From positions 1 to 64,000 of the IMG/VR virus record IMGVR_UViG_3300027969_000074: DNA of 64,000 bases; one strand, written 5' to 3'. A program made the position numbers and the translations under genes. The DNA comes from a virus. The notes under the pieces are model-generated. The model was not told the origin of the DNA. It searched no databases and saw only the letters and a program-made list of their open reading frames with translations. Below are positions 1 to 64,000 of the stretch, one piece after another; positions within the stretch are counted from its first letter, which is position 1, and every line of letters starts with the position of its first letter.

Positions 1-37
1 TACAAGGCACTGGTGATCTAACTGTTCAAATCACAAA

Positions 38-68
38 AAAAAGGGAACCATTAACTGATTCCCTTTAG
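38..68 (-). terminator. Rho-independent terminator of the HTH gene
   Basis: On the minus strand an AAAGGGAA/TTCCCTTT stem with a short loop is followed by a run of eight T. It lies 20 bases beyond the stop codon of the gene at 89-397. The remaining first bases of the window hold nothing I can identify. Confidence 0.75.
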
Positions 69-88
69 GCTGTTGTGAGTTACTAAAC

Positions 89-397
89 TTATGCAACTAC
101 CTTGCGACCGCGTACTTTATCGTACATACGATTCACAATTTTAGTGTTTTGGTGACGGCCGTTTACTACTCCACTTACGTAAGTAGGGGTCACATTCAAT
201 TCAGCAGCAATTACCTGGTTATCTCCACGACGCTTGCGGCTAGTGATGATTTCCAATTTTTGTGGAATTGATAATTTTTTGTAGCTAGCACCTTTACGGC
301 TATTAGTACTACGTGAAACAGTTGCAACTACTGGAGTTGATACTGACTTTGCTGCAACCTTAGTAGCAGACTTTGATGTTGTCTTTGACGTTTTCAT
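89..397 (-). CDS. Small helix-turn-helix DNA-binding protein
   Basis: This 102-residue basic protein probably binds DNA. The first 40 residues are a low-complexity Ser/Thr/Lys/Ala-rich tail. Residues 41-95 contain IPQKLEIITSRKRRGDN, then QVIAAELNVTPTYVSGVVNGR, which reads as a helix-turn-helix in which the AAELNVTPTYVS segment spans the turn and recognition helix. A basic C-terminus follows (RMYDKVRGRKVVA). The gene is monocistronic, with its own terminator, and is divergent from the late gene at 500. It could be a regulator or a nucleoid-like protein. The fold is visible; the target is unknown. Confidence 0.7.
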   Translation of the reverse strand: MKTSKTTSKSATKVAAKSVSTPVVATVSRSTNSRKGASYKKLSIPQKLEIITSRKRRGDNQVIAAELNVTPTYVSGVVNGRHQNTKIVNRMYDKVRGRKVVA

Positions 398-470
398 CTT
401 TTTTTGGTTTAATTTAAAAAATTATTACTTGAGTTTATAGTACCAACCTTTTTTAAATTTGGTCGACTCT

Positions 471-480
471 AGATAAATAA
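471..480 (+). promoter_or_regulatory. Motif B (late-type) promoter box
   Basis: AGATAAATAA ends 19 bases before the ATG at 500. It matches the recurring GATAAATAA box found upstream of virion-type genes throughout this window and resembles the T4 late box TATAAATA. No transcription data are available. Confidence 0.55.
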
Positions 481-499
481 TCAAAATATCTCTTTAAAA

Positions 500-841
500 A
501 TGGGACAAATTAAACCATTTAATCAATTTATACTCCAGGAATCTGAGGCTAATCTGGATCCAGATGATGATCTTAACCAGTTAAGGGATCTAGGTTTAGC
601 TGACAAAGAACCTTTTGACAACCGTTTAGATAAAATGATTGATGAATGGGGCGGTGATCCTGAAGTTAATGCTGCAATTCGGGTACTAAAGAACAAAACC
701 AATCAGTATATGGATAAATGGATAGACCTTGATAATTTGGAAGATTTAGCTGAATGGGATAGGTATACTGAAAGTCTATCTGACATAAGCGGAAATGACT
801 TAGGTTGGATTGAATTTATCATAGTGGCTGATGTACTTTAA
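500..841 (+). CDS. Putative packaged (internal) virion protein, acidic
   Basis: This 113-residue acidic protein has no recognised domain. Its N-terminus, MGQIKPFNQFILQE followed by SEAN, fits the shared leader of this phage: an F-x-x-F pair, then L-Q-E before a small residue. By analogy with T4 capsid-targeting sequences, a prohead protease would cut after the Glu. The mature part is Asp/Glu-rich and probably helical (residues about 30-105). It is preceded by motif B and followed by the similarly led gene at 907, whose own motif B lies in the 65-base gap. The packaged role is inferred from the leader only. Confidence 0.65.
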   Translation: MGQIKPFNQFILQESEANLDPDDDLNQLRDLGLADKEPFDNRLDKMIDEWGGDPEVNAAIRVLKNKTNQYMDKWIDLDNLEDLAEWDRYTESLSDISGNDLGWIEFIIVADVL

Positions 842-868
842 AACCCTGAAATATCAAATAGTACAAAA

Positions 869-878
869 GATAAATAAT
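869..878 (+). promoter_or_regulatory. Motif B (late-type) promoter box
   Basis: GATAAATAAT lies 28 bases before the ATG at 907, in the gap between two genes with packaged-type leaders. Confidence 0.55.
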
Positions 879-906
879 ACCTAGAAAATAATTACTCTAT
901 AATATA

Positions 907-2079
907 ATGAAAAATCAATTAATTAAAAGCTATGCCAGTTGGATAAACGAGGCAACTGAAGCTTCTCCTTTATCTACTACTGCTCCAGCAGTTGATGGTA
1001 TAGCATTCATTTCGTCCTCAACTAGTGCATCAAATATTACTGATCAATTAGCTGCAAATATTGGAATAAAAAAGGATATTGTCTATACATTAACAATGCA
1101 AAACATTGCATCATTAAGATTTATTGATACGGACGGTAGTAAATTTGGTGGAGCTGAGGCCAAAACTCGAATCACAATTAATTTAGATTCAACTCAAAAG
1201 ACTGCAAAACCTGGAGACGATATGTTAGAGATCAACGGTCGAAAACTACTTGAAACAGGTACAATCTTTCTTAAAAAGGCTGACCTAACTGGACCAATCA
1301 CAATAACTGCTTCAAATAATGGAATGCTTGCACTCGTTAGATTTGCAAATTCCCAAGCCGATATGGTTACTCGTTTTAAATTTTATCTTGGTAATTGTCA
1401 AAACTTTGTGCTTAAATTTACATTAGGCAATCCAGTAGCTGAAGCTGACGCAAGAGGTTTTAGTTATTATTGGGCAAAACCTGGCCAATTAGGCTCAATT
1501 TCAAATATGATTGCTGCAGCTATTTCAATTAATCTATTAAATGCGCTTGGAGTGCCGGATCATATTGCAAAAAATGACCCAGTAGCAGGTGACTATTTTA
1601 CAAGATACGTTAATGGAAAGGACTCAGCTGCTGCAACTACCGCAATTGCGAATGGTGCGGCTAACTTCGTTAAAGGTAAACGTATGTTAGTCAATAATCC
1701 AATTCCGGATGTTGGTGCTGCCTGGACAGGATTAAGCTCTGCCGATTTTAAAATATTGATTTCGTACAACGAGAAGTCTCAAAAATTCAAGCTTTTACCT
1801 GAAGGTGTAAAACGATTAACCGCAGTATTCACCAAAATAGCAGAGGCAGTTTCTCCAACCAAATCTCCAGTTGAATTTGGAAATGACGGAGCTGCAGTTT
1901 TTGCAGGATATACTGATATTATTAAAAATGGACTTCTGTCTAAAGCTAGCGCCTATAATCTTAATGAATGGTTTGATAGAGTTCAAAGTGTTCAAACTTG
2001 GACAGGAGCCCCAAATGTTCCAGCTGGCGGCGGAACTGGTGGTAAAAAGCAGGGAGAAGGTCAAGTAGGCCGAGGTTAA
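907..2079 (+). CDS. Putative packaged virion protein, 390 aa
   Basis: No family is recognised. The leader MKNQLIKSYASWINE followed by ATEAS contains Y-x-x-W and I-N-E before Ala, the T4-like prohead cleavage pattern. The body is mixed alpha/beta with Ala/Thr-rich stretches, and the C-terminus is Gly-rich (GGGTGGKKQGEGQVGRG), probably disordered. It has its own motif B promoter box and ends just before a bidirectional terminator. Size and context resemble the led proteins at 25842-26840 and 26856-27968, but I see no convincing homology to either. Confidence 0.65.
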   Translation: MKNQLIKSYASWINEATEASPLSTTAPAVDGIAFISSSTSASNITDQLAANIGIKKDIVYTLTMQNIASLRFIDTDGSKFGGAEAKTRITINLDSTQKTAKPGDDMLEINGRKLLETGTIFLKKADLTGPITITASNNGMLALVRFANSQADMVTRFKFYLGNCQNFVLKFTLGNPVAEADARGFSYYWAKPGQLGSISNMIAAAISINLLNALGVPDHIAKNDPVAGDYFTRYVNGKDSAAATTAIANGAANFVKGKRMLVNNPIPDVGAAWTGLSSADFKILISYNEKSQKFKLLPEGVKRLTAVFTKIAEAVSPTKSPVEFGNDGAAVFAGYTDIIKNGLLSKASAYNLNEWFDRVQSVQTWTGAPNVPAGGGTGGKKQGEGQVGRG

Positions 2080-2103
2080 TAAACTAACAAACACTCACAC
2101 ATA

Positions 2104-2133
2104 AAAAAAAGGGACTCTAATGAGTCCCTTTTT
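2104..2133. terminator. Bidirectional terminator
   Basis: GGGACTC-TAAT-GAGTCCC is flanked by A8 on one side and T5 on the other. It lies between the convergent genes ending at 2079 (+) and 2151 (-), so it can serve both. Confidence 0.85.
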
Positions 2134-2150
2134 GGTTAGGGTTGAGAAGT

Positions 2151-2522
2151 TTAAAAGTAAGAGTTACCGTCTACTAATTCAATATAGGTTAAGCCGCCTT
2201 TAGTGTAAATGTAGTACTTCACAAAAGGAATTGCAGTTTTTCCAACCTTTGCATCACTGCTACCTCCCATGCAAGTTTCATCATTAATTTGATTGCCTGC
2301 AAAAGTGTAAGTTGTATAACTGTAGTTTATTTTCTTATTGTCTAAAGAGTCCATTAACTCCTTTGGGTTATTGATCTTGATTGGAACTTGACCTTGATTG
2401 AAAGTTAAGCAACGGTCTTTAAGAAAGGCAACGGCTTGACGATCTTGTTCAGTTGAATTAGTTTGGGCGTTTGCAACCTGAAAGCTTACAGCGAAAATGA
2501 TTGCGAAGATTAATTTTTTCAT
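2151..2522 (-). CDS. Exported protein of unknown function
   Basis: This 123-residue protein begins with a clear Sec signal peptide (MKKLIFAIIFAVSFQVANAQ; predicted cut after ANA at about residue 19). The mature part has two Cys (near 34 and 85) and no family I recognise. It is transcribed divergently from the exported nuclease at 2600, and the two start codons are 77 bases apart. Both products would be exported from the infected cell or act in the periplasm. Signal peptides are unusual in phage genes and may point to host acquisition. Confidence 0.7.
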   Translation of the reverse strand: MKKLIFAIIFAVSFQVANAQTNSTEQDRQAVAFLKDRCLTFNQGQVPIKINNPKELMDSLDNKKINYSYTTYTFAGNQINDETCMGGSSDAKVGKTAIPFVKYYIYTKGGLTYIELVDGNSYF

Positions 2523-2554
2523 AACTTGATAGGTTTATAGTGTTTGTTAAATAT

Positions 2555-2565
2555 ATTATACTATT
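2555..2565 (-). promoter_or_regulatory. Motif A promoter box
   Basis: AATAGTATAAT on the minus strand lies about 33 bases upstream of the start at 2522. It is the TAGTATAAT motif shared with repair and metabolism genes here. Confidence 0.5.
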
Positions 2566-2599
2566 AAACCTAATAAACTTTCCATAATAAATAAAAAAT

Positions 2600-3298
2600 A
2601 TGAAAACTTTTAAATTTTTATCAGTAGCTGTAGTACTTGCTCTACTGCTATGTACTGGCTTTATTAAAGACCCTGCAACAATTAAATTAGAACCTAGTTT
2701 AATTAAGTTAGTGCCTAGTTCAATCAAGTTAGAGCACAAAGGTTACACTGCCTATTATAGTAAAACCCTACACTATCCATTAAAGGTTGAATGGTGGGAT
2801 ACTAAAGCCAGATTAGAGTGTCCAACTACTAAAGTTCCACGTAAGGATCAATTTGCACCGGACCCATTATTGCCAGATGAAACGGACTTAATGGATGATT
2901 ATGTGGGTTCAGGTACTGATCGAGGTCATATGTGCCCAGCCGCAGACAATCAATGTAGTACTGAATTGCAAACTGAGTGTTTTTATTTCTCGAATATGGC
3001 TCCACAGTACCATTCGTTAAATGCTGGAGACTGGAAGAAACTTGAGATGAAAACTAGAGACCTTGCCATACAATACGATTCAGTAATGGTTTGGTGTGGC
3101 TCGACTGGTGAAGCTAAAAAAATAGGCTCAACCTCAGTACCTCTTAAATGTTGGAAGGTTTTATTTGTTAAAAAGACCAAGGTTTGGGAATATTATATTT
3201 TTAATAATACCCCAGACAAACCAGTTGGACTAGATCATTGGAAAGTTACAAAAGCTAAGATTGAGAAATTAACCGGATATACCTTTACCGTTAAGTAA
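2600..3298 (+). CDS. Exported DNA/RNA non-specific endonuclease (NucA family)
   Basis: This is a metal-dependent endonuclease expected to cut DNA and RNA outside the cytoplasm. Residues 1-22 form a signal peptide (MKTFKFLSVAVVLALLLCTG). The signature DRGHMCPAAD is at 107-116, with His110 as the predicted general base. SNMAPQYHSLNAGDW follows (131-145), in which Asn141 matches the Mg-binding Asn of the family. The length (232) is normal. Oddly, residues 27-46 hold three short tandem copies of an IKLEPS-like unit between signal peptide and catalytic domain, encoded by a 21-base-scale repeat. It could degrade host or competitor DNA or extracellular DNA. Family assignment is strong; biological role is inferred. 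Confidence 0.88.
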   Translation: MKTFKFLSVAVVLALLLCTGFIKDPATIKLEPSLIKLVPSSIKLEHKGYTAYYSKTLHYPLKVEWWDTKARLECPTTKVPRKDQFAPDPLLPDETDLMDDYVGSGTDRGHMCPAADNQCSTELQTECFYFSNMAPQYHSLNAGDWKKLEMKTRDLAIQYDSVMVWCGSTGEAKKIGSTSVPLKCWKVLFVKKTKVWEYYIFNNTPDKPVGLDHWKVTKAKIEKLTGYTFTVK

Positions 3299-3312
3299 TA
3301 TAGATCACTCAC

Positions 3313-3389
3313 CAGATCACATTGGCCATCTTTTAATATCCTAGCTAATAGTAACCTAACTTAAATTCTAGGCCGTCTCAGATCACATT
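3313..3389. repeat. Short direct repeat in a 130-base gap
   Basis: CAGATCACATT occurs at 3313-3323 and again at 3379-3389 in the non-coding gap between 3298 and 3431. The second copy abuts the terminator hairpin. No function is evident. Confidence 0.4.
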
Positions 3390-3390
3390 A

Positions 3391-3414
3391 AAAAAGCCGG
3401 AATTTCCAGCTTTT
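3391..3414 (-). terminator. Terminator of the FMN reductase operon
   Basis: On the minus strand AAAAGCTGG-AAAT-TCCGGCTTTTTT forms a stem (one G-U pair) ending in six T, 17 bases past the stop at 3431. Confidence 0.65.
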
Positions 3415-3430
3415 AGTGTTTATTAAGATT

Positions 3431-4156
3431 TTATAGTCTGATCCAACCTTTAAACCTCATAACTGCCTCATACAAAGCTTCGCTAAACTTAAATTCTTTT
3501 AAGAAGTCTGGAAAGTCTCTTTTATAACCCGACAAAAGTTCGTTGTACTTATCATTGGTCCATTGCCAATTAAATGTTAAAATATCAGGAGTCTTAAATC
3601 CAAAAAATTTAAGAACTTGTTTTTCTAGATTAACAGCTTCCTTTCCATTCCAGTTATGGCCAATTGCAATTATTCCAGCCTCTTTATCTTTTAATAAATT
3701 AGATTCTCCTAAACTCGTATGTCGATTTTCTAACCAAGTCAATCTTTCAATTAATTGAGTGTATACTGCATTCATTTTGCCCCAACGAATTGACCCAAAA
3801 AATATAATTATATCTGATTCAAAGATTGCATTGGCAACTTTATACATTTCATCTGACTTATTATTAACTGATGCCCAACATCTGATATTTCCAGTTGGAT
3901 TCTTTTTACCGTCAACTAGGTTAGCCGCTTTAACTCCGCAGCCGTTTCCTTTTTTATTTGAAACGTTTCCCTCACATGAAAATATTTTTAGTTTGGAAAC
4001 ATTAATAACTTGACAATTATCAAGTCTAGTAGCCAATTCATCTGCAATAATAGAAGATTTTGGTAATTCTTTCTCGCCTTCCCATCTATTTGAGGTAGTT
4101 AAAAAAACAATTTTTTTGTTTTTTAAATAAGTATATAATGATTTTAATTGATTCAT
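3431..4156 (-). CDS. NAD(P)H-dependent FMN reductase / flavodoxin-fold oxidoreductase
   Basis: This 241-residue protein has the flavodoxin-like fold of NADPH-dependent FMN reductases. It starts with a beta strand and a Ser/Thr-rich phosphate loop (KKIVFLTTSNRWEGEKELPKS, near 14-34). A later strand-loop, IIIFFGSIRWGKMNAVYTQLIERL (about 115-138), matches the FMN-contacting segment and the following helix. A Cys-containing insert (SCEGN, NGCGVK, near 59-75) is unusual and might form a disulfide or metal site. The ATG overlaps the preceding stop by one base (TAATG), so it is translationally coupled to a packaged-type membrane-active protein. Substrate unknown. Confidence 0.75.
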   Translation of the reverse strand: MNQLKSLYTYLKNKKIVFLTTSNRWEGEKELPKSSIIADELATRLDNCQVINVSKLKIFSCEGNVSNKKGNGCGVKAANLVDGKKNPTGNIRCWASVNNKSDEMYKVANAIFESDIIIFFGSIRWGKMNAVYTQLIERLTWLENRHTSLGESNLLKDKEAGIIAIGHNWNGKEAVNLEKQVLKFFGFKTPDILTFNWQWTNDKYNELLSGYKRDFPDFLKEFKFSEALYEAVMRFKGWIRL

Positions 4157-4944
4157 TATGTGCTAGGTTTGACTTGAGGTTTCTTAGTAAGACTGGCAAC
4201 CTCTTTTTTAGTTTGATTTGTTGTATTCGTAATTGCAGCAATTGTAGTATTGGTTGCTTTAGCGGTTGCATAATTTTTAGCAGCGGCTTTTAATACAAGT
4301 TCTCCAGTTTCACCAGTTGATCCATGCGCACCTAATTTTAACGGATTAAGTTTTGCTAAAAATTGTAGAAATTTATTAATTGAGGCTGGAATACCCTGAG
4401 TTATTAAGGTACTTATCTTAGTAAGAGCTATTTCAATTGAGCCGAATTTACTTATAACCCATGCGCCTAATTCTGAATTTTTAAATTCTCGAATTTTTTG
4501 ACCAACCCATTTGGCAATATCGCTAACCATTCCAAGCAGAGTTTTAAGTTTAGCTGAAACTTCGGGAGCAGCAGCTTTTGCTAATTTAAAAGCAGTTGGA
4601 TTAGATAGACCCTCAGTAAATGCAGCCATTACAATTTTAATTTCAGCCTTTAGTGCAACTGCCAGTGCTTGAGCTCCACTAATTGCCACAACTGAGGCTA
4701 GAGTTATTAAACCTTGCATATTTAAAGAAACCTTTTCAGCTTCAGTATTTGCAAAACTTGCCTGAATTGAATAGGAAATAGCATGAATTATATCAATAAC
4801 ACTGCCTGATCCTGGAACTACAGTATCTGATATTGCACTAATCACATCAACTCCAAGATGAGCTAAATCGTCCCATTCCCAATCTTCATTAAGTTCACGT
4901 TCTCGATTGTTTGTCCAATCGCTATATTCTAATAAGTACTGCAT
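4156..4944 (-). CDS. Putative packaged virion protein with hydrophobic domain
   Basis: This 262-residue protein has a leader of the shared kind (MQYLLEYSDWTNNRERELNE, then D; Y-x-x-W and L-N-E). Residues 28-75 read LGVDVISAISDTVVPGSGSVIDIIHAISY, resembling the D-x-[VI]-x-x-x-x-P-G-x-G-x-x-x-D linker found before effector domains in polymorphic toxins. Long hydrophobic/amphipathic helices follow (about 75-215) and the tail is Lys/Thr-rich. Such a protein could insert into or cross a membrane during genome delivery. It is the third member of a minus-strand operon that starts at 5654 under motif B. The function is inferred only. Confidence 0.6.
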   Translation of the reverse strand: MQYLLEYSDWTNNRERELNEDWEWDDLAHLGVDVISAISDTVVPGSGSVIDIIHAISYSIQASFANTEAEKVSLNMQGLITLASVVAISGAQALAVALKAEIKIVMAAFTEGLSNPTAFKLAKAAAPEVSAKLKTLLGMVSDIAKWVGQKIREFKNSELGAWVISKFGSIEIALTKISTLITQGIPASINKFLQFLAKLNPLKLGAHGSTGETGELVLKAAAKNYATAKATNTTIAAITNTTNQTKKEVASLTKKPQVKPST

Positions 4945-5195
4945 TAAAATCCTTCAACATTAGGTAGCCCGCTGCCCGGTTCAGCGTCATGATTCCGAGG
5001 TTCAAATTCATGATCGGTCATTTGATCTTCTGAATATTCTTCCTCTTCTTCAGGTTCACGATGTTCTTTACAGTCTGAGCAAATTCCGCCTTGCATGATT
5101 GGTGCACCGCAACAATTTGATTTGCCAGTTTCGTATGCATCATATGGATGCCAGCTTTCGTTAAGAAAATCGTTAAAATTCTTTATAATTGACAT
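4944..5195 (-). CDS. Small zinc-ribbon protein with packaged-type leader
   Basis: This 83-residue protein has the leader MSIIKNFNDFLNE followed by SWHP, a good match to the prohead-protease-like pattern (F-x-x-F, L-N-E). The core CCGAPIMQGGICSDCKEH (28-45) is a zinc ribbon (CC...C-x-x-C) of a type common in phages. The C-terminus is very acidic (EEEEEYSEDQ). The stop overlaps the next start by one base (4944). The zinc site suggests nucleic-acid or protein contact; the partner is unknown. Confidence 0.7.
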   Translation of the reverse strand: MSIIKNFNDFLNESWHPYDAYETGKSNCCGAPIMQGGICSDCKEHREPEEEEEYSEDQMTDHEFEPRNHDAEPGSGLPNVEGF

Positions 5196-5210
5196 AGTTA
5201 GATAGTTATT

Positions 5211-5654
5211 TTATGGTTCAACGTCTTCATCATCTTCAATACCAAGAGCCATTGAGTTAAATTTATTCCAAGCAGTAATTGCAGCTTTCATTGTTTTATT
5301 AAGCTCAATTAAAGAGGTCTTTAGCTCTTCAACTTTTGTTTTATCAGCTTCTTCAACTGGGTTTTTACGAATGTCTTCTGGAATTTCCAAGAATTCTCCC
5401 TGTTTTTCTTTAAATGCTTTAATTGCTTCTCTGCGCGCTTTATCTAAATTTTGATATTCTTCAATTTCAGACTCAGCTGATACGATTTCTGGCTCAGATG
5501 GAATTTCTGGAGTAGTTGCGGCTGGCGTTTCAGTTGTAACCGGCAAAGCTGCTGCATCCGTTGCTGCAGGTACTTCTGGAGTAGCGGTTGGCACCTGTTC
5601 GTTTGCTTCAACTTTTTCAGATTCTTCAATCCATTGTTGATATTTATGAATCAT
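5211..5654 (-). CDS. Putative packaged virion protein, disordered N-half
   Basis: This 147-residue acidic protein begins MIHKYQQWIEE followed by SEKVE, with Y-x-x-W and I-E-E before Ser. Residues 18-60 are Pro/Thr/Ala/Glu-rich and likely disordered. Residues 64-135 are strongly helical and charged (EEYQNLDKARREAIKAFKEKQ), suggesting a coiled coil. It is the first gene of the operon 5654-3431, directly downstream of motif B on the minus strand. It resembles small acidic internal-head proteins in style, not in recognisable sequence. Confidence 0.65.
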   Translation of the reverse strand: MIHKYQQWIEESEKVEANEQVPTATPEVPAATDAAALPVTTETPAATTPEIPSEPEIVSAESEIEEYQNLDKARREAIKAFKEKQGEFLEIPEDIRKNPVEEADKTKVEELKTSLIELNKTMKAAITAWNKFNSMALGIEDDEDVEP

Positions 5655-5670
5655 TGTTATTGATTTTCTT

Positions 5671-5680
5671 ATTATTTATC
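5671..5680 (-). promoter_or_regulatory. Motif B (late-type) promoter box, divergent pair
   Basis: GATAAATAAT on the minus strand lies 16 bases upstream of the ATG at 5654. A second box on the plus strand begins 8 bases away (5689-5698), giving a back-to-back late promoter pair. Confidence 0.6.
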
Positions 5681-5688
5681 TACGCTAG

Positions 5689-5698
5689 GGATAAATAA
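5689..5698 (+). promoter_or_regulatory. Motif B (late-type) promoter box, divergent pair
   Basis: GGATAAATAA ends only 6 bases before the ATG at 5705. If transcription starts 6-8 bases downstream, as for T4 late promoters, the mRNA would be leaderless or nearly so. Confidence 0.55.
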
Positions 5699-5704
5699 AA
5701 CAGA

Positions 5705-6508
5705 ATGGCAACGATTGTAAACTTTAATACATGGGTATCTGAAAATATCGAGCATCCAAGACCTCTTAAGCAATTAGGCGATCTTGGTATTAATCGTAAA
5801 TTTGGTAGAAACCCTCATACTGGTGACAAATATGAAACTGAACTGTTTCCAATGTTCCGTAGGTTAAAGCCTAGAATAGCCGCACTACCTAAGAAACCAA
5901 CGCTAGAAGAATGGTTCGCAATGATGCAGAACTCAGATAATCAATTTTATTCAATGGTACAGGCGGATACTCTAGCTCAACCTGATGTACGAGAGTTATG
6001 GAGAGACCTAACCGGTCAACGCGCTTCAAAGATGAAACGCTATAATTTATCAGAAGGAGCAGAGCCTACTGCCTGGAAAAGTAAACTTGATCTAGACTGG
6101 ACGGTTATAGCCCTTTGGCCAGAGGATTCTCTATATAAAGATTGTGCAAAGATTTTTAACTATTTAGGAATTGCATTTGCAGATCTTTCCTCAAAAACTA
6201 TCTATATTGACGGAGTAATAATTGAGAGTCAAAACTTAACAAGTGATCACATACTTGCAATTGAGGCTCACGAAATAGCGCATTTTGAATTGGATCACTC
6301 TGCCTCTAAATACGATAGAGCAAATCAATACGATGAACGTCAAGAAATGGAAGCTGACTGGTTTGGTATTAGACTGCTTAAACTAAAAAATGAAATAAAT
6401 GCAGCTGACCTTTTAGAAGATCGGTATGAACTATATTATAACGAGCCTTCCTCTACTCTTGAAAAGACTGACGATCTTGAGACAATTCTTAATAATTACG
6501 TCAACTAA
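5705..6508 (+). CDS. Putative packaged HExxH zinc metallopeptidase
   Basis: This 267-residue protein has a C-terminal metallopeptidase domain. HEIAHFELDH at 189-198 is the gluzincin-type zinc motif (His189, Glu190, His193), and the downstream QEMEADWFGIRLL (about 214-226) supplies a Glu/Asp third ligand, as in the ImmA/IrrE (M78) group. The leader MATIVNFNTWVSE then N fits the packaged-protein pattern (F-x-x-W, V-S-E). Residues 25-125 resemble no domain I know. ImmA-like peptidases cut repressors and other regulatory proteins, so an injected protease acting on a host protein is plausible. Motif B precedes it and a small membrane protein follows. Confidence 0.78.
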   Translation: MATIVNFNTWVSENIEHPRPLKQLGDLGINRKFGRNPHTGDKYETELFPMFRRLKPRIAALPKKPTLEEWFAMMQNSDNQFYSMVQADTLAQPDVRELWRDLTGQRASKMKRYNLSEGAEPTAWKSKLDLDWTVIALWPEDSLYKDCAKIFNYLGIAFADLSSKTIYIDGVIIESQNLTSDHILAIEAHEIAHFELDHSASKYDRANQYDERQEMEADWFGIRLLKLKNEINAADLLEDRYELYYNEPSSTLEKTDDLETILNNYVN

Positions 6509-6524
6509 AAAAATATAAAATAAA

Positions 6525-6842
6525 ATGAAAATTTCGAAAATCGGAGATGTTAAACGTTTTTCATTTGGTGAAATGACATCAAATGATAATGGCAAAACGT
6601 CAGGTACGTCAGTTGCTGGTCTTTATATTATCTTTATTGGGGGCTTATGCTTTCTATTAGGCTGCATTGACAAACTATGGATTACTAAGTCAATTGATGT
6701 TATTACACAAGCAATAACATTTACCTTAATTGGAGCCACTCTACTTGGTGTTAAAAACGTTATGAATGGTAAAAAACCAGCAGCAACAGATTTAGTAGAG
6801 GCACCGGCTGACTCAACTTCGCCAGAACAACTTAATTCATAA
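6525..6842 (+). CDS. Small two-helix membrane protein (holin-like architecture)
   Basis: This 105-residue protein has two hydrophobic segments: about 30-51 (VAGLYIIFIGGLCFLLGCI) and about 60-81 (VITQAITFTLIGATLLGV). These are separated by a short polar loop and followed by a Lys-containing, then acidic, C-terminal tail. The arrangement suits a class II holin or a membrane anchor. It lies 16 bases after the metallopeptidase gene with no promoter box of its own, and its transcript ends at the following terminator. The lysis role is a guess from topology. Confidence 0.6.
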   Translation: MKISKIGDVKRFSFGEMTSNDNGKTSGTSVAGLYIIFIGGLCFLLGCIDKLWITKSIDVITQAITFTLIGATLLGVKNVMNGKKPAATDLVEAPADSTSPEQLNS

Positions 6843-6860
6843 TTAAAGTTAACTTAACAA

Positions 6861-6888
6861 AAAATAGCCCTAATAGGGCTATTTTTTT
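6861..6888. terminator. Bidirectional terminator
   Basis: AAAATAGCCC-TAATA-GGGCTATTTT is followed by further T on the plus strand and preceded by A on the other side. It lies between convergent genes ending at 6842 (+) and 6891 (-). Confidence 0.85.
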
Positions 6889-6890
6889 GC

Positions 6891-7100
6891 TTAGTCGATA
6901 TCGTCTTGTCGACCATTTGTTATTTCCTTATAGTATTCCCAAAGTTCTTGGCAACCCTCATAATTTTCTTTATATTCTAAATATCCAATAACGGCAAGAA
7001 CCTCCTTCCAATAGCTTGAGGTAACACCTTTACGGTCAATATCTTTATACTTCTTGATCCATAGTTCTTCGTTTTCTATATAATCTCGCACCATCTTCAT
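6891..7100 (-). CDS. Small hypothetical protein
   Basis: This is an unrecognised charged, helical protein of about 69 residues rich in Tyr, Trp, Lys and Glu (YENEELWIKKY-like helices). The first ATG is at 7100. An upstream TTG at 7106 is possible but less likely. It overlaps the last 56 bases of the HDAC-like gene in another frame, so it is probably co-transcribed and coupled. The long overlap lowers confidence slightly, but nothing else fills the region to the terminator. Confidence 0.55.
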   Translation of the reverse strand: MKMVRDYIENEELWIKKYKDIDRKGVTSSYWKEVLAVIGYLEYKENYEGCQELWEYYKEITNGRQDDID

Positions 7101-8052
7101 ACTCAATTTTTCGACGAGGACTTACCTCTATAGTATATTTAACGTCGACCTCAAGTAATTCTTTAAGGCACTCAACAAAATCGCTGGTATGTAAACTTAA
7201 GACTGAATTATAGTCATCTTCGCGATATCCACCAAATAGAGCACATGATATAGGTAATGGTCTTCCTAATAATCTATCCATTTCTTTTACCCATTTCCAA
7301 AAAAGAGTTGAACATGCAATCCAGTGGTCAGTATCACATTGCCTTCCTAAATTATCATCTGCATGTGAATCTGCACCATGACACCAAACTACATATTGAA
7401 TTTTATCGGTAAGGATAGCATGTTTTAATCGCTCTAACCATTTTGCAAGATCGGCTAAGTAATCTGAATCATAACCCTGTGGATTAATATTAAAATCTAA
7501 TGGAACTGCTTTATTTAAGTTTTTACAAAATGCACGACTGTCTTCAATTGAATTTCCAAAATGACCGTCTAAATCAAGATAGGCTCCACTAAACGCAAAT
7601 TCATTATAGATTTTAAGTGATGCAATTACTTGACCACTAAATGTACAAAAACCGCTTCCGCCGCTTGGCCTAGCATGGTGGAATCCACTAGTTGGACTGA
7701 AACTAACCTGGTTTGGATTAACTATTGAATTCCTGATTGCTGAGTATAGGGATGAATTTGTGTATCTAATTGATTCAGCAAACTGTTTTGACCAGGCTAA
7801 TGAATTTGAATTGCACAAACCTGTCCCATTAAAAAAATCGTCCACATAACTTTTATGATGAGCCATTCTAAAATCAGTTTTAGTAAATGGCCTAAAATCA
7901 TCAGTTATTGAAAAATTTCCAAGAAGTTTTTTCTGTTTTAAATATGCCAAAAGAAGTTTAGGTTTTAATGGAGACTTGCTATAATTAGAAGTCTTGTCAT
8001 TTTCCAAAACCTGTTTTGGCGTATAAAAAGTTTTTATTTTCTTTGATCTCAT
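7045..8052 (-). CDS. Histone-deacetylase-superfamily amidohydrolase
   Basis: This 335-residue protein has the arginase/deacetylase fold of HDAC, AcuC and acetylpolyamine amidohydrolases: zinc-dependent removal of acyl groups from lysine or polyamines. The visible catalytic set is the His pair in GFHHARPSGGSGFCTF (His125-His126), the metal ligands in AYLDLDGHFGN (Asp160/162, His164), Asp228 in CHGADSHADDNLG, and a GGY near 290 placed like the transition-state Tyr. I start at the ATG at 8052: an in-frame ATG at 8097 would place a promoter-like GGTATATTATATT inside the gene. The substrate could be host acetyl-lysine proteins or a polyamine. Confidence 0.82.
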   Translation of the reverse strand: MRSKKIKTFYTPKQVLENDKTSNYSKSPLKPKLLLAYLKQKKLLGNFSITDDFRPFTKTDFRMAHHKSYVDDFFNGTGLCNSNSLAWSKQFAESIRYTNSSLYSAIRNSIVNPNQVSFSPTSGFHHARPSGGSGFCTFSGQVIASLKIYNEFAFSGAYLDLDGHFGNSIEDSRAFCKNLNKAVPLDFNINPQGYDSDYLADLAKWLERLKHAILTDKIQYVVWCHGADSHADDNLGRQCDTDHWIACSTLFWKWVKEMDRLLGRPLPISCALFGGYREDDYNSVLSLHTSDFVECLKELLEVDVKYTIEVSPRRKIEYEDGARLYRKRRTMDQEV

Positions 8053-8058
8053 ACTTAA

Positions 8059-8069
8059 TATAATATACC
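8059..8069 (-). promoter_or_regulatory. Weak motif A-like promoter box
   Basis: GGTATATTATA on the minus strand lies 7-17 bases upstream of the ATG at 8052. It diverges from the TAGTATAAT consensus but occupies the same position, and it supports the downstream start. Confidence 0.35.
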
Positions 8070-8109
8070 ATAAAAGCTTAGAGGCTTTCAACCGCATGTT
8101 ATATTACCA

Positions 8110-8835
8110 TTAATCTAAATCAGTTGGTTCATCCTTGAAAAATTTATCCAGTTTATCAAGATGATCAAATAGTTCAGCTGGGCCGATTGGATTAGCGGTT
8201 AAGTCAGACTTTTTAATTATATCAGTGGTAAAGCTATAAAGAACAAGTTCGCTTAATACAGTTCTCATAAAATCAAAGAAAGTCCAATCAGTTATTCCAC
8301 TAAATATTGCATCATCATTACGGGAGTCATCATCATAATATTCCAAAAAATCATCAATAACAATTTGGGTATTTAGCAATTGGTCAATTGTTATATCGTA
8401 AATGCTGTGCAACTCATCTTCTGCACCATCATCTTCTTCGTCAATCATCTCCAGGGCAAGTAGTGCTGGAAATGTGTATATTTTTGAGTCATCAACATCC
8501 GGCACTGGTTTTACTTGACCCATCCATAATAGGCAAATCGCGTCTATTTTAAGATCATGCGGTTCAGCCGGTCGACTTAATAATTCAGTAAATAGGTCTT
8601 CAACTTGAACGCCATTAAGATATGCAAGAAACACAAAATTTAATTGTTCAGCATATGGAGTTAAATTATTAATTATGTCCTTTAGCTTAACATTTTTTTC
8701 TATATGAACGTCGTACGGTAAGTACCACGTGATAGGTAAACTTGTATCAGCCATATTTCGGTCTATCCATTTTTCAGAAGTTTCATCCCAAAATGAAATT
8801 AGGATAGCTTGTTTAGTAAATGTGAGTTTCTGCAT
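8110..8835 (-). CDS. Hypothetical acidic protein
   Basis: I do not recognise this 241-residue protein. It is acidic, with an Asp/Glu-rich middle (MIDEEDDGAEDEL at about 130-142 and YYDDDSRNDD at about 166-175) and hydrophobic helices near 55-75 and 185-205. A motif A-like TAGTAGAATA (8851-8860, minus strand) precedes it, which suggests expression with the metabolic genes. It lies 57 bases upstream of the HDAC-like gene and may be co-transcribed with it. Confidence 0.6.
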   Translation of the reverse strand: MQKLTFTKQAILISFWDETSEKWIDRNMADTSLPITWYLPYDVHIEKNVKLKDIINNLTPYAEQLNFVFLAYLNGVQVEDLFTELLSRPAEPHDLKIDAICLLWMGQVKPVPDVDDSKIYTFPALLALEMIDEEDDGAEDELHSIYDITIDQLLNTQIVIDDFLEYYDDDSRNDDAIFSGITDWTFFDFMRTVLSELVLYSFTTDIIKKSDLTANPIGPAELFDHLDKLDKFFKDEPTDLD

Positions 8836-8883
8836 GATCTAGATCTTTTTAAGTATTCTACTATGGTTATCTAACCGGATTCA

Positions 8884-8894
8884 AGAATAAATAA
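8884..8894 (+). promoter_or_regulatory. Motif B (late-type) promoter box
   Basis: GAATAAATAAC lies 24 bases upstream of the ATG at 8919. Confidence 0.5.
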
Positions 8895-8918
8895 CTAAAA
8901 AGTATTTTTTATATAATT

Positions 8919-10883
8919 ATGGCAAAGTCTTTTATAGAAGCAATTAATGAATCGAATATTAATCAGGGTGGGCTAGTTGATGAAATGGGGGTTAAACGCC
9001 CTGAGCGATTAGCTGGAAGTCATATTGGTAGAGCTAGACAGGAAACAGTTACTCGTAGACAACAGCTTGCAAATCAGCCAGTTCGTAGAAGTTACTCAGA
9101 AGTTGCAGCAGATTTAACTCGTGCACTAAAACAGGTTCCTAGAATTGAGATTACAATGGAAAAGCCTAGTAATACCAGAGATTATTATCCAAGATTTCCA
9201 CAACCTATTGTTGATTTACTCAAGGAACTCAAGCAAATTGATGAAGGCCGAATGAAAGAGGATTTTGGTAAATGGAGAGACGTATATCCATCAGGTACGG
9301 CTGTTTATCTTAGAACTGAAGAGCCTAGCTCATTTCAACGCAGCCATTTCCCAAATGACGGAATTAGACCAGCTCTTAGAGGTACAGGCTTAGGTTACAA
9401 ATTGTACAGAACACTATTAAAATATGCAGGTTATATTTCATCAAATTCAAGCGGAACTACTGAAAAAGACAAAGCTTGGGGATCATTGTTGGACTATAAA
9501 GCAAATCCAGATGGAACGCCATCAGTTGATGATGCGCTAGCAATAATTGGTCCAGGAAGTTGGATGGCAATGGATAAAGGAATAAGTACTCAATCAAAAA
9601 TTGATGTAGCTGAGAGATTTATTGAACGCCAAATCGGATTTAATAACACAAAACCGGACAGATTTGATATTGACGATGAACTTCTTTCAATTCTACCTGA
9701 TACTTTTTTAACAAAGTTAGATGATGAGTACTTAGCGTCATTAGGTCGAGACGGCCGTATATCAAATGAGAGATTTAGCTCAATTAATGCAGCTAGATCA
9801 GAAGTGCAGCGTCTTGACAGAGAAAGAGCAGAGCGCCAAGCAATCGAAGATAGAGAGCGTAGAACTCGTGAAGAGGCTGAAACTCGACAACGCCTTGCTT
9901 CTCGTATTAGACAATTCGGCGCAGACCCAGATGCAGAATGGCAAGTTGGCGACTTTATTGTAGTTAAAAGCTACCTGTATGATGCAGGCTACGATAGCTT
10001 ACCAATTAGGCAAGTAGTTGATGTACGCAACGGGACTTATATTGCTGCTGGTATATCAGATGTTATTCGAATTGAAGCTGGCGAACGTACCCCAGGTGAT
10101 GCAAATGACACTCGGACAACTACTGATAAATCACAATGGGTTAAAGTAAATATTGAAAATATTCCTGATCTAGATAGAGTTAACCTAACCCCAGCCGGTA
10201 AACTCTTTATTCTTAATAGATTAAGCCCTGAAGTAGTTCAACAGCGTCGAGATGCGGAAGCTCAAGCAGAAAGAGAACGTATTGAAAGAGATCGTTCTCA
10301 AAATTTGGCCAGAACTGCAGACAAAGCCCTATTTGGTAAACTTGATTTTACTGGAGCTGAATTAAAACAGGCTGTTAATAATCGCCAAACCTTGGCGAAT
10401 CTTGACTTGCTTAAGAAAATCAGAACTGGTAATTTTGCAAAATTTGTAGTTCTAGCAGAACCTCAACAGGCCTCTCTTAGAGGAGCCGCTGGAGTTCCAG
10501 TATTTGTCGCGATTGAAAGACTAGGCAGAGCAACAAGGTCAGTTGAAAGCCCGCAGGAATTAATAAGTAATCCGCGTAATATTATGCTAGTTAATGTAGT
10601 TACTGGTAAAATGGTTGAAGGTCCATTTGTTGGAATGGGATTAATTGCACTAGGCCTTGAACCAGTTACAGAACAGGATAAATTAATGGCAAGAGCTGGA
10701 GATCACTACTATATCGCAAATCACCAAAACAATTGGGGTATTTTATCTAAATGCGATTATACAACCAGAAATACTGCAAATCAGCCGTTTATTTACTTAC
10801 GAACATTTGGTGGAGCTGAAAGACCTACTCCAGTTAGATTAGATCTTTTAAGAAAGATAACTGACAGGACTGAGATTGTCTAA
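8919..10883 (+). CDS. Large putative packaged virion protein with acetyltransferase-like segment
   Basis: This is a 654-residue multi-domain protein. The leader MAKSFIEAINE followed by SNINQ ends in I-N-E before Ser. Residues about 155-185 (RPALRGTGLGYKLYRTLLKYAGY) resemble the acetyl-CoA-binding turn of GNAT enzymes (R-G-x-G-L-G), though the rest of a GNAT core is not obvious. Residues about 290-330 are an Arg/Glu-rich coiled coil (RERAERQAIEDRERRTREEAE), and a second charged helix lies near 445-465. The rest is unrecognised alpha/beta. It is late by its motif B box and ends convergently, overlapping the nuclease gene by 4 bases. Confidence 0.6.
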   Translation: MAKSFIEAINESNINQGGLVDEMGVKRPERLAGSHIGRARQETVTRRQQLANQPVRRSYSEVAADLTRALKQVPRIEITMEKPSNTRDYYPRFPQPIVDLLKELKQIDEGRMKEDFGKWRDVYPSGTAVYLRTEEPSSFQRSHFPNDGIRPALRGTGLGYKLYRTLLKYAGYISSNSSGTTEKDKAWGSLLDYKANPDGTPSVDDALAIIGPGSWMAMDKGISTQSKIDVAERFIERQIGFNNTKPDRFDIDDELLSILPDTFLTKLDDEYLASLGRDGRISNERFSSINAARSEVQRLDRERAERQAIEDRERRTREEAETRQRLASRIRQFGADPDAEWQVGDFIVVKSYLYDAGYDSLPIRQVVDVRNGTYIAAGISDVIRIEAGERTPGDANDTRTTTDKSQWVKVNIENIPDLDRVNLTPAGKLFILNRLSPEVVQQRRDAEAQAERERIERDRSQNLARTADKALFGKLDFTGAELKQAVNNRQTLANLDLLKKIRTGNFAKFVVLAEPQQASLRGAAGVPVFVAIERLGRATRSVESPQELISNPRNIMLVNVVTGKMVEGPFVGMGLIALGLEPVTEQDKLMARAGDHYYIANHQNNWGILSKCDYTTRNTANQPFIYLRTFGGAERPTPVRLDLLRKITDRTEIV

Positions 10884-11632
10884 ATCACAATTGGCGGATT
10901 CTTTCGATAGAACTCTGCCAATCTTTCTCTGAATTTAAAATAGTATTCTCTCATTTCACTAGAGTCCATTCTAAAGTGTTGTGGAGCTAAGTTTAATTCG
11001 TTTGAAATCCAAATTCTACAAGTAACTGTCTTAACCTGCATACGGTCCCAAACTGCAACCGAATATGCTGCGACTTGGTGCTTATAATCTTCAATCCATT
11101 TTTCTTCCTTGGGTTTACGAGCGGTCTTAAAATCTACAATTGCATGGTCGCCAGTTATTAATTCAGAAACATTATCAACTGTGCCAGCAAATCCACCATC
11201 TCTAGCCGTCCATAAGAATCGCTCTTGAGCAATTACTCGTTTAATTTCGTCAAATGAATTTGATTTTATAAAATTATAGAAGAGCATGCCTCCCACAATT
11301 TTTGCCCGATTATCAAATTGATCAATTTCATCATCTATTCTGGCCAAGGACAAAGTGTCCTCAAGTCTGTCTTTTGCAGACATCGACTGCGGCAGATTAA
11401 GATAAATTTCGCATAACCGGTGCATCACAGTTCCTCGGTTAGCTGCATCTTGGCCGATTTGATCAGCTTTTTGGTGACCTATACGGTTTCTCCAAGCATC
11501 AAGTCCAGATTTATCAGAGGTATCTCCAAGTACAGAGGTTACACTTGGGAAAGTTCCAAGTATTCCAGTTGAGTCAGATACTTGATAGTATCGAAATCCA
11601 TTCAGCACAACTCGTTTAATTGATTCAGACAT
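10880..11632 (-). CDS. PD-(D/E)XK nuclease (RecB/Cas4-like exonuclease)
   Basis: This 250-residue protein has the PD-(D/E)XK core: Asp153 in GTVDNVSEL, then Asp167-Phe-Lys169 in AIVDFKTARK, then the Q-x-x-x-Y helix motif QVAAYS (186-191). An upstream helix carries the RGTVMHRLCEIYL segment typical of phage RecB-like exonucleases. These enzymes process DNA ends in recombination and repair, or degrade host DNA. The start is an ATG at 11632. The gene is divergent from the late lysin-type operon at 11682 and overlaps the 3' end of the gene at 8919-10883 by 4 bases. Confidence 0.82.
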   Translation of the reverse strand: MSESIKRVVLNGFRYYQVSDSTGILGTFPSVTSVLGDTSDKSGLDAWRNRIGHQKADQIGQDAANRGTVMHRLCEIYLNLPQSMSAKDRLEDTLSLARIDDEIDQFDNRAKIVGGMLFYNFIKSNSFDEIKRVIAQERFLWTARDGGFAGTVDNVSELITGDHAIVDFKTARKPKEEKWIEDYKHQVAAYSVAVWDRMQVKTVTCRIWISNELNLAPQHFRMDSSEMREYYFKFRERLAEFYRKNPPIVI

Positions 11633-11633
11633 T

Positions 11634-11643
11634 AGATAAATAA
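11634..11643 (+). promoter_or_regulatory. Motif B (late-type) promoter box
   Basis: AGATAAATAA begins 2 bases upstream of the divergent start at 11632 and ends 38 bases before the ATG at 11682. It is the longest spacing seen among these boxes. Confidence 0.45.
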
Positions 11644-11681
11644 TTTAGTATCTATTACACAATAAACATTTAAAGTTTAAC

Positions 11682-12047
11682 ATGATTAAGACATTTACAG
11701 AATTTAATTCAAATCTTAATGAAGGCGGTTTCTTAGACTGGCTAACTGGTAAAAGCGAAGAAGGCACAGTCAAGAAGCAGGGCAATACCGATAATCAGGA
11801 TTTAATTGACGATAAAATTTCTGAATTTTATAAAACCCTTGAAGACTTCGCAGGAGCAAATAAGGCTGTACCGGTTCAAAAATTAGGAGAAATGCAGTAT
11901 TCAAAGATGGTTGAAAATATTCAAACTGCCCTAATTTTCTTAGGTTATCCACTTCCGAAATTTGGAGTAGACGGTTATTTTGGACCAGAAACAGCCAATG
12001 CAATAAAGAAATTTAATGAGGATACTAAAAAAGATCAGGGAATATAA
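11682..12047 (+). CDS. Peptidoglycan-binding-domain protein with packaged-type leader
   Basis: This is a 121-residue protein. The leader MIKTFTEFNSNLNE followed by GGF is very like that of T4 internal proteins (F-x-x-F, L-N-E before Gly). Residues about 70-115 (MVENIQTALIFLGYPLPKFGVDGYFGPETANAIKKFN) form a typical PG_binding_1 repeat, which binds cell-wall muropeptides. Its stop overlaps the start of the muralytic enzyme gene (TAATG, 12047), so the two are coupled and probably act together on the wall, with this protein as targeting module. Confidence 0.82.
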   Translation: MIKTFTEFNSNLNEGGFLDWLTGKSEEGTVKKQGNTDNQDLIDDKISEFYKTLEDFAGANKAVPVQKLGEMQYSKMVENIQTALIFLGYPLPKFGVDGYFGPETANAIKKFNEDTKKDQGI

Positions 12048-13381
12048 TGATCAAAATTAAATCATATACTGACTTTAAAAATACACTAACTGAAGCATCA
12101 AATGCTGACGAATTAAGAGATAAACTTTCCGATCTAGGGTATGCTGAAAAATCAAAAGAGCTTAGTAGCGGTGGAGATATTACAGATGATATTCAAAAAA
12201 TAGCTGAAGTAGTATTATCTGAATTTAAAAAGATTGCGCCTAATATCCAAGTTAAAGTAACTAGTGGAAATGATGCATTTCATCACAATTTATCTTATGT
12301 TAGTAGACATACAAAAGGTCAAGCGGTCGATCTTGTAGTTACTCCAAATACAGAAGACTCTCGTAGTAAAATGATTTCTGTGTTAAACCGAGTATCTGAT
12401 GGTACTCCAGGTTTCAGTTACATTGATGAATACTCTAATCCAACTAAGGCCGCAACTGCTGGACACTTTCACCTGTCTTATGGAACTCGTCCAGAAAATT
12501 CAAGAACGTCTAATGTAAAGACGGATGACCCAATTGAAGTTACTGGGTTGACTGGCGCAGAAGCAACCGCTAGTAATTTATCTAGCAGCGGTATTGTAAT
12601 TGACTCAGACTTAATTAAGAGACTTATTACAAAATTAAAAGAAAAGAATTTTTCTCAAGCTGATTTAGACAAATATTCAACTTCATTGACTGCAGGTAAG
12701 GGTACTAATTTTAAAGCGGAAGGAGGCTTTCCAAAAGAAAATATGGTTGCATTAGAAAAATCAATGGACAAAAATGGAATAACTAATGAATTTGCACGTA
12801 AAGCAATTTTAGGAGTAATTTCAAAAGAGTCAGCAAAAGGAGGTAGTGAAACTTCCTATTTTAGTACGCCAATTGCAAGAATGAAAGAGGTATTTGGAGC
12901 CAGAATTTCAAAATACGCAGATGAAGAAATTGAAGGTTGGAGACAATTGGGTAAAGCTGGCTTTGACAGTAAATTTTGGGAAGCTGTGTATGGAGGAATG
13001 AACGGTAATACTGAATCCGGAGATGGAGAAAAATACAGAGGAAGAGGTTTTAACGGAATAACATTTAAAGGAAATTACGAAAACTTACAAAAGATTTATA
13101 ATAGTTCAAATCAGTCTTTAGGTAATATTAATATTGTTAAAAATCCTGAACTTCTTGAAAAACCTGAAGTTGCAGCAGAATTTGCAATCCTGTATTTCAT
13201 AGATTCATTTAAGAGACACGGTAAAAATCCAAATAACTATTCGGATTTAGATTCAGCAGTTACTGACTATATTAGAGCAAATGCAGGTTGGGGAACTTCG
13301 TTAAATGGAGCAGTAGTTTCAGCAGGTTTACAAAAAGCAAAAGCTTTTGCAAGTTCATTAGACTCAACTGAAACTGCCTAA
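12047..13381 (+). CDS. Two-domain muralytic enzyme: M15-like peptidase plus GH19-like lysozyme
   Basis: This 444-residue protein has the leader MIKIKSYTDFKNTLTE then ASNAD. Residues 50-147 form an M15/VanY-like peptidase: SRHTKGQAVDLVV (His88, Asp95) and GHFHLSYG (His140, His142) are the zinc-ligand motifs. Residues about 215-440 resemble GH19 chitinase/lysozyme: a candidate catalytic Glu in ISKESAKGGSE (about 255), then GDGEKYRGRGFNGITFKGNYENL (about 320-345), the family signature. It should cut both peptide and glycan bonds of peptidoglycan. The leader suggests a packaged or virion-delivered role, unlike a classic endolysin, but a lysis role is not excluded. Confidence 0.82.
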   Translation: MIKIKSYTDFKNTLTEASNADELRDKLSDLGYAEKSKELSSGGDITDDIQKIAEVVLSEFKKIAPNIQVKVTSGNDAFHHNLSYVSRHTKGQAVDLVVTPNTEDSRSKMISVLNRVSDGTPGFSYIDEYSNPTKAATAGHFHLSYGTRPENSRTSNVKTDDPIEVTGLTGAEATASNLSSSGIVIDSDLIKRLITKLKEKNFSQADLDKYSTSLTAGKGTNFKAEGGFPKENMVALEKSMDKNGITNEFARKAILGVISKESAKGGSETSYFSTPIARMKEVFGARISKYADEEIEGWRQLGKAGFDSKFWEAVYGGMNGNTESGDGEKYRGRGFNGITFKGNYENLQKIYNSSNQSLGNINIVKNPELLEKPEVAAEFAILYFIDSFKRHGKNPNNYSDLDSAVTDYIRANAGWGTSLNGAVVSAGLQKAKAFASSLDSTETA

Positions 13382-13584
13382 TATTCAAGATCATAATAGA
13401 TCCTGAATCCAAAATCCCAAATGAGTATATTAAAACTTACTATTAATAGCCAAGAGCTAACTCCAGATTCAATAAAGTGACCTTCTGGATTATATGTAAT
13501 ATACGGGGAAATTAAGCCAATTTGCTTAAAGACTGGTGACCATGTTTTATAACAATACGGTTCAATTCTTAATACTTTCTTCAT
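13378..13584 (-). CDS. Small hypothetical protein
   Basis: This 68-residue protein is unrecognised. It is aromatic-rich, with one hydrophobic stretch (VSSWLLIVSFNILIWDFGF, about 42-60) that could be a single membrane segment. It overlaps the upstream acetyltransferase gene by 4 bases (ATGA-type coupling) and the convergent lysin gene by 4 bases. Confidence 0.5.
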   Translation of the reverse strand: MKKVLRIEPYCYKTWSPVFKQIGLISPYITYNPEGHFIESGVSSWLLIVSFNILIWDFGFRIYYDLEY

Positions 13585-13928
13585 AATTTAACTACTTTAA
13601 ATAGGGCCTTTTCAATTGCATATCCGTTGTTGATAAAATATTTTAAACTATCAACATTACAGTGTGCATAAATAGATTTATCTGATTCTTTTATTTTAGA
13701 GTCTCTATAGTTCCACAATAATTTATAGATACCCTGACTTCTGTGTTCTTCTTTAACGTATGCATGACAAAGATAAATTACAGCAGCGTGTTCAACATAT
13801 GAAACTACTCCAACCAATTCATCTTTAATAAAGCACCCATAATAAGTTGCATATTCGTCTAATAGATCAGGCTTAAGTTCGCTGAATTCATGATCAACTT
13901 CCTTATATGTTATTTTTCTAATTTCCAT
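13581..13928 (-). CDS. GNAT-family N-acetyltransferase
   Basis: This 115-residue protein is a compact GNAT domain. Strands 3-4 (YYGCFIKDELVGVVSYVEHAAVIYLCHAYV) lead to the acetyl-CoA loop EEHRSQGIYKLLWNY (about 77-91), and the C-terminal part NVDSLKYFINNGYAIEK matches the N-x-x-A-x-x-x-Y-x-x-x-G-F end motif. The acceptor is unknown. It is shorter than many GNATs but has the core. It sits between thyA and a small membrane protein on the same strand, with 3 bases from thyA. Confidence 0.75.
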   Translation of the reverse strand: MEIRKITYKEVDHEFSELKPDLLDEYATYYGCFIKDELVGVVSYVEHAAVIYLCHAYVKEEHRSQGIYKLLWNYRDSKIKESDKSIYAHCNVDSLKYFINNGYAIEKALFKVVKL

Positions 13929-13931
13929 ATC

Positions 13932-15230
13932 TTAATTGGATAAAGGCGCTTTAATTGATTGATGTGATTGATAATTGCCTAATTGAATATCTTCCTCCAA
14001 TAAACACTTACAAAAATTATCATCAGTGAAATTATTAAATATTGAGATTGCCTCTATTGGGCCATCTTCAGTTTCTCTAGCCCAAAACTCAGTATTAATA
14101 TTTAAAGAAGGTAATTCAAACGGTACTCTACTATAATATGGAATCTTATAAATATCATAATATTCAGAAAGACCTCCGCCGAATGGCATTAGTTCAGCAA
14201 CCGCTGACTGGTACGCGACCGGTCCCATTGCATCTTTCAACATAGACCCCCGTTCTTCATGGTCATATTTTCTTCCAATTTGTTCTTTTGCTTGTTCAAT
14301 ATGATTTGAATATAAATGAGTATCACCTAAATTTCCTATCAATTCGTCAGGTACCATATTAACTGAAGTAGCAATGATTTCCAATAACAATCCATAAGAA
14401 GCAATATTGAATGGTAAACCTAAAAACGTATCTACTGAACGTTGATTCCACATTAAAGAGATTGCTCTTGTCGGTAAACGTAACTTGTCAGCCCATTCTT
14501 TTGTTAATATTCCATCTATATTTATCTTATAACCATAGTCTTCTCTTTCTTCCCAACTCAACTCTCTCGTATAAACTTGAAATCCATAATGACAAGGTGG
14601 GAGAACCATTTGGTTTAATTCACCCACATTCCAAGCACTAACCATCAATCGTCTTGAGTCTGGATTTGTTTTAAGGTCGTTGATTAGGTTTGCTATTTGG
14701 TCTATAGGTTCATGTAAGGTATATCCAGTATTGTCTCCACTGTAATCTACTATCATGTTATCAAAATTTACTTTGTTCCATTTTCTCCATTGCTTACCGT
14801 AAATTGAACCTAACTCCCCCCACTTCTTAGCAAACTCATCATCTGTTTTAATACGTTCAATAAATCCTTCTTTACTTAGAATATTGTAATCAGTTGCCTC
14901 TTTAAGTATACCCTCGTCAGTAGCTTTATCAATTGATAGCTTAACGGTCTTTTCATAATTCTTATATGCATCACCATCCCAAATATGACATCCGTTATCA
15001 ACTAAGAACTTGATATTAGTATCGCCACGTAGGAACCATAACAATTCAGTTACAATAGTTTTAAATGGCATCTTCTTAGTTGTAAGTAAAGGAAATCCTT
15101 CTGACATTTTGTGTCTGATTTGTCTTCCAAATACCGAAATCGTACCAGTTCCTGTTCTGTCAGATTTGGTTACTCCATTATCTAAAATATCTTGGAGTAG
15201 TGCTTGATATTGTTTATCTAAACTATTCAT
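13932..15230 (-). CDS. thyA: Thymidylate synthase (ThyA), enlarged
   Basis: The enzyme makes dTMP from dUMP with methylene-tetrahydrofolate. Motifs include SDRTGTGT (23-30), the nucleophile Cys213 in LPPCHYGFQVY, the phosphate-binding DSRRLMVSAW (191-200), NQRSVDTFLGLPFNIASY (about 250-270) and a C-terminus ending IKAPLSN. At 432 residues it is much longer than the usual 264. Two insertions account for this: about 85-140, before the G-S-I-Y-G-x-Q-W-R motif, and about 320-400, after the HLYSNHIEQ motif. All core motifs persist, so it is probably active. It serves phage DNA synthesis. Confidence 0.95.
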   Translation of the reverse strand: MNSLDKQYQALLQDILDNGVTKSDRTGTGTISVFGRQIRHKMSEGFPLLTTKKMPFKTIVTELLWFLRGDTNIKFLVDNGCHIWDGDAYKNYEKTVKLSIDKATDEGILKEATDYNILSKEGFIERIKTDDEFAKKWGELGSIYGKQWRKWNKVNFDNMIVDYSGDNTGYTLHEPIDQIANLINDLKTNPDSRRLMVSAWNVGELNQMVLPPCHYGFQVYTRELSWEEREDYGYKINIDGILTKEWADKLRLPTRAISLMWNQRSVDTFLGLPFNIASYGLLLEIIATSVNMVPDELIGNLGDTHLYSNHIEQAKEQIGRKYDHEERGSMLKDAMGPVAYQSAVAELMPFGGGLSEYYDIYKIPYYSRVPFELPSLNINTEFWARETEDGPIEAISIFNNFTDDNFCKCLLEEDIQLGNYQSHQSIKAPLSN

Positions 15231-15232
15231 AA

Positions 15233-15379
15233 TTAAAACGGTTCATTAATAATTTGGTTAAGTCGTTTAATTTCAGCGATTACGTCATCACCTAATTCAA
15301 TTTTAGACATCATTGATAAGTCCATTACTTGACTGTATAATACTTTGATTAATAGGTCTTTTGCTTCTTCTTTGTTCAT
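15233..15379 (-). CDS. Small hypothetical helical protein
   Basis: This 48-residue helical protein (MNKEEAKDLLIKVLYSQ, then MSKIELGDDVIAEIKRLNQ) is unrecognised. I chose the ATG at 15379, 2 bases after the previous gene's stop, over an in-frame start at 15421 inside that gene. It lies 2 bases upstream of thyA, so it is very likely in the same operon. Confidence 0.55.
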   Translation of the reverse strand: MNKEEAKDLLIKVLYSQVMDLSMMSKIELGDDVIAEIKRLNQIINEPF

Positions 15380-15381
15380 AG

Positions 15382-15735
15382 TTAAAAATTTATTTCTCTC
15401 CAAGGACCTTCGTTTTGCCAAAATTCATAGGTTTCCCCGTCCTTAAATTGTTTATTATTTGATTTTATTTTTGAAATTTCAGCTGCTGCTTTAACTCCTT
15501 GGCGATTTGTAATTATTTGTTTCCATTGACTGTTTACCTCAGTAATTACAGGATCTTCAAAATTAATTGATACTCCAGTTTGGTCAATTATTACGACCTT
15601 TACTGAACCCAATACTTGCCAATCTGAACCAACTGTGATTCCATAAAGAAACAGGGTCCTAGACTCTTCAAGTTCCCCATGTGATTTTACTAGCTGATTA
15701 AATACTAGATTGCCTAAGTCAATAATATCTTTCAT
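15382..15735 (-). CDS. Hypothetical protein in the thyA operon
   Basis: This 117-residue protein is unrecognised. The middle looks beta-rich (TLFLYGITVGSDWQVLGSVKVVIIDQTGVSINF, about 28-60), the end charged. It is first in the minus-strand run 15735-13378 and has a perfect motif A box 6 bases upstream of its ATG. Confidence 0.55.
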   Translation of the reverse strand: MKDIIDLGNLVFNQLVKSHGELEESRTLFLYGITVGSDWQVLGSVKVVIIDQTGVSINFEDPVITEVNSQWKQIITNRQGVKAAAEISKIKSNNKQFKDGETYEFWQNEGPWREINF

Positions 15736-15740
15736 GTTTT

Positions 15741-15750
15741 TATTATACTA
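15741..15750 (-). promoter_or_regulatory. Motif A promoter box
   Basis: TAGTATAATA on the minus strand is 6-15 bases upstream of the ATG at 15735. It is the reference match for motif A and implies a leader of only a few bases. Confidence 0.6.
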
Positions 15751-16554
15751 TGATTGTAGACTTGGAACCCAATGTGTTGTGCGACCGTCTGGTGTTTCTT
15801 CCCTAACCACTACATTGCCTAATGGATCCTGTTTTTGAGCATAGACTTCAAACTCAAAGGTAAAGTCGCCAGCTTCTCCATTTACTTGGCGATAATTTCT
15901 GATACTTGCTCCGCCTTGATCGTATGAAGCTTTCATTATTAATTTACCCCAATTCCATAATTGACAGATCTCATCTTGTGTTAAATCTTGCACCAATCGA
16001 TATGGAGATATTTTAGAGCGATAGAGCATTTCACATTTAATATAATTACCAATGCCAGCAAACAAGGACTGATTCATTAGTGCTTCTGCAACAGTTTTTT
16101 TCTGAACTTTAGGCAGTTCAACCTTTCTAACAAAATCATACATGCTGGAAGTTTGATCGTTTAACATGTCAAGCCCAAGGCTCTCCAATTTTTTTGAAAG
16201 CTCTGACTTCAGTGTGAACTTTAAGGTACCGAATCGGCGCTGATCAACAAAATACAGAGACGTACCATCCTCAAAACCTATTCGGAAATGGCTATGAGGC
16301 TTAAGGCCAGTTGACCAGTACCCGCTCATTCCCAGTGTTATCCAGAGGCATGTCTCGTCACTAAATTCCAGCCAGATGAATTTGCCCTTAACTCCACCGC
16401 CGGTCACACGGACTGGCACCGATGTTTTAACGTTAAGATCGGGAGCCCTTTTTAGGAAACGGCCACCTAGCACCTCAAATTGACTAATTGTTTTTGTTTT
16501 AGCGATTTCCGAGATTCCCTCGTAAACTCGTCTGCATTCCGGACCTTCTGGCAT
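15748..16554 (-). CDS. Fpg/Nei-family DNA glycosylase with a zincless finger
   Basis: This 268-residue base-excision repair glycosylase/AP lyase begins MPEGPECRRV, giving the catalytic Pro2 and Glu3. The helix-2-turn-helix is NQSLFAGIGNYIKCEMLYRSKISP (about 165-190). The C-terminal DNA-binding finger (about 237-268) keeps the overall form, including GRTTHWVPSLQ, but all four zinc Cys are replaced (DPLGN and WVPSLQ where Fpg has CxxC). It is therefore a zincless finger, as known in NEIL1 and mimiviral Nei. The substrate is likely oxidised bases; the exact specificity is unclear. Confidence 0.9.
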   Translation of the reverse strand: MPEGPECRRVYEGISEIAKTKTISQFEVLGGRFLKRAPDLNVKTSVPVRVTGGGVKGKFIWLEFSDETCLWITLGMSGYWSTGLKPHSHFRIGFEDGTSLYFVDQRRFGTLKFTLKSELSKKLESLGLDMLNDQTSSMYDFVRKVELPKVQKKTVAEALMNQSLFAGIGNYIKCEMLYRSKISPYRLVQDLTQDEICQLWNWGKLIMKASYDQGGASIRNYRQVNGEAGDFTFEFEVYAQKQDPLGNVVVREETPDGRTTHWVPSLQS

Positions 16555-16555
16555 T

Positions 16556-16565
16556 AGATAAATAA
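16556..16565 (+). promoter_or_regulatory. Motif B (late-type) promoter box
   Basis: AGATAAATAA lies 25 bases upstream of the ATG at 16591 and 1 base from the divergent glycosylase start at 16554, interleaved with a motif A box on the other strand. Confidence 0.55.
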
Positions 16566-16572
16566 GTTTATA

Positions 16573-16582
16573 AAATTATACC
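16573..16582 (-). promoter_or_regulatory. Motif A promoter box
   Basis: GGTATAATTT on the minus strand is about 18 bases upstream of the glycosylase ATG at 16554. The same 36-base gap carries the late-type box for the opposite gene. Confidence 0.5.
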
Positions 16583-16590
16583 AAAAACAA

Positions 16591-17157
16591 ATGAAAAATT
16601 ACATTGCACTATTTGAAAGCTTTGAAGAGAGTTACGATGAATTCCACCAAGCACCAAATACAAAATCGGATTCTTTTTACCATAATATTTCAAAAGATCT
16701 AATTGAATTAGCTAGTAACTATACAAATGAGCCAGTTGAAATTGATCAACACTCCAATAAGTATGAAACGGCAAGCCGAATTAAAGATTTACAAAATGAT
16801 CTTATTACAAAAATTTATGACGAATTTGGAGAAGATATTGCTCAAAGTTTTGCAGACGAGTCTGATGCACTATTAGCAAGCCTAGAAATTTCCGAAAAGA
16901 AAAAAGGTTTATGGGATAATATTAATGCAAAAAGAAAGCGTGGAGAAAAACCTGCAAAGCCAGGAGAAAAAGGTTATCCAGCTCCAGGTGCTTTAAAATC
17001 TGCACAGAAAACTGAAGAGTCTATGAATAAGAAAAAGGTATTTGCAAAGACAAATAATATTCCAGACAATGGAGTGTTAAATGGTTCTAAAAAAGATACT
17101 AATATGGAAACTGGTAAAATGCCTCAATCTTTAAACCCTCGTAAAACTACTCGATAA
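16591..17157 (+). CDS. Putative packaged virion protein with LWDNIxAKRKR motif
   Basis: This 188-residue protein has the leader MKNYIALFESFEE then SYDEF (F-x-x-F, F-E-E). Residues about 105-140 read KKKGLWDNINAKRKRGEKP followed by AKPGEKGYPAPGALKSAQ. This short basic motif is one I have seen in many unrelated phage and giant-virus proteins. It is probably a nucleic-acid-binding or packaging tag. The N-terminal half is helical and acidic; the tail is basic (LNPRKTTR). It is late by its motif B box. Confidence 0.65.
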   Translation: MKNYIALFESFEESYDEFHQAPNTKSDSFYHNISKDLIELASNYTNEPVEIDQHSNKYETASRIKDLQNDLITKIYDEFGEDIAQSFADESDALLASLEISEKKKGLWDNINAKRKRGEKPAKPGEKGYPAPGALKSAQKTEESMNKKKVFAKTNNIPDNGVLNGSKKDTNMETGKMPQSLNPRKTTR

Positions 17158-17162
17158 TTTAC

Positions 17163-17174
17163 TAGTATAACATA
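17163..17174 (+). promoter_or_regulatory. Motif A promoter box
   Basis: TAGTATAACATA on the plus strand is 20-31 bases upstream of the ATG at 17194. It gives the small gene its own promoter, separate from the late gene before it. Confidence 0.45.
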
Positions 17175-17193
17175 ACATAAATTTAAAAGCAAT

Positions 17194-17391
17194 ATGTATT
17201 ATCTAGCAAAATTAAGATTTGAGTCGGAAGACGACAACGGCAAAACGAAAAAAATTCGTGAACAGTACTTGGTTGAAGCAACTTCAATTGGAGAAGCCGA
17301 AGAAAAATTATTAAAAAGATTTGGTGAAGGAATTTCCCCATGTCAATTAGAAGCGGTTCAAGAATCAAAGATTCTAGGCCTAATCGAATAA
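17194..17391 (+). CDS. DUF4494-like small protein
   Basis: This 65-residue protein begins MYYLAKLRFESEDDNGKTKK, followed by EQYLVEATSIGEAEEKL. This is the pattern of DUF4494 proteins (single beta-beta-alpha unit) that are common in Bacteroidota and their phages. Function unknown. It has its own motif A box and ends 16 bases before a terminator. Confidence 0.65.
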   Translation: MYYLAKLRFESEDDNGKTKKIREQYLVEATSIGEAEEKLLKRFGEGISPCQLEAVQESKILGLIE

Positions 17392-17407
17392 CCTAACTTA
17401 CTTAAAT

Positions 17408-17437
17408 AAAAAAGAGAGCAATTGCTCTCTTTTTTTA
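17408..17437. terminator. Bidirectional terminator
   Basis: AAAGAGAGCAATTGCTCTCTTT is a perfect palindrome followed by T on the plus strand and by T from the A-run on the minus strand. It lies between convergent genes ending at 17391 and 17435. Confidence 0.85.
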
Positions 17438-17725
17438 TGTATGTTTTACTGGAACTTTACAGACTGAAATTATCTTTCCAATTGGCGACCACCTGGCCTC
17501 TTCTTCATATGCAAACTTTTTGGTATCCCAAAGTTTAACTGAGCCAGTTTGATTCATTAGGGTCTGGGCAGCGCGTTCTGTTAAATTTGGAAAAGAAATT
17601 GCAGCTTCAAACAGTGCAATTTTATAGGCTCCCCTAAACGTACCAATAACGCATAGATGAGTTTGGGCTTCTCCAGTGACAGCTGTTATTAAGCAGACTT
17701 CTTTTGCTCTGGCTGGACTAGGCAT
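17435..17725 (-). CDS. Hypothetical protein
   Basis: This 96-residue protein is unrecognised. It has three Cys, an Ala-rich helix (LFEAAISFPNLTERAAQTLM, about 38-57) and a basic C-terminus. It overlaps the preceding gene by 8 bases, implying translational coupling. Both would be transcribed from the motif A box at 17951-17960. Confidence 0.5.
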   Translation of the reverse strand: MPSPARAKEVCLITAVTGEAQTHLCVIGTFRGAYKIALFEAAISFPNLTERAAQTLMNQTGSVKLWDTKKFAYEEEARWSPIGKIISVCKVPVKHT

Positions 17726-17942
17726 TAAAATATACCGGAAATTTTTCGACTAGACTTTTCAAGATTTGATTGTCAGTCTGGCCAGTTTTTGACTTTTCGT
17801 AAATATGATCCATCATATCTATACTGGTTGAATTGCCAATTACTGCATCAATTTTACGATTAATAAATTGAGTCGGCCCGTTTAATTTTACCTGTCTAGC
17901 AACTTCGGCTGGTTCAGGTACAAAATATTTGTTAAATCCCAT
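17718..17942 (-). CDS. Hypothetical protein
   Basis: This is a 74-residue protein starting MGFNKYFVPEPAEVARQVK, unrecognised, mainly helical. I start at the ATG at 17942. An in-frame start 9 codons upstream would lie across the motif A box. The helix at about 55-70 (TDNQILKSLVEKF) could suit a small regulatory or dimerising protein. Confidence 0.5.
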   Translation of the reverse strand: MGFNKYFVPEPAEVARQVKLNGPTQFINRKIDAVIGNSTSIDMMDHIYEKSKTGQTDNQILKSLVEKFPVYFNA

Positions 17943-17950
17943 AGTAATAT

Positions 17951-17960
17951 TATTATACTC
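17951..17960 (-). promoter_or_regulatory. Motif A promoter box
   Basis: GAGTATAATA on the minus strand, 9-18 bases upstream of the ATG at 17942 and just beyond the terminator of the structured RNA. Confidence 0.5.
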
Positions 17961-17967
17961 TGTAAAC

Positions 17968-18000
17968 AAAAAAAAGGCTAGCTTTTTTACGGCTAGCCTT
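17968..18000 (-). terminator. Terminator of the structured RNA
   Basis: On the minus strand AAGGCTAGC and GCTAGCCTT form a perfect 9-bp stem, followed by seven or eight T. This fixes the strand and 3' end of the RNA at 18446-17968. Confidence 0.88.
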
Positions 18001-18446
18001 GGTATCGTCGGAAAAAACGTATGAGAGGGGTAGGGTTTACCTCCAATTTGATGCTGAGCTTGCGTTATAACGACAACCTTCGTACACTCCTGTCAGAGTC
18101 GACTCAAAGCAAGTTGGATCCGCTTGAATCACTATCGTGTTAACCACAACAGTACGAGTGCTTTATCCCACCTAGCAAAGGATTATTCAGCCATTTAACG
18201 GGACTATTTTATACCCGTATGCCGATTGCAAAATACCGAATATGTATATCAAAACCTTAGATTCCAGTGGTTAACTGGTTCAAGTTGATCGTTTGATCTG
18301 CTGGTTTCATCCAGCCCTTGCGGAGCATCCTCCTAATCTAAACCATTACCTGTTTTACAATCAGGTTGTTCTGGCACATACTCCTAACAGGATCATGACT
18401 TCCTACTAGGTTTTTCCAACGTAAATTAAAGAACGATTATTGTAAA
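17968..18446 (-). ncRNA. Large structured non-coding RNA, family unknown
   Basis: No open frame fills the 594 bases between 17942 and 18537, yet the sequence is less AT-rich than its surroundings and full of complementarity. On the minus strand CGTTGGAAAAAC (18421-18410) pairs with GTTTTTTCCGACG (18018-18006), closing a roughly 415-nt domain. Inside are hairpins ACCTG/CAGGT, GCTGG-ATGAAA-CCAGC, CCAGT/ACTGG and ACGGG/CCCGT, and a TTAGATT/AATCTAA pair enclosing several of them. A strong terminator follows and a TATAAT-like box lies at 18455-18461. I could not match RNase P, SRP, 6S or group I cores. Size and style recall ornate phage RNAs such as GOLLD or ROOL. Confidence 0.72.
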
Positions 18447-18454
18447 GTCTATTT

Positions 18455-18461
18455 ATTATAT
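18455..18461 (-). promoter_or_regulatory. Probable -10 box of the structured RNA
   Basis: ATATAAT on the minus strand, within CTAGATATAATAAATAG. A start about 7-10 bases downstream puts the RNA 5' end near 18446, some 25 bases before the closing helix. The exact start is uncertain. Confidence 0.45.
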
Positions 18462-18502
18462 CTAGTCTGGCCAAAAAGTTTTTGAAAAAATTTTAAAAGT
18501 AG

Positions 18503-18513
18503 CCAAATAAATA
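18503..18513 (+). promoter_or_regulatory. Motif B-like promoter box
   Basis: CAAATAAATAA lies 23 bases upstream of the ATG at 18537. It lacks the GA of the consensus. Confidence 0.4.
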
Positions 18514-18536
18514 ACCTAAAATAATTTTTATACATT

Positions 18537-19622
18537 ATGGCAGTAAGCTACACCAATCCAGTATGTTACAATGGATTAAATCGACCAAATAGAGATGCCG
18601 TTAGTTTCGGCCCAGTTTCATTAGGTACAGTTCGTAAAGACTACACTACTCTAATAAACAACAACTGGCGGGCAGGTATTAACCCAGGAATAAACACGGT
18701 AATCTATACTGACACGTATAGCCGCGGAGTTGATACTCAAGCAGCTGCGGTACCTTCAATTCATTGGATTAGTGGTCAATCTCAAGCAAATATTACTGAA
18801 CTAATTAGTCGTTTACCTGAAAGATCAGCAAATAATTACGAATTATTTGCAGATTATGCAACAGCTATTGCCTGGCTAATTGGTACTTATCAATACATGT
18901 TAGTTAACACAAAATATCCTGAATATTTACTACCTCCTGAATGTGCGGCAAATATTGAATTAGGATTCCTAGCAAGTTATCCAGGAACTGATATTGCGGT
19001 TTATGATTTAATTAGTAACAATAATTTTGGAGCAGTTGACGGTGCATTTGTTGCTCCAAGTGCTGGAAGTTTCGTAGGTTATTTTGAGACAGGCGGTAAT
19101 AACGGTAGATTAGAAACACCAAATCTTAGAAATGCCACTGGTAATAACTTCAATGGATCTCTAGTAGTAGAGGGAGTATTCTATCAAGATCGAGACTTAA
19201 ATGGCCACTATTTAGTAGGCACGCTAAACGATAGTATTTCAATTATAGTGGACAACCTAAAAATTACTGTAAAATCCGGTAATACTAATATGGAATTTCG
19301 TAATTTAGCACCACTACAAAACGCTGGAATATTTCATATGGTTGCATATGTTCCAGCTGGCGCAGAAGATCCAAACGACGCCAAACTTTGGATAAATGGT
19401 GTAGATATGGGAATGCCAGCGGTAAGCGGCTCAGGCTTAGCTTCAAGATCGGTTCCAAGTTTGTGTTTATGTGAATCTGCTATTGCTCTAACCCATGCAA
19501 CAACTACTCGAGTTTATGGATTTAAAGCTTATGAATACGGGAATGCGGGACAAGCAATAAGTGACGTTCCTAACCTTGCAACTGCAAACTATGCAGCAAT
19601 TTCTACGATTTACGGAATCTAA
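18537..19622 (+). CDS. Virion surface protein with LamG/concanavalin-like C-terminal half
   Basis: This is a 361-residue protein without signal peptide or packaged-type leader. The C-terminal 190 residues look like a laminin-G/concanavalin-type sandwich: GSLVVEGVFYQDRDLNGHYLVGTL, then LKITVKSGNTNMEFRNL, FHMVAYVPAG and AKLWINGVDMG, the usual strand order of glycan-binding jelly rolls, ending RVYGFKAYEYG. The N-terminal half is unrecognised. A head decoration or receptor/glycan-binding role fits. A motif B-like box precedes it, and it ends convergently with a 4-base overlap with the next gene. Confidence 0.65.
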   Translation: MAVSYTNPVCYNGLNRPNRDAVSFGPVSLGTVRKDYTTLINNNWRAGINPGINTVIYTDTYSRGVDTQAAAVPSIHWISGQSQANITELISRLPERSANNYELFADYATAIAWLIGTYQYMLVNTKYPEYLLPPECAANIELGFLASYPGTDIAVYDLISNNNFGAVDGAFVAPSAGSFVGYFETGGNNGRLETPNLRNATGNNFNGSLVVEGVFYQDRDLNGHYLVGTLNDSISIIVDNLKITVKSGNTNMEFRNLAPLQNAGIFHMVAYVPAGAEDPNDAKLWINGVDMGMPAVSGSGLASRSVPSLCLCESAIALTHATTTRVYGFKAYEYGNAGQAISDVPNLATANYAAISTIYGI

Positions 19623-19846
19623 TCTTTAAACTGATATTCTTTAGCAATGGATTCTCTTAATGAGAATCCATTGTCGTTTAAGAAGGACTGAAAATCTGTG
19701 AATTTATAATTAACACGGCAGTCAGTTTGACTACAGTGGACTGTAATATAGGTATGATTTAGGCAACTAACGCTGATGTCTTTAACTTGATGGTCAATTC
19801 CATCTTTGGTTAGGGTAGTATTGATTAGGGATAAACAGTCTCTCAT
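19619..19846 (-). CDS. Small hypothetical protein
   Basis: This 75-residue protein is unrecognised. It has four Cys spread over 4-43 (CLSL, SCLNHT, HCSQTDCR) that might bind a metal. It overlaps the upstream membrane protein gene by 4 bases. Confidence 0.5.
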   Translation of the reverse strand: MRDCLSLINTTLTKDGIDHQVKDISVSCLNHTYITVHCSQTDCRVNYKFTDFQSFLNDNGFSLRESIAKEYQFKD

Positions 19847-20067
19847 ACAGATAGTTTTTTATAACGCCAACGAAAGTAGATAGAGGATCCAAAGAATACT
19901 GCCGCAATACAGTACATAACGAAATTGGCTCGCCACAAGCTGCCAGTTGCTTCGATTAGCCAAAATTGGACAATATCGAAGCCAAATGGATTGAAAAATA
20001 GGGCAAGCATCATGCTCCAGGTTGATAGATTCCCAAATAGGGTTCTTCTTCGTGTTTCGACTATCAC
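19843..20067 (-). CDS. Small two-helix membrane protein
   Basis: This protein has up to 74 residues, with two membrane segments: WSMMLALFFNPFGFDIVQFWLI (17-38) and ANFVMYCIAAVFFGSSIYFRW (47-67). The N-terminus is basic (ETRRRTLF), and the WSMMLALFFNPFGFD region is one I associate with small phage membrane proteins. The start is a GTG at 20067, since no ATG lies between it and the upstream in-frame stop. An overlapping frame starting at 20074 has an ATG but reads less like a protein. Confidence 0.6.
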   Translation of the reverse strand: MIVETRRRTLFGNLSTWSMMLALFFNPFGFDIVQFWLIEATGSLWRANFVMYCIAAVFFGSSIYFRWRYKKLSV

Positions 20068-20143
20068 CGTCCATATGTGTCTATTTTTTCAAGCTCACTA
20101 ACTTAAGTTCGCCAGGAAATTTCTAAAATTTCAAATTTATTTA

Positions 20144-20404
20144 TTACCACTTAGGTTCCTCGCCAATTTGATCTAGTGCGCAATGAAAGCCTACCAGTCT
20201 GGTCTTGGCCTCTAAGAAACAGCCACATATACCGCACTGGGTTAGGATCTCGCCAAAATGCGGACACTCTTTACAAATTGCCATTCGACGGTCTTTTTCT
20301 GTATCATTCACAAATACTTTATTCATGATTCTACTAAGCACAGTAGTTTGTGGAACTGGTTGGTTATTGCTGCAACCACAGCCTTGAGTTGTTTCGTCAG
20401 CCAT
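20144..20404 (-). CDS. Small Cys-rich zinc-binding protein
   Basis: This 86-residue protein has two Cys pairs (CKECPHFG near 44-51, QCGICGCFLEAKTR near 56-69) and a last Cys near 76, plus an N-terminal CGC. The spacing fits a phage zinc-ribbon family of the type C-x-x-C-P...C-x-x-C-G-C. It is one base from, and probably coupled to, the UV endonuclease gene upstream (start/stop overlap at 20404). It may be a partner in DNA repair, by position only. Confidence 0.65.
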   Translation of the reverse strand: MADETTQGCGCSNNQPVPQTTVLSRIMNKVFVNDTEKDRRMAICKECPHFGEILTQCGICGCFLEAKTRLVGFHCALDQIGEEPKW

Positions 20405-21378
20405 TATGCTTCGATTTTTTCAAATAGTCTCTTATCGTCAAACTCTAAATAGCTTTCAAGTAAAGAGCTAAAACCTTCGCGATACTTAAGTACAGCTAAG
20501 TCTTTGGCCTTTGCCTCAATTTCAATATCTATTGCCTGACCATAATTATTTATTTGCTCATAAATGTAATCAGCATGAGACCTCGCAATTACGCTTGGAT
20601 CCTCGAATGTTTTTTTACTACTTGAATAATGAGTAAGCGGAGTATGGCCGTGCCAAGTGGTAGCAGCCAGCTTAAGCGCAGCCTCTTCAGTAAGATCACT
20701 AGTATTAAACCGGTGATGATGAAAATCAAAAGTAATAGGAGTACCTATTTCAAGATACACCAATTGATATAGATCGACTACTGAATATTGAGTAGCCTTA
20801 TCGTCATTTTCTACAACCAGCCTGGCTTTGGTATTTGGTTTAAGTAGTTGAAAATTCTCGCAAAAACGTTTAGCTGCTGCCGTTTTATCGCCATAAGTAC
20901 CGCCAATATGAATATTGATTGGGAAACCTACATTGGTTGGCAACTTCATAAGATCCATAATTTCGCAGTGCTGATCCAGATCCTTTACGGTTTTTGCAAC
21001 AACATCGGCTCTAGGAGAAGGCAAGACATCGAACTGGCCTGGGTGCATTGATACCCTGATATTATTTGCAACTGCAAACTTGCCAATCTCTTGCATGTCT
21101 GATAAAATTTCAGGAAAATGTGGCAGCATTTGAATTTCATATTCTGACATCCATGGAAAAATATCGCTTGACATTCTGTACACATAAATGCCATTGGCTA
21201 AATTCCATTCCAGAATTTTTAGAACATCTTTTATATTTTGATGTGCAAGCTCGGCACAATATTCAAGGCCCTTTTCCTGAAAGGTTTTACGGATCATACC
21301 TCGATTGGCTGTAATTTTTTGGTCGGCTAATGACAAGTTAATGCAACAATAACCCAAACGGACGTTAGTATCTTTCAT
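20404..21378 (-). CDS. uvsE: UV damage endonuclease (UVDE family)
   Basis: This 324-residue TIM-barrel enzyme nicks DNA 5' to pyrimidine dimers and other lesions. Seen in order: RLGYCCINLSL (7-17), the ENDD-like metal site in RLVVENDDKATQYS (about 185-198), SMHPGQFDVL (about 109-118), NIHIGGTYGDK (about 155-165), and TFDFHHHRFN (about 220-229), all UVDE hallmarks with conserved His/Glu/Asp ligands. The length is normal. A strong motif A box is just upstream of the ATG. It forms, with the Fpg-like, MBD4-like and ligase genes, a base/UV repair set. Confidence 0.93.
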   Translation of the reverse strand: MKDTNVRLGYCCINLSLADQKITANRGMIRKTFQEKGLEYCAELAHQNIKDVLKILEWNLANGIYVYRMSSDIFPWMSEYEIQMLPHFPEILSDMQEIGKFAVANNIRVSMHPGQFDVLPSPRADVVAKTVKDLDQHCEIMDLMKLPTNVGFPINIHIGGTYGDKTAAAKRFCENFQLLKPNTKARLVVENDDKATQYSVVDLYQLVYLEIGTPITFDFHHHRFNTSDLTEEAALKLAATTWHGHTPLTHYSSSKKTFEDPSVIARSHADYIYEQINNYGQAIDIEIEAKAKDLAVLKYREGFSSLLESYLEFDDKRLFEKIEA

Positions 21379-21383
21379 GTAGT

Positions 21384-21393
21384 TATTATACTA
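21384..21393 (-). promoter_or_regulatory. Motif A promoter box
   Basis: TAGTATAATA on the minus strand is 6-15 bases upstream of the uvsE ATG at 21378, the same spacing as at 15735 and 24515. Confidence 0.6.
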
Positions 21394-21669
21394 CAAAATT
21401 GTATTGGCAAGCTGAACCGATAGCCAAATACCTAAATACGAACCTGCTACTGAGCCGGCAACATAACCAAACCATTGGTGTAGTGAATCTTCGCTCTTTG
21501 CAATTTTTCGGATTACAAAAAAGTTTAGTGAAGCTATTGTAAAATCACTAACTGCTGCTAAGTGATATTGAGTTTCAGCAACTGCTCTAAAATTTATACA
21601 TAGAATTCCATATAGCACAAGCTGAATAGCAAATAGTAATAGACACTCCTTTAGTTTTAAAATATTCAT
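21391..21669 (-). CDS. Small integral membrane protein
   Basis: This 92-residue protein has about three hydrophobic segments (LLLFAIQLVLYGILCI, SDFTIASLNFFVI and YVAGSVAGSYLGIWLSV). It is unrecognised. It ends inside the motif A box of uvsE and follows the exonuclease gene by 9 bases. Confidence 0.6.
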   Translation of the reverse strand: MNILKLKECLLLFAIQLVLYGILCINFRAVAETQYHLAAVSDFTIASLNFFVIRKIAKSEDSLHQWFGYVAGSVAGSYLGIWLSVQLANTIL

Positions 21670-21678
21670 CCTAGTTAA

Positions 21679-22305
21679 TTAAAATTTGTTGGGTGATTGG
21701 TAACCATTCGTAACTGACCTGATGACTCTAACTACATCTAATGCATCCTGCAAAGCATCATGGGTTACTTCTCCAGATAGCTCGCATCGATCCATACATG
21801 TCTGTAAATTTGGTAAACTCTCGTCAGTGTGCCAGTCCATTAATAGAATAGCTGGATCCAGGATACGTTGCCTCATTTGAATTGAACTCATCCAGTTTGG
21901 AAGTTTCTGTAGAAATACTTTATCAAAACTTGCAAAGTTTTTACCGGCAACATTAATCTTTACACCACCAGTCGCTTCACATGGAAATCCGTTTGAGATT
22001 AACCACATTTGAAAAGATTTGGCAACAAGCCCGGCAGGTAAAATATTATGCTCTTTTCGATAGGCCAAACGCTCTTCCTTGGTTTTATTCTCAAGACCGC
22101 CAAGAATTTTTAAGATCCATGAATTTAATGAAAGCGCAAATGAACTTCCAGCATAAGCTTCATGTTCAATGATACACTGAAACTTAGGTAGCTGATCGTA
22201 AGGTACAGGCTTTTGAGTGTCTTCAATCACTGCACCGATTTGAAGAATTTGACAAGACTCTGGGTTAAGGCCAGTCGTCTCAATATCAATTGAAATATAT
22301 TTCAT
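21679..22305 (-). CDS. DnaQ-like 3'-5' exonuclease
   Basis: This 208-residue DEDDh exonuclease has Exo I as SIDIETTGL (Asp7, Glu9), Exo II as NVAGKNFASFDKVFL (about 113-127, with the FD Asp), and Exo III as HDALQDALDVV (about 180-190). It resembles oligoribonuclease/RNase T/DnaQ proofreading subunits and could trim DNA or RNA. It lies 11 bases from the ssDNA-binding protein gene, with which it is probably co-transcribed. Confidence 0.85.
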   Translation of the reverse strand: MKYISIDIETTGLNPESCQILQIGAVIEDTQKPVPYDQLPKFQCIIEHEAYAGSSFALSLNSWILKILGGLENKTKEERLAYRKEHNILPAGLVAKSFQMWLISNGFPCEATGGVKINVAGKNFASFDKVFLQKLPNWMSSIQMRQRILDPAILLMDWHTDESLPNLQTCMDRCELSGEVTHDALQDALDVVRVIRSVTNGYQSPNKF

Positions 22306-22316
22306 ATGTATATGGA

Positions 22317-22736
22317 TTAAAATGGTAAATCGCTATCATCACTAAATGGATTAGCTGGAGCGGCTGATTTTTTAGGACCTGTGTCAATTCCAAGACTGCG
22401 GAAGATTTCATCATCTTCGTCCTCTTCTTCAACTTTTTTACTTTTAGTGGATGCGCGTTGCTGACCACTAATTCGGTAAGCTTCAAGACTGTTGAAGTAT
22501 TTGGTTTGACCAGACTTATCAGTCCAGTCTCTACCTTTTACGTCAAACGAAATAGAGACAGTGTCTCCGATGCCGTATGAATCGATCATATCGCATTTAT
22601 CTTGGACTAATCCAAATATTATTTTTTGTGGGTACTTGTCCCCTGATTCAATTACAAACTCTCTTTTGCGAAAGCCTTTGTTAAATGTCTGTGCTGGGAA
22701 TATTTCGATAATTACCCCTGTTAATTCAAATGCCAT
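22317..22736 (-). CDS. DUF3127-type single-strand DNA-binding protein
   Basis: This 139-residue protein has an OB-fold-like N-terminal domain (MAFELTGVIIEIFPAQTF, then RKREFVIESGDKYPQKIIFGLVQDKCD) as in DUF3127 proteins of Bacteroidota. The acidic linker ends in DDSDLPF, the classic SSB C-terminal tip that recruits replication and repair partners. It therefore probably serves as the phage SSB. It lies between the exonuclease and guanylate kinase genes. Confidence 0.85.
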   Translation of the reverse strand: MAFELTGVIIEIFPAQTFNKGFRKREFVIESGDKYPQKIIFGLVQDKCDMIDSYGIGDTVSISFDVKGRDWTDKSGQTKYFNSLEAYRISGQQRASTKSKKVEEEDEDDEIFRSLGIDTGPKKSAAPANPFSDDSDLPF

Positions 22737-22737
22737 A

Positions 22738-23217
22738 TTAGAAATCGTGATTAGTTATTTTTATATCGTAGTTAGTAAAATTTTCAAAATCTTTGCGGTC
22801 TGCTTCAAGTCGACGTTCAACTGAATCTCCTGGCATATTACGGCTAATCATACGCTGCCGTCTAATCTCTTCATCTATATCAAAAAAGATTACAAGTGAC
22901 TCTTTACGTGCATCATCAGATAAATGGGCTAAACCAGACGGGGTCATAATAAAAAGATCGTCTTGTTCAAATTGGTCAACGGTTGTTCCGTATATCCAGT
23001 TATTAAACGCAACCCATTCGTAAAATTGATCGGTGTCAATCATGTCTTGAGCCTGCGGCCGGGTCATGAAAAAATAATCTTTTCCATGTACCTCACCTTC
23101 TCTTGGAGGTCTTGTTGTGTAACTGATTGCGTATTTAAACCCGCGATCTTCAAATTTTTTGCGAAGGAAATCCTTTCCGCTTGCGGCTTTGCCGACTAAA
23201 ATTATTCGTTTGCTCAT
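22738..23217 (-). CDS. gmk: Guanylate kinase
   Basis: This 159-residue GMP kinase is slightly shorter than the bacterial enzyme (about 200). The P-loop is GKAASGKD (9-16). The GMP-binding segment YAISYTTRPPREGEVHGKDYFF (about 29-50) is well conserved, as is EWVAFNNWIYGT. It would feed dGTP synthesis. It is spaced one base from the SSB-like gene and 8 bases from the ligase gene. Confidence 0.92.
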   Translation of the reverse strand: MSKRIILVGKAASGKDFLRKKFEDRGFKYAISYTTRPPREGEVHGKDYFFMTRPQAQDMIDTDQFYEWVAFNNWIYGTTVDQFEQDDLFIMTPSGLAHLSDDARKESLVIFFDIDEEIRRQRMISRNMPGDSVERRLEADRKDFENFTNYDIKITNHDF

Positions 23218-23225
23218 ATATTAAA

Positions 23226-24515
23226 TTAAAATTCTCTCTTTTGACCGTGAACTGCTTTAAATACTGGAAATCTTAGTGAGTGAGCACCATGTTGATCAGT
23301 AGTTTCTTCAAAGAATTGTACAGTAATTGTTTTACCTAAAATTTCATTTGGGTTTTCGTGATAGTGTCGTCTTTGTTCAAGATTAAAGCCTGAACCTACT
23401 CTAACTGTATTACCTTTGTGTTCTACAATTACGGCTTTTAGCATAAGCTCTTCAACTTCTTTACCCATATCAATAATACGATTTACGTCAGATTCAAGAT
23501 CGATTACTACATATTCTGCATCATGCATCTTTTTAACCTTAAGTAGATTCTTTGAGCGCTTGCCTTCGTATCCAATATCCTTACGCATCATTACACCTTC
23601 ATAACCCATTTCAGTTGCATCAGCCACAATCTTTTCAAATTCCTCAATTGATTTTATTTGAAATTGGGGTAATGGTTCAGCATAGGTTAGGCCAGTTACA
23701 ATTGCATTTAAGATGATTAGTCGGGCTGAAAGAGAAACGTCTCCGGCTTGATTCCAAAATTCAGATGATTCTAAAAAATCAAACACATAATATTTTGGAT
23801 TCTGTATAGTATGGTTTTTTCTACCAATTTCTTTGATAACCCCCTGGAAATCTTCAAGTCCGCCAGGTTTCATAACGCAAACTTCTCCATCCAATACTTT
23901 ATTCTTTAATCCAAGCCTCTTAATATCTTGAGCCAAGATTGAAAGCGTTAAAAATTCGTTGCCAGCTCGTGAATAAAACTTAGGTTCGCCATGTTCGTCA
24001 ATTACGGTAATACAACGAACTCCATCAAGCTTACGACTTGCCCACCATTCTCCAGACTCAAAGTTTACCTTTTTTTCATTACCATCAAACTTCTCAGCTA
24101 GGGCAACATCAAATGTAGGTACTGTACCTGGCATTACTGAATTAATTAAGGTAGTAGTTGCTCTAGTCTTTAAGTTTCGGTCTATCACATCATAGATGAC
24201 CTCCGCGAACTCCTGATTTTTAGCAATAAAACCATTAACTACTTGAATAGCATTGTGACCTGTGATTAGCCTTGCATCCAGATCATTAAGTAAATCAAAT
24301 AGATCATCATAGTTATCAAAACTAAGATCCTGACGTTTCTTTAAATTATCTGAAGTAACATAATACTGTTTAAATGGAGAATAGACGTATTCAAACAGCT
24401 TACGTAATACTGGAGTATCGTAACGTTTAAGTATCTCTTTCTTATCGTTTGTTGAAGAAGTCGCTTTCATTTCGTCAATGAATTGTGCAACTAATTTAAA
24501 ATCTTGGTTTGTCAT
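23226..24515 (-). CDS. ATP-dependent DNA ligase
   Basis: This 429-residue ligase has the adenylated Lys in motif I ASRKLDGVRC (Lys162). Motif III is seen as KYYVFDFL (about 240), motif IV as YEGVMMRK (about 305) and motif V as LLKVKKMHDAEYVV (about 320-333). A C-terminal OB domain follows (GKTITVQFFEETTD). The N-terminal 140 residues form the DNA-binding part seen in T4/T7-type viral ligases. It is first in the operon 24515-20144, with a perfect motif A box. Confidence 0.94.
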   Translation of the reverse strand: MTNQDFKLVAQFIDEMKATSSTNDKKEILKRYDTPVLRKLFEYVYSPFKQYYVTSDNLKKRQDLSFDNYDDLFDLLNDLDARLITGHNAIQVVNGFIAKNQEFAEVIYDVIDRNLKTRATTTLINSVMPGTVPTFDVALAEKFDGNEKKVNFESGEWWASRKLDGVRCITVIDEHGEPKFYSRAGNEFLTLSILAQDIKRLGLKNKVLDGEVCVMKPGGLEDFQGVIKEIGRKNHTIQNPKYYVFDFLESSEFWNQAGDVSLSARLIILNAIVTGLTYAEPLPQFQIKSIEEFEKIVADATEMGYEGVMMRKDIGYEGKRSKNLLKVKKMHDAEYVVIDLESDVNRIIDMGKEVEELMLKAVIVEHKGNTVRVGSGFNLEQRRHYHENPNEILGKTITVQFFEETTDQHGAHSLRFPVFKAVHGQKREF

Positions 24516-24520
24516 ACGGT

Positions 24521-24530
24521 TATTATACTA
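24521..24530 (-). promoter_or_regulatory. Motif A promoter box
   Basis: TAGTATAATA on the minus strand, 6-15 bases upstream of the ligase ATG. It immediately follows the terminator at 24537-24558, so the unit boundary is sharp. Confidence 0.62.
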
Positions 24531-24532
24531 AA

Positions 24533-24558
24533 CAAAAAAAGCCGCTGACGCGGCTTTT
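24533..24558 (-). terminator. Terminator (works on both strands)
   Basis: AAAAGCCGC-TGAC-GCGGCTTTT, followed on the minus strand by a seven-T run. It ends the transcript of the gene at 24577-25137. Confidence 0.85.
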
Positions 24559-24576
24559 AATAAAAATTTAAAAAAA

Positions 24577-25137
24577 TTAGGCTTGAGGTTCTTGCTTAGT
24601 AAGTTCGTCCTGCTTTGCATTTTCCAATTTAATTTGGTTAATGATTTGATCAAGCTGCTTCATTTCCATTACTGGAGTGTTAAGTGCAATCGCAATTCTA
24701 AAAATTCGTTGAGCTGATTCTAAACTTGAACCTTCGAATTTATTAATAAGGATGGCTGCCGCTTCAACTGCAGAAGCTTGGATTTGAACTCCAGCTGATT
24801 CCGAGTCTTTGTCTTCTTGTTCAAGACGTGCAATAGCAGAAGAGAATCCCATGAAACAATTCATAATCATAAACGCTTCATTTGGGCCAGTGAATCCAAA
24901 TTTACCGTCATTACATGAATTTTTAATCCATTTTAAATCTTTAATGTCCAAATTAACTTGGAAAAATCCAGTTCTTTTGTTGATTAACATGTCTAATTCT
25001 GACATTTCAGCTTGGGGTTCTTGAGTTGGCTCTTCCATTACCATGTCTGGTGCCATTTCCATTTGAGGTTCTTCGATAGCTACGGTAGCTTCGTCCATTA
25101 CTAGTTCATCAGTAATTAATTCGTGTTGATTTTCCAT
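24577..25137 (-). CDS. Hypothetical acidic protein
   Basis: This 186-residue protein is unrecognised. The first 50 residues are Glu/Met/Pro-rich and likely disordered (EEPQMEMAPDMVMEEP). Residues 50-165 are a mixed helical domain including NLDIKDLKWIKNSC and SSLESAQRIFRIAIAL. A motif A-like AGTAAAATAG box is at 25161-25170. It is monocistronic, flanked by a terminator. High Met and acidic content recall abundant early phage proteins, but no function can be given. Confidence 0.6.
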   Translation of the reverse strand: MENQHELITDELVMDEATVAIEEPQMEMAPDMVMEEPTQEPQAEMSELDMLINKRTGFFQVNLDIKDLKWIKNSCNDGKFGFTGPNEAFMIMNCFMGFSSAIARLEQEDKDSESAGVQIQASAVEAAAILINKFEGSSLESAQRIFRIAIALNTPVMEMKQLDQIINQIKLENAKQDELTKQEPQA

Positions 25138-25188
25138 TTTATATAAAATTTGTTGTTTAGCTATTTTACTAAAAATGGTGAAGGAGTT

Positions 25189-25656
25189 TTAGGAAATTCT
25201 ATCTAAAATTATTAATTGTGCTCTAGATACCTTTGAATAGGCGTCTTTAACATCAATAAAGCCGGCCCAGTCTATTTCTTCTGGCTGTAATTGACTCTTT
25301 GGAATAGTCAATCCATCTAGTCCAATTTCAGAAAGCTCTGAGATTCTACAAATAAAATAATGAAGTGAGTTTTTATAGTCGCCGGCCTTATCAAAAACCT
25401 GAACAGTTTCAACAGCCGGCTCTAATTTATCAGGTGAGAGCCTAATTCCAGTTTCTTCAAGAAGTTCTCTAAGCGCAGCATCAAGAATTTCTTCTCCAAC
25501 TTCAATTTTGCCTTTTGGAATTCCCATAATTGGTTTGGTCCAACTGCCATTGGTTGGATGAACTAGTAGAATCTTTTTTTGATAAAGAATAGCTACACCA
25601 GCCGCATCTGAATATTTCTTTTTTTCTGCCAAGAAATTAGAAAATGTTTTAATCAT
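25189..25656 (-). CDS. NUDIX hydrolase with packaged-type leader
   Basis: This 155-residue protein has the NUDIX box GKIEVGEEILDAALRELL then EETGI (about 49-71; G-x5-E-x7-R-E-x-x-E-E-x-G), and GIPKG just before it as usual. It hydrolyses nucleoside diphosphate-X compounds: dNTP sanitation, alarmone or cap-like substrates are all possible. Unusually it begins MIKTFSNFLAE then KKK, the F-x-x-F/L-A-E leader seen on packaged proteins, which is not part of the NUDIX fold. The gene overlaps the bS21 gene by 8 bases and shares its motif A promoter, so early expression and packaging may both apply. Confidence 0.85.
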   Translation of the reverse strand: MIKTFSNFLAEKKKYSDAAGVAILYQKKILLVHPTNGSWTKPIMGIPKGKIEVGEEILDAALRELLEETGIRLSPDKLEPAVETVQVFDKAGDYKNSLHYFICRISELSEIGLDGLTIPKSQLQPEEIDWAGFIDVKDAYSKVSRAQLIILDRIS

Positions 25657-25834
25657 TGTTTAGAGATTGACGGTATTCCGCATTACGAATCTCTTCTCTA
25701 CGTTTTATACTTGGTTTTATAAATTCCTTTCGTGAACGTAATTGCTTCACCGTACCAGTTTTTTCAAATTTGCGTTTTAAAACTTTAAGAGCCCTGTCTA
25801 AAGTTCCATTTTCTTTTACATTTATAATTAGCAT
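25649..25834 (-). CDS. rpsU: Ribosomal protein bS21
   Basis: This 61-residue basic protein reads MLIINVKENGTLDRALKVLK, then RKFEKTGTVKQLRSRKEFIKP and SIKRREEIRNAEY. This is the full bS21 pattern (R-A-L-K-x-x-K-R-K-F, then L-R-x-R-x-x-x-x-K-P-S) and is close to the Bacteroidota form. Phage bS21 proteins are known in large phages and are thought to replace host bS21 on the 30S subunit. In Flavobacterium, bS21 with bS18 and bS6 shields the anti-Shine-Dalgarno sequence, so a phage copy could change initiation preference. It has its own motif A box, and the NUDIX gene is coupled behind it. Confidence 0.92.
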   Translation of the reverse strand: MLIINVKENGTLDRALKVLKRKFEKTGTVKQLRSRKEFIKPSIKRREEIRNAEYRQSLNND

Positions 25835-25839
25835 GGGAC

Positions 25840-25849
25840 TATTATACTA
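25840..25849 (-). promoter_or_regulatory. Motif A promoter box
   Basis: TAGTATAATA on the minus strand, 6-15 bases upstream of the bS21 ATG. It overlaps the stop codon of the gene at 25842-26840. Confidence 0.6.
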
Positions 25850-26840
25850 AAGATGTTTTAATTGCAGCTAAACTAGCAGTGTATGAGGCTATGTCAAAGC
25901 GGTATTCCGCAAGCATATCTGCACTGTGCTGATTTCCTCTAACTCCAATGCACCATTGAGCAAATTTTGCTTTATCAGTTACCGAAATATTGTTGGTTGC
26001 GCCGCTGCTTTTCAGGGTATAAAATATCCCGCCAGATGAAGCTCCGGCAATTGCATCATACATTCGTTGCAACTGGCCTATTGTATATTTTGGGGAAATT
26101 AACATGTAAAGTCCATGAATTGCCTTTTCATCAGTCTGGCTGATTATTGATTCTTGAGTCTTTAAATTAATTACTTGAAGTATCATATTAACTTGAGCAT
26201 CAGTTGCGGCAGATCCTGCAATTTTATTAACCTTTCCAATTGCATCGATTTGGGTTGGGCGATCACCTCCACTTAACGGATTTATCCATGGTGTAAAAAT
26301 GTCTCCATCTCCGACTAAACATGGGCTAGTTGCATAATCGCCAATTCTACCATAAAATCCACCCAATGCTTTACACTTATTGATTTGAGCATTAACCCAA
26401 TCCATGTGAGCTTTATCCCAAGTCTTTCCAAATTTTTCAATAGATACGGTAATTAGTGCAGCAATAAATTCATTCATCTTACCCTTTGGGTCGTATGTTG
26501 AAAGCTTTTCAATATTAACCATTTGACCGGTTGCGGCAACTGCTGCACCGTCTACTGAAAGATCAACTTTACCGTTTGTAATTTTCCAATTAACTGTAAC
26601 CATATCAGCACCATTATCGTGTTTAACCATTACCTTTCCGGTAGGTTGGTCAGCTTCATGGCCAGCAACAACCGCAGTTTGAACTTGATTCCATTGAGCT
26701 GCATATGTGCCTCCGGCCTTTCCGCTTTTTATTTGCTCAAGGGCTTTGGTTGGATTAGCATCTGCTTCTAAAATTGCAGACTCGTTGATTTTATTATAGG
26801 TTGATAGCTCTAAGCCTCTCGCGTAATTTAAAATATTCAT
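25842..26840 (-). CDS. Putative packaged virion protein, 332 aa
   Basis: No family is recognised. The N-terminus MNILNYARGLELSTYNKINE then SAILEAD has an extended version of the shared leader, ending I-N-E before Ser. The body is Ala/Gly-rich with a globular, mixed-structure middle (FGKTWDKAHMDWVNAQINKC, GDGDIFTPWINPLSGG). It follows the led gene at 26856-27968 by 15 bases, in a three-gene run (30371-25842) under motif B boxes. Probably an internal head or ejection protein. Confidence 0.6.
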   Translation of the reverse strand: MNILNYARGLELSTYNKINESAILEADANPTKALEQIKSGKAGGTYAAQWNQVQTAVVAGHEADQPTGKVMVKHDNGADMVTVNWKITNGKVDLSVDGAAVAATGQMVNIEKLSTYDPKGKMNEFIAALITVSIEKFGKTWDKAHMDWVNAQINKCKALGGFYGRIGDYATSPCLVGDGDIFTPWINPLSGGDRPTQIDAIGKVNKIAGSAATDAQVNMILQVINLKTQESIISQTDEKAIHGLYMLISPKYTIGQLQRMYDAIAGASSGGIFYTLKSSGATNNISVTDKAKFAQWCIGVRGNQHSADMLAEYRFDIASYTASLAAIKTSLV

Positions 26841-26855
26841 AAATAGATTTTATTT

Positions 26856-27968
26856 TTAAAATGTTAAGTTGCCCTTTTTAGTGGTTACCGTGGTTGCAGG
26901 TGCAACTTTATTTGTAGCTACTGAATTTGCAGTTTTTGCTTGATTAGCAGCTGGCGCTTTAACTGCAGCAGGCGCTTTAACTGCAGCAATTTGTTCAGGA
27001 GTTACATTCTTTAGGGCTGCATCTAATTTAGCAGCTATTTCTGGAGTAATTTCAGTAATTGGAGTATTTGGAGTACCAACTAAAATTGCAATTGCTTTAG
27101 CTGTTCCACTTCCGTATTTACCAATAGCTCCGCCCTTATCATTAATTGCTTTGGCTGCTTCGGCATTTCCACTAGCAATAATTTTTTTCTGTAGATCTTG
27201 AATTTTTTGGTCAAAAGTTTGGGTTGCTTTTAATCCAGCTGAGGTGTTAGCCGTAGCGCTAGTTGAACTTGGCGTGGTTGTTGAACCTGGAGTTGTAGAG
27301 CTAGTTGAACTTGGAGTTGTAGCAGTTGTTGAACCCGGTACGGTTGCCACATTCGCTGAGCTAGTCTGTGCAGCATTTTTTTCAACATATGATGGGCTAA
27401 CTAAATTTGATTCTATAGGTTTTCCATTTTTACCTAGCGCCATTATTCTTTTATTATCATTAATAACTCTTAAATTAGGCAAATCTGTTTTATTCCAAGC
27501 AGCAAGTTCAACCGCTGAGCCTTCAACTGCAACACTTGCTCTATGTGGAACTTTTGTAACATCGTATGCAACCCACATTCCGCCAGATCCTTCGATTTGA
27601 TCTGTCGCGTAAGGTAAAAAGGCAACCTGTGCTTTAAAAACAGTTTGTCCAATTAAATTAGTTTTATTTTGAACGCCTAAATCAATAATAGCCAATAAAT
27701 TATGATTTGGGATTTTAATTCCATCTTTAGTTTCATCAGCTGGGGCATTCCACCAATTTTTAAAATCTGGGTCTTGGGCCAGTTCACGTAATATTGTATT
27801 AGATGGATTGGCTTCGTCAACTGATCCTTCTTTTCCACTACGTAATACTATATCCCATCTTTTTAACTCGCCAGCCTCTGGTTTAGCAGTAGAAATCTTT
27901 GTAACTTCACGAGCTTCATCAATTACTGACGGTTTTTTAAATTCTTCAAATGTTTTAACAAGGGTCAT
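26856..27968 (-). CDS. Putative packaged virion protein, low-complexity linker
   Basis: This 370-residue protein starts MTLVKTFEEFKKPSVIDE then AREV (F-x-x-F, I-D-E before Ala), a strong match to the packaged-protein leader. Residues 20-200 form an unrecognised domain. A Ser/Thr/Pro linker follows at about 215-250 (TPSSTSSTTPGSTTTPSS). A helical second domain (255-325) precedes an Ala/Lys/Pro/Val tail with imperfect repeats of PAAVKAPAA type. It has motif B directly upstream. Confidence 0.62.
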   Translation of the reverse strand: MTLVKTFEEFKKPSVIDEAREVTKISTAKPEAGELKRWDIVLRSGKEGSVDEANPSNTILRELAQDPDFKNWWNAPADETKDGIKIPNHNLLAIIDLGVQNKTNLIGQTVFKAQVAFLPYATDQIEGSGGMWVAYDVTKVPHRASVAVEGSAVELAAWNKTDLPNLRVINDNKRIMALGKNGKPIESNLVSPSYVEKNAAQTSSANVATVPGSTTATTPSSTSSTTPGSTTTPSSTSATANTSAGLKATQTFDQKIQDLQKKIIASGNAEAAKAINDKGGAIGKYGSGTAKAIAILVGTPNTPITEITPEIAAKLDAALKNVTPEQIAAVKAPAAVKAPAANQAKTANSVATNKVAPATTVTTKKGNLTF

Positions 27969-27987
27969 TTGTGTTTACTTATTTTTA

Positions 27988-27998
27988 GTTATTTATTA
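27988..27998 (-). promoter_or_regulatory. Motif B (late-type) promoter box
   Basis: TAATAAATAAC on the minus strand is 19 bases upstream of the ATG at 27968. It overlaps the 3' end of the preceding gene. Confidence 0.5.
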
Positions 27999-30371
27999 TG
28001 CAAAATTAAAAGTTTTAGTCCTAAATAAACCTTCATTAGTTGATTTACTTTGAGTCAATTTTAATTCAGGAGGATTTGCATTTTTTATTGATTCAATTGC
28101 GATTTTTTCAGCAGCGTCTGCTTCTTCTTGAGTAACAGTACCGTCCTTAACTAATTGTTGCAAACTATCATGTACTCTTGAAGTATCTTCCATATTTAAA
28201 CTAACCATACCTGTTTCAAAATCAAATACATCAGCAAAGGCTGCTCTAGTTGGAAGATCTTGAGAATTTAGTGCATGTTGAGCATCAATTGAATCGTCTA
28301 ATCCCATTGATCTTAAAATTTGTTTAGTATATTCAGTACTTTTCTTTTCAAACTCGGCTGCGGCTTTTGGATCATTTGCCATATTCGCAGTACCTCCAAG
28401 TAGAGCAGTTGAACCTGGGAAATTAGCACAATGGGCGCCGACCGTTGCTTTAACTACGTCAGTTATTAAATTACAATCGGTTTTACCAGCCTTGGCGGTT
28501 GCAGTCTTTACGATCTCATCGTTTTTCTTAATTACTGCTTCTACTTCAGAAGAAGCGGCGGTTTTTTCTGGATTAATAAATTCAGCTTGAGCGGAAGCCG
28601 CTTGATTTGCAGCTGCATTATTTGCATCTACTGTAGAATCTCCAGTAGATACTGAATCCTCTTCATTTAGAGCTGGCGATAATGCCGAACCTGCCAACTT
28701 AGTCGCTGAACTAGTTGCCATTTGCTTAATACACTCCAGGCTTCCATAGCGCTGGTATGCAAGTCTTGAAATAAAATTAAGTAGCCTTTTTAGAAATATT
28801 CCTCTAGTTGCAAGCGCGCCGCCTGCTTTAGTTAGTTTAGCTAATACATAAACAGTATCATCAAAGTTTTTAACACCTTGAATAAAAATTTCAGGTTTTG
28901 TTGCCCATGGAGTAAATGCTCTAACCTCAGCTTTTGATAAATTTTTAGCAACCGCTGGATCAGTCAGCATTGTTTTAAATACTTTGCGAATATCATCAGC
29001 CTTTGCGTCTTTTGCAAGTTGAGTAATATATTCGCCACTAGGTTTCCATCCATACTTATTTGCAAAATATTCTGCTAATTTTGGATCCTTTTTAACAATT
29101 TGATCAATTGCATCAACTGATGCGCCAATTAATTCATTTTCAACCTTTGCCGCTTTTGCTACTTGTTGTAGAGATTCAGGTTGACCTGCAATTGAGGCCA
29201 TGAATTTTTTATCTTGTTCAACAGCCTTTAGTAAATCAGCTGAATACCCTCCTTCTTTTGCATAAGCCGTAATTACAGCTGGATCAAAATCTTTATAGGC
29301 AGTTGAATTAAGAATAGCCTTTCCTTGTGGACTAGTTGCAGCATATTCAACTCCCTTTTTAGAAACTACGGTATCTGCTAATTTATCAGCGCCTTTTGCA
29401 ATTTCCTTTTTAGTAGTTTCTTCACCTAACAACTTCGCAGCCGTTTCAAAATTACGACCAAATATCTTAAGTTGAGCTTCAAGTCCAAGTCTTTCAAATG
29501 CCTGTACAGCTTTTACTCCGTATTTTCCAACAATTGGAACTAAATTAAATACTGTTTTTATAAAATTAGTAACAAATTTAAGTACGCCAACTGCAACTGT
29601 TCCAAAAAAGTTAGCAACTCCTTTAAGTAACGAAGCAATTATTCCAGAAATACTCTTATCGCCTAGCGTTCTAATTCCGTTCTTTAGTGCAAGAACTGCT
29701 GGCCCAACTTCAGTTGCCGAACTTCCAGTCCTGCATAGAATTTTGGTTAATTTTTCAAGTAGACCAAGAACCGGCTTAGGTAAAAATTTAATAGTTTTTA
29801 AGAAATTTGAAGTTTTAGTAACATCGATTGCTGCGATTACGCTAAGTATCATTGATACATATTCGCCCTTATATAAAGAAATGATAGCTGATAAGATATT
29901 TGCAACTACATCAATTGGAAATCCAGCCCAAGTAAATGGAACAATTCCAATTACATCTAGTACTAATCTTAGAATATTTAGACCCATTTCGGTTGGATCC
30001 GGATCCGCAACTAGGGCTTTTACAAAGTTCATAACTGAACTCATTACGCCTTCGTTAATTAATTGGACAGTATGTAGGTATGATTCATTAAGTCGAAGCT
30101 TAATTGTATCGTATCCCTGTCTAACCAAAAAGTCCTCCTTTTTGATAATATCGTTAATATCTTCAAAATTTTCAAGTAAAAAAACTTGATGCTCAAAGAT
30201 TTCTTCTTCTGAATGGTTAGGCGTTCTAGGTTTACTTAATTTGCTAAAGTCAACTGCATCTAGGGCAGTCCAAAAAGACTCAGGAATACTCTCAAAATAT
30301 TGAATCAGTTTTTCATTAACTGGTTCAGCTCCGTGATTAAAGTACTGGTCTGCTGAAATTACATATCTCAT
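27996..30371 (-). CDS. Large putative packaged/ejection protein with toxin-linker-like hydrophobic domain
   Basis: This 791-residue protein is not assigned to a family. Residues about 125-195 read LRLVLDVIGIVPFTWAGFP, then IDVVANILSAIISLYKGEY and VSMILSVIAAI. This closely follows the DVVGxxPxxGxxxDxxNxxIxxxxGdyxxAxLS linker that precedes effectors in polymorphic toxins and can associate with membranes. More hydrophobic helices follow to about 290. The C-terminal third is Ala/Glu/Lys-rich. Several L/V/I-N-E sites occur, including PVNE-K near residue 20, LNE-S and INE-G near 95-112, and TNE-G near the end, possibly for proteolytic maturation. It could form a delivery pore for DNA or cargo. Confidence 0.6.
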   Translation of the reverse strand: MRYVISADQYFNHGAEPVNEKLIQYFESIPESFWTALDAVDFSKLSKPRTPNHSEEEIFEHQVFLLENFEDINDIIKKEDFLVRQGYDTIKLRLNESYLHTVQLINEGVMSSVMNFVKALVADPDPTEMGLNILRLVLDVIGIVPFTWAGFPIDVVANILSAIISLYKGEYVSMILSVIAAIDVTKTSNFLKTIKFLPKPVLGLLEKLTKILCRTGSSATEVGPAVLALKNGIRTLGDKSISGIIASLLKGVANFFGTVAVGVLKFVTNFIKTVFNLVPIVGKYGVKAVQAFERLGLEAQLKIFGRNFETAAKLLGEETTKKEIAKGADKLADTVVSKKGVEYAATSPQGKAILNSTAYKDFDPAVITAYAKEGGYSADLLKAVEQDKKFMASIAGQPESLQQVAKAAKVENELIGASVDAIDQIVKKDPKLAEYFANKYGWKPSGEYITQLAKDAKADDIRKVFKTMLTDPAVAKNLSKAEVRAFTPWATKPEIFIQGVKNFDDTVYVLAKLTKAGGALATRGIFLKRLLNFISRLAYQRYGSLECIKQMATSSATKLAGSALSPALNEEDSVSTGDSTVDANNAAANQAASAQAEFINPEKTAASSEVEAVIKKNDEIVKTATAKAGKTDCNLITDVVKATVGAHCANFPGSTALLGGTANMANDPKAAAEFEKKSTEYTKQILRSMGLDDSIDAQHALNSQDLPTRAAFADVFDFETGMVSLNMEDTSRVHDSLQQLVKDGTVTQEEADAAEKIAIESIKNANPPELKLTQSKSTNEGLFRTKTFNFA

Positions 30372-30392
30372 TAGGTAGTAATGGTAATTTCT

Positions 30393-30403
30393 TATTATTT
30401 ATT
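30393..30403 (-). promoter_or_regulatory. Motif B (late-type) promoter box
   Basis: GAATAAATAAT on the minus strand, 21 bases upstream of the ATG at 30371. Confidence 0.55.
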
Positions 30404-30417
30404 CGAGTGATCGGGTA

Positions 30418-31482
30418 TTAAAGTGAATCCGCAATCTGGCGTAATATTTTAAAATAGTCACCAGTTGAACAATCTGATAGAAATTTACAAATCTCAAAGA
30501 AATCATCAACTGTATCAAACGACATGGCTGGATGAAATCTTGGATCTTTATACGAAACTGGAATTGTTCCAAATATAACAGATTCATAAACTCTAGCTGG
30601 AATGAACTTTTCTTTTAGATAGAGATCTTTGCTTACATTTATTGAAACTTGAGACATTTGCATGTCTACCCAGATTGCTTCACGATTTCCTCTTGGGCAA
30701 AGAGCAACCCGGTTCATTGTATCAATCCAGCTTTCTAGCGTTGAGGTACTCTTTGCCGCAACTGTCATATTAAATGAACTTCCATCAAATTTACAGGTAC
30801 TATCAATTGCAGAAATAATGTCATTAATTATTGGATTCTTGGAATGACCTTCTTTGTAATTATCAAATGATAGGTTTCCATAATATATTAAATGATTTAA
30901 AACTTTATTTGCATGGGCTTGGTGTACGTCTAAACATGCATTCATAAAGCCTTTACTACAACCTGGAATTGTAATTGATGGAATCTCTATAGAAATGCCT
31001 AATTCATTTAATTTAACAAGAAACGCATGTGATAATGAAAGATCTGTATCTAATATAACAATATCTGCTGCTTCATAACCTGACTCTAGCGCAATATAGA
31101 TAATGGTTTCAAAATAAGCTGCATCCTTTAATTTCTTTTCAAGTGTGGAAAGATTACGGAATCGAGCTTTTAAAAATAATTTTGAATATTCTTTATTTTT
31201 AATAGCCTCAAATACTGTGGATTGATGTAATCTATAGTTATCAATTAATTTATCTGCAAATTGATTAAATACTTTGCCCAATTGATCGTCTGGGAAGCTA
31301 GGTCGACTTGCGAGATTAACCATTCCAGTATCTAAATAATTTACAAAATCAAATTTATCAATTTCATATTGATTAGCCAATTCATCTAATAAACCTAATT
31401 GATAAAATGTGTGTCCTGGAATATTTTCATTAAATATTCCTAGTTCGCCAAAATATGCATAGAGTGCTTTTTTCTTTTCCAT
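30418..31482 (-). CDS. Probable glycosyltransferase
   Basis: This 354-residue protein has no certain family. The C-terminal segment KFIPARVYESVIFGTIPVSYKDPRF (about 300-324) is the acceptor/donor-site pattern of GT-B glycosyltransferases (E-x-x-x-x-G-T-I-P-V). The same GTIPV signature is present in T4 alpha-glucosyltransferase, which modifies hydroxymethylcytosine. It could therefore modify phage DNA bases or a glycan. Its N-terminus overlaps the end of the MBD4-like glycosylase gene by 43 bases. Neighbouring base-excision and FkbM genes make a DNA or surface modification role equally open. Confidence 0.6.
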   Translation of the reverse strand: MEKKKALYAYFGELGIFNENIPGHTFYQLGLLDELANQYEIDKFDFVNYLDTGMVNLASRPSFPDDQLGKVFNQFADKLIDNYRLHQSTVFEAIKNKEYSKLFLKARFRNLSTLEKKLKDAAYFETIIYIALESGYEAADIVILDTDLSLSHAFLVKLNELGISIEIPSITIPGCSKGFMNACLDVHQAHANKVLNHLIYYGNLSFDNYKEGHSKNPIINDIISAIDSTCKFDGSSFNMTVAAKSTSTLESWIDTMNRVALCPRGNREAIWVDMQMSQVSINVSKDLYLKEKFIPARVYESVIFGTIPVSYKDPRFHPAMSFDTVDDFFEICKFLSDCSTGDYFKILRQIADSL

Positions 31483-31859
31483 AATACGTATTTTACTAGA
31501 ACTCCGTCATTTGGTTCTATGTCAAGTCTATTATTGTAAAAAATATCCCAAGAATCTGCAGCATATTGACCAATTCCATATAGTTCCCTAGGATGTTTCC
31601 AATCGCGATCAATCCATTCAGTGCTAAATCGGATTAATGATTTGGCTCGACGATTATAAAAACCAAGTGGACGAAGTAGTTCTGCTAATTCTTGAGGATC
31701 TGCCTGCGACATCATTGCCGCCGTTGGATACTTATCGAAGAGTTCAGATCTAATTCCGTCCACTTGTACTCGTCTAGTACAATTTAAGAGAATGCAACAA
31801 ACTTGAGATTTCCATGGGTCACCATGATAAATCTCTTGAAGTAATTCAAATGGGCTCAT
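31440..31859 (-). CDS. MBD4-like HhH-GPD DNA glycosylase
   Basis: This 139-residue protein matches the glycosylase domain of MBD4, the thymine/uracil (T:G, U:G) mismatch enzyme: HGDPWKSQVCCILLNCTRR (12-30), LAELLRPLGFYNRRAKSLIRF (58-78), the helix-hairpin-helix ELYGIGQYAADSWDIF (92-107), and catalytic Asp118 in IEPNDGVLVKYVLW. It removes deaminated pyrimidines opposite G. It abuts the FkbM gene (31860) and overlaps the following transferase gene. With Fpg-like and UVDE enzymes it completes a lesion-removal set. Confidence 0.88.
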   Translation of the reverse strand: MSPFELLQEIYHGDPWKSQVCCILLNCTRRVQVDGIRSELFDKYPTAAMMSQADPQELAELLRPLGFYNRRAKSLIRFSTEWIDRDWKHPRELYGIGQYAADSWDIFYNNRLDIEPNDGVLVKYVLWKRKKHSMHILAN

Positions 31860-32672
31860 TTACACATTTTTAAAGCCGGCAAAATGAGTAATAAAATGCT
31901 TTCCATTTATTGTACGTGGATTAACAAATAATTGCCCAAAGTTTGCTCTAAAAATATCAAGGATTTCAGTAAATTTAGCTGAGCGATTTTCCAATAACCA
32001 ACTATAATGAAAATGGTATTCAACAATAAAAAGTCTGATTTGATCTAGGCTTTCTTGGTTTAGTGCCTTAATCATATCGTATTCTAATCCTTCAATGTCC
32101 ATCTTGATGGCTGTGATACCCTTTTCTTTAATAATAGTGTTTATATTCTCAGCAGGTACAGTCGTAACCTGACGACCTCTAATGTGATGCACACTGTGCT
32201 TTCCAGAGTCTTGAGATAGGTAAAATTCTACTTCAGACGAATCGTCTGCAACAATTGCCTTTTCAATAATTTCACAACGATCTTGAACGCCATTCATTTG
32301 AACATTTTGTTCTAGGAACTCCACGTTATTATGGAAAGGTTCATATGAATAGACTTTCTTTACTTTTGGAAATTGAGTTAGTAAACGAGTTGCAAAAATA
32401 CCAATATGGCCTCCTGCGTCTAACCAAGTATCTTCATGATTTAGATCTTCAAGATTTAATGGACCTCCATTTTGCGCATAGTGCGGTATGAATAGAGGTT
32501 TAAAATATTCACCACCCGTAGGTTTAGTTGAAATATTTTGTGATACATTAAATTTGATCTCTTCCTCAGACCTAACCAAAAATTGATAATCGTGATATTT
32601 GGTTTTCTTTTCAAAAACCTGAAGGGTTCCATTTTGTCGAGCCTCTTCAATCGAGCATAATACGTCTGCCAT
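31860..32672 (-). CDS. FkbM-family methyltransferase
   Basis: This 270-residue class I SAM-dependent O-methyltransferase has motif I in TWLDAGGHIGIFATRLL (about 80-96), acidic loop VYSYEPFHNNVEFL, and the FkbM hallmark ITAIKMDIEGLEYDMIKAL (about 190-208). FkbM enzymes methylate sugar hydroxyls on glycans. It is a paralogue in type of the FkbM domain at the end of the 936-residue protein at 56836-59646. First in a three-gene operon with a motif A box upstream. Confidence 0.88.
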   Translation of the reverse strand: MADVLCSIEEARQNGTLQVFEKKTKYHDYQFLVRSEEEIKFNVSQNISTKPTGGEYFKPLFIPHYAQNGGPLNLEDLNHEDTWLDAGGHIGIFATRLLTQFPKVKKVYSYEPFHNNVEFLEQNVQMNGVQDRCEIIEKAIVADDSSEVEFYLSQDSGKHSVHHIRGRQVTTVPAENINTIIKEKGITAIKMDIEGLEYDMIKALNQESLDQIRLFIVEYHFHYSWLLENRSAKFTEILDIFRANFGQLFVNPRTINGKHFITHFAGFKNV

Positions 32673-32694
32673 TTATAAATGTTTATTTAGACTA

Positions 32695-32704
32695 ATTATA
32701 CTAC
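32695..32704 (-). promoter_or_regulatory. Motif A promoter box
   Basis: GTAGTATAAT on the minus strand about 22-32 bases upstream of the FkbM ATG at 32672. It lies in the only gap between the repair block and the structural block. Confidence 0.5.
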
Positions 32705-32707
32705 AGT

Positions 32708-33000
32708 TTATAAGCTTTGGTCTACGTTAACGTCTTTTTGTTTAATTAAAAGTTCGTCTGGATTTTCAGGATTAGGGCCAGCAGTTTGATAATTGTCATA
32801 TCGACTAGGCTCAGCCTTTTCAATCTCATCAGATTTGACTGATTGGACTTTATTATCAGAGCCCATAATCTTATAAGTTTTAGTAATAGGATCAACTCCA
32901 ATAATTTTGGCAGTATGACCTGATTTTAACATGACCTCTTGGCCAGTTATGTATTTAGAAGAAGTAGCTGAAACTAAAGTAATATCTTCCGACTCACTTA
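32708..33000 (-). CDS. Downstream domain probably made by -1 frameshifting (or its own gene)
   Basis: The only ATG in this frame (32932) gives 74 residues that start in mid-domain. Reading is open back to the stop of the preceding gene, giving SLSESEDITLVSATSSKY, then ITGQEVMLKSGHTAKIIGVD, a convincing KOW/SH3-like beta domain start (about 97 residues). No start codon precedes it in frame. The upstream gene ends in a run of nine A followed by GCTTAA, an ideal slippery stretch: a -1 shift there joins the two frames. A homopolymer sequencing error, or initiation at 32932, are alternatives. The tail is acidic (NPENPDELLIKQKDVNVDQSL). Confidence 0.6.
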
Positions 33001-34536
33001 AGCTTTTTTTTTGGATTGATCAACTACAATATACTGACTTTTAAGAGCATTTACGTTTTTCTCGATAGATACTTTAAGTTCAGTTAATTTTTCTTGATAT
33101 TCAGCAGTAAGGCTAGAGTCAGATAGAGCTTCTTCAATTTGAGAAATAGATGCTTCTAATTTAGCAAGATTTTCTTCAATTGTTTTCTTTTCAATATCAA
33201 ATGCTTTAATATTAGCGTCTCTCTCTTCTAATTCAATTGAGTACATTTCGCTAATATCGTATTTAAAGTTCTCCATAACATAGCTATGGAAAGTTAAACC
33301 TTTCATTTTCTTAACAATTCTGGTTTCTCCAAGTTTTTCAAATACAAAAATATCTTCACCTAAGTTAAGAACAATTGAATCTCTTCCAAGTCTTTCATTA
33401 ATAATGGTTTTTCCAAACTCAAGATTAACAACTAGATCTAAATTATTAAACAATTTAGAAAGAGCATTACGGGTTTCAATTGTTTCCATTAAGAAAATCT
33501 CAGACAATTTAATATTGTTAATATTTTCAATAATTGAGTTATTGATTTTTAAATTTAGAGTACCGTTTTCATTAATACCAAATGATACGGTTAAATTTCT
33601 ACATTTAGCCACTAGTTCAGTGCTGTGTTCTTTAAAATTTAAAGTTGCAAAAGCTTCACAAGTTTCAAAAAACTCTGGAAATTCTTTAACTTCTTCAGCT
33701 GCCATTTGAGATGGATCTGAATCTTCAGATACTTTGATAAATTTGTTATCAACAAAAACGATTGCATCGCTTTCGCTAATTTTATAGAATGGTGCAATAA
33801 TTGGTTTTACTTGTGAATCACTATTGCCAATTCCTAAATTAAAGCCGCCAGTAGTTTTTGACTCTAACATGCTAATTTTGTTAATCAATTGATTAACTAC
33901 CGGCAATTGAGAGTGTGAACGCAATTTCATTTTTAATGAATCAGCAGTTTCAATATTTTCAAGTAGAGCCTCTTCTAGTAAAGCACATGCGTCCTTATAA
34001 AGAATTGCACCAGTAACTCGCATTTCATAAATTGAGTTTAAGATTTCAAGTTTTACCGAATTAGTATTTACGTATTCAATAAGAGATTCTAAAATAGTTG
34101 AAACTGTCTTATCATAAGAGAATTTAGATAACCCATTAAAAAAGAAGGTTAGTGCTCTATATTCTGGCATTGATGCAACTGCTTCTTCTAGTCGAGCAAC
34201 TGTGTGTTTAACTACAGGATCTGCATAAATTTCGCTTTCCTTTAAAGCTTTAAGTTTTAAAGAAAGACCTGCTTCGCTAGCCATATTTTGAAGACGCTTA
34301 GTTGGTTTGTCCGCCATCTTTTTGAATTTAGCAACTACTTCTTTAAGATTTTCGTTTACTAGTTCATTAGCAAATTGCTCTAATGTGTTTAGAGAATTTT
34401 CTAAAATTTGATCAGGAGAAACTCCCAAAAGTAATGAGTTATTAATTGATTCTAATACGACCTTTGCGGCGATATTAGAGCTTATGCTCGAATTATTTTT
34501 GAGCTCGTTAGTTAGTTCTTGTATGAGACCGTTCAT
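32998..34536 (-). CDS. Structural protein, 512 aa, unknown; may be extended by frameshift
   Basis: This is an unrecognised largely helical protein. Residues 1-140 are helical, the middle (about 235-420) is mixed with beta segments (IVFVDNKFIKVSED, LVVNLEFGKTIINERL), and 440-500 form a coiled coil (KKTIEENLAKLEASISQIEEAL). It ends QSKKKA over nine consecutive A. Three motif B boxes lie upstream, the largest cluster in the window, suggesting a highly expressed late protein. There is no packaged-type leader. It could be a head or scaffold component. Confidence 0.6.
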   Translation of the reverse strand: MNGLIQELTNELKNNSSISSNIAAKVVLESINNSLLLGVSPDQILENSLNTLEQFANELVNENLKEVVAKFKKMADKPTKRLQNMASEAGLSLKLKALKESEIYADPVVKHTVARLEEAVASMPEYRALTFFFNGLSKFSYDKTVSTILESLIEYVNTNSVKLEILNSIYEMRVTGAILYKDACALLEEALLENIETADSLKMKLRSHSQLPVVNQLINKISMLESKTTGGFNLGIGNSDSQVKPIIAPFYKISESDAIVFVDNKFIKVSEDSDPSQMAAEEVKEFPEFFETCEAFATLNFKEHSTELVAKCRNLTVSFGINENGTLNLKINNSIIENINNIKLSEIFLMETIETRNALSKLFNNLDLVVNLEFGKTIINERLGRDSIVLNLGEDIFVFEKLGETRIVKKMKGLTFHSYVMENFKYDISEMYSIELEERDANIKAFDIEKKTIEENLAKLEASISQIEEALSDSSLTAEYQEKLTELKVSIEKNVNALKSQYIVVDQSKKKA

Positions 34537-34555
34537 TGAAACGTTTGTCTTTTTT

Positions 34556-34614
34556 ATTATTTATCAGCTTTTGTTGCTAAATTTATTTATCTGGTACTTG
34601 TACAGTTATTTATC
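34556..34614 (-). promoter_or_regulatory. Triple motif B (late-type) promoter cluster
   Basis: On the minus strand GATAAATAAT (34565-34556), GATAAATAA (34591-34583) and GATAAATAAC (34614-34605) lie in tandem at roughly 25-base spacing within the 124-base gap upstream of the ATG at 34536. Confidence 0.62.
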
Positions 34615-34660
34615 TTAACTCGGTTTAATTTAATGAAATTTACGAATATCGGTTGATACT

Positions 34661-36604
34661 TTATATACCAGCTATCAGATTTATATTTTGAACGCGGTCC
34701 TCTCGCATTGGGCTATCAGCTGCTATTTTTATACCGGACGCCAATCGTGCTCTTAAATTATCATTTTCAGATATTAAGGTTTGAATGGTTGTATTTAAAC
34801 CAGCAATTGTTATTGCTGGATCATTAAGTAGTGCATTTTTTGCAGCCTCTGTAGCTTTTAAAATATTTGCATAGTCGCTAGATGGTAACCATTTACCAGT
34901 ATATAAAAGAGTTTCGGTACCATCTTCTGCAATTAATGATATATACATCATTTGGTCAGTTAGGTCCAAAATCTTTCTAGCTTGATCCTTAGGTATTCTA
35001 AATGCAATTTGACCTTGGCTAGGGTTTTCAAATGCTGGGTCAACTAATGACGAATATGAATATTTTGCATCTGACCCGAAATTAAGGACAAACTTTGAAT
35101 TATTATTTAGATTAGCTGGAGTTTGAGTGCCTGGGTTCAAAACGTTCTCTTCATATACCCCAATCTTTATAAAATTATCAGTTGGGTCTATTGGTATAAT
35201 TAATTCGCCTTGTCCATAAATTAATTCAGCTGAACCGTCGGTTGCTCTTAATAGTGCATTCTTTTGACTTATTCGGATATTTGCCTGTTTATAAAAAGTT
35301 GGAACGGCTACTTGCACAGGTCTATCAATATAGGTAATAGTACCTGGTGCAGCGCCGGCTGCCGCTACTGGTGCTAATTTTTTACCAGTAAATAAGTTAG
35401 TAATATCAATACTTTTTTGAACAATTTTGTTGTATACCTTTAATGATTGGGGAGCTTCAGCTAATTGAAGTTTTGCCAAGTGTTTACCGTACTTATTAGG
35501 ATTAAACAAGCTCATAGAGCCAGTTCGAATAACTTGATCTCCAGTATTTTTATTTAAGAGCCTAAGAGTATAGTCAATTGACATGGATACGGCAAAGCCG
35601 GCTTCTTTTAAAATAGGCCTATAACTTAAAGGTACATCAAAATTCTCTTCTTGATATACTAGAAAATTACCAGAAGGTACTACATTACCGCCAATTTGCT
35701 CGTATACTTGAAGTTGGTGTACAAAGATCCAATCATTTCCTGAACCTTGAGAATCGAGAGTTGAAATTAATTGATCCGGAAATGCTCCATTCCATGTTGC
35801 AAAAAATTCAATATAGTCGCCGTCTGTTGCTTCTTGAATAACTGCGCCTAAACTATCAAATTCGTTAGTTTGAGGAACTGAACCTTCAAAATAAGAAACA
35901 ACTCGATATAAATTATAAATTTCGCCGTTATCTGCATAATACGGTTCATAACTTACTTCAGCTAGAGATACGGTAATTGGAGAACCTGCAATTAAACCAG
36001 TTCCTTCAGTTACAACCGATTCAAATGAATCTATTCCGAATTGAGCGAAGTCAGCATCTAGATAGGCAGAGTTTGGAACTTTAATATCAACATACTTATC
36101 ATAAATAGTATTTGCTAAAAATAGAGGTCTAGTGTTGAAGGTTAAAAGCTCTTGATATGATTCGGCATTAATTAAAACATTTGCTGTTTGGAGTTGTTTT
36201 AAATTATTTAGTTTTACTCTTGCGCCAACTACAATATTTTCAACCTCTGTAAAATTAAATCCAGAAGCAAAATGGAATCGCATAGTGTCCATAACTAGCG
36301 CACTTGATAAACTTGGAGATACGCTAGATTCTATAATATTTGGATCGTATGCAGTATATATTGGATTTGATGTTAGGTCAACTTTAACAAATCTAGATTC
36401 TCCAATTGGTACAACACTTGAACCTCTAGCATTTTTAGTAGCTGCTGCATCTGCATCTGTATTATAAATCTGATAGAGATCTACATTATTATTCTTAACA
36501 AAATAGTAATCAGAATTAACGATATTAGGAGAAGGATCCCCAAGCGGAGTCATCATAAACTCTAATATGCAATAGTCAGATAGGGTTACAAATCTAGAAG
36601 TCAT
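34661..36604 (-). CDS. Large virion structural protein (baseplate/tail-associated), 647 aa
   Basis: This 647-residue protein is unrecognised but typical of phage structural proteins: beta-rich, Tyr/Asn/Ser-rich, no signal or membrane segment. Notable parts are the start MTSRFVTLSDYCILEFMMTP, a beta-rich middle (EPYYADNGEIYNLYRVVSYFEG) and a C-terminal helix (about 590-630, AIAGLNTTIQTLISENDNLRARL-like) that could trimerise. It stands between the 512-residue protein and a membrane-anchored protein on the same strand. T4 gp7/gp8-like wedge or whisker roles are possible but unsupported. Confidence 0.6.
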   Translation of the reverse strand: MTSRFVTLSDYCILEFMMTPLGDPSPNIVNSDYYFVKNNNVDLYQIYNTDADAAATKNARGSSVVPIGESRFVKVDLTSNPIYTAYDPNIIESSVSPSLSSALVMDTMRFHFASGFNFTEVENIVVGARVKLNNLKQLQTANVLINAESYQELLTFNTRPLFLANTIYDKYVDIKVPNSAYLDADFAQFGIDSFESVVTEGTGLIAGSPITVSLAEVSYEPYYADNGEIYNLYRVVSYFEGSVPQTNEFDSLGAVIQEATDGDYIEFFATWNGAFPDQLISTLDSQGSGNDWIFVHQLQVYEQIGGNVVPSGNFLVYQEENFDVPLSYRPILKEAGFAVSMSIDYTLRLLNKNTGDQVIRTGSMSLFNPNKYGKHLAKLQLAEAPQSLKVYNKIVQKSIDITNLFTGKKLAPVAAAGAAPGTITYIDRPVQVAVPTFYKQANIRISQKNALLRATDGSAELIYGQGELIIPIDPTDNFIKIGVYEENVLNPGTQTPANLNNNSKFVLNFGSDAKYSYSSLVDPAFENPSQGQIAFRIPKDQARKILDLTDQMMYISLIAEDGTETLLYTGKWLPSSDYANILKATEAAKNALLNDPAITIAGLNTTIQTLISENDNLRARLASGIKIAADSPMREDRVQNINLIAGI

Positions 36605-36616
36605 TGTTTTTAATTG

Positions 36617-37249
36617 TTATTTCTTTAGCTTAATTTTCCAGTAAATACTTCCTTGAATTGAGAGTGTTTTACTAGCAGAGTAGCCAACTCCTATGCTGTA
36701 TATTTTATCACTTTTTGTTTTTAATAATATTGATGGGCCAATAAAATTAACTACATTTATTTTATCAAAACCTCCACTCAAACCAATATATACTTGATTT
36801 TTAGGAAGTTCTTTAACTATTACAGTTTCCTTAATTTTGATTTTATTTACTTGGGCCTTCCACATTCTTCCCAATACTGAATTTTGAGAAACGGTATCAT
36901 TAACTATAATGTAGCCTAATGAATCTGCTAACCGTAATGTATCAATATAAACCTTTTTTGAATAGTAGTCATTAAGCACGGCAATCGTATCAATTGATAG
37001 AGGAAGTTTAATGTATACGGGTTTTTCATGGTAAATATCTTTACCCTTTTTATAAACTATTGTATCCTTTGGTATGTATACAGTATCAATTGTATGCTTA
37101 AGTAATTCGTATTTTTTACCATCCACTTTAATTATATCTACTGATTTAACCCCAGTACCATCACATGCTCTCATTAATATAATAATGATAATTAATACAA
37201 TTATCGCTAATGTTTTAAAGTCAAGCTTAAGTAAGTTCCTAATGTTCAT
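36617..37249 (-). CDS. Membrane-anchored periplasmic protein
   Basis: This 210-residue protein has one N-terminal membrane segment (LAIIVLIIIIILMRAC, about 14-29) with the rest outside the cytoplasm. The distal part has alternating strands (YIGLSGGFDKINVVNFIGPS, SIGVGYSASKTLSIQGSIYW) resembling short outer-membrane-like hairpins. Similar single-pass proteins are common in Bacteroidota phages and may serve as spanins or in virion assembly. It overlaps the preceding coiled-coil gene by 11 bases. Confidence 0.6.
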   Translation of the reverse strand: MNIRNLLKLDFKTLAIIVLIIIIILMRACDGTGVKSVDIIKVDGKKYELLKHTIDTVYIPKDTIVYKKGKDIYHEKPVYIKLPLSIDTIAVLNDYYSKKVYIDTLRLADSLGYIIVNDTVSQNSVLGRMWKAQVNKIKIKETVIVKELPKNQVYIGLSGGFDKINVVNFIGPSILLKTKSDKIYSIGVGYSASKTLSIQGSIYWKIKLKK

Positions 37250-37469
37250 TCAAGTTCAGCATAATTTTATAATAATCAGGGGCTTTGCCAGTTTCCTCTA
37301 CTATTTTATCTATTAGGGCTTTCTCCTTTAGTCGGTTAGAGTCTAGTGCATGTATTAACTCGTTCTTTCTAACCTCTAATAGATTTGCCATTTTCTCTAA
37401 TTCAGATAAGCCGGCATTTATTTTATCGTATTCAGTTACGATTTCTTTTATTTCAGTTAAATATTCCAT
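37239..37469 (-). CDS. Small coiled-coil protein
   Basis: This 76-residue protein is almost wholly heptad-type helix (ITEIKEIVTEYDKINAGLSEL, then EKMANLLEVRKNELIHAL). It overlaps its neighbours by 1 and 11 bases, so translation is coupled. Possibly a lysis or assembly partner of the membrane-anchored protein encoded next to it. Not recognised by family. Confidence 0.55.
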   Translation of the reverse strand: MEYLTEIKEIVTEYDKINAGLSELEKMANLLEVRKNELIHALDSNRLKEKALIDKIVEETGKAPDYYKIMLNLNEH

Positions 37470-38626
37470 TATTGATATTCAAGTTTTACTTTGATTTTGC
37501 CAGACATAAGAGCCGCATAAATTCCCTGTATATAAAAATCGCTACTTTGTGGAGATTGAGCTAAGTTCTTGGGTTGAGAAATTTGTTCCGGTTGGTTGGT
37601 TTGTCCAGCCATTTGATTAATTACAGTCTTTGAACTTTGATCAATTTTAGTACCTTCATTAGTAACTGAGCTTGATGAACTTGTTTGGGGATTCATCGAG
37701 GTAACTGATGAACTTAGGTTATTTACCGCAGCTGGTAAATCTTTTGATAGTTTACCTACACTATTTTCTAATGTTTTATCAGGTTCCAATAATTTCTTTA
37801 CACTCGCTGATTCAACTAACTTATTTGATTTTACATTAACTGAATTCTTGGTATTAGTTTCAGTAGTTGTAGTTTTATCAGTGATTGTATTTTTTTCAGA
37901 AGTGGAAGGTATTCCCAGTAAAGTATTTAGCATTGACTCATTTATCTTGGTCTGCTCATCTTCTTTAGTTGAGGTTGATTGATTATCTACTGTCGATTTA
38001 AGGATATTTGAAATCTTAGAATTAATTGATTCCTTTATTTTATTTACCGAAGTTAAAATCTTTGAGTTCTGATTAATTGCAGGTATTTCATCTTTGCTTA
38101 CTGAGTTGGGTACACCCATCAGAGTCTCAAGCATTTTACTGGTAGAATCAGATACAGAAGTTGAGCTAGCGGTCTTTTCTAAAATAGAGTCCTTTAACAC
38201 CTTTGTTAAATTTACTATATTATTTGAATTATCAGCCGACTCTGATTTAGCATTAGTAATATTGTTAGTAATTGCAGTATTTGTAATTGACGCAGGTTGC
38301 CCAGGTATTTGGATAGCTGGAGCAATTGCTGAGTCTGTAACTTTTCCAGTAGTTGCAGCAATTGAGCTAAGGGGTTGAGGCGAGGTTAATTTAGGCTCAT
38401 CTACTGGTTTTAGAGAAGGCTGTTCAATTTGAGTTGATTTAATTACTGGTTCAACTTGATAGTCAGTAGCCTTTCTTAATACTTCAGCATTTAACGTAAT
38501 TTCACTAATTGGTATTCTTAGCTTATCGTTCTTAGAAAGAGCAGCTATTTCCAAAACAAAACCATTACTAACTGCATTGGATGCAGAATCAGTACCAGAA
38601 TAGTCAATATCTTTGTAGTTTTCCAA
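37469..38626 (-). CDS. Ser/Thr/Asn-rich low-complexity protein
   Basis: This 385-residue protein is dominated by Ser, Thr, Asn and Lys. Only the first 50 and last 25 residues (SDFYIQGIYAALMSGKIKVKLEYQ) look globular. A near-repeated element, MLETLMGVPNSVSKDE and MLNTLLGIPSTSEKNT, occurs at about 165-180 and 230-245. The start is a TTG at 38626: an in-frame stop lies just upstream and there is no ATG. AAAGGA, an unusual SD-like sequence for this phage, precedes it. Motif B is adjacent. Possibly a tail or head spacer protein. Confidence 0.55.
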   Translation of the reverse strand: MENYKDIDYSGTDSASNAVSNGFVLEIAALSKNDKLRIPISEITLNAEVLRKATDYQVEPVIKSTQIEQPSLKPVDEPKLTSPQPLSSIAATTGKVTDSAIAPAIQIPGQPASITNTAITNNITNAKSESADNSNNIVNLTKVLKDSILEKTASSTSVSDSTSKMLETLMGVPNSVSKDEIPAINQNSKILTSVNKIKESINSKISNILKSTVDNQSTSTKEDEQTKINESMLNTLLGIPSTSEKNTITDKTTTTETNTKNSVNVKSNKLVESASVKKLLEPDKTLENSVGKLSKDLPAAVNNLSSSVTSMNPQTSSSSSVTNEGTKIDQSSKTVINQMAGQTNQPEQISQPKNLAQSPQSSDFYIQGIYAALMSGKIKVKLEYQ

Positions 38627-38642
38627 AATAATTAATCCTTTT

Positions 38643-38654
38643 GGTTATTTATTA
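38643..38654 (-). promoter_or_regulatory. Motif B (late-type) promoter box
   Basis: TAATAAATAACC on the minus strand, 16 bases upstream of the TTG start at 38626. It directly follows the T-run of the preceding terminator. Confidence 0.5.
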
Positions 38655-38688
38655 AAAAAAGAAGGACTTGAGAGAGTTAATCATCAAG
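38655..38688 (-). terminator. Terminator overlapping the end of the preceding gene
   Basis: On the minus strand GGACTTGA and TCAAGTCC form a perfect 8-bp stem followed by TTCTTTTTTT. The first arm contains the last codons of the gene ending at 38677. Confidence 0.75.
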
Positions 38689-38847
38689 TCCAGTCTGAAT
38701 TTCAAAAGTTTGCTGGTTATTTTCACCAGATTCATTTACTAAAAATTTAACGTAACTTAAATATTCATATAATGGTAATGAATAAAGTTCGTTGATCGAT
38801 TGGTTCAGCTTCACGGCCAAGAGACGGTTAGTCTCAAATAAGTTCAT
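38677..38847 (-). CDS. Small protein following the gp26-like gene
   Basis: This 56-residue helical acidic protein (MNLFETNRLLAVKLNQSINE) starts at the ATG at 38847, overlapping the upstream gene by 14 bases. A GTG at 38928 in frame is less likely. In T4-like phages small baseplate-hub or chaperone genes sit here, but I recognise no family. Confidence 0.5.
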   Translation of the reverse strand: MNLFETNRLLAVKLNQSINELYSLPLYEYLSYVKFLVNESGENNQQTFEIQTGLDD

Positions 38848-39862
38848 TAAGTCTACCTGAAATAAGGAAAAGATCTTTGATCGTGAAGCTGTCTGACGAA
38901 AAAATTGAACTGGATAATATTGATCCACATTTAGGGCAGACAGTAGTTAGGGCACTTTCTCTTGAACCTTGCATTAGTTCAGCAAACTTAGTAACAAATG
39001 TAAATTTGTTAAGGTGCCAGCCAAAGGTTTCAGATTGAATTGATGCATATTCAGGTTGACCAAATTTAGACCAATCCTGTACAAGATAAGGCGCAATTTT
39101 AATAAATGACTTATCGATTGTTTTACCCTGGGCTTTAGCTTCAGAAATTCGTTTACGAAGTCTTTCAATTACACCAAGGGTTGGCATATACAAATAAAAA
39201 GTCTCATTTAATTTTGGAGAAACTACTTCAAAACAGCGATATTGCGCAGAATACCATTGGTTAATTTCTTCAGGCATTTCAAATAACTGTAACATAGTAC
39301 TCTTAACTTTAACATCATCTGACCAACCGCCGTCTTCAGAACAGGTTTGAGTACACTCCATTTTTGTGGAAAGTTCATTTTGTCCTTCAGGAAAAGTAAT
39401 TTCATGGATTATAAAAATAATATAGAGACGATCGACTTCAACAATATCTCTCCAAGTTAACCAAGATTGACCACCTTTAATTTTAAATCTGGTACACTTT
39501 TCAATAATAAAATTTAATTTATCATCAATGTCCAATACGTCAGACTCATCAATAGTAGACCATTGTCTGATTTCAGAAACAGTTGCTGCTCTAATTGTTA
39601 ATTCTGAACCGTCTGCATAGAACATACCCTTCGATGGCAAATTCTCTAATGGAATATTTTTCCAATAATTATCGTTTGCGCCAGAAACAGTTGAAATAGG
39701 TTGAAGTGAAATTGCTTGACCTAAACTGTTTATTGAAGAACCTGGTTCAACTGGTTTAGAATTGATTTGTCCATTTGTATTTTTGCCGTACTTTGCATCT
39801 TCCTTTTCTAAAAAGGCCAATGCTTCATCCTCCACAATCGGAGTGTTAGTGTCTTCTGCCAT
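38834..39862 (-). CDS. T4 gp26-like baseplate hub protein
   Basis: This 342-residue protein resembles the T4 baseplate hub/assembly family (PF12322 type). NIPLENLPSKGMFYADGSELTIRAATVSEIRQWS (about 69-102) is the LPSKG-x-x-Y...I-R-x-x-T-x-x-E signature. A C-terminal CPKCGS (about 308-313) and a Cys pair in the middle suggest a bound metal. Helical segments in the distal half would contact other hub subunits. Upstream is an unrecognised 150-residue protein. Assignment rests on the signature only. Confidence 0.65.
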   Translation of the reverse strand: MAEDTNTPIVEDEALAFLEKEDAKYGKNTNGQINSKPVEPGSSINSLGQAISLQPISTVSGANDNYWKNIPLENLPSKGMFYADGSELTIRAATVSEIRQWSTIDESDVLDIDDKLNFIIEKCTRFKIKGGQSWLTWRDIVEVDRLYIIFIIHEITFPEGQNELSTKMECTQTCSEDGGWSDDVKVKSTMLQLFEMPEEINQWYSAQYRCFEVVSPKLNETFYLYMPTLGVIERLRKRISEAKAQGKTIDKSFIKIAPYLVQDWSKFGQPEYASIQSETFGWHLNKFTFVTKFAELMQGSRESALTTVCPKCGSILSSSIFSSDSFTIKDLFLISGRLNELI

Positions 39863-39882
39863 TAAATACTTTGTTTATTAAA

Positions 39883-40335
39883 TTATATCAAAAACTCTAG
39901 AAAGGTTTTTGCTAGATGTGAATTGGACTCATTCAGTTTAGATAGAGTCTCTGGATAAACCTCAACTAATTTCATTGAATTAGTATCTCTAATGAAAGCC
40001 CTAATTGTTTTGTGCTTAGTATCGATTTTAAAACTATCGAATTTTCCAATAATACTATCTGGATTACCTTTGGCATTTTTAAAGGTTGAGTTAACAACTA
40101 CTCCTCCAATGCGTGAACCTTTTTTAAATAAGTTATTAAGCTTCTTTATTTCTTGGTCAAAATCATCAACTTCAATTTGTTGAGGTAATGATAGATCGGA
40201 TAGAGGTAATAGATGAACTGATATACCGTTTGTAAAACCGCTACGATTTGACACAAAGCTAAAGTCACCTCTTCCGTAAAAAGGCAGGCCTTTCATTGCT
40301 TGTTGTCTTTGACCGAAGGTTAATACTGGTACCAT
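39883..40335 (-). CDS. Hypothetical virion-region protein, 150 aa
   Basis: Unrecognised. The start (MVPVLTFGQRQQAMKGLPFYGRGDFSF) is aromatic-rich; the middle has helix LPQQIEVDDFDQEIKKLNNLFKK; the end carries a beta stretch (SFKIDTKHKTIRAFIRD). It shares a stop-start contact with the gene upstream at 40335, so it is coupled in the structural operon. Confidence 0.5.
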   Translation of the reverse strand: MVPVLTFGQRQQAMKGLPFYGRGDFSFVSNRSGFTNGISVHLLPLSDLSLPQQIEVDDFDQEIKKLNNLFKKGSRIGGVVVNSTFKNAKGNPDSIIGKFDSFKIDTKHKTIRAFIRDTNSMKLVEVYPETLSKLNESNSHLAKTFLEFLI

Positions 40336-40667
40336 TATCTGCTAAAAGTAGAAGGAATTGCAAGTAGTACTACTGTAACTCCACTATCGACTGTTATTTT
40401 TGAAATTACTGAATAGAATGTATCACCGGCATTAAGTCTAATATCTACTCCATCTCCAGTTATTCCCTGGGCCGCAGTTTTTACATTTACCGAAATTGCT
40501 GAACTGCCTGGATTATGAATTCCAAAAAATGTATCAGTATAATAGCCTACTCCAGTATCTAAATCAGTAATATTTCTAGAACTTTGATTAACAAAGACTG
40601 GCGTATAATCAGTTCCATTATCTGCATCTGTGTGGGTTTTTAAAATTTTAGCAATAGTATTATTCAT
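40335..40667 (-). CDS. Small beta-rich virion protein
   Basis: This 110-residue protein is beta-rich (FFGIHNPGSSAISVNVKTAAQ, then DIRLNAGDTFYSVISKITV). It looks like a small beta-sandwich of the kind used for decoration or fibre-tip proteins. A similar short beta protein occurs at 59712-59951. No family is assigned. Confidence 0.5.
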   Translation of the reverse strand: MNNTIAKILKTHTDADNGTDYTPVFVNQSSRNITDLDTGVGYYTDTFFGIHNPGSSAISVNVKTAAQGITGDGVDIRLNAGDTFYSVISKITVDSGVTVVLLAIPSTFSR

Positions 40668-40682
40668 TTGGTTTTAATATTT

Positions 40683-41402
40683 TTAGCAAGCACAATTGTT
40701 TGGATCGTTATTGCTTTTTACATAGACTATTAAACCTGATACCTTAATACTGAAATTAGGATTAGGATTAGTTATCTCTATCTTATTTATTAGGTTATTT
40801 GCGTTAAGTGTCTCAGGGTTACTGAAATGAGAAAAGAATTGAGAAACCGGTAAAGTAATATCGCTGATTGCGCCATTATTAAAAGCTCCTAATAATATGT
40901 TACTTGACATGTTTGCTGGAAGAACAGTTTCTCCCATTTTATCAGTCTTTGGATACTCGATATACAATAGACAGCCTCGGCTATAGGTTTTATCGTTTGT
41001 TAAAATATAATATTCTGGAGATAAATTGGTACCAGCATGAGGAATACGCTCGGTGTTTAACCCAAATGGATAGTCTAGGTCAACTGAAATAAAATCGCCT
41101 GGATGAGCTGGGTCTGGATCCCCTGGAATAACTGAGCTAATTTGATTCCCTAAATCATTATCAAACACTGATAAAGTATCGCCTGCGCAAACTTCAAAGT
41201 TAATTACTTGATAACTATCAACTGGATAAAGAAAGTCCTTTAGATTACATAAGCTTGCTTCAGACTGCCCTTTATTGTAGATATTAAAACATTTGTCTAA
41301 TAACTTTAAGACCTTTTTAGTTGGGTCACCTGCACATAGATTCGCAAAAGAATTATTAAATCTTTTTGCAATTGGATCATCTTGAAAATTAATATAGGCC
41401 AT
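40683..41402 (-). CDS. Hypothetical virion-region protein, 239 aa
   Basis: Unrecognised. There is an N-terminal helical part (IAKRFNNSFANLCAGDPTKKVLKLLDKCF, 11-39) and a beta-rich C-terminal part ending SIKVSGLIVYVKSNNDPNNCAC. Six or more Cys are spread through it. It is preceded by a four-helix membrane protein gene 15 bases upstream. It is a plausible structural protein by context only. Confidence 0.5.
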   Translation of the reverse strand: MAYINFQDDPIAKRFNNSFANLCAGDPTKKVLKLLDKCFNIYNKGQSEASLCNLKDFLYPVDSYQVINFEVCAGDTLSVFDNDLGNQISSVIPGDPDPAHPGDFISVDLDYPFGLNTERIPHAGTNLSPEYYILTNDKTYSRGCLLYIEYPKTDKMGETVLPANMSSNILLGAFNNGAISDITLPVSQFFSHFSNPETLNANNLINKIEITNPNPNFSIKVSGLIVYVKSNNDPNNCAC

Positions 41403-41417
41403 TCATAGTAGACTTTT

Positions 41418-42191
41418 TTAAGGACGATCGTTAAACATTATTTTACCAGAACCTGGATTACTCCCTCTAGCTAATTCTTTGTCTATTTTTCGTTCTCTTT
41501 GTATATTATTATCTACCTTAGGTTCTTCCGCAATTTCTTGAACATCAACTGCAGTTTTAGAAACCTCATTTAGGTCAGGTTCATTAATTTCAGCTGGTTT
41601 AACATCCGGCATTTCAATACTGATTTTAGAAAGATATGACGGTTCAGCTGGTTGAGTAGTAGTTTCAACCGGCTGTTCAGCTATAATAGCTGGAGTTTCT
41701 TTAGCTACTTGAGTAACGGCATCAGTAATTTGAGGATTAACAATCTCACCTACTTTATTATCAGGTTTAATATAGTCAACTAATGATTTAATAAATCCAA
41801 GTGCAACAATTGGTAAAATTGCGCCGCTTACAATAGACAGAACTCGTTTTTGATAAATTAGCTCTTCCTCAACTAGTCCAAATAATTCTATCCAACCTTG
41901 GAAATTGGTTAAATGAACGTATGCGTAATACATATTTCCCATTGCCTGCATTGCAGTCAATAGTATGAAAAGTCCCCAAACAATACCCTTATTCATTTTA
42001 TCAAGGGTAATAATTGAGGCAAGTGACGCTGCTGCTCCAACCTCAAATGCAATTGCTAGACTTATTGCTAGCCACTTAGGATTAGACATGCTAAAGAAAT
42101 CAATAACGTGAATTGTTGAAATTATTGAAACTAGCAAGTATAACGTAACAAACGTACCTATTATAAAATAACTAACTGCCTTCTTGCTCAT
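41418..42191 (-). CDS. Polytopic membrane protein
   Basis: This 257-residue protein has four membrane segments in the first 140 residues: SYFIIGTFVTLYLLVSIIST (8-27), WLAISLAIAFEVGAAASLASI (40-60), GIVWGLFILLTAMQAMGNMYY (69-89) and VLSIVSGAILPIVALGFI (117-134). A long Pro/Glu-rich cytoplasmic tail follows. No family is recognised. It lies in the late block beside two other membrane-linked proteins (42191-43016), hinting at a lysis or envelope-remodelling cluster. Confidence 0.6.
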   Translation of the reverse strand: MSKKAVSYFIIGTFVTLYLLVSIISTIHVIDFFSMSNPKWLAISLAIAFEVGAAASLASIITLDKMNKGIVWGLFILLTAMQAMGNMYYAYVHLTNFQGWIELFGLVEEELIYQKRVLSIVSGAILPIVALGFIKSLVDYIKPDNKVGEIVNPQITDAVTQVAKETPAIIAEQPVETTTQPAEPSYLSKISIEMPDVKPAEINEPDLNEVSKTAVDVQEIAEEPKVDNNIQRERKIDKELARGSNPGSGKIMFNDRP

Positions 42192-42481
42192 TATTTAGCA
42201 GATTCTAATTTTTTAATTTCTGAATCAATTTCAGATTGACGATTAACATCAAGGATTTTACGATCAGTCGATTGGATCATGCGTTTTTCAGCTTTTAATC
42301 CTTCAATTTCGAGGTACTTATTAAGCTCTTTAGTAGTACAAATTGAATCTAGTTGAGAATTTGTAATTTTTTCCTGTTTTTCAATTTTAGAAAGTCTACT
42401 GGAATTATTACATTGTTGAACAAACACTATTAGCATAAATGCCAATATAAATTTTTCAAAATGAAGTTTAATAAAATTCAT
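42191..42481 (-). CDS. Single-pass membrane protein with coiled coil
   Basis: This 96-residue protein has one N-terminal hydrophobic segment (FILAFMLIVFVQQC, about 11-24) and a charged helical remainder (SRLSKIEKQEKITNSQL, SEIDSEIKKLES). The Cys at the end of the segment might be lipidated, though the lipobox is poor. The architecture is spanin-like. It shares a start-stop contact with the polytopic membrane protein gene and has motif B upstream. Confidence 0.55.
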   Translation of the reverse strand: MNFIKLHFEKFILAFMLIVFVQQCNNSSRLSKIEKQEKITNSQLDSICTTKELNKYLEIEGLKAEKRMIQSTDRKILDVNRQSEIDSEIKKLESAK

Positions 42482-42500
42482 GGTTAAAATATCTTTTTTG

Positions 42501-42510
42501 GTTATTTATT
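42501..42510 (-). promoter_or_regulatory. Motif B (late-type) promoter box
   Basis: AATAAATAAC on the minus strand, 19 bases upstream of the ATG at 42481. Confidence 0.5.
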
Positions 42511-43016
42511 TACTTGGTAGTTAGTTTATTTGTTATCCACAGTTGCACATCAGCATTATTGTGATAAACCCATAGCCCGGTGCTAATTGCATAATATAAA
42601 GCAGCACCAAACACGATAACTCTAAAGAAATCTGATCTTTCTGAGAAAACTTTACACTTTACCCAAACTAAATAGGCATAATAATCAGCAGATTTAATCC
42701 GTTTGGTTGAAATATCAACTATTTCAGTAAGATTTAGGTCTGCAAATTTATTTTGAAATTTAGCAACTGAGTCAAATACTCTACTTTTTTCAAGATCAAT
42801 TAAATCGCCAGTTGCCAATAGGGTTTCTGGCTCCAAGTTAATAACATAATATACACGCTTGAGTAAATCAGCTCTCATTTTAAAGCCTTTAATAAAACCT
42901 GACTCTTCCAGCTCAGTTATTTTCTTTCTATAAAAAAGATAATTGCTGATGTCTTTTGCAATTAATTTAGCTGACCTAAATGCATCAACTGGGTTTAAAT
43001 AGTTAAGTAGTTTCAT
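42510..43016 (-). CDS. Helical protein with C-terminal membrane segment
   Basis: This 168-residue protein is helical throughout, with a hydrophobic stretch at about 131-149 (FRVIVFGAALYYAISTGLWVY). It is unrecognised. It lies 2 bases after the sigma-factor gene and is probably co-transcribed with it; an anti-sigma-like membrane partner is conceivable but unsupported. Confidence 0.55.
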   Translation of the reverse strand: MKLLNYLNPVDAFRSAKLIAKDISNYLFYRKKITELEESGFIKGFKMRADLLKRVYYVINLEPETLLATGDLIDLEKSRVFDSVAKFQNKFADLNLTEIVDISTKRIKSADYYAYLVWVKCKVFSERSDFFRVIVFGAALYYAISTGLWVYHNNADVQLWITNKLTTK

Positions 43017-43018
43017 AA

Positions 43019-43645
43019 TTAAAAATATTCTTCGAGTTTATCGACCATGTGTGGGTTTTTAGTTAACACAGCCTCTTTTAACATTTTACGAGCTTTTCTG
43101 ATTTTGGTTTTAACCGTATTCAAATTCATTTCGTATTTCTCAGCAATCTCATTACCTCGCATATGATGCAATTCCTTATCAATTAATATTGATTTTTCAA
43201 TACATTCAGGCAAAGCATTAATTTCAAATCTAGTCATATTATATAAATCATCGAAGTACACTTCTTTTTCAAAAGTATAGGCTGAATCATCTAATATATT
43301 TAAAGGTTTTGTTAAATTATCTAGGCTTGTTGCATATTGTTGTTTTAATTTATGCTGATGAAGTAGTGCTTCATTTTTTGCAATTGTGTAAATCCAGGTC
43401 GTAAATCGATAGTTATCGCTATAAGACGCAATTCCTTTAAATATTTTAAAAAGGGTGTTGTGTAACACCTCATCAGTTTCATCCGAATCATTAAAAAATT
43501 TCCAAATAAAATATTTTAACTTTGGATACATAATTGAGGCTAGTCGGTTCCGATCTTTTTCTGTGTATTTACCTGACTTAATAATTTCAGCCAGGCTTTG
43601 CATTTCGTCGTTTAATTGCTTATTCAGTAGATCGTATGCGCTCAT
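43019..43645 (-). CDS. ECF-like sigma factor, candidate late sigma
   Basis: This 208-residue protein has the two-domain layout of group 4 sigma factors. Region 2 spans about 25-95, with LKYFIWKFFNDSDETDEVLHNTLFKIFKGI and the -10-recognition stretch YRFTTWIYTIAKNEALLHQHK. Region 4 spans about 140-195, with MRGNEIAEKYEMNLNTVKTKIRKARKML, a helix-turn-helix for the -35. T4 uses a similarly small sigma (gp55) for late promoters. The window carries a late-type box, motif B, for which this is the obvious reader. It sits in the packaging operon between PhoH and membrane protein genes. Confidence 0.85.
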   Translation of the reverse strand: MSAYDLLNKQLNDEMQSLAEIIKSGKYTEKDRNRLASIMYPKLKYFIWKFFNDSDETDEVLHNTLFKIFKGIASYSDNYRFTTWIYTIAKNEALLHQHKLKQQYATSLDNLTKPLNILDDSAYTFEKEVYFDDLYNMTRFEINALPECIEKSILIDKELHHMRGNEIAEKYEMNLNTVKTKIRKARKMLKEAVLTKNPHMVDKLEEYF

Positions 43646-43654
43646 TTAATTAGT

Positions 43655-44377
43655 TTAGTTGGTGTATTTATTGGGGTTTGCAGATTTCCATTTATCATAT
43701 CTTTCGGTTATCTGAATTAGTATTTTATTTCTCACAATATCTTCGTCTTTAAATGTATGCACACTTAACCCATTGATTCCGCTAAGCAATTCAATAAAAT
43801 CAGGTAAAGCTACTTTACTCTTTGCTATATCATATTGGCTTACGTCTCCACATATTAATACCTTAGAATCTTTACCCATCCTAGTAATGAATAGCATTAA
43901 CTGTTTAAAATCAGCATTTTGAGCTTCATCTAAAATCATTAAACAATTATCAAATGTTGCACCTCTCATATAGGCAAGAGGCCTAAATTCAATAATTCCA
44001 GTTGCTTCTAACCAACCAACATTATTAGGATCATTTAATAATTTTACCAAATTAGATCGATAACTTTCCATAAATGGATCAATTTTATCCTTTATTTCTC
44101 CCGGCAAGAATCCAAGCTTCTCTCCAGACTCCTGAATTGGTTTAGATAAGATAATTTTTTTAATTTTTCCACCTAGGTAAAGTTTGAGTGCAGCTAAGCA
44201 TGCAGTAAAAGTTTTACTTGTACCTGCTGGTCCATAACACAAAGTGATGTCACTAGACATGATCTTTTGTAAATAATCGGACTGCGAAGGTTTTAAATTA
44301 ATTTGCCTTAACTCTTTTTCAGTTAATTCAGGTTTAAACGATTGAGCCTTTCTTTTTGATTGTAGTTTTTCAGCCAT
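43655..44377 (-). CDS. phoH: PhoH-like ATPase
   Basis: This 240-residue P-loop protein has Walker A GPAGTSKT (49-56) and Walker B CLMILDEAQNA (about 135-145), plus LSKPIQESGEKLGFLPGEIKDKIDPF (about 78-103), the PhoH family hallmark. PhoH proteins are common in phages and are thought to act on RNA (helicase-like). I start at the ATG at 44377, which overlaps the upstream stop by 8 bases; a longer frame to 44479 would run far into that gene. Confidence 0.92.
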   Translation of the reverse strand: MAEKLQSKRKAQSFKPELTEKELRQINLKPSQSDYLQKIMSSDITLCYGPAGTSKTFTACLAALKLYLGGKIKKIILSKPIQESGEKLGFLPGEIKDKIDPFMESYRSNLVKLLNDPNNVGWLEATGIIEFRPLAYMRGATFDNCLMILDEAQNADFKQLMLFITRMGKDSKVLICGDVSQYDIAKSKVALPDFIELLSGINGLSVHTFKDEDIVRNKILIQITERYDKWKSANPNKYTN

Positions 44378-44675
44378 TAGATTTAGTGATTCTTTTTTTT
44401 GTTTTAATATTAATCTTATCCAATAATTTTTGACATTTTGAACAAGATTCGTAATCTTCAATTTGCTTGTAAAATGCAAGTGCTTTAGTCAAGCAGTCCG
44501 GCCAATCTTTACGGTCAGCAATAACGTCTAATTCTTCATCGACGATTTTCAGTTTTTTAATATAGATATGGGCCCTCTTTTCAGAAAAGGCTAACTCTAT
44601 TTGGGCAACTACTATATCAAAAATTTGTTTTTTGTTAGTGCCATAGTCGAATTTTAAAAAATCATCATGTTTCAT
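44370..44675 (-). CDS. Hypothetical protein between terminase and PhoH
   Basis: This is a 101-residue basic helical protein starting MKHDDFLKFDYGTNKKQIFD at 44675, 11 bases inside the terminase gene. An in-frame start at 44711 is less likely. A late Cys pair (SCSKCQKLL) may bind metal. No family recognised. Confidence 0.55.
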   Translation of the reverse strand: MKHDDFLKFDYGTNKKQIFDIVVAQIELAFSEKRAHIYIKKLKIVDEELDVIADRKDWPDCLTKALAFYKQIEDYESCSKCQKLLDKINIKTKKRITKSNG

Positions 44676-46635
44676 AGCCTGACTTTGAATTATTTCCGTA
44701 GAATGCATCACGCGTTCTTTTTATTTGGTCTATTGTCATTTCATCAAATACATTAACCATTTTGCCAGGTTTTTTAACCTCAGCCGTTGTATTTAATTCT
44801 CTTAAGGCTGAGTGATCGTAACCTGAAGAATTTCCAAGATAAGCTTCGCCTAAATATAATGAATATACTTTTGACAAATAATCTTTAGGTAGTCTATCAA
44901 GTTCGTCATTTACTAATTCCCAAAAGTTTGGTGATTCAAAGAATGCTGCCGTTTCAACACACGTAATTGCTAAATCGTCATTGCCACTTTGACTTCGGTA
45001 ATTACCATTGCTGGATCGGCCAAATGCACCAAGCTCATGAACTGTTTTATGTTCATTTGGTAAAATTTTATTTACTGCAGCTAGATATTTAAAGCGCTCA
45101 CAATATTTAGTCTTATTTGTCTCTGTCATCTTTAACCCAGGTTTCCAATTTATTGAAGTGGTTGTGTGCTTTGAGTGAATTACTTGACCTGGCCAAAAAT
45201 CCTCGTTTTGTGTTAGCTTATCCATTACCCATTCGCCTTTATGGTTAAGCTCAATTAAAAGTTTAACTTTTTCAGGATTAAAGATATTATACAACAAATG
45301 TTCTAAAGTATTACAATATTCGTTAATATCTTTTTTGTTTGACCTAAAAGTTGCAACTTGCACCAGCGTAAAAATATCACCTTCATTTTTAATAAAGTCT
45401 TTTACTTGATCTAGCATTTTTAACGGAAGTGCTGCTAACTTAAAGATATTAATTACTGAATAATCTCTACCCAATCCGTCAGCCGTGTCAATTGCAAAAA
45501 TATAGTTATTACCATCGTTTTTAATATCGTCTGGTGTTAATTTGGCAAGGTTTGGGTGAACGGTAAAGCCGTCTAATAGTACTAAATGCTCTGGGCTTTG
45601 AGCCCATTCTGGGGTGATATATGATGTGCGTAAATTAAATATTTTCTTAAGATCCTTTGATGGTAATAGCAACTTATCTGATGAAAAGAATTGTAGCCCA
45701 TATTCCTGATTAAAGTCTTCTTCTGATCCTAAGTTTGCAATGGTTGCCTGCTTCCATTCATCATCTCTACCTGGAACTTGCCACCAATCTACTCGTAACG
45801 GAACGTATGTATTATTACCGTTCATTGCATCCATGTAAATATCATAGAATCGGTTCATACCATTTGGTGTTGAAGTTATTATAATCTTTGAATTGGATGA
45901 GGCTGAAATTGTAGGATAAATTGCTCGATAAAAGAAATCAAGATAGGATGGGTTAATATGAGCAAACTCATCAATGTAGAGTACGTGAATTGTAAAACCA
46001 ATACCTGTATTTTTAGTGGTAGTACGACCAATTAATCGGCAACCATTGTCAAATTTCATTGACATTACATTATTTGAAATACAGCCAGGTTTTAGGAAGA
46101 ACGGTAGATTTTCAAGTACTGATTTAATTTTATCTAGAACCTCTTTAGTGGTTGATGCAATATTTGCTACAGCCAATACGTTTTTATCAGTATGGAATAT
46201 TAAGTACCAGGCAATAAATACGCCAGACATTACGGTCTTTCCAATTTGACGACTTGCCATTAAGCAATTAAATCGATTATTCTTAAATGATCGGATAATT
46301 TCTTCTTGATAGTCACGTAAGATGATTTGCTCAATACCTTGCTCCTGCATTACTTGAGCATATTTACCGGCAAAGTAAACTGGGTCGGCTTTACATTTTC
46401 GGATTTCTTCAAGCTCTTCTGGAGTATATTCAAATACAATATTTGCCTTTTTCCAAACTGGATCATTATCTTTAAATGGGGAATTTTTGATTGTTTTAAT
46501 ATCAATCACGCCATTTTCAAAATCATCAAGTAACTGTTGTACCTTAACGGTTGTCCAAATCGCACTATTTTCCTGGTCAAGGTCGGAAAGCTTCATCTGA
46601 GTTCTACTTCCGCTATTTGCTATAAAATCTTTCAT
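44665..46635 (-). CDS. terL: Terminase large subunit (T4 gp17-like)
   Basis: This 656-residue protein is the motor that drives DNA into the head and cuts the concatemer. The ATPase has Walker A MASRQIGKT (about 126-134) and Walker B VLYIDEFAH (about 218-226), followed by the coupling motif IIITSTPNG. The RNase H-like nuclease has FAIDTADGLGRDYS (about 380-393) with the first metal Asp, and further acidic residues near 465 (LLIELNHKGEW) and near 580 (NDDLAI). Both domains look complete and no intein is seen. It is coupled with the putative small subunit upstream (4-base overlap). Confidence 0.96.
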   Translation of the reverse strand: MKDFIANSGSRTQMKLSDLDQENSAIWTTVKVQQLLDDFENGVIDIKTIKNSPFKDNDPVWKKANIVFEYTPEELEEIRKCKADPVYFAGKYAQVMQEQGIEQIILRDYQEEIIRSFKNNRFNCLMASRQIGKTVMSGVFIAWYLIFHTDKNVLAVANIASTTKEVLDKIKSVLENLPFFLKPGCISNNVMSMKFDNGCRLIGRTTTKNTGIGFTIHVLYIDEFAHINPSYLDFFYRAIYPTISASSNSKIIITSTPNGMNRFYDIYMDAMNGNNTYVPLRVDWWQVPGRDDEWKQATIANLGSEEDFNQEYGLQFFSSDKLLLPSKDLKKIFNLRTSYITPEWAQSPEHLVLLDGFTVHPNLAKLTPDDIKNDGNNYIFAIDTADGLGRDYSVINIFKLAALPLKMLDQVKDFIKNEGDIFTLVQVATFRSNKKDINEYCNTLEHLLYNIFNPEKVKLLIELNHKGEWVMDKLTQNEDFWPGQVIHSKHTTTSINWKPGLKMTETNKTKYCERFKYLAAVNKILPNEHKTVHELGAFGRSSNGNYRSQSGNDDLAITCVETAAFFESPNFWELVNDELDRLPKDYLSKVYSLYLGEAYLGNSSGYDHSALRELNTTAEVKKPGKMVNVFDEMTIDQIKRTRDAFYGNNSKSGYET

Positions 46636-47378
46636 ATTAATGAATTGACGTCATCCATATAGTCGATATCGCTATCTTCCGTAATAATAACATTGGATAC
46701 TCCACGTTCTATCATAACTTCAGCCTTTCGACCTGGGTGAGTTAAGTGCCTAGAGTCAGAAGTATCTTCTTCTATTTCAAGGGCGTCAATTTCTTTTATT
46801 AAATTTTTAGTTCCAGCCGTGATGTAGTAATCGCTTGAGCTTTGAGGTATTGCTCTTGCTTGAGGTCCGGCTCCGCCTGAATCTTTTTGAGCTATATCTT
46901 GATTTACCTTTTTATAAGTATCCTCTAGGAATAGCATGTAATTTGCTTGAGTTTTTACAACAGCTGTTAATTTATCCTGAAGTTGTCCAAATACTTCAAA
47001 TAATCTAGGATGAGTATTTCCTTGATTAATTTCTTCAGTTATTTTTTCAATTGCCATGCGGATGGTTTTTAACTGAAAGAATATATTTTGAATACTTGAA
47101 TTATCAAGCATCTGTTTTTGTTTAATGTATTCGTGCTGGTCTAATACACCAAGATCTACATAGAACGATAGAAGAGAGTCAGTAATATTTTTAGCCTGCC
47201 TTTCAAAGACTGAGTTCATTTCAATAAAATCTAATGGTGGAGCGGCTGCAATTTCAGCAAGCTGCTCATCAATATTATTGTCTTCCTGATTAGGTCCACC
47301 GGAATAGGTGCTTAATAGTGATTCAAGCTCTCCCTTAATTTGAGCCTTTTTTTCCTTTGAGAATACTGGTCCAGCCAT
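46632..47378 (-). CDS. Putative terminase small subunit or packaging accessory
   Basis: This 248-residue acidic protein directly precedes the large terminase with a 4-base overlap, the position of the small subunit in many phages. The centre is a long helical/coiled-coil region (about 55-165; IRMAIEKITEEINQGN, EVFGQLQDKLTAVVKTQANYMLFLEDTYKKV), as in T4 gp16. The C-terminus is acidic (EDSDIDYMDDVNSLI). No clear helix-turn-helix is visible. The call rests on place and shape. Confidence 0.5.
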   Translation of the reverse strand: MAGPVFSKEKKAQIKGELESLLSTYSGGPNQEDNNIDEQLAEIAAAPPLDFIEMNSVFERQAKNITDSLLSFYVDLGVLDQHEYIKQKQMLDNSSIQNIFFQLKTIRMAIEKITEEINQGNTHPRLFEVFGQLQDKLTAVVKTQANYMLFLEDTYKKVNQDIAQKDSGGAGPQARAIPQSSSDYYITAGTKNLIKEIDALEIEEDTSDSRHLTHPGRKAEVMIERGVSNVIITEDSDIDYMDDVNSLI

Positions 47379-47381
47379 ACA

Positions 47382-47627
47382 TTAGTTTAGTCGATTTTCA
47401 TTCTTATCTAGCGCAGGATTTGCGAATATTTTAATTTGTTTAACTGCTTCGATATGCTCGTAAATGTAAGCTTCAATATATGCAATAAACGAATCTAATA
47501 TCGGGTTTGCTCCAAACATTTGATTTGAAAGGACTCGTTTCATTAAGTTATCTTTATACATATAACCCAGATGAAGACGTCGGTCTTTTCTATTATACAC
47601 CTTTTGGTACAGAGAGTTTCTTATCAT
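47382..47627 (-). CDS. Small hypothetical protein
   Basis: This 81-residue protein has a basic N-terminal half (YNRKDRRLHLGYMYKDNLMKR) and a helical rest (SFIAYIEAYIYEHIEAVKQIKIF). It is unrecognised. It overlaps the baseplate gene upstream by 4 bases and is followed by the putative small terminase after 3 bases. Confidence 0.55.
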   Translation of the reverse strand: MIRNSLYQKVYNRKDRRLHLGYMYKDNLMKRVLSNQMFGANPILDSFIAYIEAYIYEHIEAVKQIKIFANPALDKNENRLN

Positions 47628-49318
47628 ATAATTCCAATATTTTTACGGGCTACCTGTGCTTTAATTGAAATATTTAGTGCGCCTAGTGCAGATTCAGATA
47701 AACCTTCTGCATACTTATTACCTTGAGAATCAGTCCAACCTCCACGTACTACTGGAAACTCGTCTAGTCCAATAATAATATCATTAAAATCATCTAGTCC
47801 AATCAGTTTATCAGTTGCTGGATTTGCAGTTTTATTAAGTTCGTCAAGCTCACTAATCATATTAATACTAACTGAGTCAACTCCGTTAATTGCTTCAACT
47901 ACTGCAATTAAATCACTCTTTGGAACACGATCTTGTCTTTTCAATTTAATAAAGTATTTACCTAGAGCGTCGGCAATATCTGACTTAACAATATCTTGAG
48001 AAACATCATCAAACGCAATAATACTTAAATTAATTACGTATTTTGTAATTTTTGGATCAAGTATTTTTAGGTCAGTTGAAATCATTTTTGTTCCAGATTT
48101 TTCAACGTATTTCATTAACTCATTCTTTTGAAAATCAGTTAACTTAAAATTACTAACCGGTAGATTAAAATAGTCGGTTCCATTTTTAAACATTTGAGTA
48201 ACATCCGGAACCAAAAAAAGATTAATCATTCGTGAATCCAAAATATTACCATTTGCATCTTGGTCTAAAAATACTTTAATGGTTGAAAACATTTGCATTT
48301 TTTGTAATAAGACTTCATAATTATCTAAGTTAACTAGCGCAAAACTTTTTGATGCACGTGGTGCAATTAATCGAGTTAAGGCAGGATCTTCTGGATCTAC
48401 TCCAAAATTTGGAGCACTTATTGTTACAATTGTAAAATAATCGCTCATTATAATCTCTTCTCCAATTGGAGAAAATCCAGTATCAACAAATGAAAATGAT
48501 ACTTGCGAGTTATTCTCAACTTTAACATTACCTGAAGAGCCGTCAGTATTTAAGTATTCAACAACAATAGTTGAACCGGTTGTTGGAATTTTACCAAATG
48601 ATCCATTACCAAAATAGATGTCCAATCCATTTGTTATACCAGTTTTTGCAATAAATCCTTTTGCTCCTCTTGGAATATCTAATAGTGATTCGTATTTGGT
48701 CCATTTCTCTCCGTTAACATACACGTTAACGATAAAATTATCAATATAAAAATTATTCGGCGCTCCCATTTGATAACTTTCAAATGCAATGCCCTTTGCG
48801 GTAAAGGTTTGGGATTCAATTTGACCTTGTCGAACACTAAAAATTGCAGTAGTTTCAGTACCACTTAGCGCAAGTCTTACTTCTTCTTGAGTAAGTTCAA
48901 TTGCATAGGTAAGTCCATTATTTTCACAACGAACTCTAAATAGGTTATTAAGCACAACTTTAGTGGCAGGTGGGGTAATATTGGGTTTTCTAACAATTCG
49001 GATTTGACCGGTTGCACCAATTGCTCTACTTGGGTTATGGCCAGCAAGAGTAGCTAGCGAATAGATTGACGAAACTCGACTTGCTTCATTTATATTTAGT
49101 TCAGTAATTGAGTCTTCAATATAATAAAAAATAAGTTGACTTAAGTTTTCTACAACAATTAATAGCTGGCCAAATGGAGAAGCTGCAGTAAATACAGAAC
49201 GACTCTGTTTAAACTTTGTTTGTAAGAACTGTATAGTTTCGCTAAGAATATCTCTAACTCGTATATTTAAACTAGTAAAGAGCCTTAGACTGGTATTTTG
49301 TTTAGTAAGGTTTGCCAT
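47624..49318 (-). CDS. Baseplate wedge protein (T4 gp6 / baseplate-J-like)
   Basis: This is a 564-residue protein. The N-terminal helical part (VRDILSETIQFLQTKFKQSRSVFTAASPFGQLLIVVENLSQLIFYYIEDSITE-like) is typical of gp6. A central beta region, including GLDIYFGNGSFGKIPTTGSTI, matches the baseplate-J core pattern (F-G-x-G-x-x-G-x-x-P). The C-terminal part (KYVINLSIIAFDD, VPKSDLIAVVEAINGVDSVSI) is the dimerising gp6 C-domain type. gp6 dimers form the ring around the baseplate hub. It is first in the operon and has a motif B box. Confidence 0.82.
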   Translation of the reverse strand: MANLTKQNTSLRLFTSLNIRVRDILSETIQFLQTKFKQSRSVFTAASPFGQLLIVVENLSQLIFYYIEDSITELNINEASRVSSIYSLATLAGHNPSRAIGATGQIRIVRKPNITPPATKVVLNNLFRVRCENNGLTYAIELTQEEVRLALSGTETTAIFSVRQGQIESQTFTAKGIAFESYQMGAPNNFYIDNFIVNVYVNGEKWTKYESLLDIPRGAKGFIAKTGITNGLDIYFGNGSFGKIPTTGSTIVVEYLNTDGSSGNVKVENNSQVSFSFVDTGFSPIGEEIIMSDYFTIVTISAPNFGVDPEDPALTRLIAPRASKSFALVNLDNYEVLLQKMQMFSTIKVFLDQDANGNILDSRMINLFLVPDVTQMFKNGTDYFNLPVSNFKLTDFQKNELMKYVEKSGTKMISTDLKILDPKITKYVINLSIIAFDDVSQDIVKSDIADALGKYFIKLKRQDRVPKSDLIAVVEAINGVDSVSINMISELDELNKTANPATDKLIGLDDFNDIIIGLDEFPVVRGGWTDSQGNKYAEGLSESALGALNISIKAQVARKNIGII

Positions 49319-49338
49319 TTAAGGAGTAGCTTCTTTTA

Positions 49339-49349
49339 GGTTATTTATC
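49339..49349 (-). promoter_or_regulatory. Motif B (late-type) promoter box
   Basis: GATAAATAACC on the minus strand, 20 bases upstream of the gp6-like ATG at 49318. Confidence 0.58.
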
Positions 49350-49397
49350 AGCAGAGTAAAACGTTTATGAAAGAGACCACCTGTATAAATAATTAGG

Positions 49398-49404
49398 TAT
49401 AATA
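49398..49404 (+). promoter_or_regulatory. Motif A-like promoter box of the tmRNA
   Basis: TATAATA, within GGTATAATAACT, lies 11 bases upstream of the first tmRNA base. It implies a few nucleotides of precursor removed by RNase P. Confidence 0.5.
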
Positions 49405-49414
49405 ACTATTATAT

Positions 49415-49778
49415 GGGGATAACCGGTTTTGACAGAAATTATCGGTTACGCTTGCACGCCGAGGATGATGCTAAGACTCGTTAAAATGTATTACAAACAA
49501 TAAGTGGCAACACTACTTTCTGGAGCCTAGTTAACCAAGGCGTTAACACTCCTGTTACTGAAGAGCTTTTAGCTGCATAAGTAACCAAGCGGCAACTGCT
49601 TGACTAACCAAAGTTGCAAAACCAGCATGGCGTAGCGGCCAAGTCGAACCGTTACCGACTTTAGCTTTAAGTCGTTAAAGAATAAGATATTTCGTCCAAT
49701 TAGAAAAATGGACTAAGCGTGTAAATGAAAGTTTAATTAGAGGTTTTTTGGACGGCGGTTCGATTCCGCCTATCTCCA
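49415..49778 (+). ncRNA. ssrA: Transfer-messenger RNA (tmRNA) with a long tag
   Basis: The 5' end GGGGATA pairs with 3' TATCTCC to form the acceptor stem, with discriminator A. The T-arm is GGCGG-TTCGATT-CCGCC, and the ACTAAGCGTGTAAA segment just before it is a conserved tmRNA element. CCA is not encoded (the next bases are CAC). The tag frame most likely begins at GGC 49506, after ACAAACAATAAGT, and runs 24 codons to TAA at 49578-49580: GNTTFWSL-VNQG-VNTPV-TEELLAA. The end LLAA keeps the ClpXP-type degron. tmRNA rescues stalled ribosomes and tags their products for proteolysis. Confidence 0.93.
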
Positions 49779-49784
49779 CACCAC

Positions 49785-49815
49785 AAAAGGTATCCAGCAT
49801 TGGGTACCTTTTTTA
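49785..49815 (+). terminator. Terminator of the tmRNA gene
   Basis: AAAAGGTA and TACCTTTT flank an inner CCA/TGG pairing with one mismatch, followed by more T. It begins 7 bases after the mature 3' end. Confidence 0.78.
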
Positions 49816-49837
49816 TTTTCTAAGAGTTGAGTCTGGG

Positions 49838-49850
49838 CATAAATAAATAA
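49838..49850 (+). promoter_or_regulatory. Motif B (late-type) promoter box
   Basis: GCATAAATAAATA lies 5 bases before the ATG at 49856, a very short spacing like that at 5689-5698. Confidence 0.5.
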
Positions 49851-49855
49851 ACCAG

Positions 49856-50611
49856 ATGAAAACATTAAACACCGACGATATTTTTCTAAGAAATTTAACA
49901 ATTGCCTTGCTCGATTTGTTAAACGGAGAAATGGAGATTACTATTGCACGAAATGATCATAATGAAACTTTTAAGGTTCCGTTTCTTTATAATTATGGAA
50001 CAGATGAAGGCTTCTTAAAGGATTTTTATATTGGACTGCCTGATAATTGTCGCATTCCAGCAGCAGAAGGAACCTATGATATTATTCCAAGAGGAATTGT
50101 AACTCTTTCAAGCTTCCAAGTTAAACCGTCTGATATTACAAATAGGTTTGTTAGGGGTAGTTTTACTGAACCTGAACGAGGAGAAAACGATCAAAATATC
50201 CTAACTGGATATTCAGCTCAGCTATTTTCTTTTCCAATGTCAATTAAATTTGATGTTAAAATTATTTGCGATAACTTAAATAAAGCATTTAAGATTGCTG
50301 AAAATATGTTACATATTTTTTATGCAAACCGTGTAATGTATTTTCAATATCACGGAGTAAGAATTCCTGCGCAATTTCATTTTCCAGATAATCCAACAAC
50401 CGATAAGACTTATAAGTTTACAATGCTTGATAATAATAAACTAAACGTTACTCTATCAGTTGACGTTGAAACATACTTACCGAGTTTTGAGCATACCTCT
50501 AAACGTAAAAGTTCAAATGTTATTGAAAGATTTGAAGTTAATCGTAAAGGTCCAAGTGGTGATAAATTAACTAAAACTGAATGGGTTGATCAAAACAGTC
50601 CAAATACTTAA
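49856..50611 (+). CDS. Probable tail/neck structural protein, 251 aa
   Basis: The protein is unrecognised. It has no leader, signal or membrane segment. Features such as YGTDEGFLKDFYIGLPDNCRIP, IPRGIVTLSSFQVKPSDITN and FPMSIKFDVKIICDNLNKAFKIAENML suggest an alpha/beta virion protein, in the size range of T4 tail-completion or sheath-terminator proteins (gp3, gp15). I cannot show homology. It is first in a plus-strand pair under motif B, right after the tmRNA. Confidence 0.55.
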   Translation: MKTLNTDDIFLRNLTIALLDLLNGEMEITIARNDHNETFKVPFLYNYGTDEGFLKDFYIGLPDNCRIPAAEGTYDIIPRGIVTLSSFQVKPSDITNRFVRGSFTEPERGENDQNILTGYSAQLFSFPMSIKFDVKIICDNLNKAFKIAENMLHIFYANRVMYFQYHGVRIPAQFHFPDNPTTDKTYKFTMLDNNKLNVTLSVDVETYLPSFEHTSKRKSSNVIERFEVNRKGPSGDKLTKTEWVDQNSPNT

Positions 50612-50631
50612 TAAAATAATAAAATAAACAA

Positions 50632-52074
50632 ATGTCAACCTCAAAATCATTTGCATACAATACAGGTTCTCCAATTGCTGGAACAGATCAAGTTGGAGAT
50701 CTAGCAATTAGCGTAGACGACCAAGATTATACAACTTCACCAGGTGGAGTTCAATGGTGGCAAGGTCCAGATCAGGACTTGGGTTACGTTATTGCCTATT
50801 CGCAGCCTAATGATTTACATCCAACACCAGTAGCTGACTATCTCTATTTAGACCCAACTCGTTTAGGTAATAGCGCAGGTTTAAGTAACAGTAATCAAAC
50901 CGTCCAACAACTATTTGGATACGTACAATCAACATTAGGAACTAAATTAATTGGGGCTAATGACCAAGTAATGTTTAGCGTTCTAGTTAGTTTATTAGCG
51001 CCTGCAACTCTCCCAGATAGTCACTATATTGGTATTGGTACTGCAAATATGAATTATAATGGTGTTACCCCAACCCCTTACGGTGCATTCCCAGGTAATG
51101 ATGATCAAAGTATAGGTTATCGTAGTGATGGAACCATTTGGTACAATGGAAACATCGTTAATGGAGTATCATTATCCGCTTGGACAACTGGAGATATAAT
51201 TGATATTGTTATTAATAATAACGTAAATGGGATGTGGGTGAGAGTTAATGGTGGTTATTGGAATAATGACATTAGCTCTGATCCAGAAACTAATGCTAAT
51301 GGTATTGAAATTATTAACAGTCCGTTTTATCCAGTATTATGTCCAGGCTACGAAGGCACAATGACAGTACAAAATAGTGCAGCATATGGAACGCCTAGAA
51401 ATTGTAAACTATTAGGTGATGAAACTGCTGCAGTTGGATTTAAGAGATCAACCTCACTAACTGAAGCCAGTTTTATTGAAGTTGCAAATAGCGTAAGCGG
51501 CCAAGTTTTTATAAGCGGTAATGCTGCAAGTACGTGGTTAACTGATAATGGTTATTGGAATAATTGGTCAAGTTTCGGTAGTTCAGGATTTCAATGGATG
51601 ACAATTAATTCGGTTACATCAACCTCTGCGACAGGCATAGGCCAAAATAATATTACAATTGCAGTTAGTCAAAGCGGTGGTGGTATGGGAATAACGAATG
51701 GTATGTTTGCAGCAACAACTTTTCCTGAACAATATGGTGTACCGCTTAGTGGTAATCAAATTTTAAATCAATTTGCTGGAACTTTTACTGCAGTGTTTAG
51801 TCAACCTGTTCTAAACCCATTGGTTGCATTTGCAAGTGTAGGTCAACCTGGTGTACAGGTACCGGTTCAAGTATCAGCGCCATTTACTCCAATTTTTTCA
51901 CAGGGTATAACCTTTCAAAATGCAGTTAATGGAACTCAATACACTCAATTTATTGGAGAAGAGGGATATACAATTATTCGAATAGACGGTACTGTAAGCA
52001 TTGTAAGTTTTGTCTATACTGCGTCAGAATACTATTGTAATGTTTGTTTTGGATTTGTTGATCAAAATGCATAA
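50632..52074 (+). CDS. Virion surface/adhesin-like protein with SPRY-like domain
   Basis: This 480-residue beta-rich Gly/Asn/Ser protein reads as an exposed virion protein. Residues 100-230 contain YIGIGTANMNYNGVTPTPYG, then SIGYRSDGTIWYNGNIVNG and IIDIVINNNVNGMWVRVNGGYW. This is the strand series of SPRY/concanavalin-like binding domains (I-G-Y-x-x-x-G-x-I-x-x-N-G). The C-terminal third is another beta region, of unknown type. It could bind a host glycan or protein. It follows the 251-residue gene by 20 bases. Confidence 0.62.
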   Translation: MSTSKSFAYNTGSPIAGTDQVGDLAISVDDQDYTTSPGGVQWWQGPDQDLGYVIAYSQPNDLHPTPVADYLYLDPTRLGNSAGLSNSNQTVQQLFGYVQSTLGTKLIGANDQVMFSVLVSLLAPATLPDSHYIGIGTANMNYNGVTPTPYGAFPGNDDQSIGYRSDGTIWYNGNIVNGVSLSAWTTGDIIDIVINNNVNGMWVRVNGGYWNNDISSDPETNANGIEIINSPFYPVLCPGYEGTMTVQNSAAYGTPRNCKLLGDETAAVGFKRSTSLTEASFIEVANSVSGQVFISGNAASTWLTDNGYWNNWSSFGSSGFQWMTINSVTSTSATGIGQNNITIAVSQSGGGMGITNGMFAATTFPEQYGVPLSGNQILNQFAGTFTAVFSQPVLNPLVAFASVGQPGVQVPVQVSAPFTPIFSQGITFQNAVNGTQYTQFIGEEGYTIIRIDGTVSIVSFVYTASEYYCNVCFGFVDQNA

Positions 52075-52084
52075 CCTTGCATAA

Positions 52085-52702
52085 TTAATCAAAGTCTAAT
52101 TCCAAGTCAAAATTATAATATTGGAAAGTGGCAGTGAATGTTGTAAACTGCGGAGTTATTGATGAATATGATAGATTCATTTCACTTAATGACTTTAGCA
52201 TTGGTCTATTAAAAACAATAGATGAAACTGCATAGCCTTCATTATTTAAGAGAGTTAATCTGATTGGATGAAAAAACGGATGATTTGCATTTGCAATTGG
52301 ATTTACGGATAATGCTTGGCCTAATGAATTATTGCCAAGATTGTCTGGATTAACATTTGCCGGTTCTAAATAATTTAAGGCATTATCTAAAAATATAAAA
52401 TAGTTTAGATATGCATCAGTTAACTTAAAGGTTAATTTAAGTTCTCTCGTAAATTGATCAGCTATTGGTTTTGCACTCTGCAATTCTTGAATCTTGCCAA
52501 GTGTTCGGGTCTGAGTTGGCAAAGTTGAAGAAAATCCTGGAAAATTCACAGTTTGTATAGTTGATGCCATAAAATCAGATAATGACTTATATGGCAATAA
52601 TAGACTTCTATAATATTTGTTGTACTTTTGTTGCACAACACCATTAAAGAAGTCCATTGGTAGGTTTATTAAAAATGAATTTTGTCTAGCGTTTAATATC
52701 AT
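52085..52702 (-). CDS. Tail-tube-like protein (T4 gp19/gp54 type)
   Basis: This 205-residue protein has the feel of a T4 tail-tube family member: FPGFSSTLPTQTRTLGKIQEL, followed by FTRELKLTFKLTDAYLNYFIFLDNAL and a late IRLTLLNNEGYAVSSIVFNRP-type strand pair. This strand-helix-strand order with the I-x-L-x-L-x-N-x-x-G segment is common to tube proteins and tube initiators. Length suits gp19 (about 163) with a small extension. Confidence is moderate; a tube initiator (gp54/gp48) is an alternative. It follows the methyltransferase/heptosyltransferase gene by 10 bases. Confidence 0.6.
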   Translation of the reverse strand: MILNARQNSFLINLPMDFFNGVVQQKYNKYYRSLLLPYKSLSDFMASTIQTVNFPGFSSTLPTQTRTLGKIQELQSAKPIADQFTRELKLTFKLTDAYLNYFIFLDNALNYLEPANVNPDNLGNNSLGQALSVNPIANANHPFFHPIRLTLLNNEGYAVSSIVFNRPMLKSLSEMNLSYSSITPQFTTFTATFQYYNFDLELDFD

Positions 52703-52712
52703 ATAGAATTAT

Positions 52713-55487
52713 CTATATTAGAATTGTCTTTAACTTTTCAATTACCTGATCAGCAGTGATTAATTTTGAACATTCAAATTGACGAGGTGTACCTTTTTGA
52801 TCTGGGCACCAATTCCAATCACCAGCATTAAGCCTTAATCGGTTTGCGCAACCTGAACAAGCTCCAGTAGGTGCAGCTAATTTAATAATACCGCCATCTG
52901 GTTCATTATAGGGTTCAGTAAAACCGGAAATTTGAATACTTGGAGTATTTGTTGCCCAAGCTAACCAAGTCAATCCACTGCTGATTCCAATAAAAGCAGC
53001 GCATTCAGTTAATTCAGTAATTACTCGGTCAATTGTACCTGCTTCAAATTTAGAGGCTCCAACCGGATTACGATTTCCCATATAACCATCTTCTTCTCTA
53101 GATAAAATTACAGGTTCATAACAATTTGCAATTAACCAATCTGTAACTTCTTGCCAGCCGGTTGGATTATTCCAGTATTTGGCTTGAGCAGTACTATGAA
53201 TTCCGAGGCCTACTTTTTTCTTAACTACTGGACCAGTTGGGTGATTTATTAGAGGTTTAATCTCTTTATAGTCTAATCCTAAAATATCGGTTGCAGTTCT
53301 TTGCAATGGACCTAATTTAAAATCTCTAGGATTTTTTTCACGGTCAATATTATCTCCATTATGGAACCAACCAAGTCGGTACATTGCATGTAAATTAGTT
53401 ACCATTTGGCCAGGTTCAATGAATTCAATATTCGGATAAGTATCTTTAAATAGTTGATTCCAAAAAGTTGAACAGATCATAATACAATCGTGCTTCTTTC
53501 TAAATTCTTCAACATATGGAAACCATGCTAAGGTATCACCTAGTGCTTTTGACTCTAATGGAATATAGACACGTTTACCTTTTAGGTCAGTATTAAATAT
53601 TATTACAGGATTTCCACTTTGGTCCTTAACTTTAATTTTCCAATCTTTAAAATATTTGATTGAGCTTTTTGCCCAAGTTCCGCCGCTTAATTTTGTTGAA
53701 TAAACTAATTTGTCAGTTTCATTATCAATAAACTCTACCTGATATTTCATTGGGCTTGTAGTTTTCAATTCAACAAATGGACCGTCTACTAAATTATGAT
53801 TTACCGTAGGCAGTGGCTGAACTCCATCAATTGTTACATGATTCATTTTTGCAAAAGTTTGGAAATCCTCGCTTAAGAATTGAGTGAACGCACATTTACC
53901 TAAATAATTAACAGTTACTGTATAGCCTTTACGATATTCGCCTAATTTAATAAGTAGAAAGTCTCCCTTTTTAAGAGTCGTAAATTGTACAGTTCCATTG
54001 TATTTAATTTCAAGTAGGTAATCTTTGGTTGCAGGTTCATCATGAAATCCTGAAACAAGTTGCACATATAAATTATTAAAATCGTCTGCTGCTGTATAAA
54101 TTTGAAATTTAGCGTCATCTCTTAGGATACCGTCTCTATTCCAAACGGCTTGAGTATTTAATTCATTTGAATTTGCAATATAATTAGTTAACCAAATGTC
54201 CTTTGCGTGTTTTTCTAAATAGTGCAGGAATACTCTTTCTAACTGCCAACCGTTTGGGCGACCCATGAAATATTCCTTTTTTGTCTTTACTTCATTTATA
54301 ATATTTAGAGCAACCTCAGTTTTAATTGAGAAAATAAAGGTTGCCATAAATTTAGCTAGGTGAGTATCCTTTGCTGAACCTGAGTGGTATTCATAAATTA
54401 CTGCATCATGCTGGTGAGCTCTTTCCAAAAAAGCTTGGCGATATTGAAAAGTATCAAGCAGATTATCGTATTCCATAAAGTGAATCATCTTCTTTCCTAG
54501 ATACTTACAGAAATTAAATGCATGAGTCATTGATCTCCAAATTGCATAATCATGATGATATTCCATTTGATTATCTACTCTAGTTTTTCCAAATGTGCAC
54601 CATCTTCCGCTACCAACTGCATATTCTCCAAATTCAGAATTTAATAGCAATGGATTTTCTTTATCGTATATGTAATAGTCAACTAATTTCTGAATTTCAG
54701 GTTTGATTGCATAATGTGAAACTAATAAAATCGGAATTCCTGAAAATTCTCTAAGCTTTTTAATACATTCAATTAAGTCTGATTCTTTTTCTGGAGTATT
54801 TGGCCAAGTGTCAACAACAAAAATATCATCCGGATATTCATTCGGTCTGATTATTGAAGGTCTGTTATCCGCTGAATATTTTATATCATTTGCAATTCCA
54901 CCTTTAACCCCAAAGAAGTAAATATCTGAATGTATATTTTGCATGTCTGGATTTTGCCATTCATGATTATAGCTACCATATGAACCGTATTCAAATATTC
55001 CATCTGGAAAAGCGGTTTCAAATCCATTAATTTTTAAAAAATCGTCAGCTTCAAGATTTTTATAATAATCAGCCCATTCGCTTGATTGTTGGATTAATAG
55101 AGGAGCATCCATTTCTCCACGTCTTCTAGTTCCATGTTCAGGACGTTGACCTGATGCACAAGTAAAAATAAACATTCCACCTGGCTTTAACATACGAATT
55201 ATATTTTGAATAGTAGTTTCATAATATAGATCATGTTCAAATACTTCAGTTGAAATAATTACATCAAAATAGTCAGATGGCGCATCATATAGATTGCCTG
55301 GGGCTATTACATCAACATTAGCACCATCGCCAACATCTAATCCAATATAGTTACAATTATCAAATAGAAAACGGTTATTTCCATTAATGTCAAGCGATCC
55401 AATATCTAATACTTTTTTATTTTGGAAGTATTTTGGAAAATTTAATTTGATCTTTTTACAAAAATCTTGCTGTTCTTTATGTGCCAT
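52713..55487 (-). CDS. Multi-domain methyltransferase and strand-loop-strand O-heptosyltransferase
   Basis: This is a 924-residue fusion. Residues 1-190 are a SAM methyltransferase (VLDIGSLDINGNNRFL, then FDVIISTEVFEHD, then MLKPGGMFIFTCA). Residues about 215-470 resemble a glycan-modifying domain (DIFVVDTWPN, HFMEYDNLLD). Residues about 650-924 match the autotransporter strand-loop-strand O-heptosyltransferase family: RVYIPLESKALGDTLAWFPYVEEF, GLGIHSTAQAKYWNNP, and the Cys cluster CSGCANR...WCPDQ...FECS. These enzymes put sugars on Ser of beta-helical proteins. It stands beside tail genes and a Ser/Thr-rich fibre, the likely acceptor. Confidence 0.82.
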   Translation of the reverse strand: MAHKEQQDFCKKIKLNFPKYFQNKKVLDIGSLDINGNNRFLFDNCNYIGLDVGDGANVDVIAPGNLYDAPSDYFDVIISTEVFEHDLYYETTIQNIIRMLKPGGMFIFTCASGQRPEHGTRRRGEMDAPLLIQQSSEWADYYKNLEADDFLKINGFETAFPDGIFEYGSYGSYNHEWQNPDMQNIHSDIYFFGVKGGIANDIKYSADNRPSIIRPNEYPDDIFVVDTWPNTPEKESDLIECIKKLREFSGIPILLVSHYAIKPEIQKLVDYYIYDKENPLLLNSEFGEYAVGSGRWCTFGKTRVDNQMEYHHDYAIWRSMTHAFNFCKYLGKKMIHFMEYDNLLDTFQYRQAFLERAHQHDAVIYEYHSGSAKDTHLAKFMATFIFSIKTEVALNIINEVKTKKEYFMGRPNGWQLERVFLHYLEKHAKDIWLTNYIANSNELNTQAVWNRDGILRDDAKFQIYTAADDFNNLYVQLVSGFHDEPATKDYLLEIKYNGTVQFTTLKKGDFLLIKLGEYRKGYTVTVNYLGKCAFTQFLSEDFQTFAKMNHVTIDGVQPLPTVNHNLVDGPFVELKTTSPMKYQVEFIDNETDKLVYSTKLSGGTWAKSSIKYFKDWKIKVKDQSGNPVIIFNTDLKGKRVYIPLESKALGDTLAWFPYVEEFRKKHDCIMICSTFWNQLFKDTYPNIEFIEPGQMVTNLHAMYRLGWFHNGDNIDREKNPRDFKLGPLQRTATDILGLDYKEIKPLINHPTGPVVKKKVGLGIHSTAQAKYWNNPTGWQEVTDWLIANCYEPVILSREEDGYMGNRNPVGASKFEAGTIDRVITELTECAAFIGISSGLTWLAWATNTPSIQISGFTEPYNEPDGGIIKLAAPTGACSGCANRLRLNAGDWNWCPDQKGTPRQFECSKLITADQVIEKLKTILI

Positions 55488-55490
55488 TTA

Positions 55491-56123
55491 TTATAATTTA
55501 TTTTTTAAAAACTCGTATACACTAATTAAGTTTAAGTAGAGGCCACGTTCATTGTTAAATTTATTGTACTCATAGTATGGATTGTCAAAATCGCAACATT
55601 CTTGAAAACCGTGTTTAATAATACCAACGCCCCAATCTGTATCAATTGTAAAAATTTCAAGATCTGGTCTGGTTGCTCGATACTTATATATTGCTTTCCA
55701 AACGGTTCCATTCCAATTACCTTCAGCTGGAGTAGAGTGATCGTAAAAATCTTCCCGAGCATGATGAATTGTTGGTGGATTACAGTCGTGTAAAACAATA
55801 TAGCCATTTGGACTAAGATGAGCTAGCGAATTTTCAATATCTCGTTCAACTTGGTCAGATTCATGCAGGCCATCAATAAAAATAATATCCCATTTATAAT
55901 TAGGGTCTAAATTTAATTCAGAATCTCTTAATGACCTAAAGAATTGGTCAGATGTCTGTTTATAGTCGATTTGAGCATCAACTTCAAAACATGGATCAAC
56001 TGAATGTTTTGTATTAATATTAATTAAGTTAAAGCAGTCATTAGGTTCTCTAACTCCAATTTCTAAATATTTGGTAAACCCATTTTTTAGAATTAATTCA
56101 TTTATTATATCGTATCTTTGCAT
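55491..56123 (-). CDS. Class I SAM-dependent methyltransferase
   Basis: This 210-residue methyltransferase has motif I in TKYLEIGVREPNDCFNLI (about 16-33) and the acidic post-motif segments KWDIIFIDGLHESDQVERDI (about 83-102) and GYIVLHDCNPPT (about 114-125), as in the Methyltransf_24 group that modifies sugars. The ATG at 56123, 7 bases after the upstream stop, is preferred over an in-frame ATG at 56183 inside the previous gene. It is in the sugar-modification operon. Confidence 0.8.
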   Translation of the reverse strand: MQRYDIINELILKNGFTKYLEIGVREPNDCFNLININTKHSVDPCFEVDAQIDYKQTSDQFFRSLRDSELNLDPNYKWDIIFIDGLHESDQVERDIENSLAHLSPNGYIVLHDCNPPTIHHAREDFYDHSTPAEGNWNGTVWKAIYKYRATRPDLEIFTIDTDWGVGIIKHGFQECCDFDNPYYEYNKFNNERGLYLNLISVYEFLKNKL

Positions 56124-56130
56124 AGTTAAT

Positions 56131-56826
56131 TTATATTTTTCCAGTAACCGTATGAAATATTTGTGGCTTTTTTCGTTTTTCAATTACTATCATACTATCG
56201 TAGTAATGAATCCCGTGGATATTATCTCCCGAATAGGTTTTAGGTATAGCTGATGAATATGATGCATGTAAATAGTCTATGAAATTTTTAGAATATTCAA
56301 TGAAGGTATTTCCTTTATAACTTCCACCATATTCTCCAGGCCAATATGAGGTATGCACATCTTCGCATAAATAGACACCATTGTCATTTAAAAATGGAAA
56401 CATTTCTTCGTAAGTAATTACTTGTTGATTCATAGTATGACCTCCATCATCTATTATAATATCAAATTTTGGACAAGTATCCTTTATGGTTTTCCAAAAA
56501 TTACGGTCTTCTTGAGATCCAATAATTATGTTAATTTGATCATCTTCATACTCTTTACATTTTTCAAGAATATCAATTCCATAAATCTTGCAGTTTTTAC
56601 CAAAATAGTCTTTCCACATTTGTAAAGAGCCGCCATTATCAATTCCAATCTCAAGGATATTTACTGAAGTATCTCTAAATTTACTAAAGTGAGCCTCATA
56701 GATTTCTAAATAGTGAAACCATTTATGAATTTTTCGTTTTTCATTGTTTATAAAGTAACTCTCTAAATAGTTTTTTGGACTAATTGAGTTAAGTATTTCA
56801 GGGTCTCGCTTAAAGTTCGTTATCAT
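56131..56826 (-). CDS. CmcI/rhamnosyl O-methyltransferase-like protein
   Basis: This 231-residue SAM enzyme has motif I NILEIGIDNGGSLQMWKDYF (about 58-77), then IYGIDILEKCKEY, and the acidic metal/substrate loop FDIIIDDGGHTMNQQ (about 124-138), with the late GVYLCEDVHTSYW. This order fits sugar O-methyltransferases related to CmcI and MycE. It lies between another methyltransferase and the large glycosyltransferase, in one operon. Confidence 0.8.
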   Translation of the reverse strand: MITNFKRDPEILNSISPKNYLESYFINNEKRKIHKWFHYLEIYEAHFSKFRDTSVNILEIGIDNGGSLQMWKDYFGKNCKIYGIDILEKCKEYEDDQINIIIGSQEDRNFWKTIKDTCPKFDIIIDDGGHTMNQQVITYEEMFPFLNDNGVYLCEDVHTSYWPGEYGGSYKGNTFIEYSKNFIDYLHASYSSAIPKTYSGDNIHGIHYYDSMIVIEKRKKPQIFHTVTGKI

Positions 56827-56835
56827 ACCGTTTAG

Positions 56836-59646
56836 TTATTTCCAAAAATAAATTAATTGTAGTGCATTGTTTGGGCCGCAAAATAATAGGTAGGAATTAA
56901 AACCTAATCGGTTAAATCTGCCAATGAATTCATTGCGTAGCTCATCATTAAAATTAAGGTGCTCATGATGATATTCAACTGCAACATTTCGGATCTTAGA
57001 TAAGTTAGCATCACTGATACCCTTTAGTGCAATAATTTCAGAACCTTCAATATCAACCTTTAAGAAGTCAATTCGGTCAATTAGCCCGTTATCTAAAATG
57101 TAGTCTAATGTGTATAGATTAACATCGTATTGAGTAAGAGTTGGATCTTTTTGATGCCATAGGTTAGAGCCGCCTAAGTGAGAACTTTCAGTTAAGGTTA
57201 GGGTTCCTAATTGATCTCCAATTGCTGCATTAAATAGGACTGCATTTGCTGGAGCATTTTGTTTTAGGATCTCAAAATATCTACGGTCAGGTTCAAAGGT
57301 TACAATTTTACTTGCTCCCATATGATATGCATAACGAGTAAAAATTCCAATATTTCCACCAAGATCAACAACAACATCGCCAGGTTGAATTTTAACAACT
57401 GGATTTTCTGAGCGGTGTGGATGTTCGTAATCAGTTAGGTTATAAATTTCATGATAAATTGCATAATCCCATCCGTATTTATAGGCAATATCCATTGTAC
57501 CACCTTCTACTTTTTTGATTGAACCTAAATTTTTAATTTCGTCCTTAGCAACAAAGAAATATTCAGTATCATGGAAATTTTGGTCTCTTTGAGCTTTAAT
57601 ATGGTCAATCATAATTTGAGCAAAGCCTAGATTTTTATTGCCATGAAAGTACAGAATTTGATCTTTATTCTTTGGGATAAACTGCCAACCGTATACTTTT
57701 CCAAAATTCTTAGGGCCTTGATCTCTCCAAAAAGAAATAAAGTGTTCCATTGCTTTGCCAGTTGTTCCAAGTAAATCACCGTCCCATTCAGAAACATCAA
57801 AATTTGAAATTGGTAAGAACTTATTATAGCTGTATTTGCACCTTAGATAATTATCAATACCTTCATCATTCCATTGCAGTAAACTTGGATAGTCAGCAAG
57901 ATCAGTTTCTTTATATACATTTAAGATTTCATTAAACCACCATTCGCAATTTCGATTGTATAAGTACATGCAAATATGGGCTTTAGTCGCAAGACGATTA
58001 ACACCTTTGGCTTTGCATAAATTTTCATTAAATAGCTGCTGGCCTCTTGATCCGTCCGGTTTTGTATAATATCCAATAAAATCTTCTTGTACATGAATAT
58101 CCGCTAATGGATAATTCTCAATATTTGCAAAATGATCTGCTAATTTATCAATTGTATGGTTTGCAATAATATCACCGTCTAGCCAGACAAAATTTTCAAA
58201 ACTTTCGTTAAATGCTGCAAGACACGCATATTGCTTCCAATACCATTTATCATAGTTTGAATAGTAAGGAATTGTTAATTTTCGGGCAATTACATTTGGC
58301 AAATAGTCAAATGGAACATCACAATCAATTCCATAAACAATAAGTTTACGATTTGAGAATTCCAATAGAGATTCAGCTAATTTCTGAATGATCGGCATAT
58401 AGGCCAGGTTACCGCAGGTCACCCATGCAAAGTCAGTTGAGTATTCATTTATCTCAGGTTGAATGAGGTCCTGGATGTGATCTTGTGCGATTTTTGCTGC
58501 ATTTTCCCAAGTGAATTGGGTTCTGATTTGTTTTGATTCCATTAGCGCGGATTTTTTATAAATTTCATAATTATCATAAACTTCTCTAAGCCTAAGTTTA
58601 AGGTCTTCGAAGTTTGGCTCAACAAAATTACCTGGAGCATTTGGATTCCAGGATTCGTCATTTGCAACACCTGCTGGAACTTCTCCATGAGTTGCTACCG
58701 GTAAACCTTTACCTGCGGCAAATTCAAGTTGAGCTCCCCAATCAGAATAGATTGATGGGGTGCCGCATGCCATTGCCTCAATTAATGGAAGATTCCAACC
58801 TTCACTACGAGCACAAGAAACAAATACATCAGCAGTTTGTAATAGGTTGACGTATTCTGCTTTGCTTAAATGATTAAGTATCTTAATACCTTTATGTACT
58901 AAGCTAAATTTGACAAGACGCTCTTGAGTATTTAGACAGCCATCATTTGCAAATGGATTTTCAACATTTAAGATAAGTTCAACATTTTCATCTTCGGAAA
59001 AGGTATCAATGAATGCTTTTATAATCTCTTTAGTAGATTTGCGGTATTCCCAACGCCCAACTACCACAAATTTGAATGGGCGACCTTCCGGAAATGAGGT
59101 CTCTTGCGAAATGGGTTTAAACATTTGGGTATCAACTCCCTCAGGCACAACCTTTACTTTATCGGCTCTGATACCTTGAGCAACGGTGCACTCTTTTTGC
59201 CAGCTGCTTGGAACCCAAACCTGATCAAATGTTTTTAGTTTATTAAAAAAATCTTCCGGATATTTAGTAGTTTCCCAAACATTATAGGCAATTTTTGGGC
59301 CATCATACTTATCACCAAAATATTTATGATTAACATCGTTTAGGACGATATGGATATCAGTTTCTCCAGGATTTTGATAATTTCGGTATAGCGGAAACTC
59401 CTGTGAACCGTTTGGGGTCTGTAGAGTTTGCTGAGTTAGGATTGTTTTTAATTCAGTATCAATATAGTACTCATCATTATGAGGTTCATCATTATTATAA
59501 CCTTGCCAGGTTGAACCTACTGTCCAATTTCTGGCATCAACTCTTAAGTCTTCTAGAGAATTTAGGGCTTTAAAGAAATTTCTAGAATGACAGTTGTATC
59601 CAGTTTCCCCAATAATTGAGGTGTGCGCTTTAATTTTAATCGACAT
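56836..59646 (-). CDS. Three-domain glycosyltransferase: GT4 + second GT + FkbM methyltransferase
   Basis: This is a 936-residue fusion. Residues 1-400 are a GT-B, family-4-type glycosyltransferase (NVWETTKYPEDF, VVPEGVDTQMFKP, FVVVGRWEYRKSTKEIIKAF, and the donor site ARSEGWNLPLIEAMACGTP). Residues about 410-690 look like a GT-A transferase with a D-x-D (NFVWLDGDIIANH). Residues about 745-936 are an FkbM methyltransferase (VVVDLGGNIGIFTRYAY, FLKVDIEGSEIIALKG). One polypeptide could add two sugars and methylate one. It heads the operon 59646-52085; the promoter box lies inside a 12-bp inverted repeat. Confidence 0.88.
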   Translation of the reverse strand: MSIKIKAHTSIIGETGYNCHSRNFFKALNSLEDLRVDARNWTVGSTWQGYNNDEPHNDEYYIDTELKTILTQQTLQTPNGSQEFPLYRNYQNPGETDIHIVLNDVNHKYFGDKYDGPKIAYNVWETTKYPEDFFNKLKTFDQVWVPSSWQKECTVAQGIRADKVKVVPEGVDTQMFKPISQETSFPEGRPFKFVVVGRWEYRKSTKEIIKAFIDTFSEDENVELILNVENPFANDGCLNTQERLVKFSLVHKGIKILNHLSKAEYVNLLQTADVFVSCARSEGWNLPLIEAMACGTPSIYSDWGAQLEFAAGKGLPVATHGEVPAGVANDESWNPNAPGNFVEPNFEDLKLRLREVYDNYEIYKKSALMESKQIRTQFTWENAAKIAQDHIQDLIQPEINEYSTDFAWVTCGNLAYMPIIQKLAESLLEFSNRKLIVYGIDCDVPFDYLPNVIARKLTIPYYSNYDKWYWKQYACLAAFNESFENFVWLDGDIIANHTIDKLADHFANIENYPLADIHVQEDFIGYYTKPDGSRGQQLFNENLCKAKGVNRLATKAHICMYLYNRNCEWWFNEILNVYKETDLADYPSLLQWNDEGIDNYLRCKYSYNKFLPISNFDVSEWDGDLLGTTGKAMEHFISFWRDQGPKNFGKVYGWQFIPKNKDQILYFHGNKNLGFAQIMIDHIKAQRDQNFHDTEYFFVAKDEIKNLGSIKKVEGGTMDIAYKYGWDYAIYHEIYNLTDYEHPHRSENPVVKIQPGDVVVDLGGNIGIFTRYAYHMGASKIVTFEPDRRYFEILKQNAPANAVLFNAAIGDQLGTLTLTESSHLGGSNLWHQKDPTLTQYDVNLYTLDYILDNGLIDRIDFLKVDIEGSEIIALKGISDANLSKIRNVAVEYHHEHLNFNDELRNEFIGRFNRLGFNSYLLFCGPNNALQLIYFWK

Positions 59647-59651
59647 GCCGT

Positions 59652-59687
59652 TTGCTAAACTTTTTATTTTATACTAAAGTTTAGCAA
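59652..59687 (-). promoter_or_regulatory. Inverted repeat around a motif A-like box
   Basis: TTGCTAAACTTT (59652-59663) and AAAGTTTAGCAA (59676-59687) are perfect 12-base inverted repeats. The 12-base centre carries AGTATAAAATAA on the minus strand, directly upstream of the glycosyltransferase ATG at 59646. There is no T-run, so an operator (or 5' hairpin) is more likely than a terminator. Confidence 0.55.
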
Positions 59688-59711
59688 TAAGGTTATGTAA
59701 TCTTAAAAAAA

Positions 59712-59951
59712 TTATGCAGCAGTTAAGCCAAGTGCAGTTAAGACTTTAGTCACAATGACTGAGTCATTTGTACCCCAATCAGATATATCAGTTAATCTAA
59801 CTGAGCCATTGCAAATGACGGCATTACCGCTATCCATTAATTGATAAATCACAGAAACTGAGGTTGAACCCAATTCATAGGTTAAGGGTATAAATTTAAT
59901 ACTGGTTGCAGTTTTACCAAGTACTGAATAGTTTTGAATATTTGTAGTCAT
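59712..59951 (-). CDS. Small beta-rich virion-associated protein
   Basis: This 79-residue beta-rich protein (MTTNIQNYSVLGKTATSIKF, then LGSTSVSVIYQLMDSGNAVI) ends in KVLTALGLTAA. I start at the ATG at 59951; a longer frame would run into the upstream gene. It resembles short fibre-associated proteins such as the one at 40335-40667 in style. It follows the fibre gene and a second virion gene on the same strand. Confidence 0.5.
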   Translation of the reverse strand: MTTNIQNYSVLGKTATSIKFIPLTYELGSTSVSVIYQLMDSGNAVICNGSVRLTDISDWGTNDSVIVTKVLTALGLTAA

Positions 59952-59970
59952 GATTTTATTTATTTTTGTT

Positions 59971-60657
59971 TTAAGCAATATCGAGTGTAATATAATATCT
60001 TTGAAAAAATGGCAATCCACACGTAAAATCAGTTGGTGTACCTGGCATTAGCATTACTCCTCCTCCTAATGATGCAATCGTGTAACCAGTATCAAGGTCT
60101 GTTATATCTACCCGATTTGCAAAGACTGGACCAGGTCCAAGATTCATTAGTGTAATTGTATGTATGAAGTTTGCGTTTGGACTGGTATGCTGATAATTAT
60201 ACATAGCGACTCCGCCGGTTAGGGTTTGGCCAGGGCCATTACCGAATACAGTACTCTGATATAGCGACGGACCTTGGATTCCATCGTCTAAAAATAATGA
60301 CACCGATAAGTTAAAAGGCGAATTAATTGTGACTTCTCCGTCATAATAGTGCTCATCAGTCCAGTGTGAATAATTATAAAATTGATTAAATCCAATTGGG
60401 CCTGTGTAATTTGCTTGAGTCCAATAACTTAAGCCTTGTGGATCATTTCGGTTGATGTAATAATATCCAGTATATGTACCGCCACTTATCCTCCAATTAA
60501 AATCAGGAAGAGCCACTTGATTTGGGTAAACCTCAATCCCAGAACTGGGATTAACTCCACTTACTTGAGTGAACATTGCCATAATTGATCTTAGGTCGGA
60601 GGCCGGATCACTGATACTTATTTGTCCACTCGATGCTCCTACTATTGTGCTTGGCAT
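59971..60657 (-). CDS. Fibre-associated virion protein, 228 aa
   Basis: This is an unrecognised beta-rich protein with Gly/Pro/Tyr-rich strands (GGTYTGYYYINRNDPQGLSYW, EVTINSPFNLSVSLFLDDG, NFIHTITLMNLGPGPVF). The last segment ends in RYYITLDIA. It follows the collagen-like fibre after 3 bases, where phages often encode a fibre tip, cap or chaperone. A binding or tip role is inferred from position. Confidence 0.55.
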   Translation of the reverse strand: MPSTIVGASSGQISISDPASDLRSIMAMFTQVSGVNPSSGIEVYPNQVALPDFNWRISGGTYTGYYYINRNDPQGLSYWTQANYTGPIGFNQFYNYSHWTDEHYYDGEVTINSPFNLSVSLFLDDGIQGPSLYQSTVFGNGPGQTLTGGVAMYNYQHTSPNANFIHTITLMNLGPGPVFANRVDITDLDTGYTIASLGGGVMLMPGTPTDFTCGLPFFQRYYITLDIA

Positions 60658-60660
60658 TGA

Positions 60661-63600
60661 TTATAATAATTTTTTAATTTGATCCTTTAAGTCATCGATT
60701 TGGCGTTGCTGTTGCTTGATTGCCTCAATTAAGACTGATACTAGTGCTGGATAGGCAACTGCCTTGGTACCATTCGCATTTTCAAATACAACTTCTGGGA
60801 ATACTGTTTCCATTTCCTGTGCAATAACACCCGCATGAACCCGTGTAGTATCTTCTTGATCATTTCTGGTGAATGTAACGCCTCTCATTGATGTTACCTT
60901 ATCTAGAGCACCAGTGATGGTCTTCACATTATCTTTAACTGATCGATCTGAATATGCAATAATATTAGCAGTTGCATAAATATCACCGGCTACTTCAAAT
61001 TTATAAGTCGGTGAGGCTCCATTACCAAGTGATAGTCTGCCGTTTGTGGCATCATAGTGCGTATTTGTTGCAGCTAAGGTAGTTGATCCAGAATAGTAAG
61101 CTAATCTTCCAGTAGTACCTGAGGTAATAGTTCCAGTAGTACCGCCTGATGTACCGGAAGAACCGTTAGCTCCGCTTGTTCCACTTGAACCAGTTGCACC
61201 GCTTGTTCCTGAGGTTCCACTTGATCCATTAGCTCCAGTTGCACCGCTTGTTCCTGAGGTTCCACTTGATCCATTAGCTCCAGTTGCACCGCTTGTTCCT
61301 GAGGTTCCACTTGTGCCAGATGTACCACTTGTTCCAGATGTACCGCTTGTGCCAGATGCACCAGAAACTCCACTTGTACCTGAAGTTCCAGTTGAACCAG
61401 AGGTACCGCTAGTTCCAGAAGAACCGTTAGCTCCACTTGTTCCAGAAGTACCACTTGAACCATTTGCTCCAGAAGTTCCTGATGTACCTGAAGAACCGTT
61501 AGCTCCATTTGCTCCTGACGTACCGCTAGTACCACTTGAACCGTTTGCTCCGTTTGCTCCTGAGGTTCCTGATGTACCGTTTGTTCCAGCTAATGCGACT
61601 AGCGACCAATATGCAGCATTTGTAGGTATATCACCAGGAGCTGCATTTGCTATACAGATATAGGAGCTTCCGAAATAATAAACAACGTCATTTACTGAAT
61701 ATGTAGTAGCTGTGTATAGTCCTTTCCACGTAAAGCTTGTACCGCTTGTACCTGATGTACCTCTTGTACCAGAAGTTCCTGATGAGCCGTTAGCTCCACT
61801 TGAACCTGAAGTTCCTGATGAACCGGTATTACCTGAGCTTCCAGAAGTTCCTGAGCTACCGTTTGATCCACTAGAACCTGAAGTTCCAGAGGTTCCACTT
61901 GAACCATTAGAACCTGAGCTTCCAGATGTACCTGAAGTTCCTGAGCTACCGTTTGATCCACTAGAACCTGAAGTTCCAGAGGTTCCACTTGAACCATTAG
62001 AACCTGAGCTTCCAGATGTACCTGAAGTTCCTGATGTACCTCTTGTACCCGAAGTCCCAGATGATCCTGCAACACCAGCTGTCGATATATCAACAATAAT
62101 ATCAGTACCAGATGATGGTGTCCAAGGTGTACCTGAAACATAAGTTACTGGAAATTCCCAATAGATTCCATTATCTACTCCTACCCCAGTTGTTCTATAA
62201 TATACAATTTGACCACCAATTCCACCATTTGTTTTAATTAGCGTGCCAACTCCAATTGATGGATAAACTCCACTATAGTTTGTTGAAGTTAATGAAACTT
62301 CTGCTATGTTTAATATAGTGGTTGCCGCATCTAAATTACCGTTATTACTATAAATTTTAGTACTTGCTAATGGTGTACCCCAATCCCAACCGTCACTGAT
62401 TGCTGCTCCACTTGCTCCAGTTGAACCAGAAGTTCCTGAGCTACCACTTGTACCAGATGTACCACTTGTTCCAGAGGTACCTCGTGTTCCAGAGGTTCCA
62501 CTAGAACCGTTTGATCCGGAAGTGCCGCTTGTTCCAGAAGAACCATTAGACCCTGAAGAACCTGAAGTGCCGCTTGTTCCAGAAGATCCGTTTGAACCAC
62601 TTGATCCAGAAGTACCAGAAGACCCATTTGAACCGGAAGACCCACTAGTTCCGCTTGAACCGTTTGAACCTGATGTACCAGCCGTACCTGAGCTACCATT
62701 CGATCCACTAGAACCTGAGGTTCCGCTTGTGCCTGATGAGCCGTTAGAACCTGATGTTCCTGAGCTTCCGTTAGAACCGCTTGAGCCTGAAGTACCACTA
62801 GTTCCGCTTGAACCGTTTGAACCTGAAGAGCCTGAAGTTCCAGAAGAACCGGTTAATCCGCTTGAACCGGAAGTTCCAGAAGAACCGTTTGAACCTGAAG
62901 TTCCGCTTGATCCATTAGCTCCTGAAGTTCCAGATGTTCCGCTTGAACCATTTGATCCACTTGAACCCGAAGTTCCAGAAGAACCAGTATTACCCGAGCT
63001 TCCAGAAGTTCCTGATGTTCCAGAGCTACCGTTTGAACCTGAAGAACCACTTGTACCAGATGAACCATTTGATCCACTAGAACCTGACGTTCCACTAGTT
63101 CCTGAGCTTCCATTTGATCCAGAAGTTCCGCTTGAACCATTTGATCCACTTGAACCTGATGTTCCTGAAGAACCATTAGATCCGCTTGAACCTGAAGTTC
63201 CAGAAGTACCTGAGCTACCATTAGAACCGGAAGAACCTGAAGTTCCGCTTGTTCCTGATGAGCCGTTAGAACCGCTTGAACCTGATGTACCAGAAGTTCC
63301 ACTTGAACCGTTTGAACCTGAAGTACCAGATGTTCCAGAAGAACCATTTGATCCAGAAGAGCCGGAGGTTCCAGAAGAACCGCTTGATCCATTTGAACCT
63401 GAAGTTCCGCTTGTTCCTGAGCTTCCATTAGAACCGCTTGAACCAGAAGTACCAGAAGTTCCTGAAGAACCAGTATTACCTGAACTTCCAGAAGTACCGG
63501 AAGTTCCACTAGAACCGTTAGAACCTGAACTACCTGAAGTTCCAGAAGAACCGTTTGATCCACTAGAACCTGAAGTACCACTTGTTCCAGATGAGCCATT

Positions 63601-64000
63601 AGAACCAGAGCTTCCGTTTGAGCCTGAAGAACCTGAAGTTCCAGAACTACCATTCGATCCGCTTGTGCCTGAAGTTCCAGAAGAACCATTTGAGCCATTA
63701 GAACCTGATGTTCCGCTTGTTCCTGAGCTTCCAGTAGCGCCCGACGTACCAGAAGTACCAGCAGATCCACTTGAACCAGAAGTTCCAGAAGTTCCTGAGC
63801 TACCATTCGAACCAGAAGTTCCGCTTGTTCCGGAAGTTCCAGAGCTTCCGCCAACTCCGCTTGTTCCAGAAGTACCAGAAGTACCTCGTGTACCTGAAGT
63901 ACCAGATGTACCAGCTAACCCATTAGCATGCCAAGAAAATGTATATTGAAGCCCATTCGCAAATTGTCCTGAGCTTGCAATTGAAGTAAGTGAAAGATTA
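60661..64000 (-). CDS. Collagen-like tail fibre with S74 chaperone domain, 5' end outside window
   Basis: One frame is open from 63999 to the stop at 60661, 1112 residues, without a start. Most is Gly-x-y repeat, mainly GTSGSSG and GSNGTSG. It is interrupted by a globular insert (about 62390-62080; GWDWGTPLAS...IYWEFPVTYVSGTPW) and a CBM-like module (about 61735-61590; WKGLYTATTYSVNDVVYYFGSS then YICIANAAPG). Near the C-terminus lie GNGASPTYKFEVAGD and IIAYSDRSVKDNVKTITGAL, the S74 intramolecular chaperone domain that self-cleaves at a Ser after trimer folding. The last 30 residues are a coiled coil. It forms a trimeric fibre, probably host-binding. Confidence 0.9.
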   Translation of the reverse strand, partial: NLSLTSIASSGQFANGLQYTFSWHANGLAGTSGTSGTRGTSGTSGTSGVGGSSGTSGTSGTSGSNGSSGTSGTSGSSGSAGTSGTSGATGSSGTSGTSGSNGSNGSSGTSGTSGSNGSSGTSGSSGSNGSSGSNGSSGTSGTSGSSGSNGSSGTSGSSGSNGSSGTSGTSGSSGNTGSSGTSGTSGSSGSNGSSGTSGTSGSNGSSGSSGTSGSSGSNGSSGTSGTSGSNGSSGTSGTSGSSGSNGSSGTSGTSGSSGSNGSSGTSGTSGSSGSNGSSGTSGSSGSNGSSGTSGSNGSSGTSGTSGSSGSNGSSGTSGSSGSNGSSGTSGTSGSSGNTGSSGTSGSSGSNGSSGTSGTSGANGSSGTSGSNGSSGTSGSSGLTGSSGTSGSSGSNGSSGTSGTSGSSGSNGSSGTSGSNGSSGTSGTSGSSGSNGSSGTAGTSGSNGSSGTSGSSGSNGSSGTSGSSGSNGSSGTSGTSGSSGSNGSSGTSGTSGSNGSSGTSGTRGTSGTSGTSGTSGSSGTSGSTGASGAAISDGWDWGTPLASTKIYSNNGNLDAATTILNIAEVSLTSTNYSGVYPSIGVGTLIKTNGGIGGQIVYYRTTGVGVDNGIYWEFPVTYVSGTPWTPSSGTDIIVDISTAGVAGSSGTSGTRGTSGTSGTSGSSGSNGSSGTSGTSGSSGSNGSSGTSGTSGSSGSNGSSGTSGTSGSSGSNGSSGTSGSSGNTGSSGTSGSSGANGSSGTSGTRGTSGTSGTSFTWKGLYTATTYSVNDVVYYFGSSYICIANAAPGDIPTNAAYWSLVALAGTNGTSGTSGANGANGSSGTSGTSGANGANGSSGTSGTSGANGSSGTSGTSGANGSSGTSGTSGSTGTSGTSGVSGASGTSGTSGTSGTSGTSGTSGTSGATGANGSSGTSGTSGATGANGSSGTSGTSGATGSSGTSGANGSSGTSGGTTGTITSGTTGRLAYYSGSTTLAATNTHYDATNGRLSLGNGASPTYKFEVAGDIYATANIIAYSDRSVKDNVKTITGALDKVTSMRGVTFTRNDQEDTTRVHAGVIAQEMETVFPEVVFENANGTKAVAYPALVSVLIEAIKQQQRQIDDLKDQIKKLL
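61105..61590 (-). repeat. Collagen-like Gly-x-y codon repeats, proximal block
   Basis: Tandem 9-base units coding G-T/S-S-G (GGTACATCAGGA-like) with occasional Asn or Ala. The sequence is Ser/Thr/Gly/Asn only, and repeats like this are prone to length change by recombination. Confidence 0.85.
61735..62075 (-). repeat. Collagen-like repeats with a 108-base duplication
   Basis: Between the CBM-like module and the globular insert the plus strand shows a long near-identical duplication: the stretch around 61852-61915 (CTACCGTTTGATCCACTAGA and onward) recurs around 61945-62010. A recent internal expansion or slip is likely. Confidence 0.75.
62405..63920 (-). repeat. Collagen-like Gly-x-y repeats, distal block
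   Basis: About 1.5 kb of continuous Gly-Thr/Ser-Ser/Asn codons, varied enough in synonymous use to suggest long residence and selection on the peptide, not recent slippage. Both antisense and shifted frames of this block are open over hundreds of codons only because of the repeat. Confidence 0.88.

Follow-up and report, generated by a model that had tools for sequence, protein, structure and literature searches.

A gene of histone deacetylase (HDAC) type was located in a 64,000-nucleotide stretch of viral DNA (the window), which is part of an 89,057-base IMG/VR virus record carrying a terminase, a baseplate wedge protein, an endolysin-like protein and a tmRNA. As judged from sequence comparison and a predicted structure, its product belongs to a distinct, conserved subfamily in huge phages, which has been exchanged with bacteria and whose tunnel segment is unlike that of the studied HDACs. 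The product was read as an active class IV-type zinc deacylase, exchanged between Bacteroidota and huge phages, that would act on protein lysines and may be balanced by acetyltransferase-type proteins from nearby genes; we regard this reading as evenly poised between right and wrong. The gene and its main elements were as follows.

7045..8052, minus strand: deacetylase gene, 335 aa (PF00850 at 8.7e-17, two alignments, AF2 model with pLDDT 90.2)
7675..7680, minus strand: codons of the catalytic pair His125-His126, invariant in 112/112 relatives
7561..7575, minus strand: codons of D160-L-D162-G-H164, with D160, D162 and H164 invariant in 112/112
7369..7371, minus strand: codon of Asp228, the late zinc ligand, in 112/112
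7225..7227, minus strand: codon of Tyr276 in FGGYR, in 110/110 of the sequences reaching it
8059..8072, minus strand: TATGGTATATTATA element (TTTTGGTATAWTA-like), a possible promoter, directly upstream of the deacetylase ATG

The minus-strand reading frame that an earlier sequence-only reading had called at 7045-8052 was found, yielding 335 residues from 8052. The longest open frame spans 7045-8097 and contains an ATG at 8052. The start at 8052 was judged better because relatives begin there and the preceding bases form a conserved element, not conserved coding sequence. All 13 aligned phage-type loci have a TTTTGGTATAWTA-like element ahead of the deacetylase start, and three such sites across the window (1.57 expected) gave no window-wide motif; the element is seemingly specific to this gene. 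dN/dS was 0.053-0.066 against three close relatives (YN00) and 0.071-0.179 against close relatives by NG86, values that point to strong purifying selection.

Membership of the HDAC family, claimed by the same reading, was borne out by PF00850 (Hist_deacetyl; 8.7e-17, 61.8 bits against a curated cut-off of 27.9), only positions 5-159 of the 298-position model being aligned. No PHROG or NCBIfam model covers the protein. The His-His, D-x-D-x-H, late Asp and Tyr motifs stand in the order given there (His125-His126, Asp160-x-Asp162-x-His164, Asp228, Tyr276), and the catalytic set is intact as proposed: HH, D160, D162, H164 and D228 were invariant in all 112 distinct relatives, and Y276 was present in 110/110, the remaining two sequences being cut off. 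W87, A127, C136, G140, Q141, G166, N167, S168, Y198 and the run G226-A227-D228-S229 were likewise invariant; N188, N190, W244 and FGGYR were nearly so, or complete wherever the sequence extends. We hold with high confidence that the protein is a member of the classical zinc-dependent deacetylase family, of arginase/deacetylase fold, with an intact site.

HDAC structures matched the AF2 model (pLDDT 90.2) at Z 26-31 across about 270-290 residues. The VIA ranking was led by 9gkv (Z 31.4, 278 residues, 2.3 Å), 9gky (31.3) and 9gz5 (30.9), with the next entry at 28.6, so that class IV led the class behind it by about 2.3-2.8 Z. Profile search returned 9gz5 at 4.2e-16 and 9gkv at 1.5e-14, against 1.7e-9 for HDAC8, and the best solved relatives in a plain sequence search were 9gkv, 9gz5 and 9rje. 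By their structure titles, 9gkv is V. cholerae HdaH and 9gz5 is Leptospira HDAC11; 9RJE is Chlamydomonas HDAC11-1 (PMC13325672, in part). Class IV entries occupied ranks 1-5 of the Foldseek list, and the best acetylpolyamine amidohydrolase (APAH) row, 3q9b, was at rank 35. Both sequence and model place the enzyme closest to class IV HDACs (HDAC11 / cluster 5). An APAH (cluster 4) as closest kin was rejected, since class IV ranks first by both Foldseek and profile. In BFVD, six rows fell under E 0.001, all from giant viruses of eukaryotes, and one of these was an arginase.

The zinc ligands His164 and Asp228 are 64 residues apart (62-67 in 112/112 relatives), whereas 10 of the 13 comparison proteins have 72-85 residues there; for this spacing L145 gave no value, L151 was a pattern mis-hit, and L147, L158, L159 and L164 were left out. 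Counted in this way, the segment is mostly 11-21 residues shorter than in described HDACs. It measures 61 residues in L171, and a short segment is therefore not unique to the deacetylase subfamily. For the window protein and for subfamily members from bacterial genomes, the Pfam alignment stopped halfway along the model, whereas other HDACs from the same genomes were mostly aligned along the whole model; the half-length alignment was attributed to the shortened segment.

V. cholerae HdaH (9gkv, 9gky) and Chlamydomonas HDAC11-1 (9rje), of clade A / cluster 5, share the fold (Z 31.4 for 9gkv) and the catalytic set with the window protein, at about 20% identity for 9gkv, but their zinc His-Asp segment is longer. 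Their Gly at the Glu94 position (human numbering) was also found in 57 of 112 phage and bacterial relatives (Ser in 36, others in 19). The pocket gatekeeper is Thr/Ser in clade A and Phe (63) or Met (49) in the window subfamily; the pocket end is Ser (95), Thr (10) or Ala (7), the clade A Arg being absent. Leptospira interrogans HDAC11 (9gz5, 9rjd) of clade B, the best profile match (4.2e-16), has the Phe gatekeeper and Ser pocket end in common with the window protein, which lacks the clade B Glu (Glu84 in the Leptospira enzyme, aligned with Ser84) and whose zinc His-Asp segment is about 13 residues shorter. Leptospira Tyr189, a tunnel wall residue according to part of PMC13325672, aligns with Val183, and Ile or Val was found there in 111/112; the pairing of Tyr189 with Val183 and of Glu84 with Ser84 was counted off on the profile alignment. 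The subfamily appears to mix clade A and clade B traits, and we infer a more open tunnel.

Seven of 50,697 phage records matched the deacetylase in tblastn, three of them over at least 80% of the query: LR756504 (636 kb, 55.6%) and LR756501/LR756503 (735 kb, 47.5%). These unannotated records encode members of the same subfamily (47-56% identity) and are probably the Mahaphage genomes of PMC7162821, which in the part consulted reports genomes of 636 and 735 kb and assigns every genome above 634 kb to the Mahaphage clade, for which Bacteroidetes are the predicted hosts. The homologue in LR756511 (595 kb) is more distant (32.8%) and split over two frames. Nothing in the phage collection closely matched the first 25 kb of the window. 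That such enzymes are little described in phages, as the earlier reading put it, proved broadly right: one isolated phage, Rhodococcus phage E3, has an annotated gene. Its gp202 ('putative histone deacetylase protein') is, as here, an HDAC-family gene in a phage, but aligns with 64% of the query at 25.7% identity and comes from a different phage lineage and host. Searches of the open-licence literature turned up no paper about E3 gp202 or about a phage HDAC of the window type. The HDAC superfamily also occurs in viruses as giant-virus acetylpolyamine amidohydrolases (PMC9992855); in the sections consulted of that survey these are of APAH type, from viruses of eukaryotes and only Imitervirales, and acetylpolyamine hydrolases are given only for giant viruses of eukaryotes.

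Alignment search yielded 46 viral loci, on contigs of up to 482 kb, and 93 genome-contig relatives, 80 of them retained; Bacteroidota predominate, alongside some Leptospiraceae, Myxococcota and Planctomycetota. The pool for the tree comprised the window, two phage records, 46 viral and 80 genome loci; leaving out L085, L090 and L092 (no ORF matched) and L088, L128 and L140 (<250 aa) reduced it to 123 sequences. Removal of rows sharing the first 250 residues left 112, and the tree was built without LR756511, E3 gp202 and Magritte. On this tree, from a quick search only and with long branches flagged by the program, the virus label has to change 12 times, and well-supported branches force at least six of these changes. 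One of the 80 genome loci, L018, comes from a Bacteroidetes MAG, but its 254-kb contig belongs to a phage related to the window (synteny, 84% deacetylase identity, neighbours of phage type) and was binned as a bacterium; with L018 recoded as virus, 11 changes are needed and five are forced. The window falls in a mostly viral clade of 24 that includes six Saprospiraceae-type sequences. The label changes point to repeated exchange, the gene having moved between bacteria and phages several times; further misbinned contigs may remain.

Some bacterial relatives differ in architecture. The Rufibacter deacetylase (L087, 4479-6014) has an additional domain at its N-terminus that matches nothing in Pfam, and in Pontibacter (L038, L048, L050) a related protein has its own gene immediately upstream, next to an FtsZ-like gene. 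In L135 a UBA-like tail reached only E 0.02, below cut-off.

The following genes lie near the deacetylase in the window (counts are out of 49 viral loci, many of which are near-copies).

8110..8835, minus strand: upstream neighbour, 241 aa, family in 26/49 viral loci
8919..10883, plus strand: divergent neighbour, 654 aa, with GNAT-like motif A (LRGTGLGYKLYRTLL), family in 28/49
10880-11632: neighbour gene, family near the deacetylase in 26/49
5705-6508: neighbour gene, family near the deacetylase in 24/49
13581..13928, minus strand: small GNAT acetyltransferase, 115 aa (Acetyltransf_10 1.8e-7, Acetyltransf_1 1.4e-6, both over cut-off)

The 8110-8835 product had no Pfam, PHROG or PADLOC match and no tblastn match in the phage collection. 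The 654-aa protein is a candidate GNAT on the strength of one motif, and is treated as a lead only. Compared by hhalign with 14 GNATs (25 loci fetched, 11 dropped by open-frame, motif or length filter), it aligned at P 3e-4 across 44 columns, whereas five control families scored 0.0073-0.72. Pfam yielded no GNAT match with the threshold relaxed to E 10, nor did a PDB profile search find one; the AF2 mean pLDDT was 69.9, with the motif region mostly <65, and the best Foldseek E was 0.34. Of the 50,697 phage records, the only ones in which the family domain was detected were the holders of the closest deacetylases, LR756501, LR756503 and LR756504. Viral loci with this family held the deacetylase in the fetched stretch in 26 of 30 cases, and a 27th contig (3300002220_000568) has it elsewhere. 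In LR756501 a 425-aa homologue of the 654-aa protein (25% identity) directly follows the deacetylase, an arrangement that differs from the window; the four GNAT-like domains of LR756504 lie far from the deacetylase, none adjoining it; and in G017, a 482-kb phage record with the deacetylase, the neighbour family was not detected. The small GNAT is about 6 kb from the deacetylase. Acetyltransf_1 matches were present in 6 of 13 records with the deacetylase and a sirtuin in two (G017, LR756511); both deacylase types therefore coexist in those two phages.

Elsewhere in the window, a phage-borne tmRNA (49415-49779, plus strand; tag GNTTFWSLVNQGVNTPVTEELLAA) was identified, together with genes for UvdE (20404-21378, minus strand), Fpg glycosylase (15748-16554, minus strand) and a non-specific endonuclease (2600-3298, plus strand). 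Residues 6-323 of the 432-aa thymidylate synthase (13932-15230, minus strand) match a 266-position Pfam model, which suggests an insert of about 90 residues. A similar N-terminal peptide of the F..[FW]..E[SN] kind, which we take to resemble the T4 head-targeting peptide, was found in five of 76 window ORFs, against one of 332 internal Met positions. The products of these five ORFs may be packaged proteins.

907-2079: ORF with F..[FW]..E[SN]-type start
4944-5195: the same type of start
5211-5654: the same
5705-6508: the same
25189-25656: the same

In the lysine-deacylase reading, the phage would express the enzyme from its own gene during infection. Asp162, His164 and Asp228 would hold zinc, the zinc would polarise the acyl amide, the His125/His126 pair would activate water, and Tyr276 would stabilise the transition state; the role of each residue (D162 and H164 as zinc ligands) is assigned from general HDAC knowledge. 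Acetyl or longer acyl groups would be taken off lysines in proteins of the host or the phage, and acetyltransferase-type proteins from nearby phage genes may act as a counterbalance. This reading is supported by the PF00850 match, the invariant catalytic residues, the confident model and the low dN/dS, and further by the VIA and profile ranking of class IV, the Phe/Met gatekeeper and the Ser/Thr/Ala pocket end. Support also comes from the GNAT-like family in 28/49 viral loci, its adjacency in LR756501 and the true GNAT of the window; the pairing is weakened by the missing neighbour family in G017, the distant domains of LR756504 and the single motif behind the GNAT identity. A wider reading, in which Bacteroidota huge phages would run their own reversible acylation switch, the rebuilt-tunnel deacylase working against acetyltransferase-type proteins of the same block and re-marking host machinery, is considered doubtful.

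The main rival to a lysine deacylase is an enzyme for small-molecule amides: an amidohydrolase whose substrate would be a small acylated metabolite, such as an acyl amine, amino sugar or another amide, in place of proteins, and which the phage would put to metabolic use. We consider this possible, and hold it tentatively. The prevalence of Gly/Ser at the Glu94 position favours it and weakens the lysine reading: in the parts of PMC13325672 consulted, active clade B class IV enzymes carry Glu94, change there is linked to non-peptide substrates, and clade A enzymes, V. cholerae HdaH included, show little or no peptide deacylase activity. The Ile/Val in place of the tunnel aromatic and the shortened zinc His-Asp segment are in keeping with a small substrate, and the structurally similar HDAC-family proteins PrpH and DmhA are small-molecule hydrolases (PMC11532494, in part). 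Adjoining pathway genes are, however, not obvious. The polyamine version, which the sequence-only reading had offered beside deacetylation of host proteins, is weakened by the absence of spermidine synthase (the sole polyamine enzyme searched) from all 13 deacetylase records, and by relatives that are of class IV and not cluster 4, where the tested bacterial polyamine deacetylases fall (PMC11532494, in part); polyamine control was set aside as an explanation. Deacetylation of host proteins is possible and is tentatively favoured.

We consider it unlikely that the enzyme is a counter-defence or host-control factor that removes a defence-placed acyl mark or inhibitor from phage or host proteins. 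The bacterial deacetylase is often found beside a vWA protein (19/80 loci) and a 380-aa protein (24/80), and such gene gatherings are seen in conflict systems. In L051 (3026-4845) and relatives the vWA gene is divergent, and the 380-aa gene has no Pfam match; both adjoin the bacterial deacetylase. Against this role, the surroundings of many bacterial loci resemble ordinary chromosome, one example being a neighbouring S-adenosylmethionine synthetase gene (named from sequence), and no PADLOC model matches the enzyme or its vWA and 380-aa neighbours; membership of a defence system was rejected on these PADLOC results. A WYL regulator in one bacterial deacetylase locus does match PADLOC. A passively carried, inactive pseudo-enzyme is very improbable: the distant LR756511 homologue is frameshifted, or misassembled, but the gene is under strong purifying selection and the catalytic residues are invariant over the 112 relatives.

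The HDAC family itself was already known; what is new is a huge-phage subfamily variant, and the system as such is of an established kind. Acylation of proteins ranks among the main regulatory layers in bacteria, and the main texts of two broad recent deacylase surveys (PMC11532494, bacterial; PMC13325672, class IV) use 'phage' or 'virus' zero times. A deacylase widely kept in phages akin to the largest known would provide a direct and testable handle on possible phage editing of acyl marks, and its altered tunnel may aid in finding the substrates of class IV clade A enzymes.
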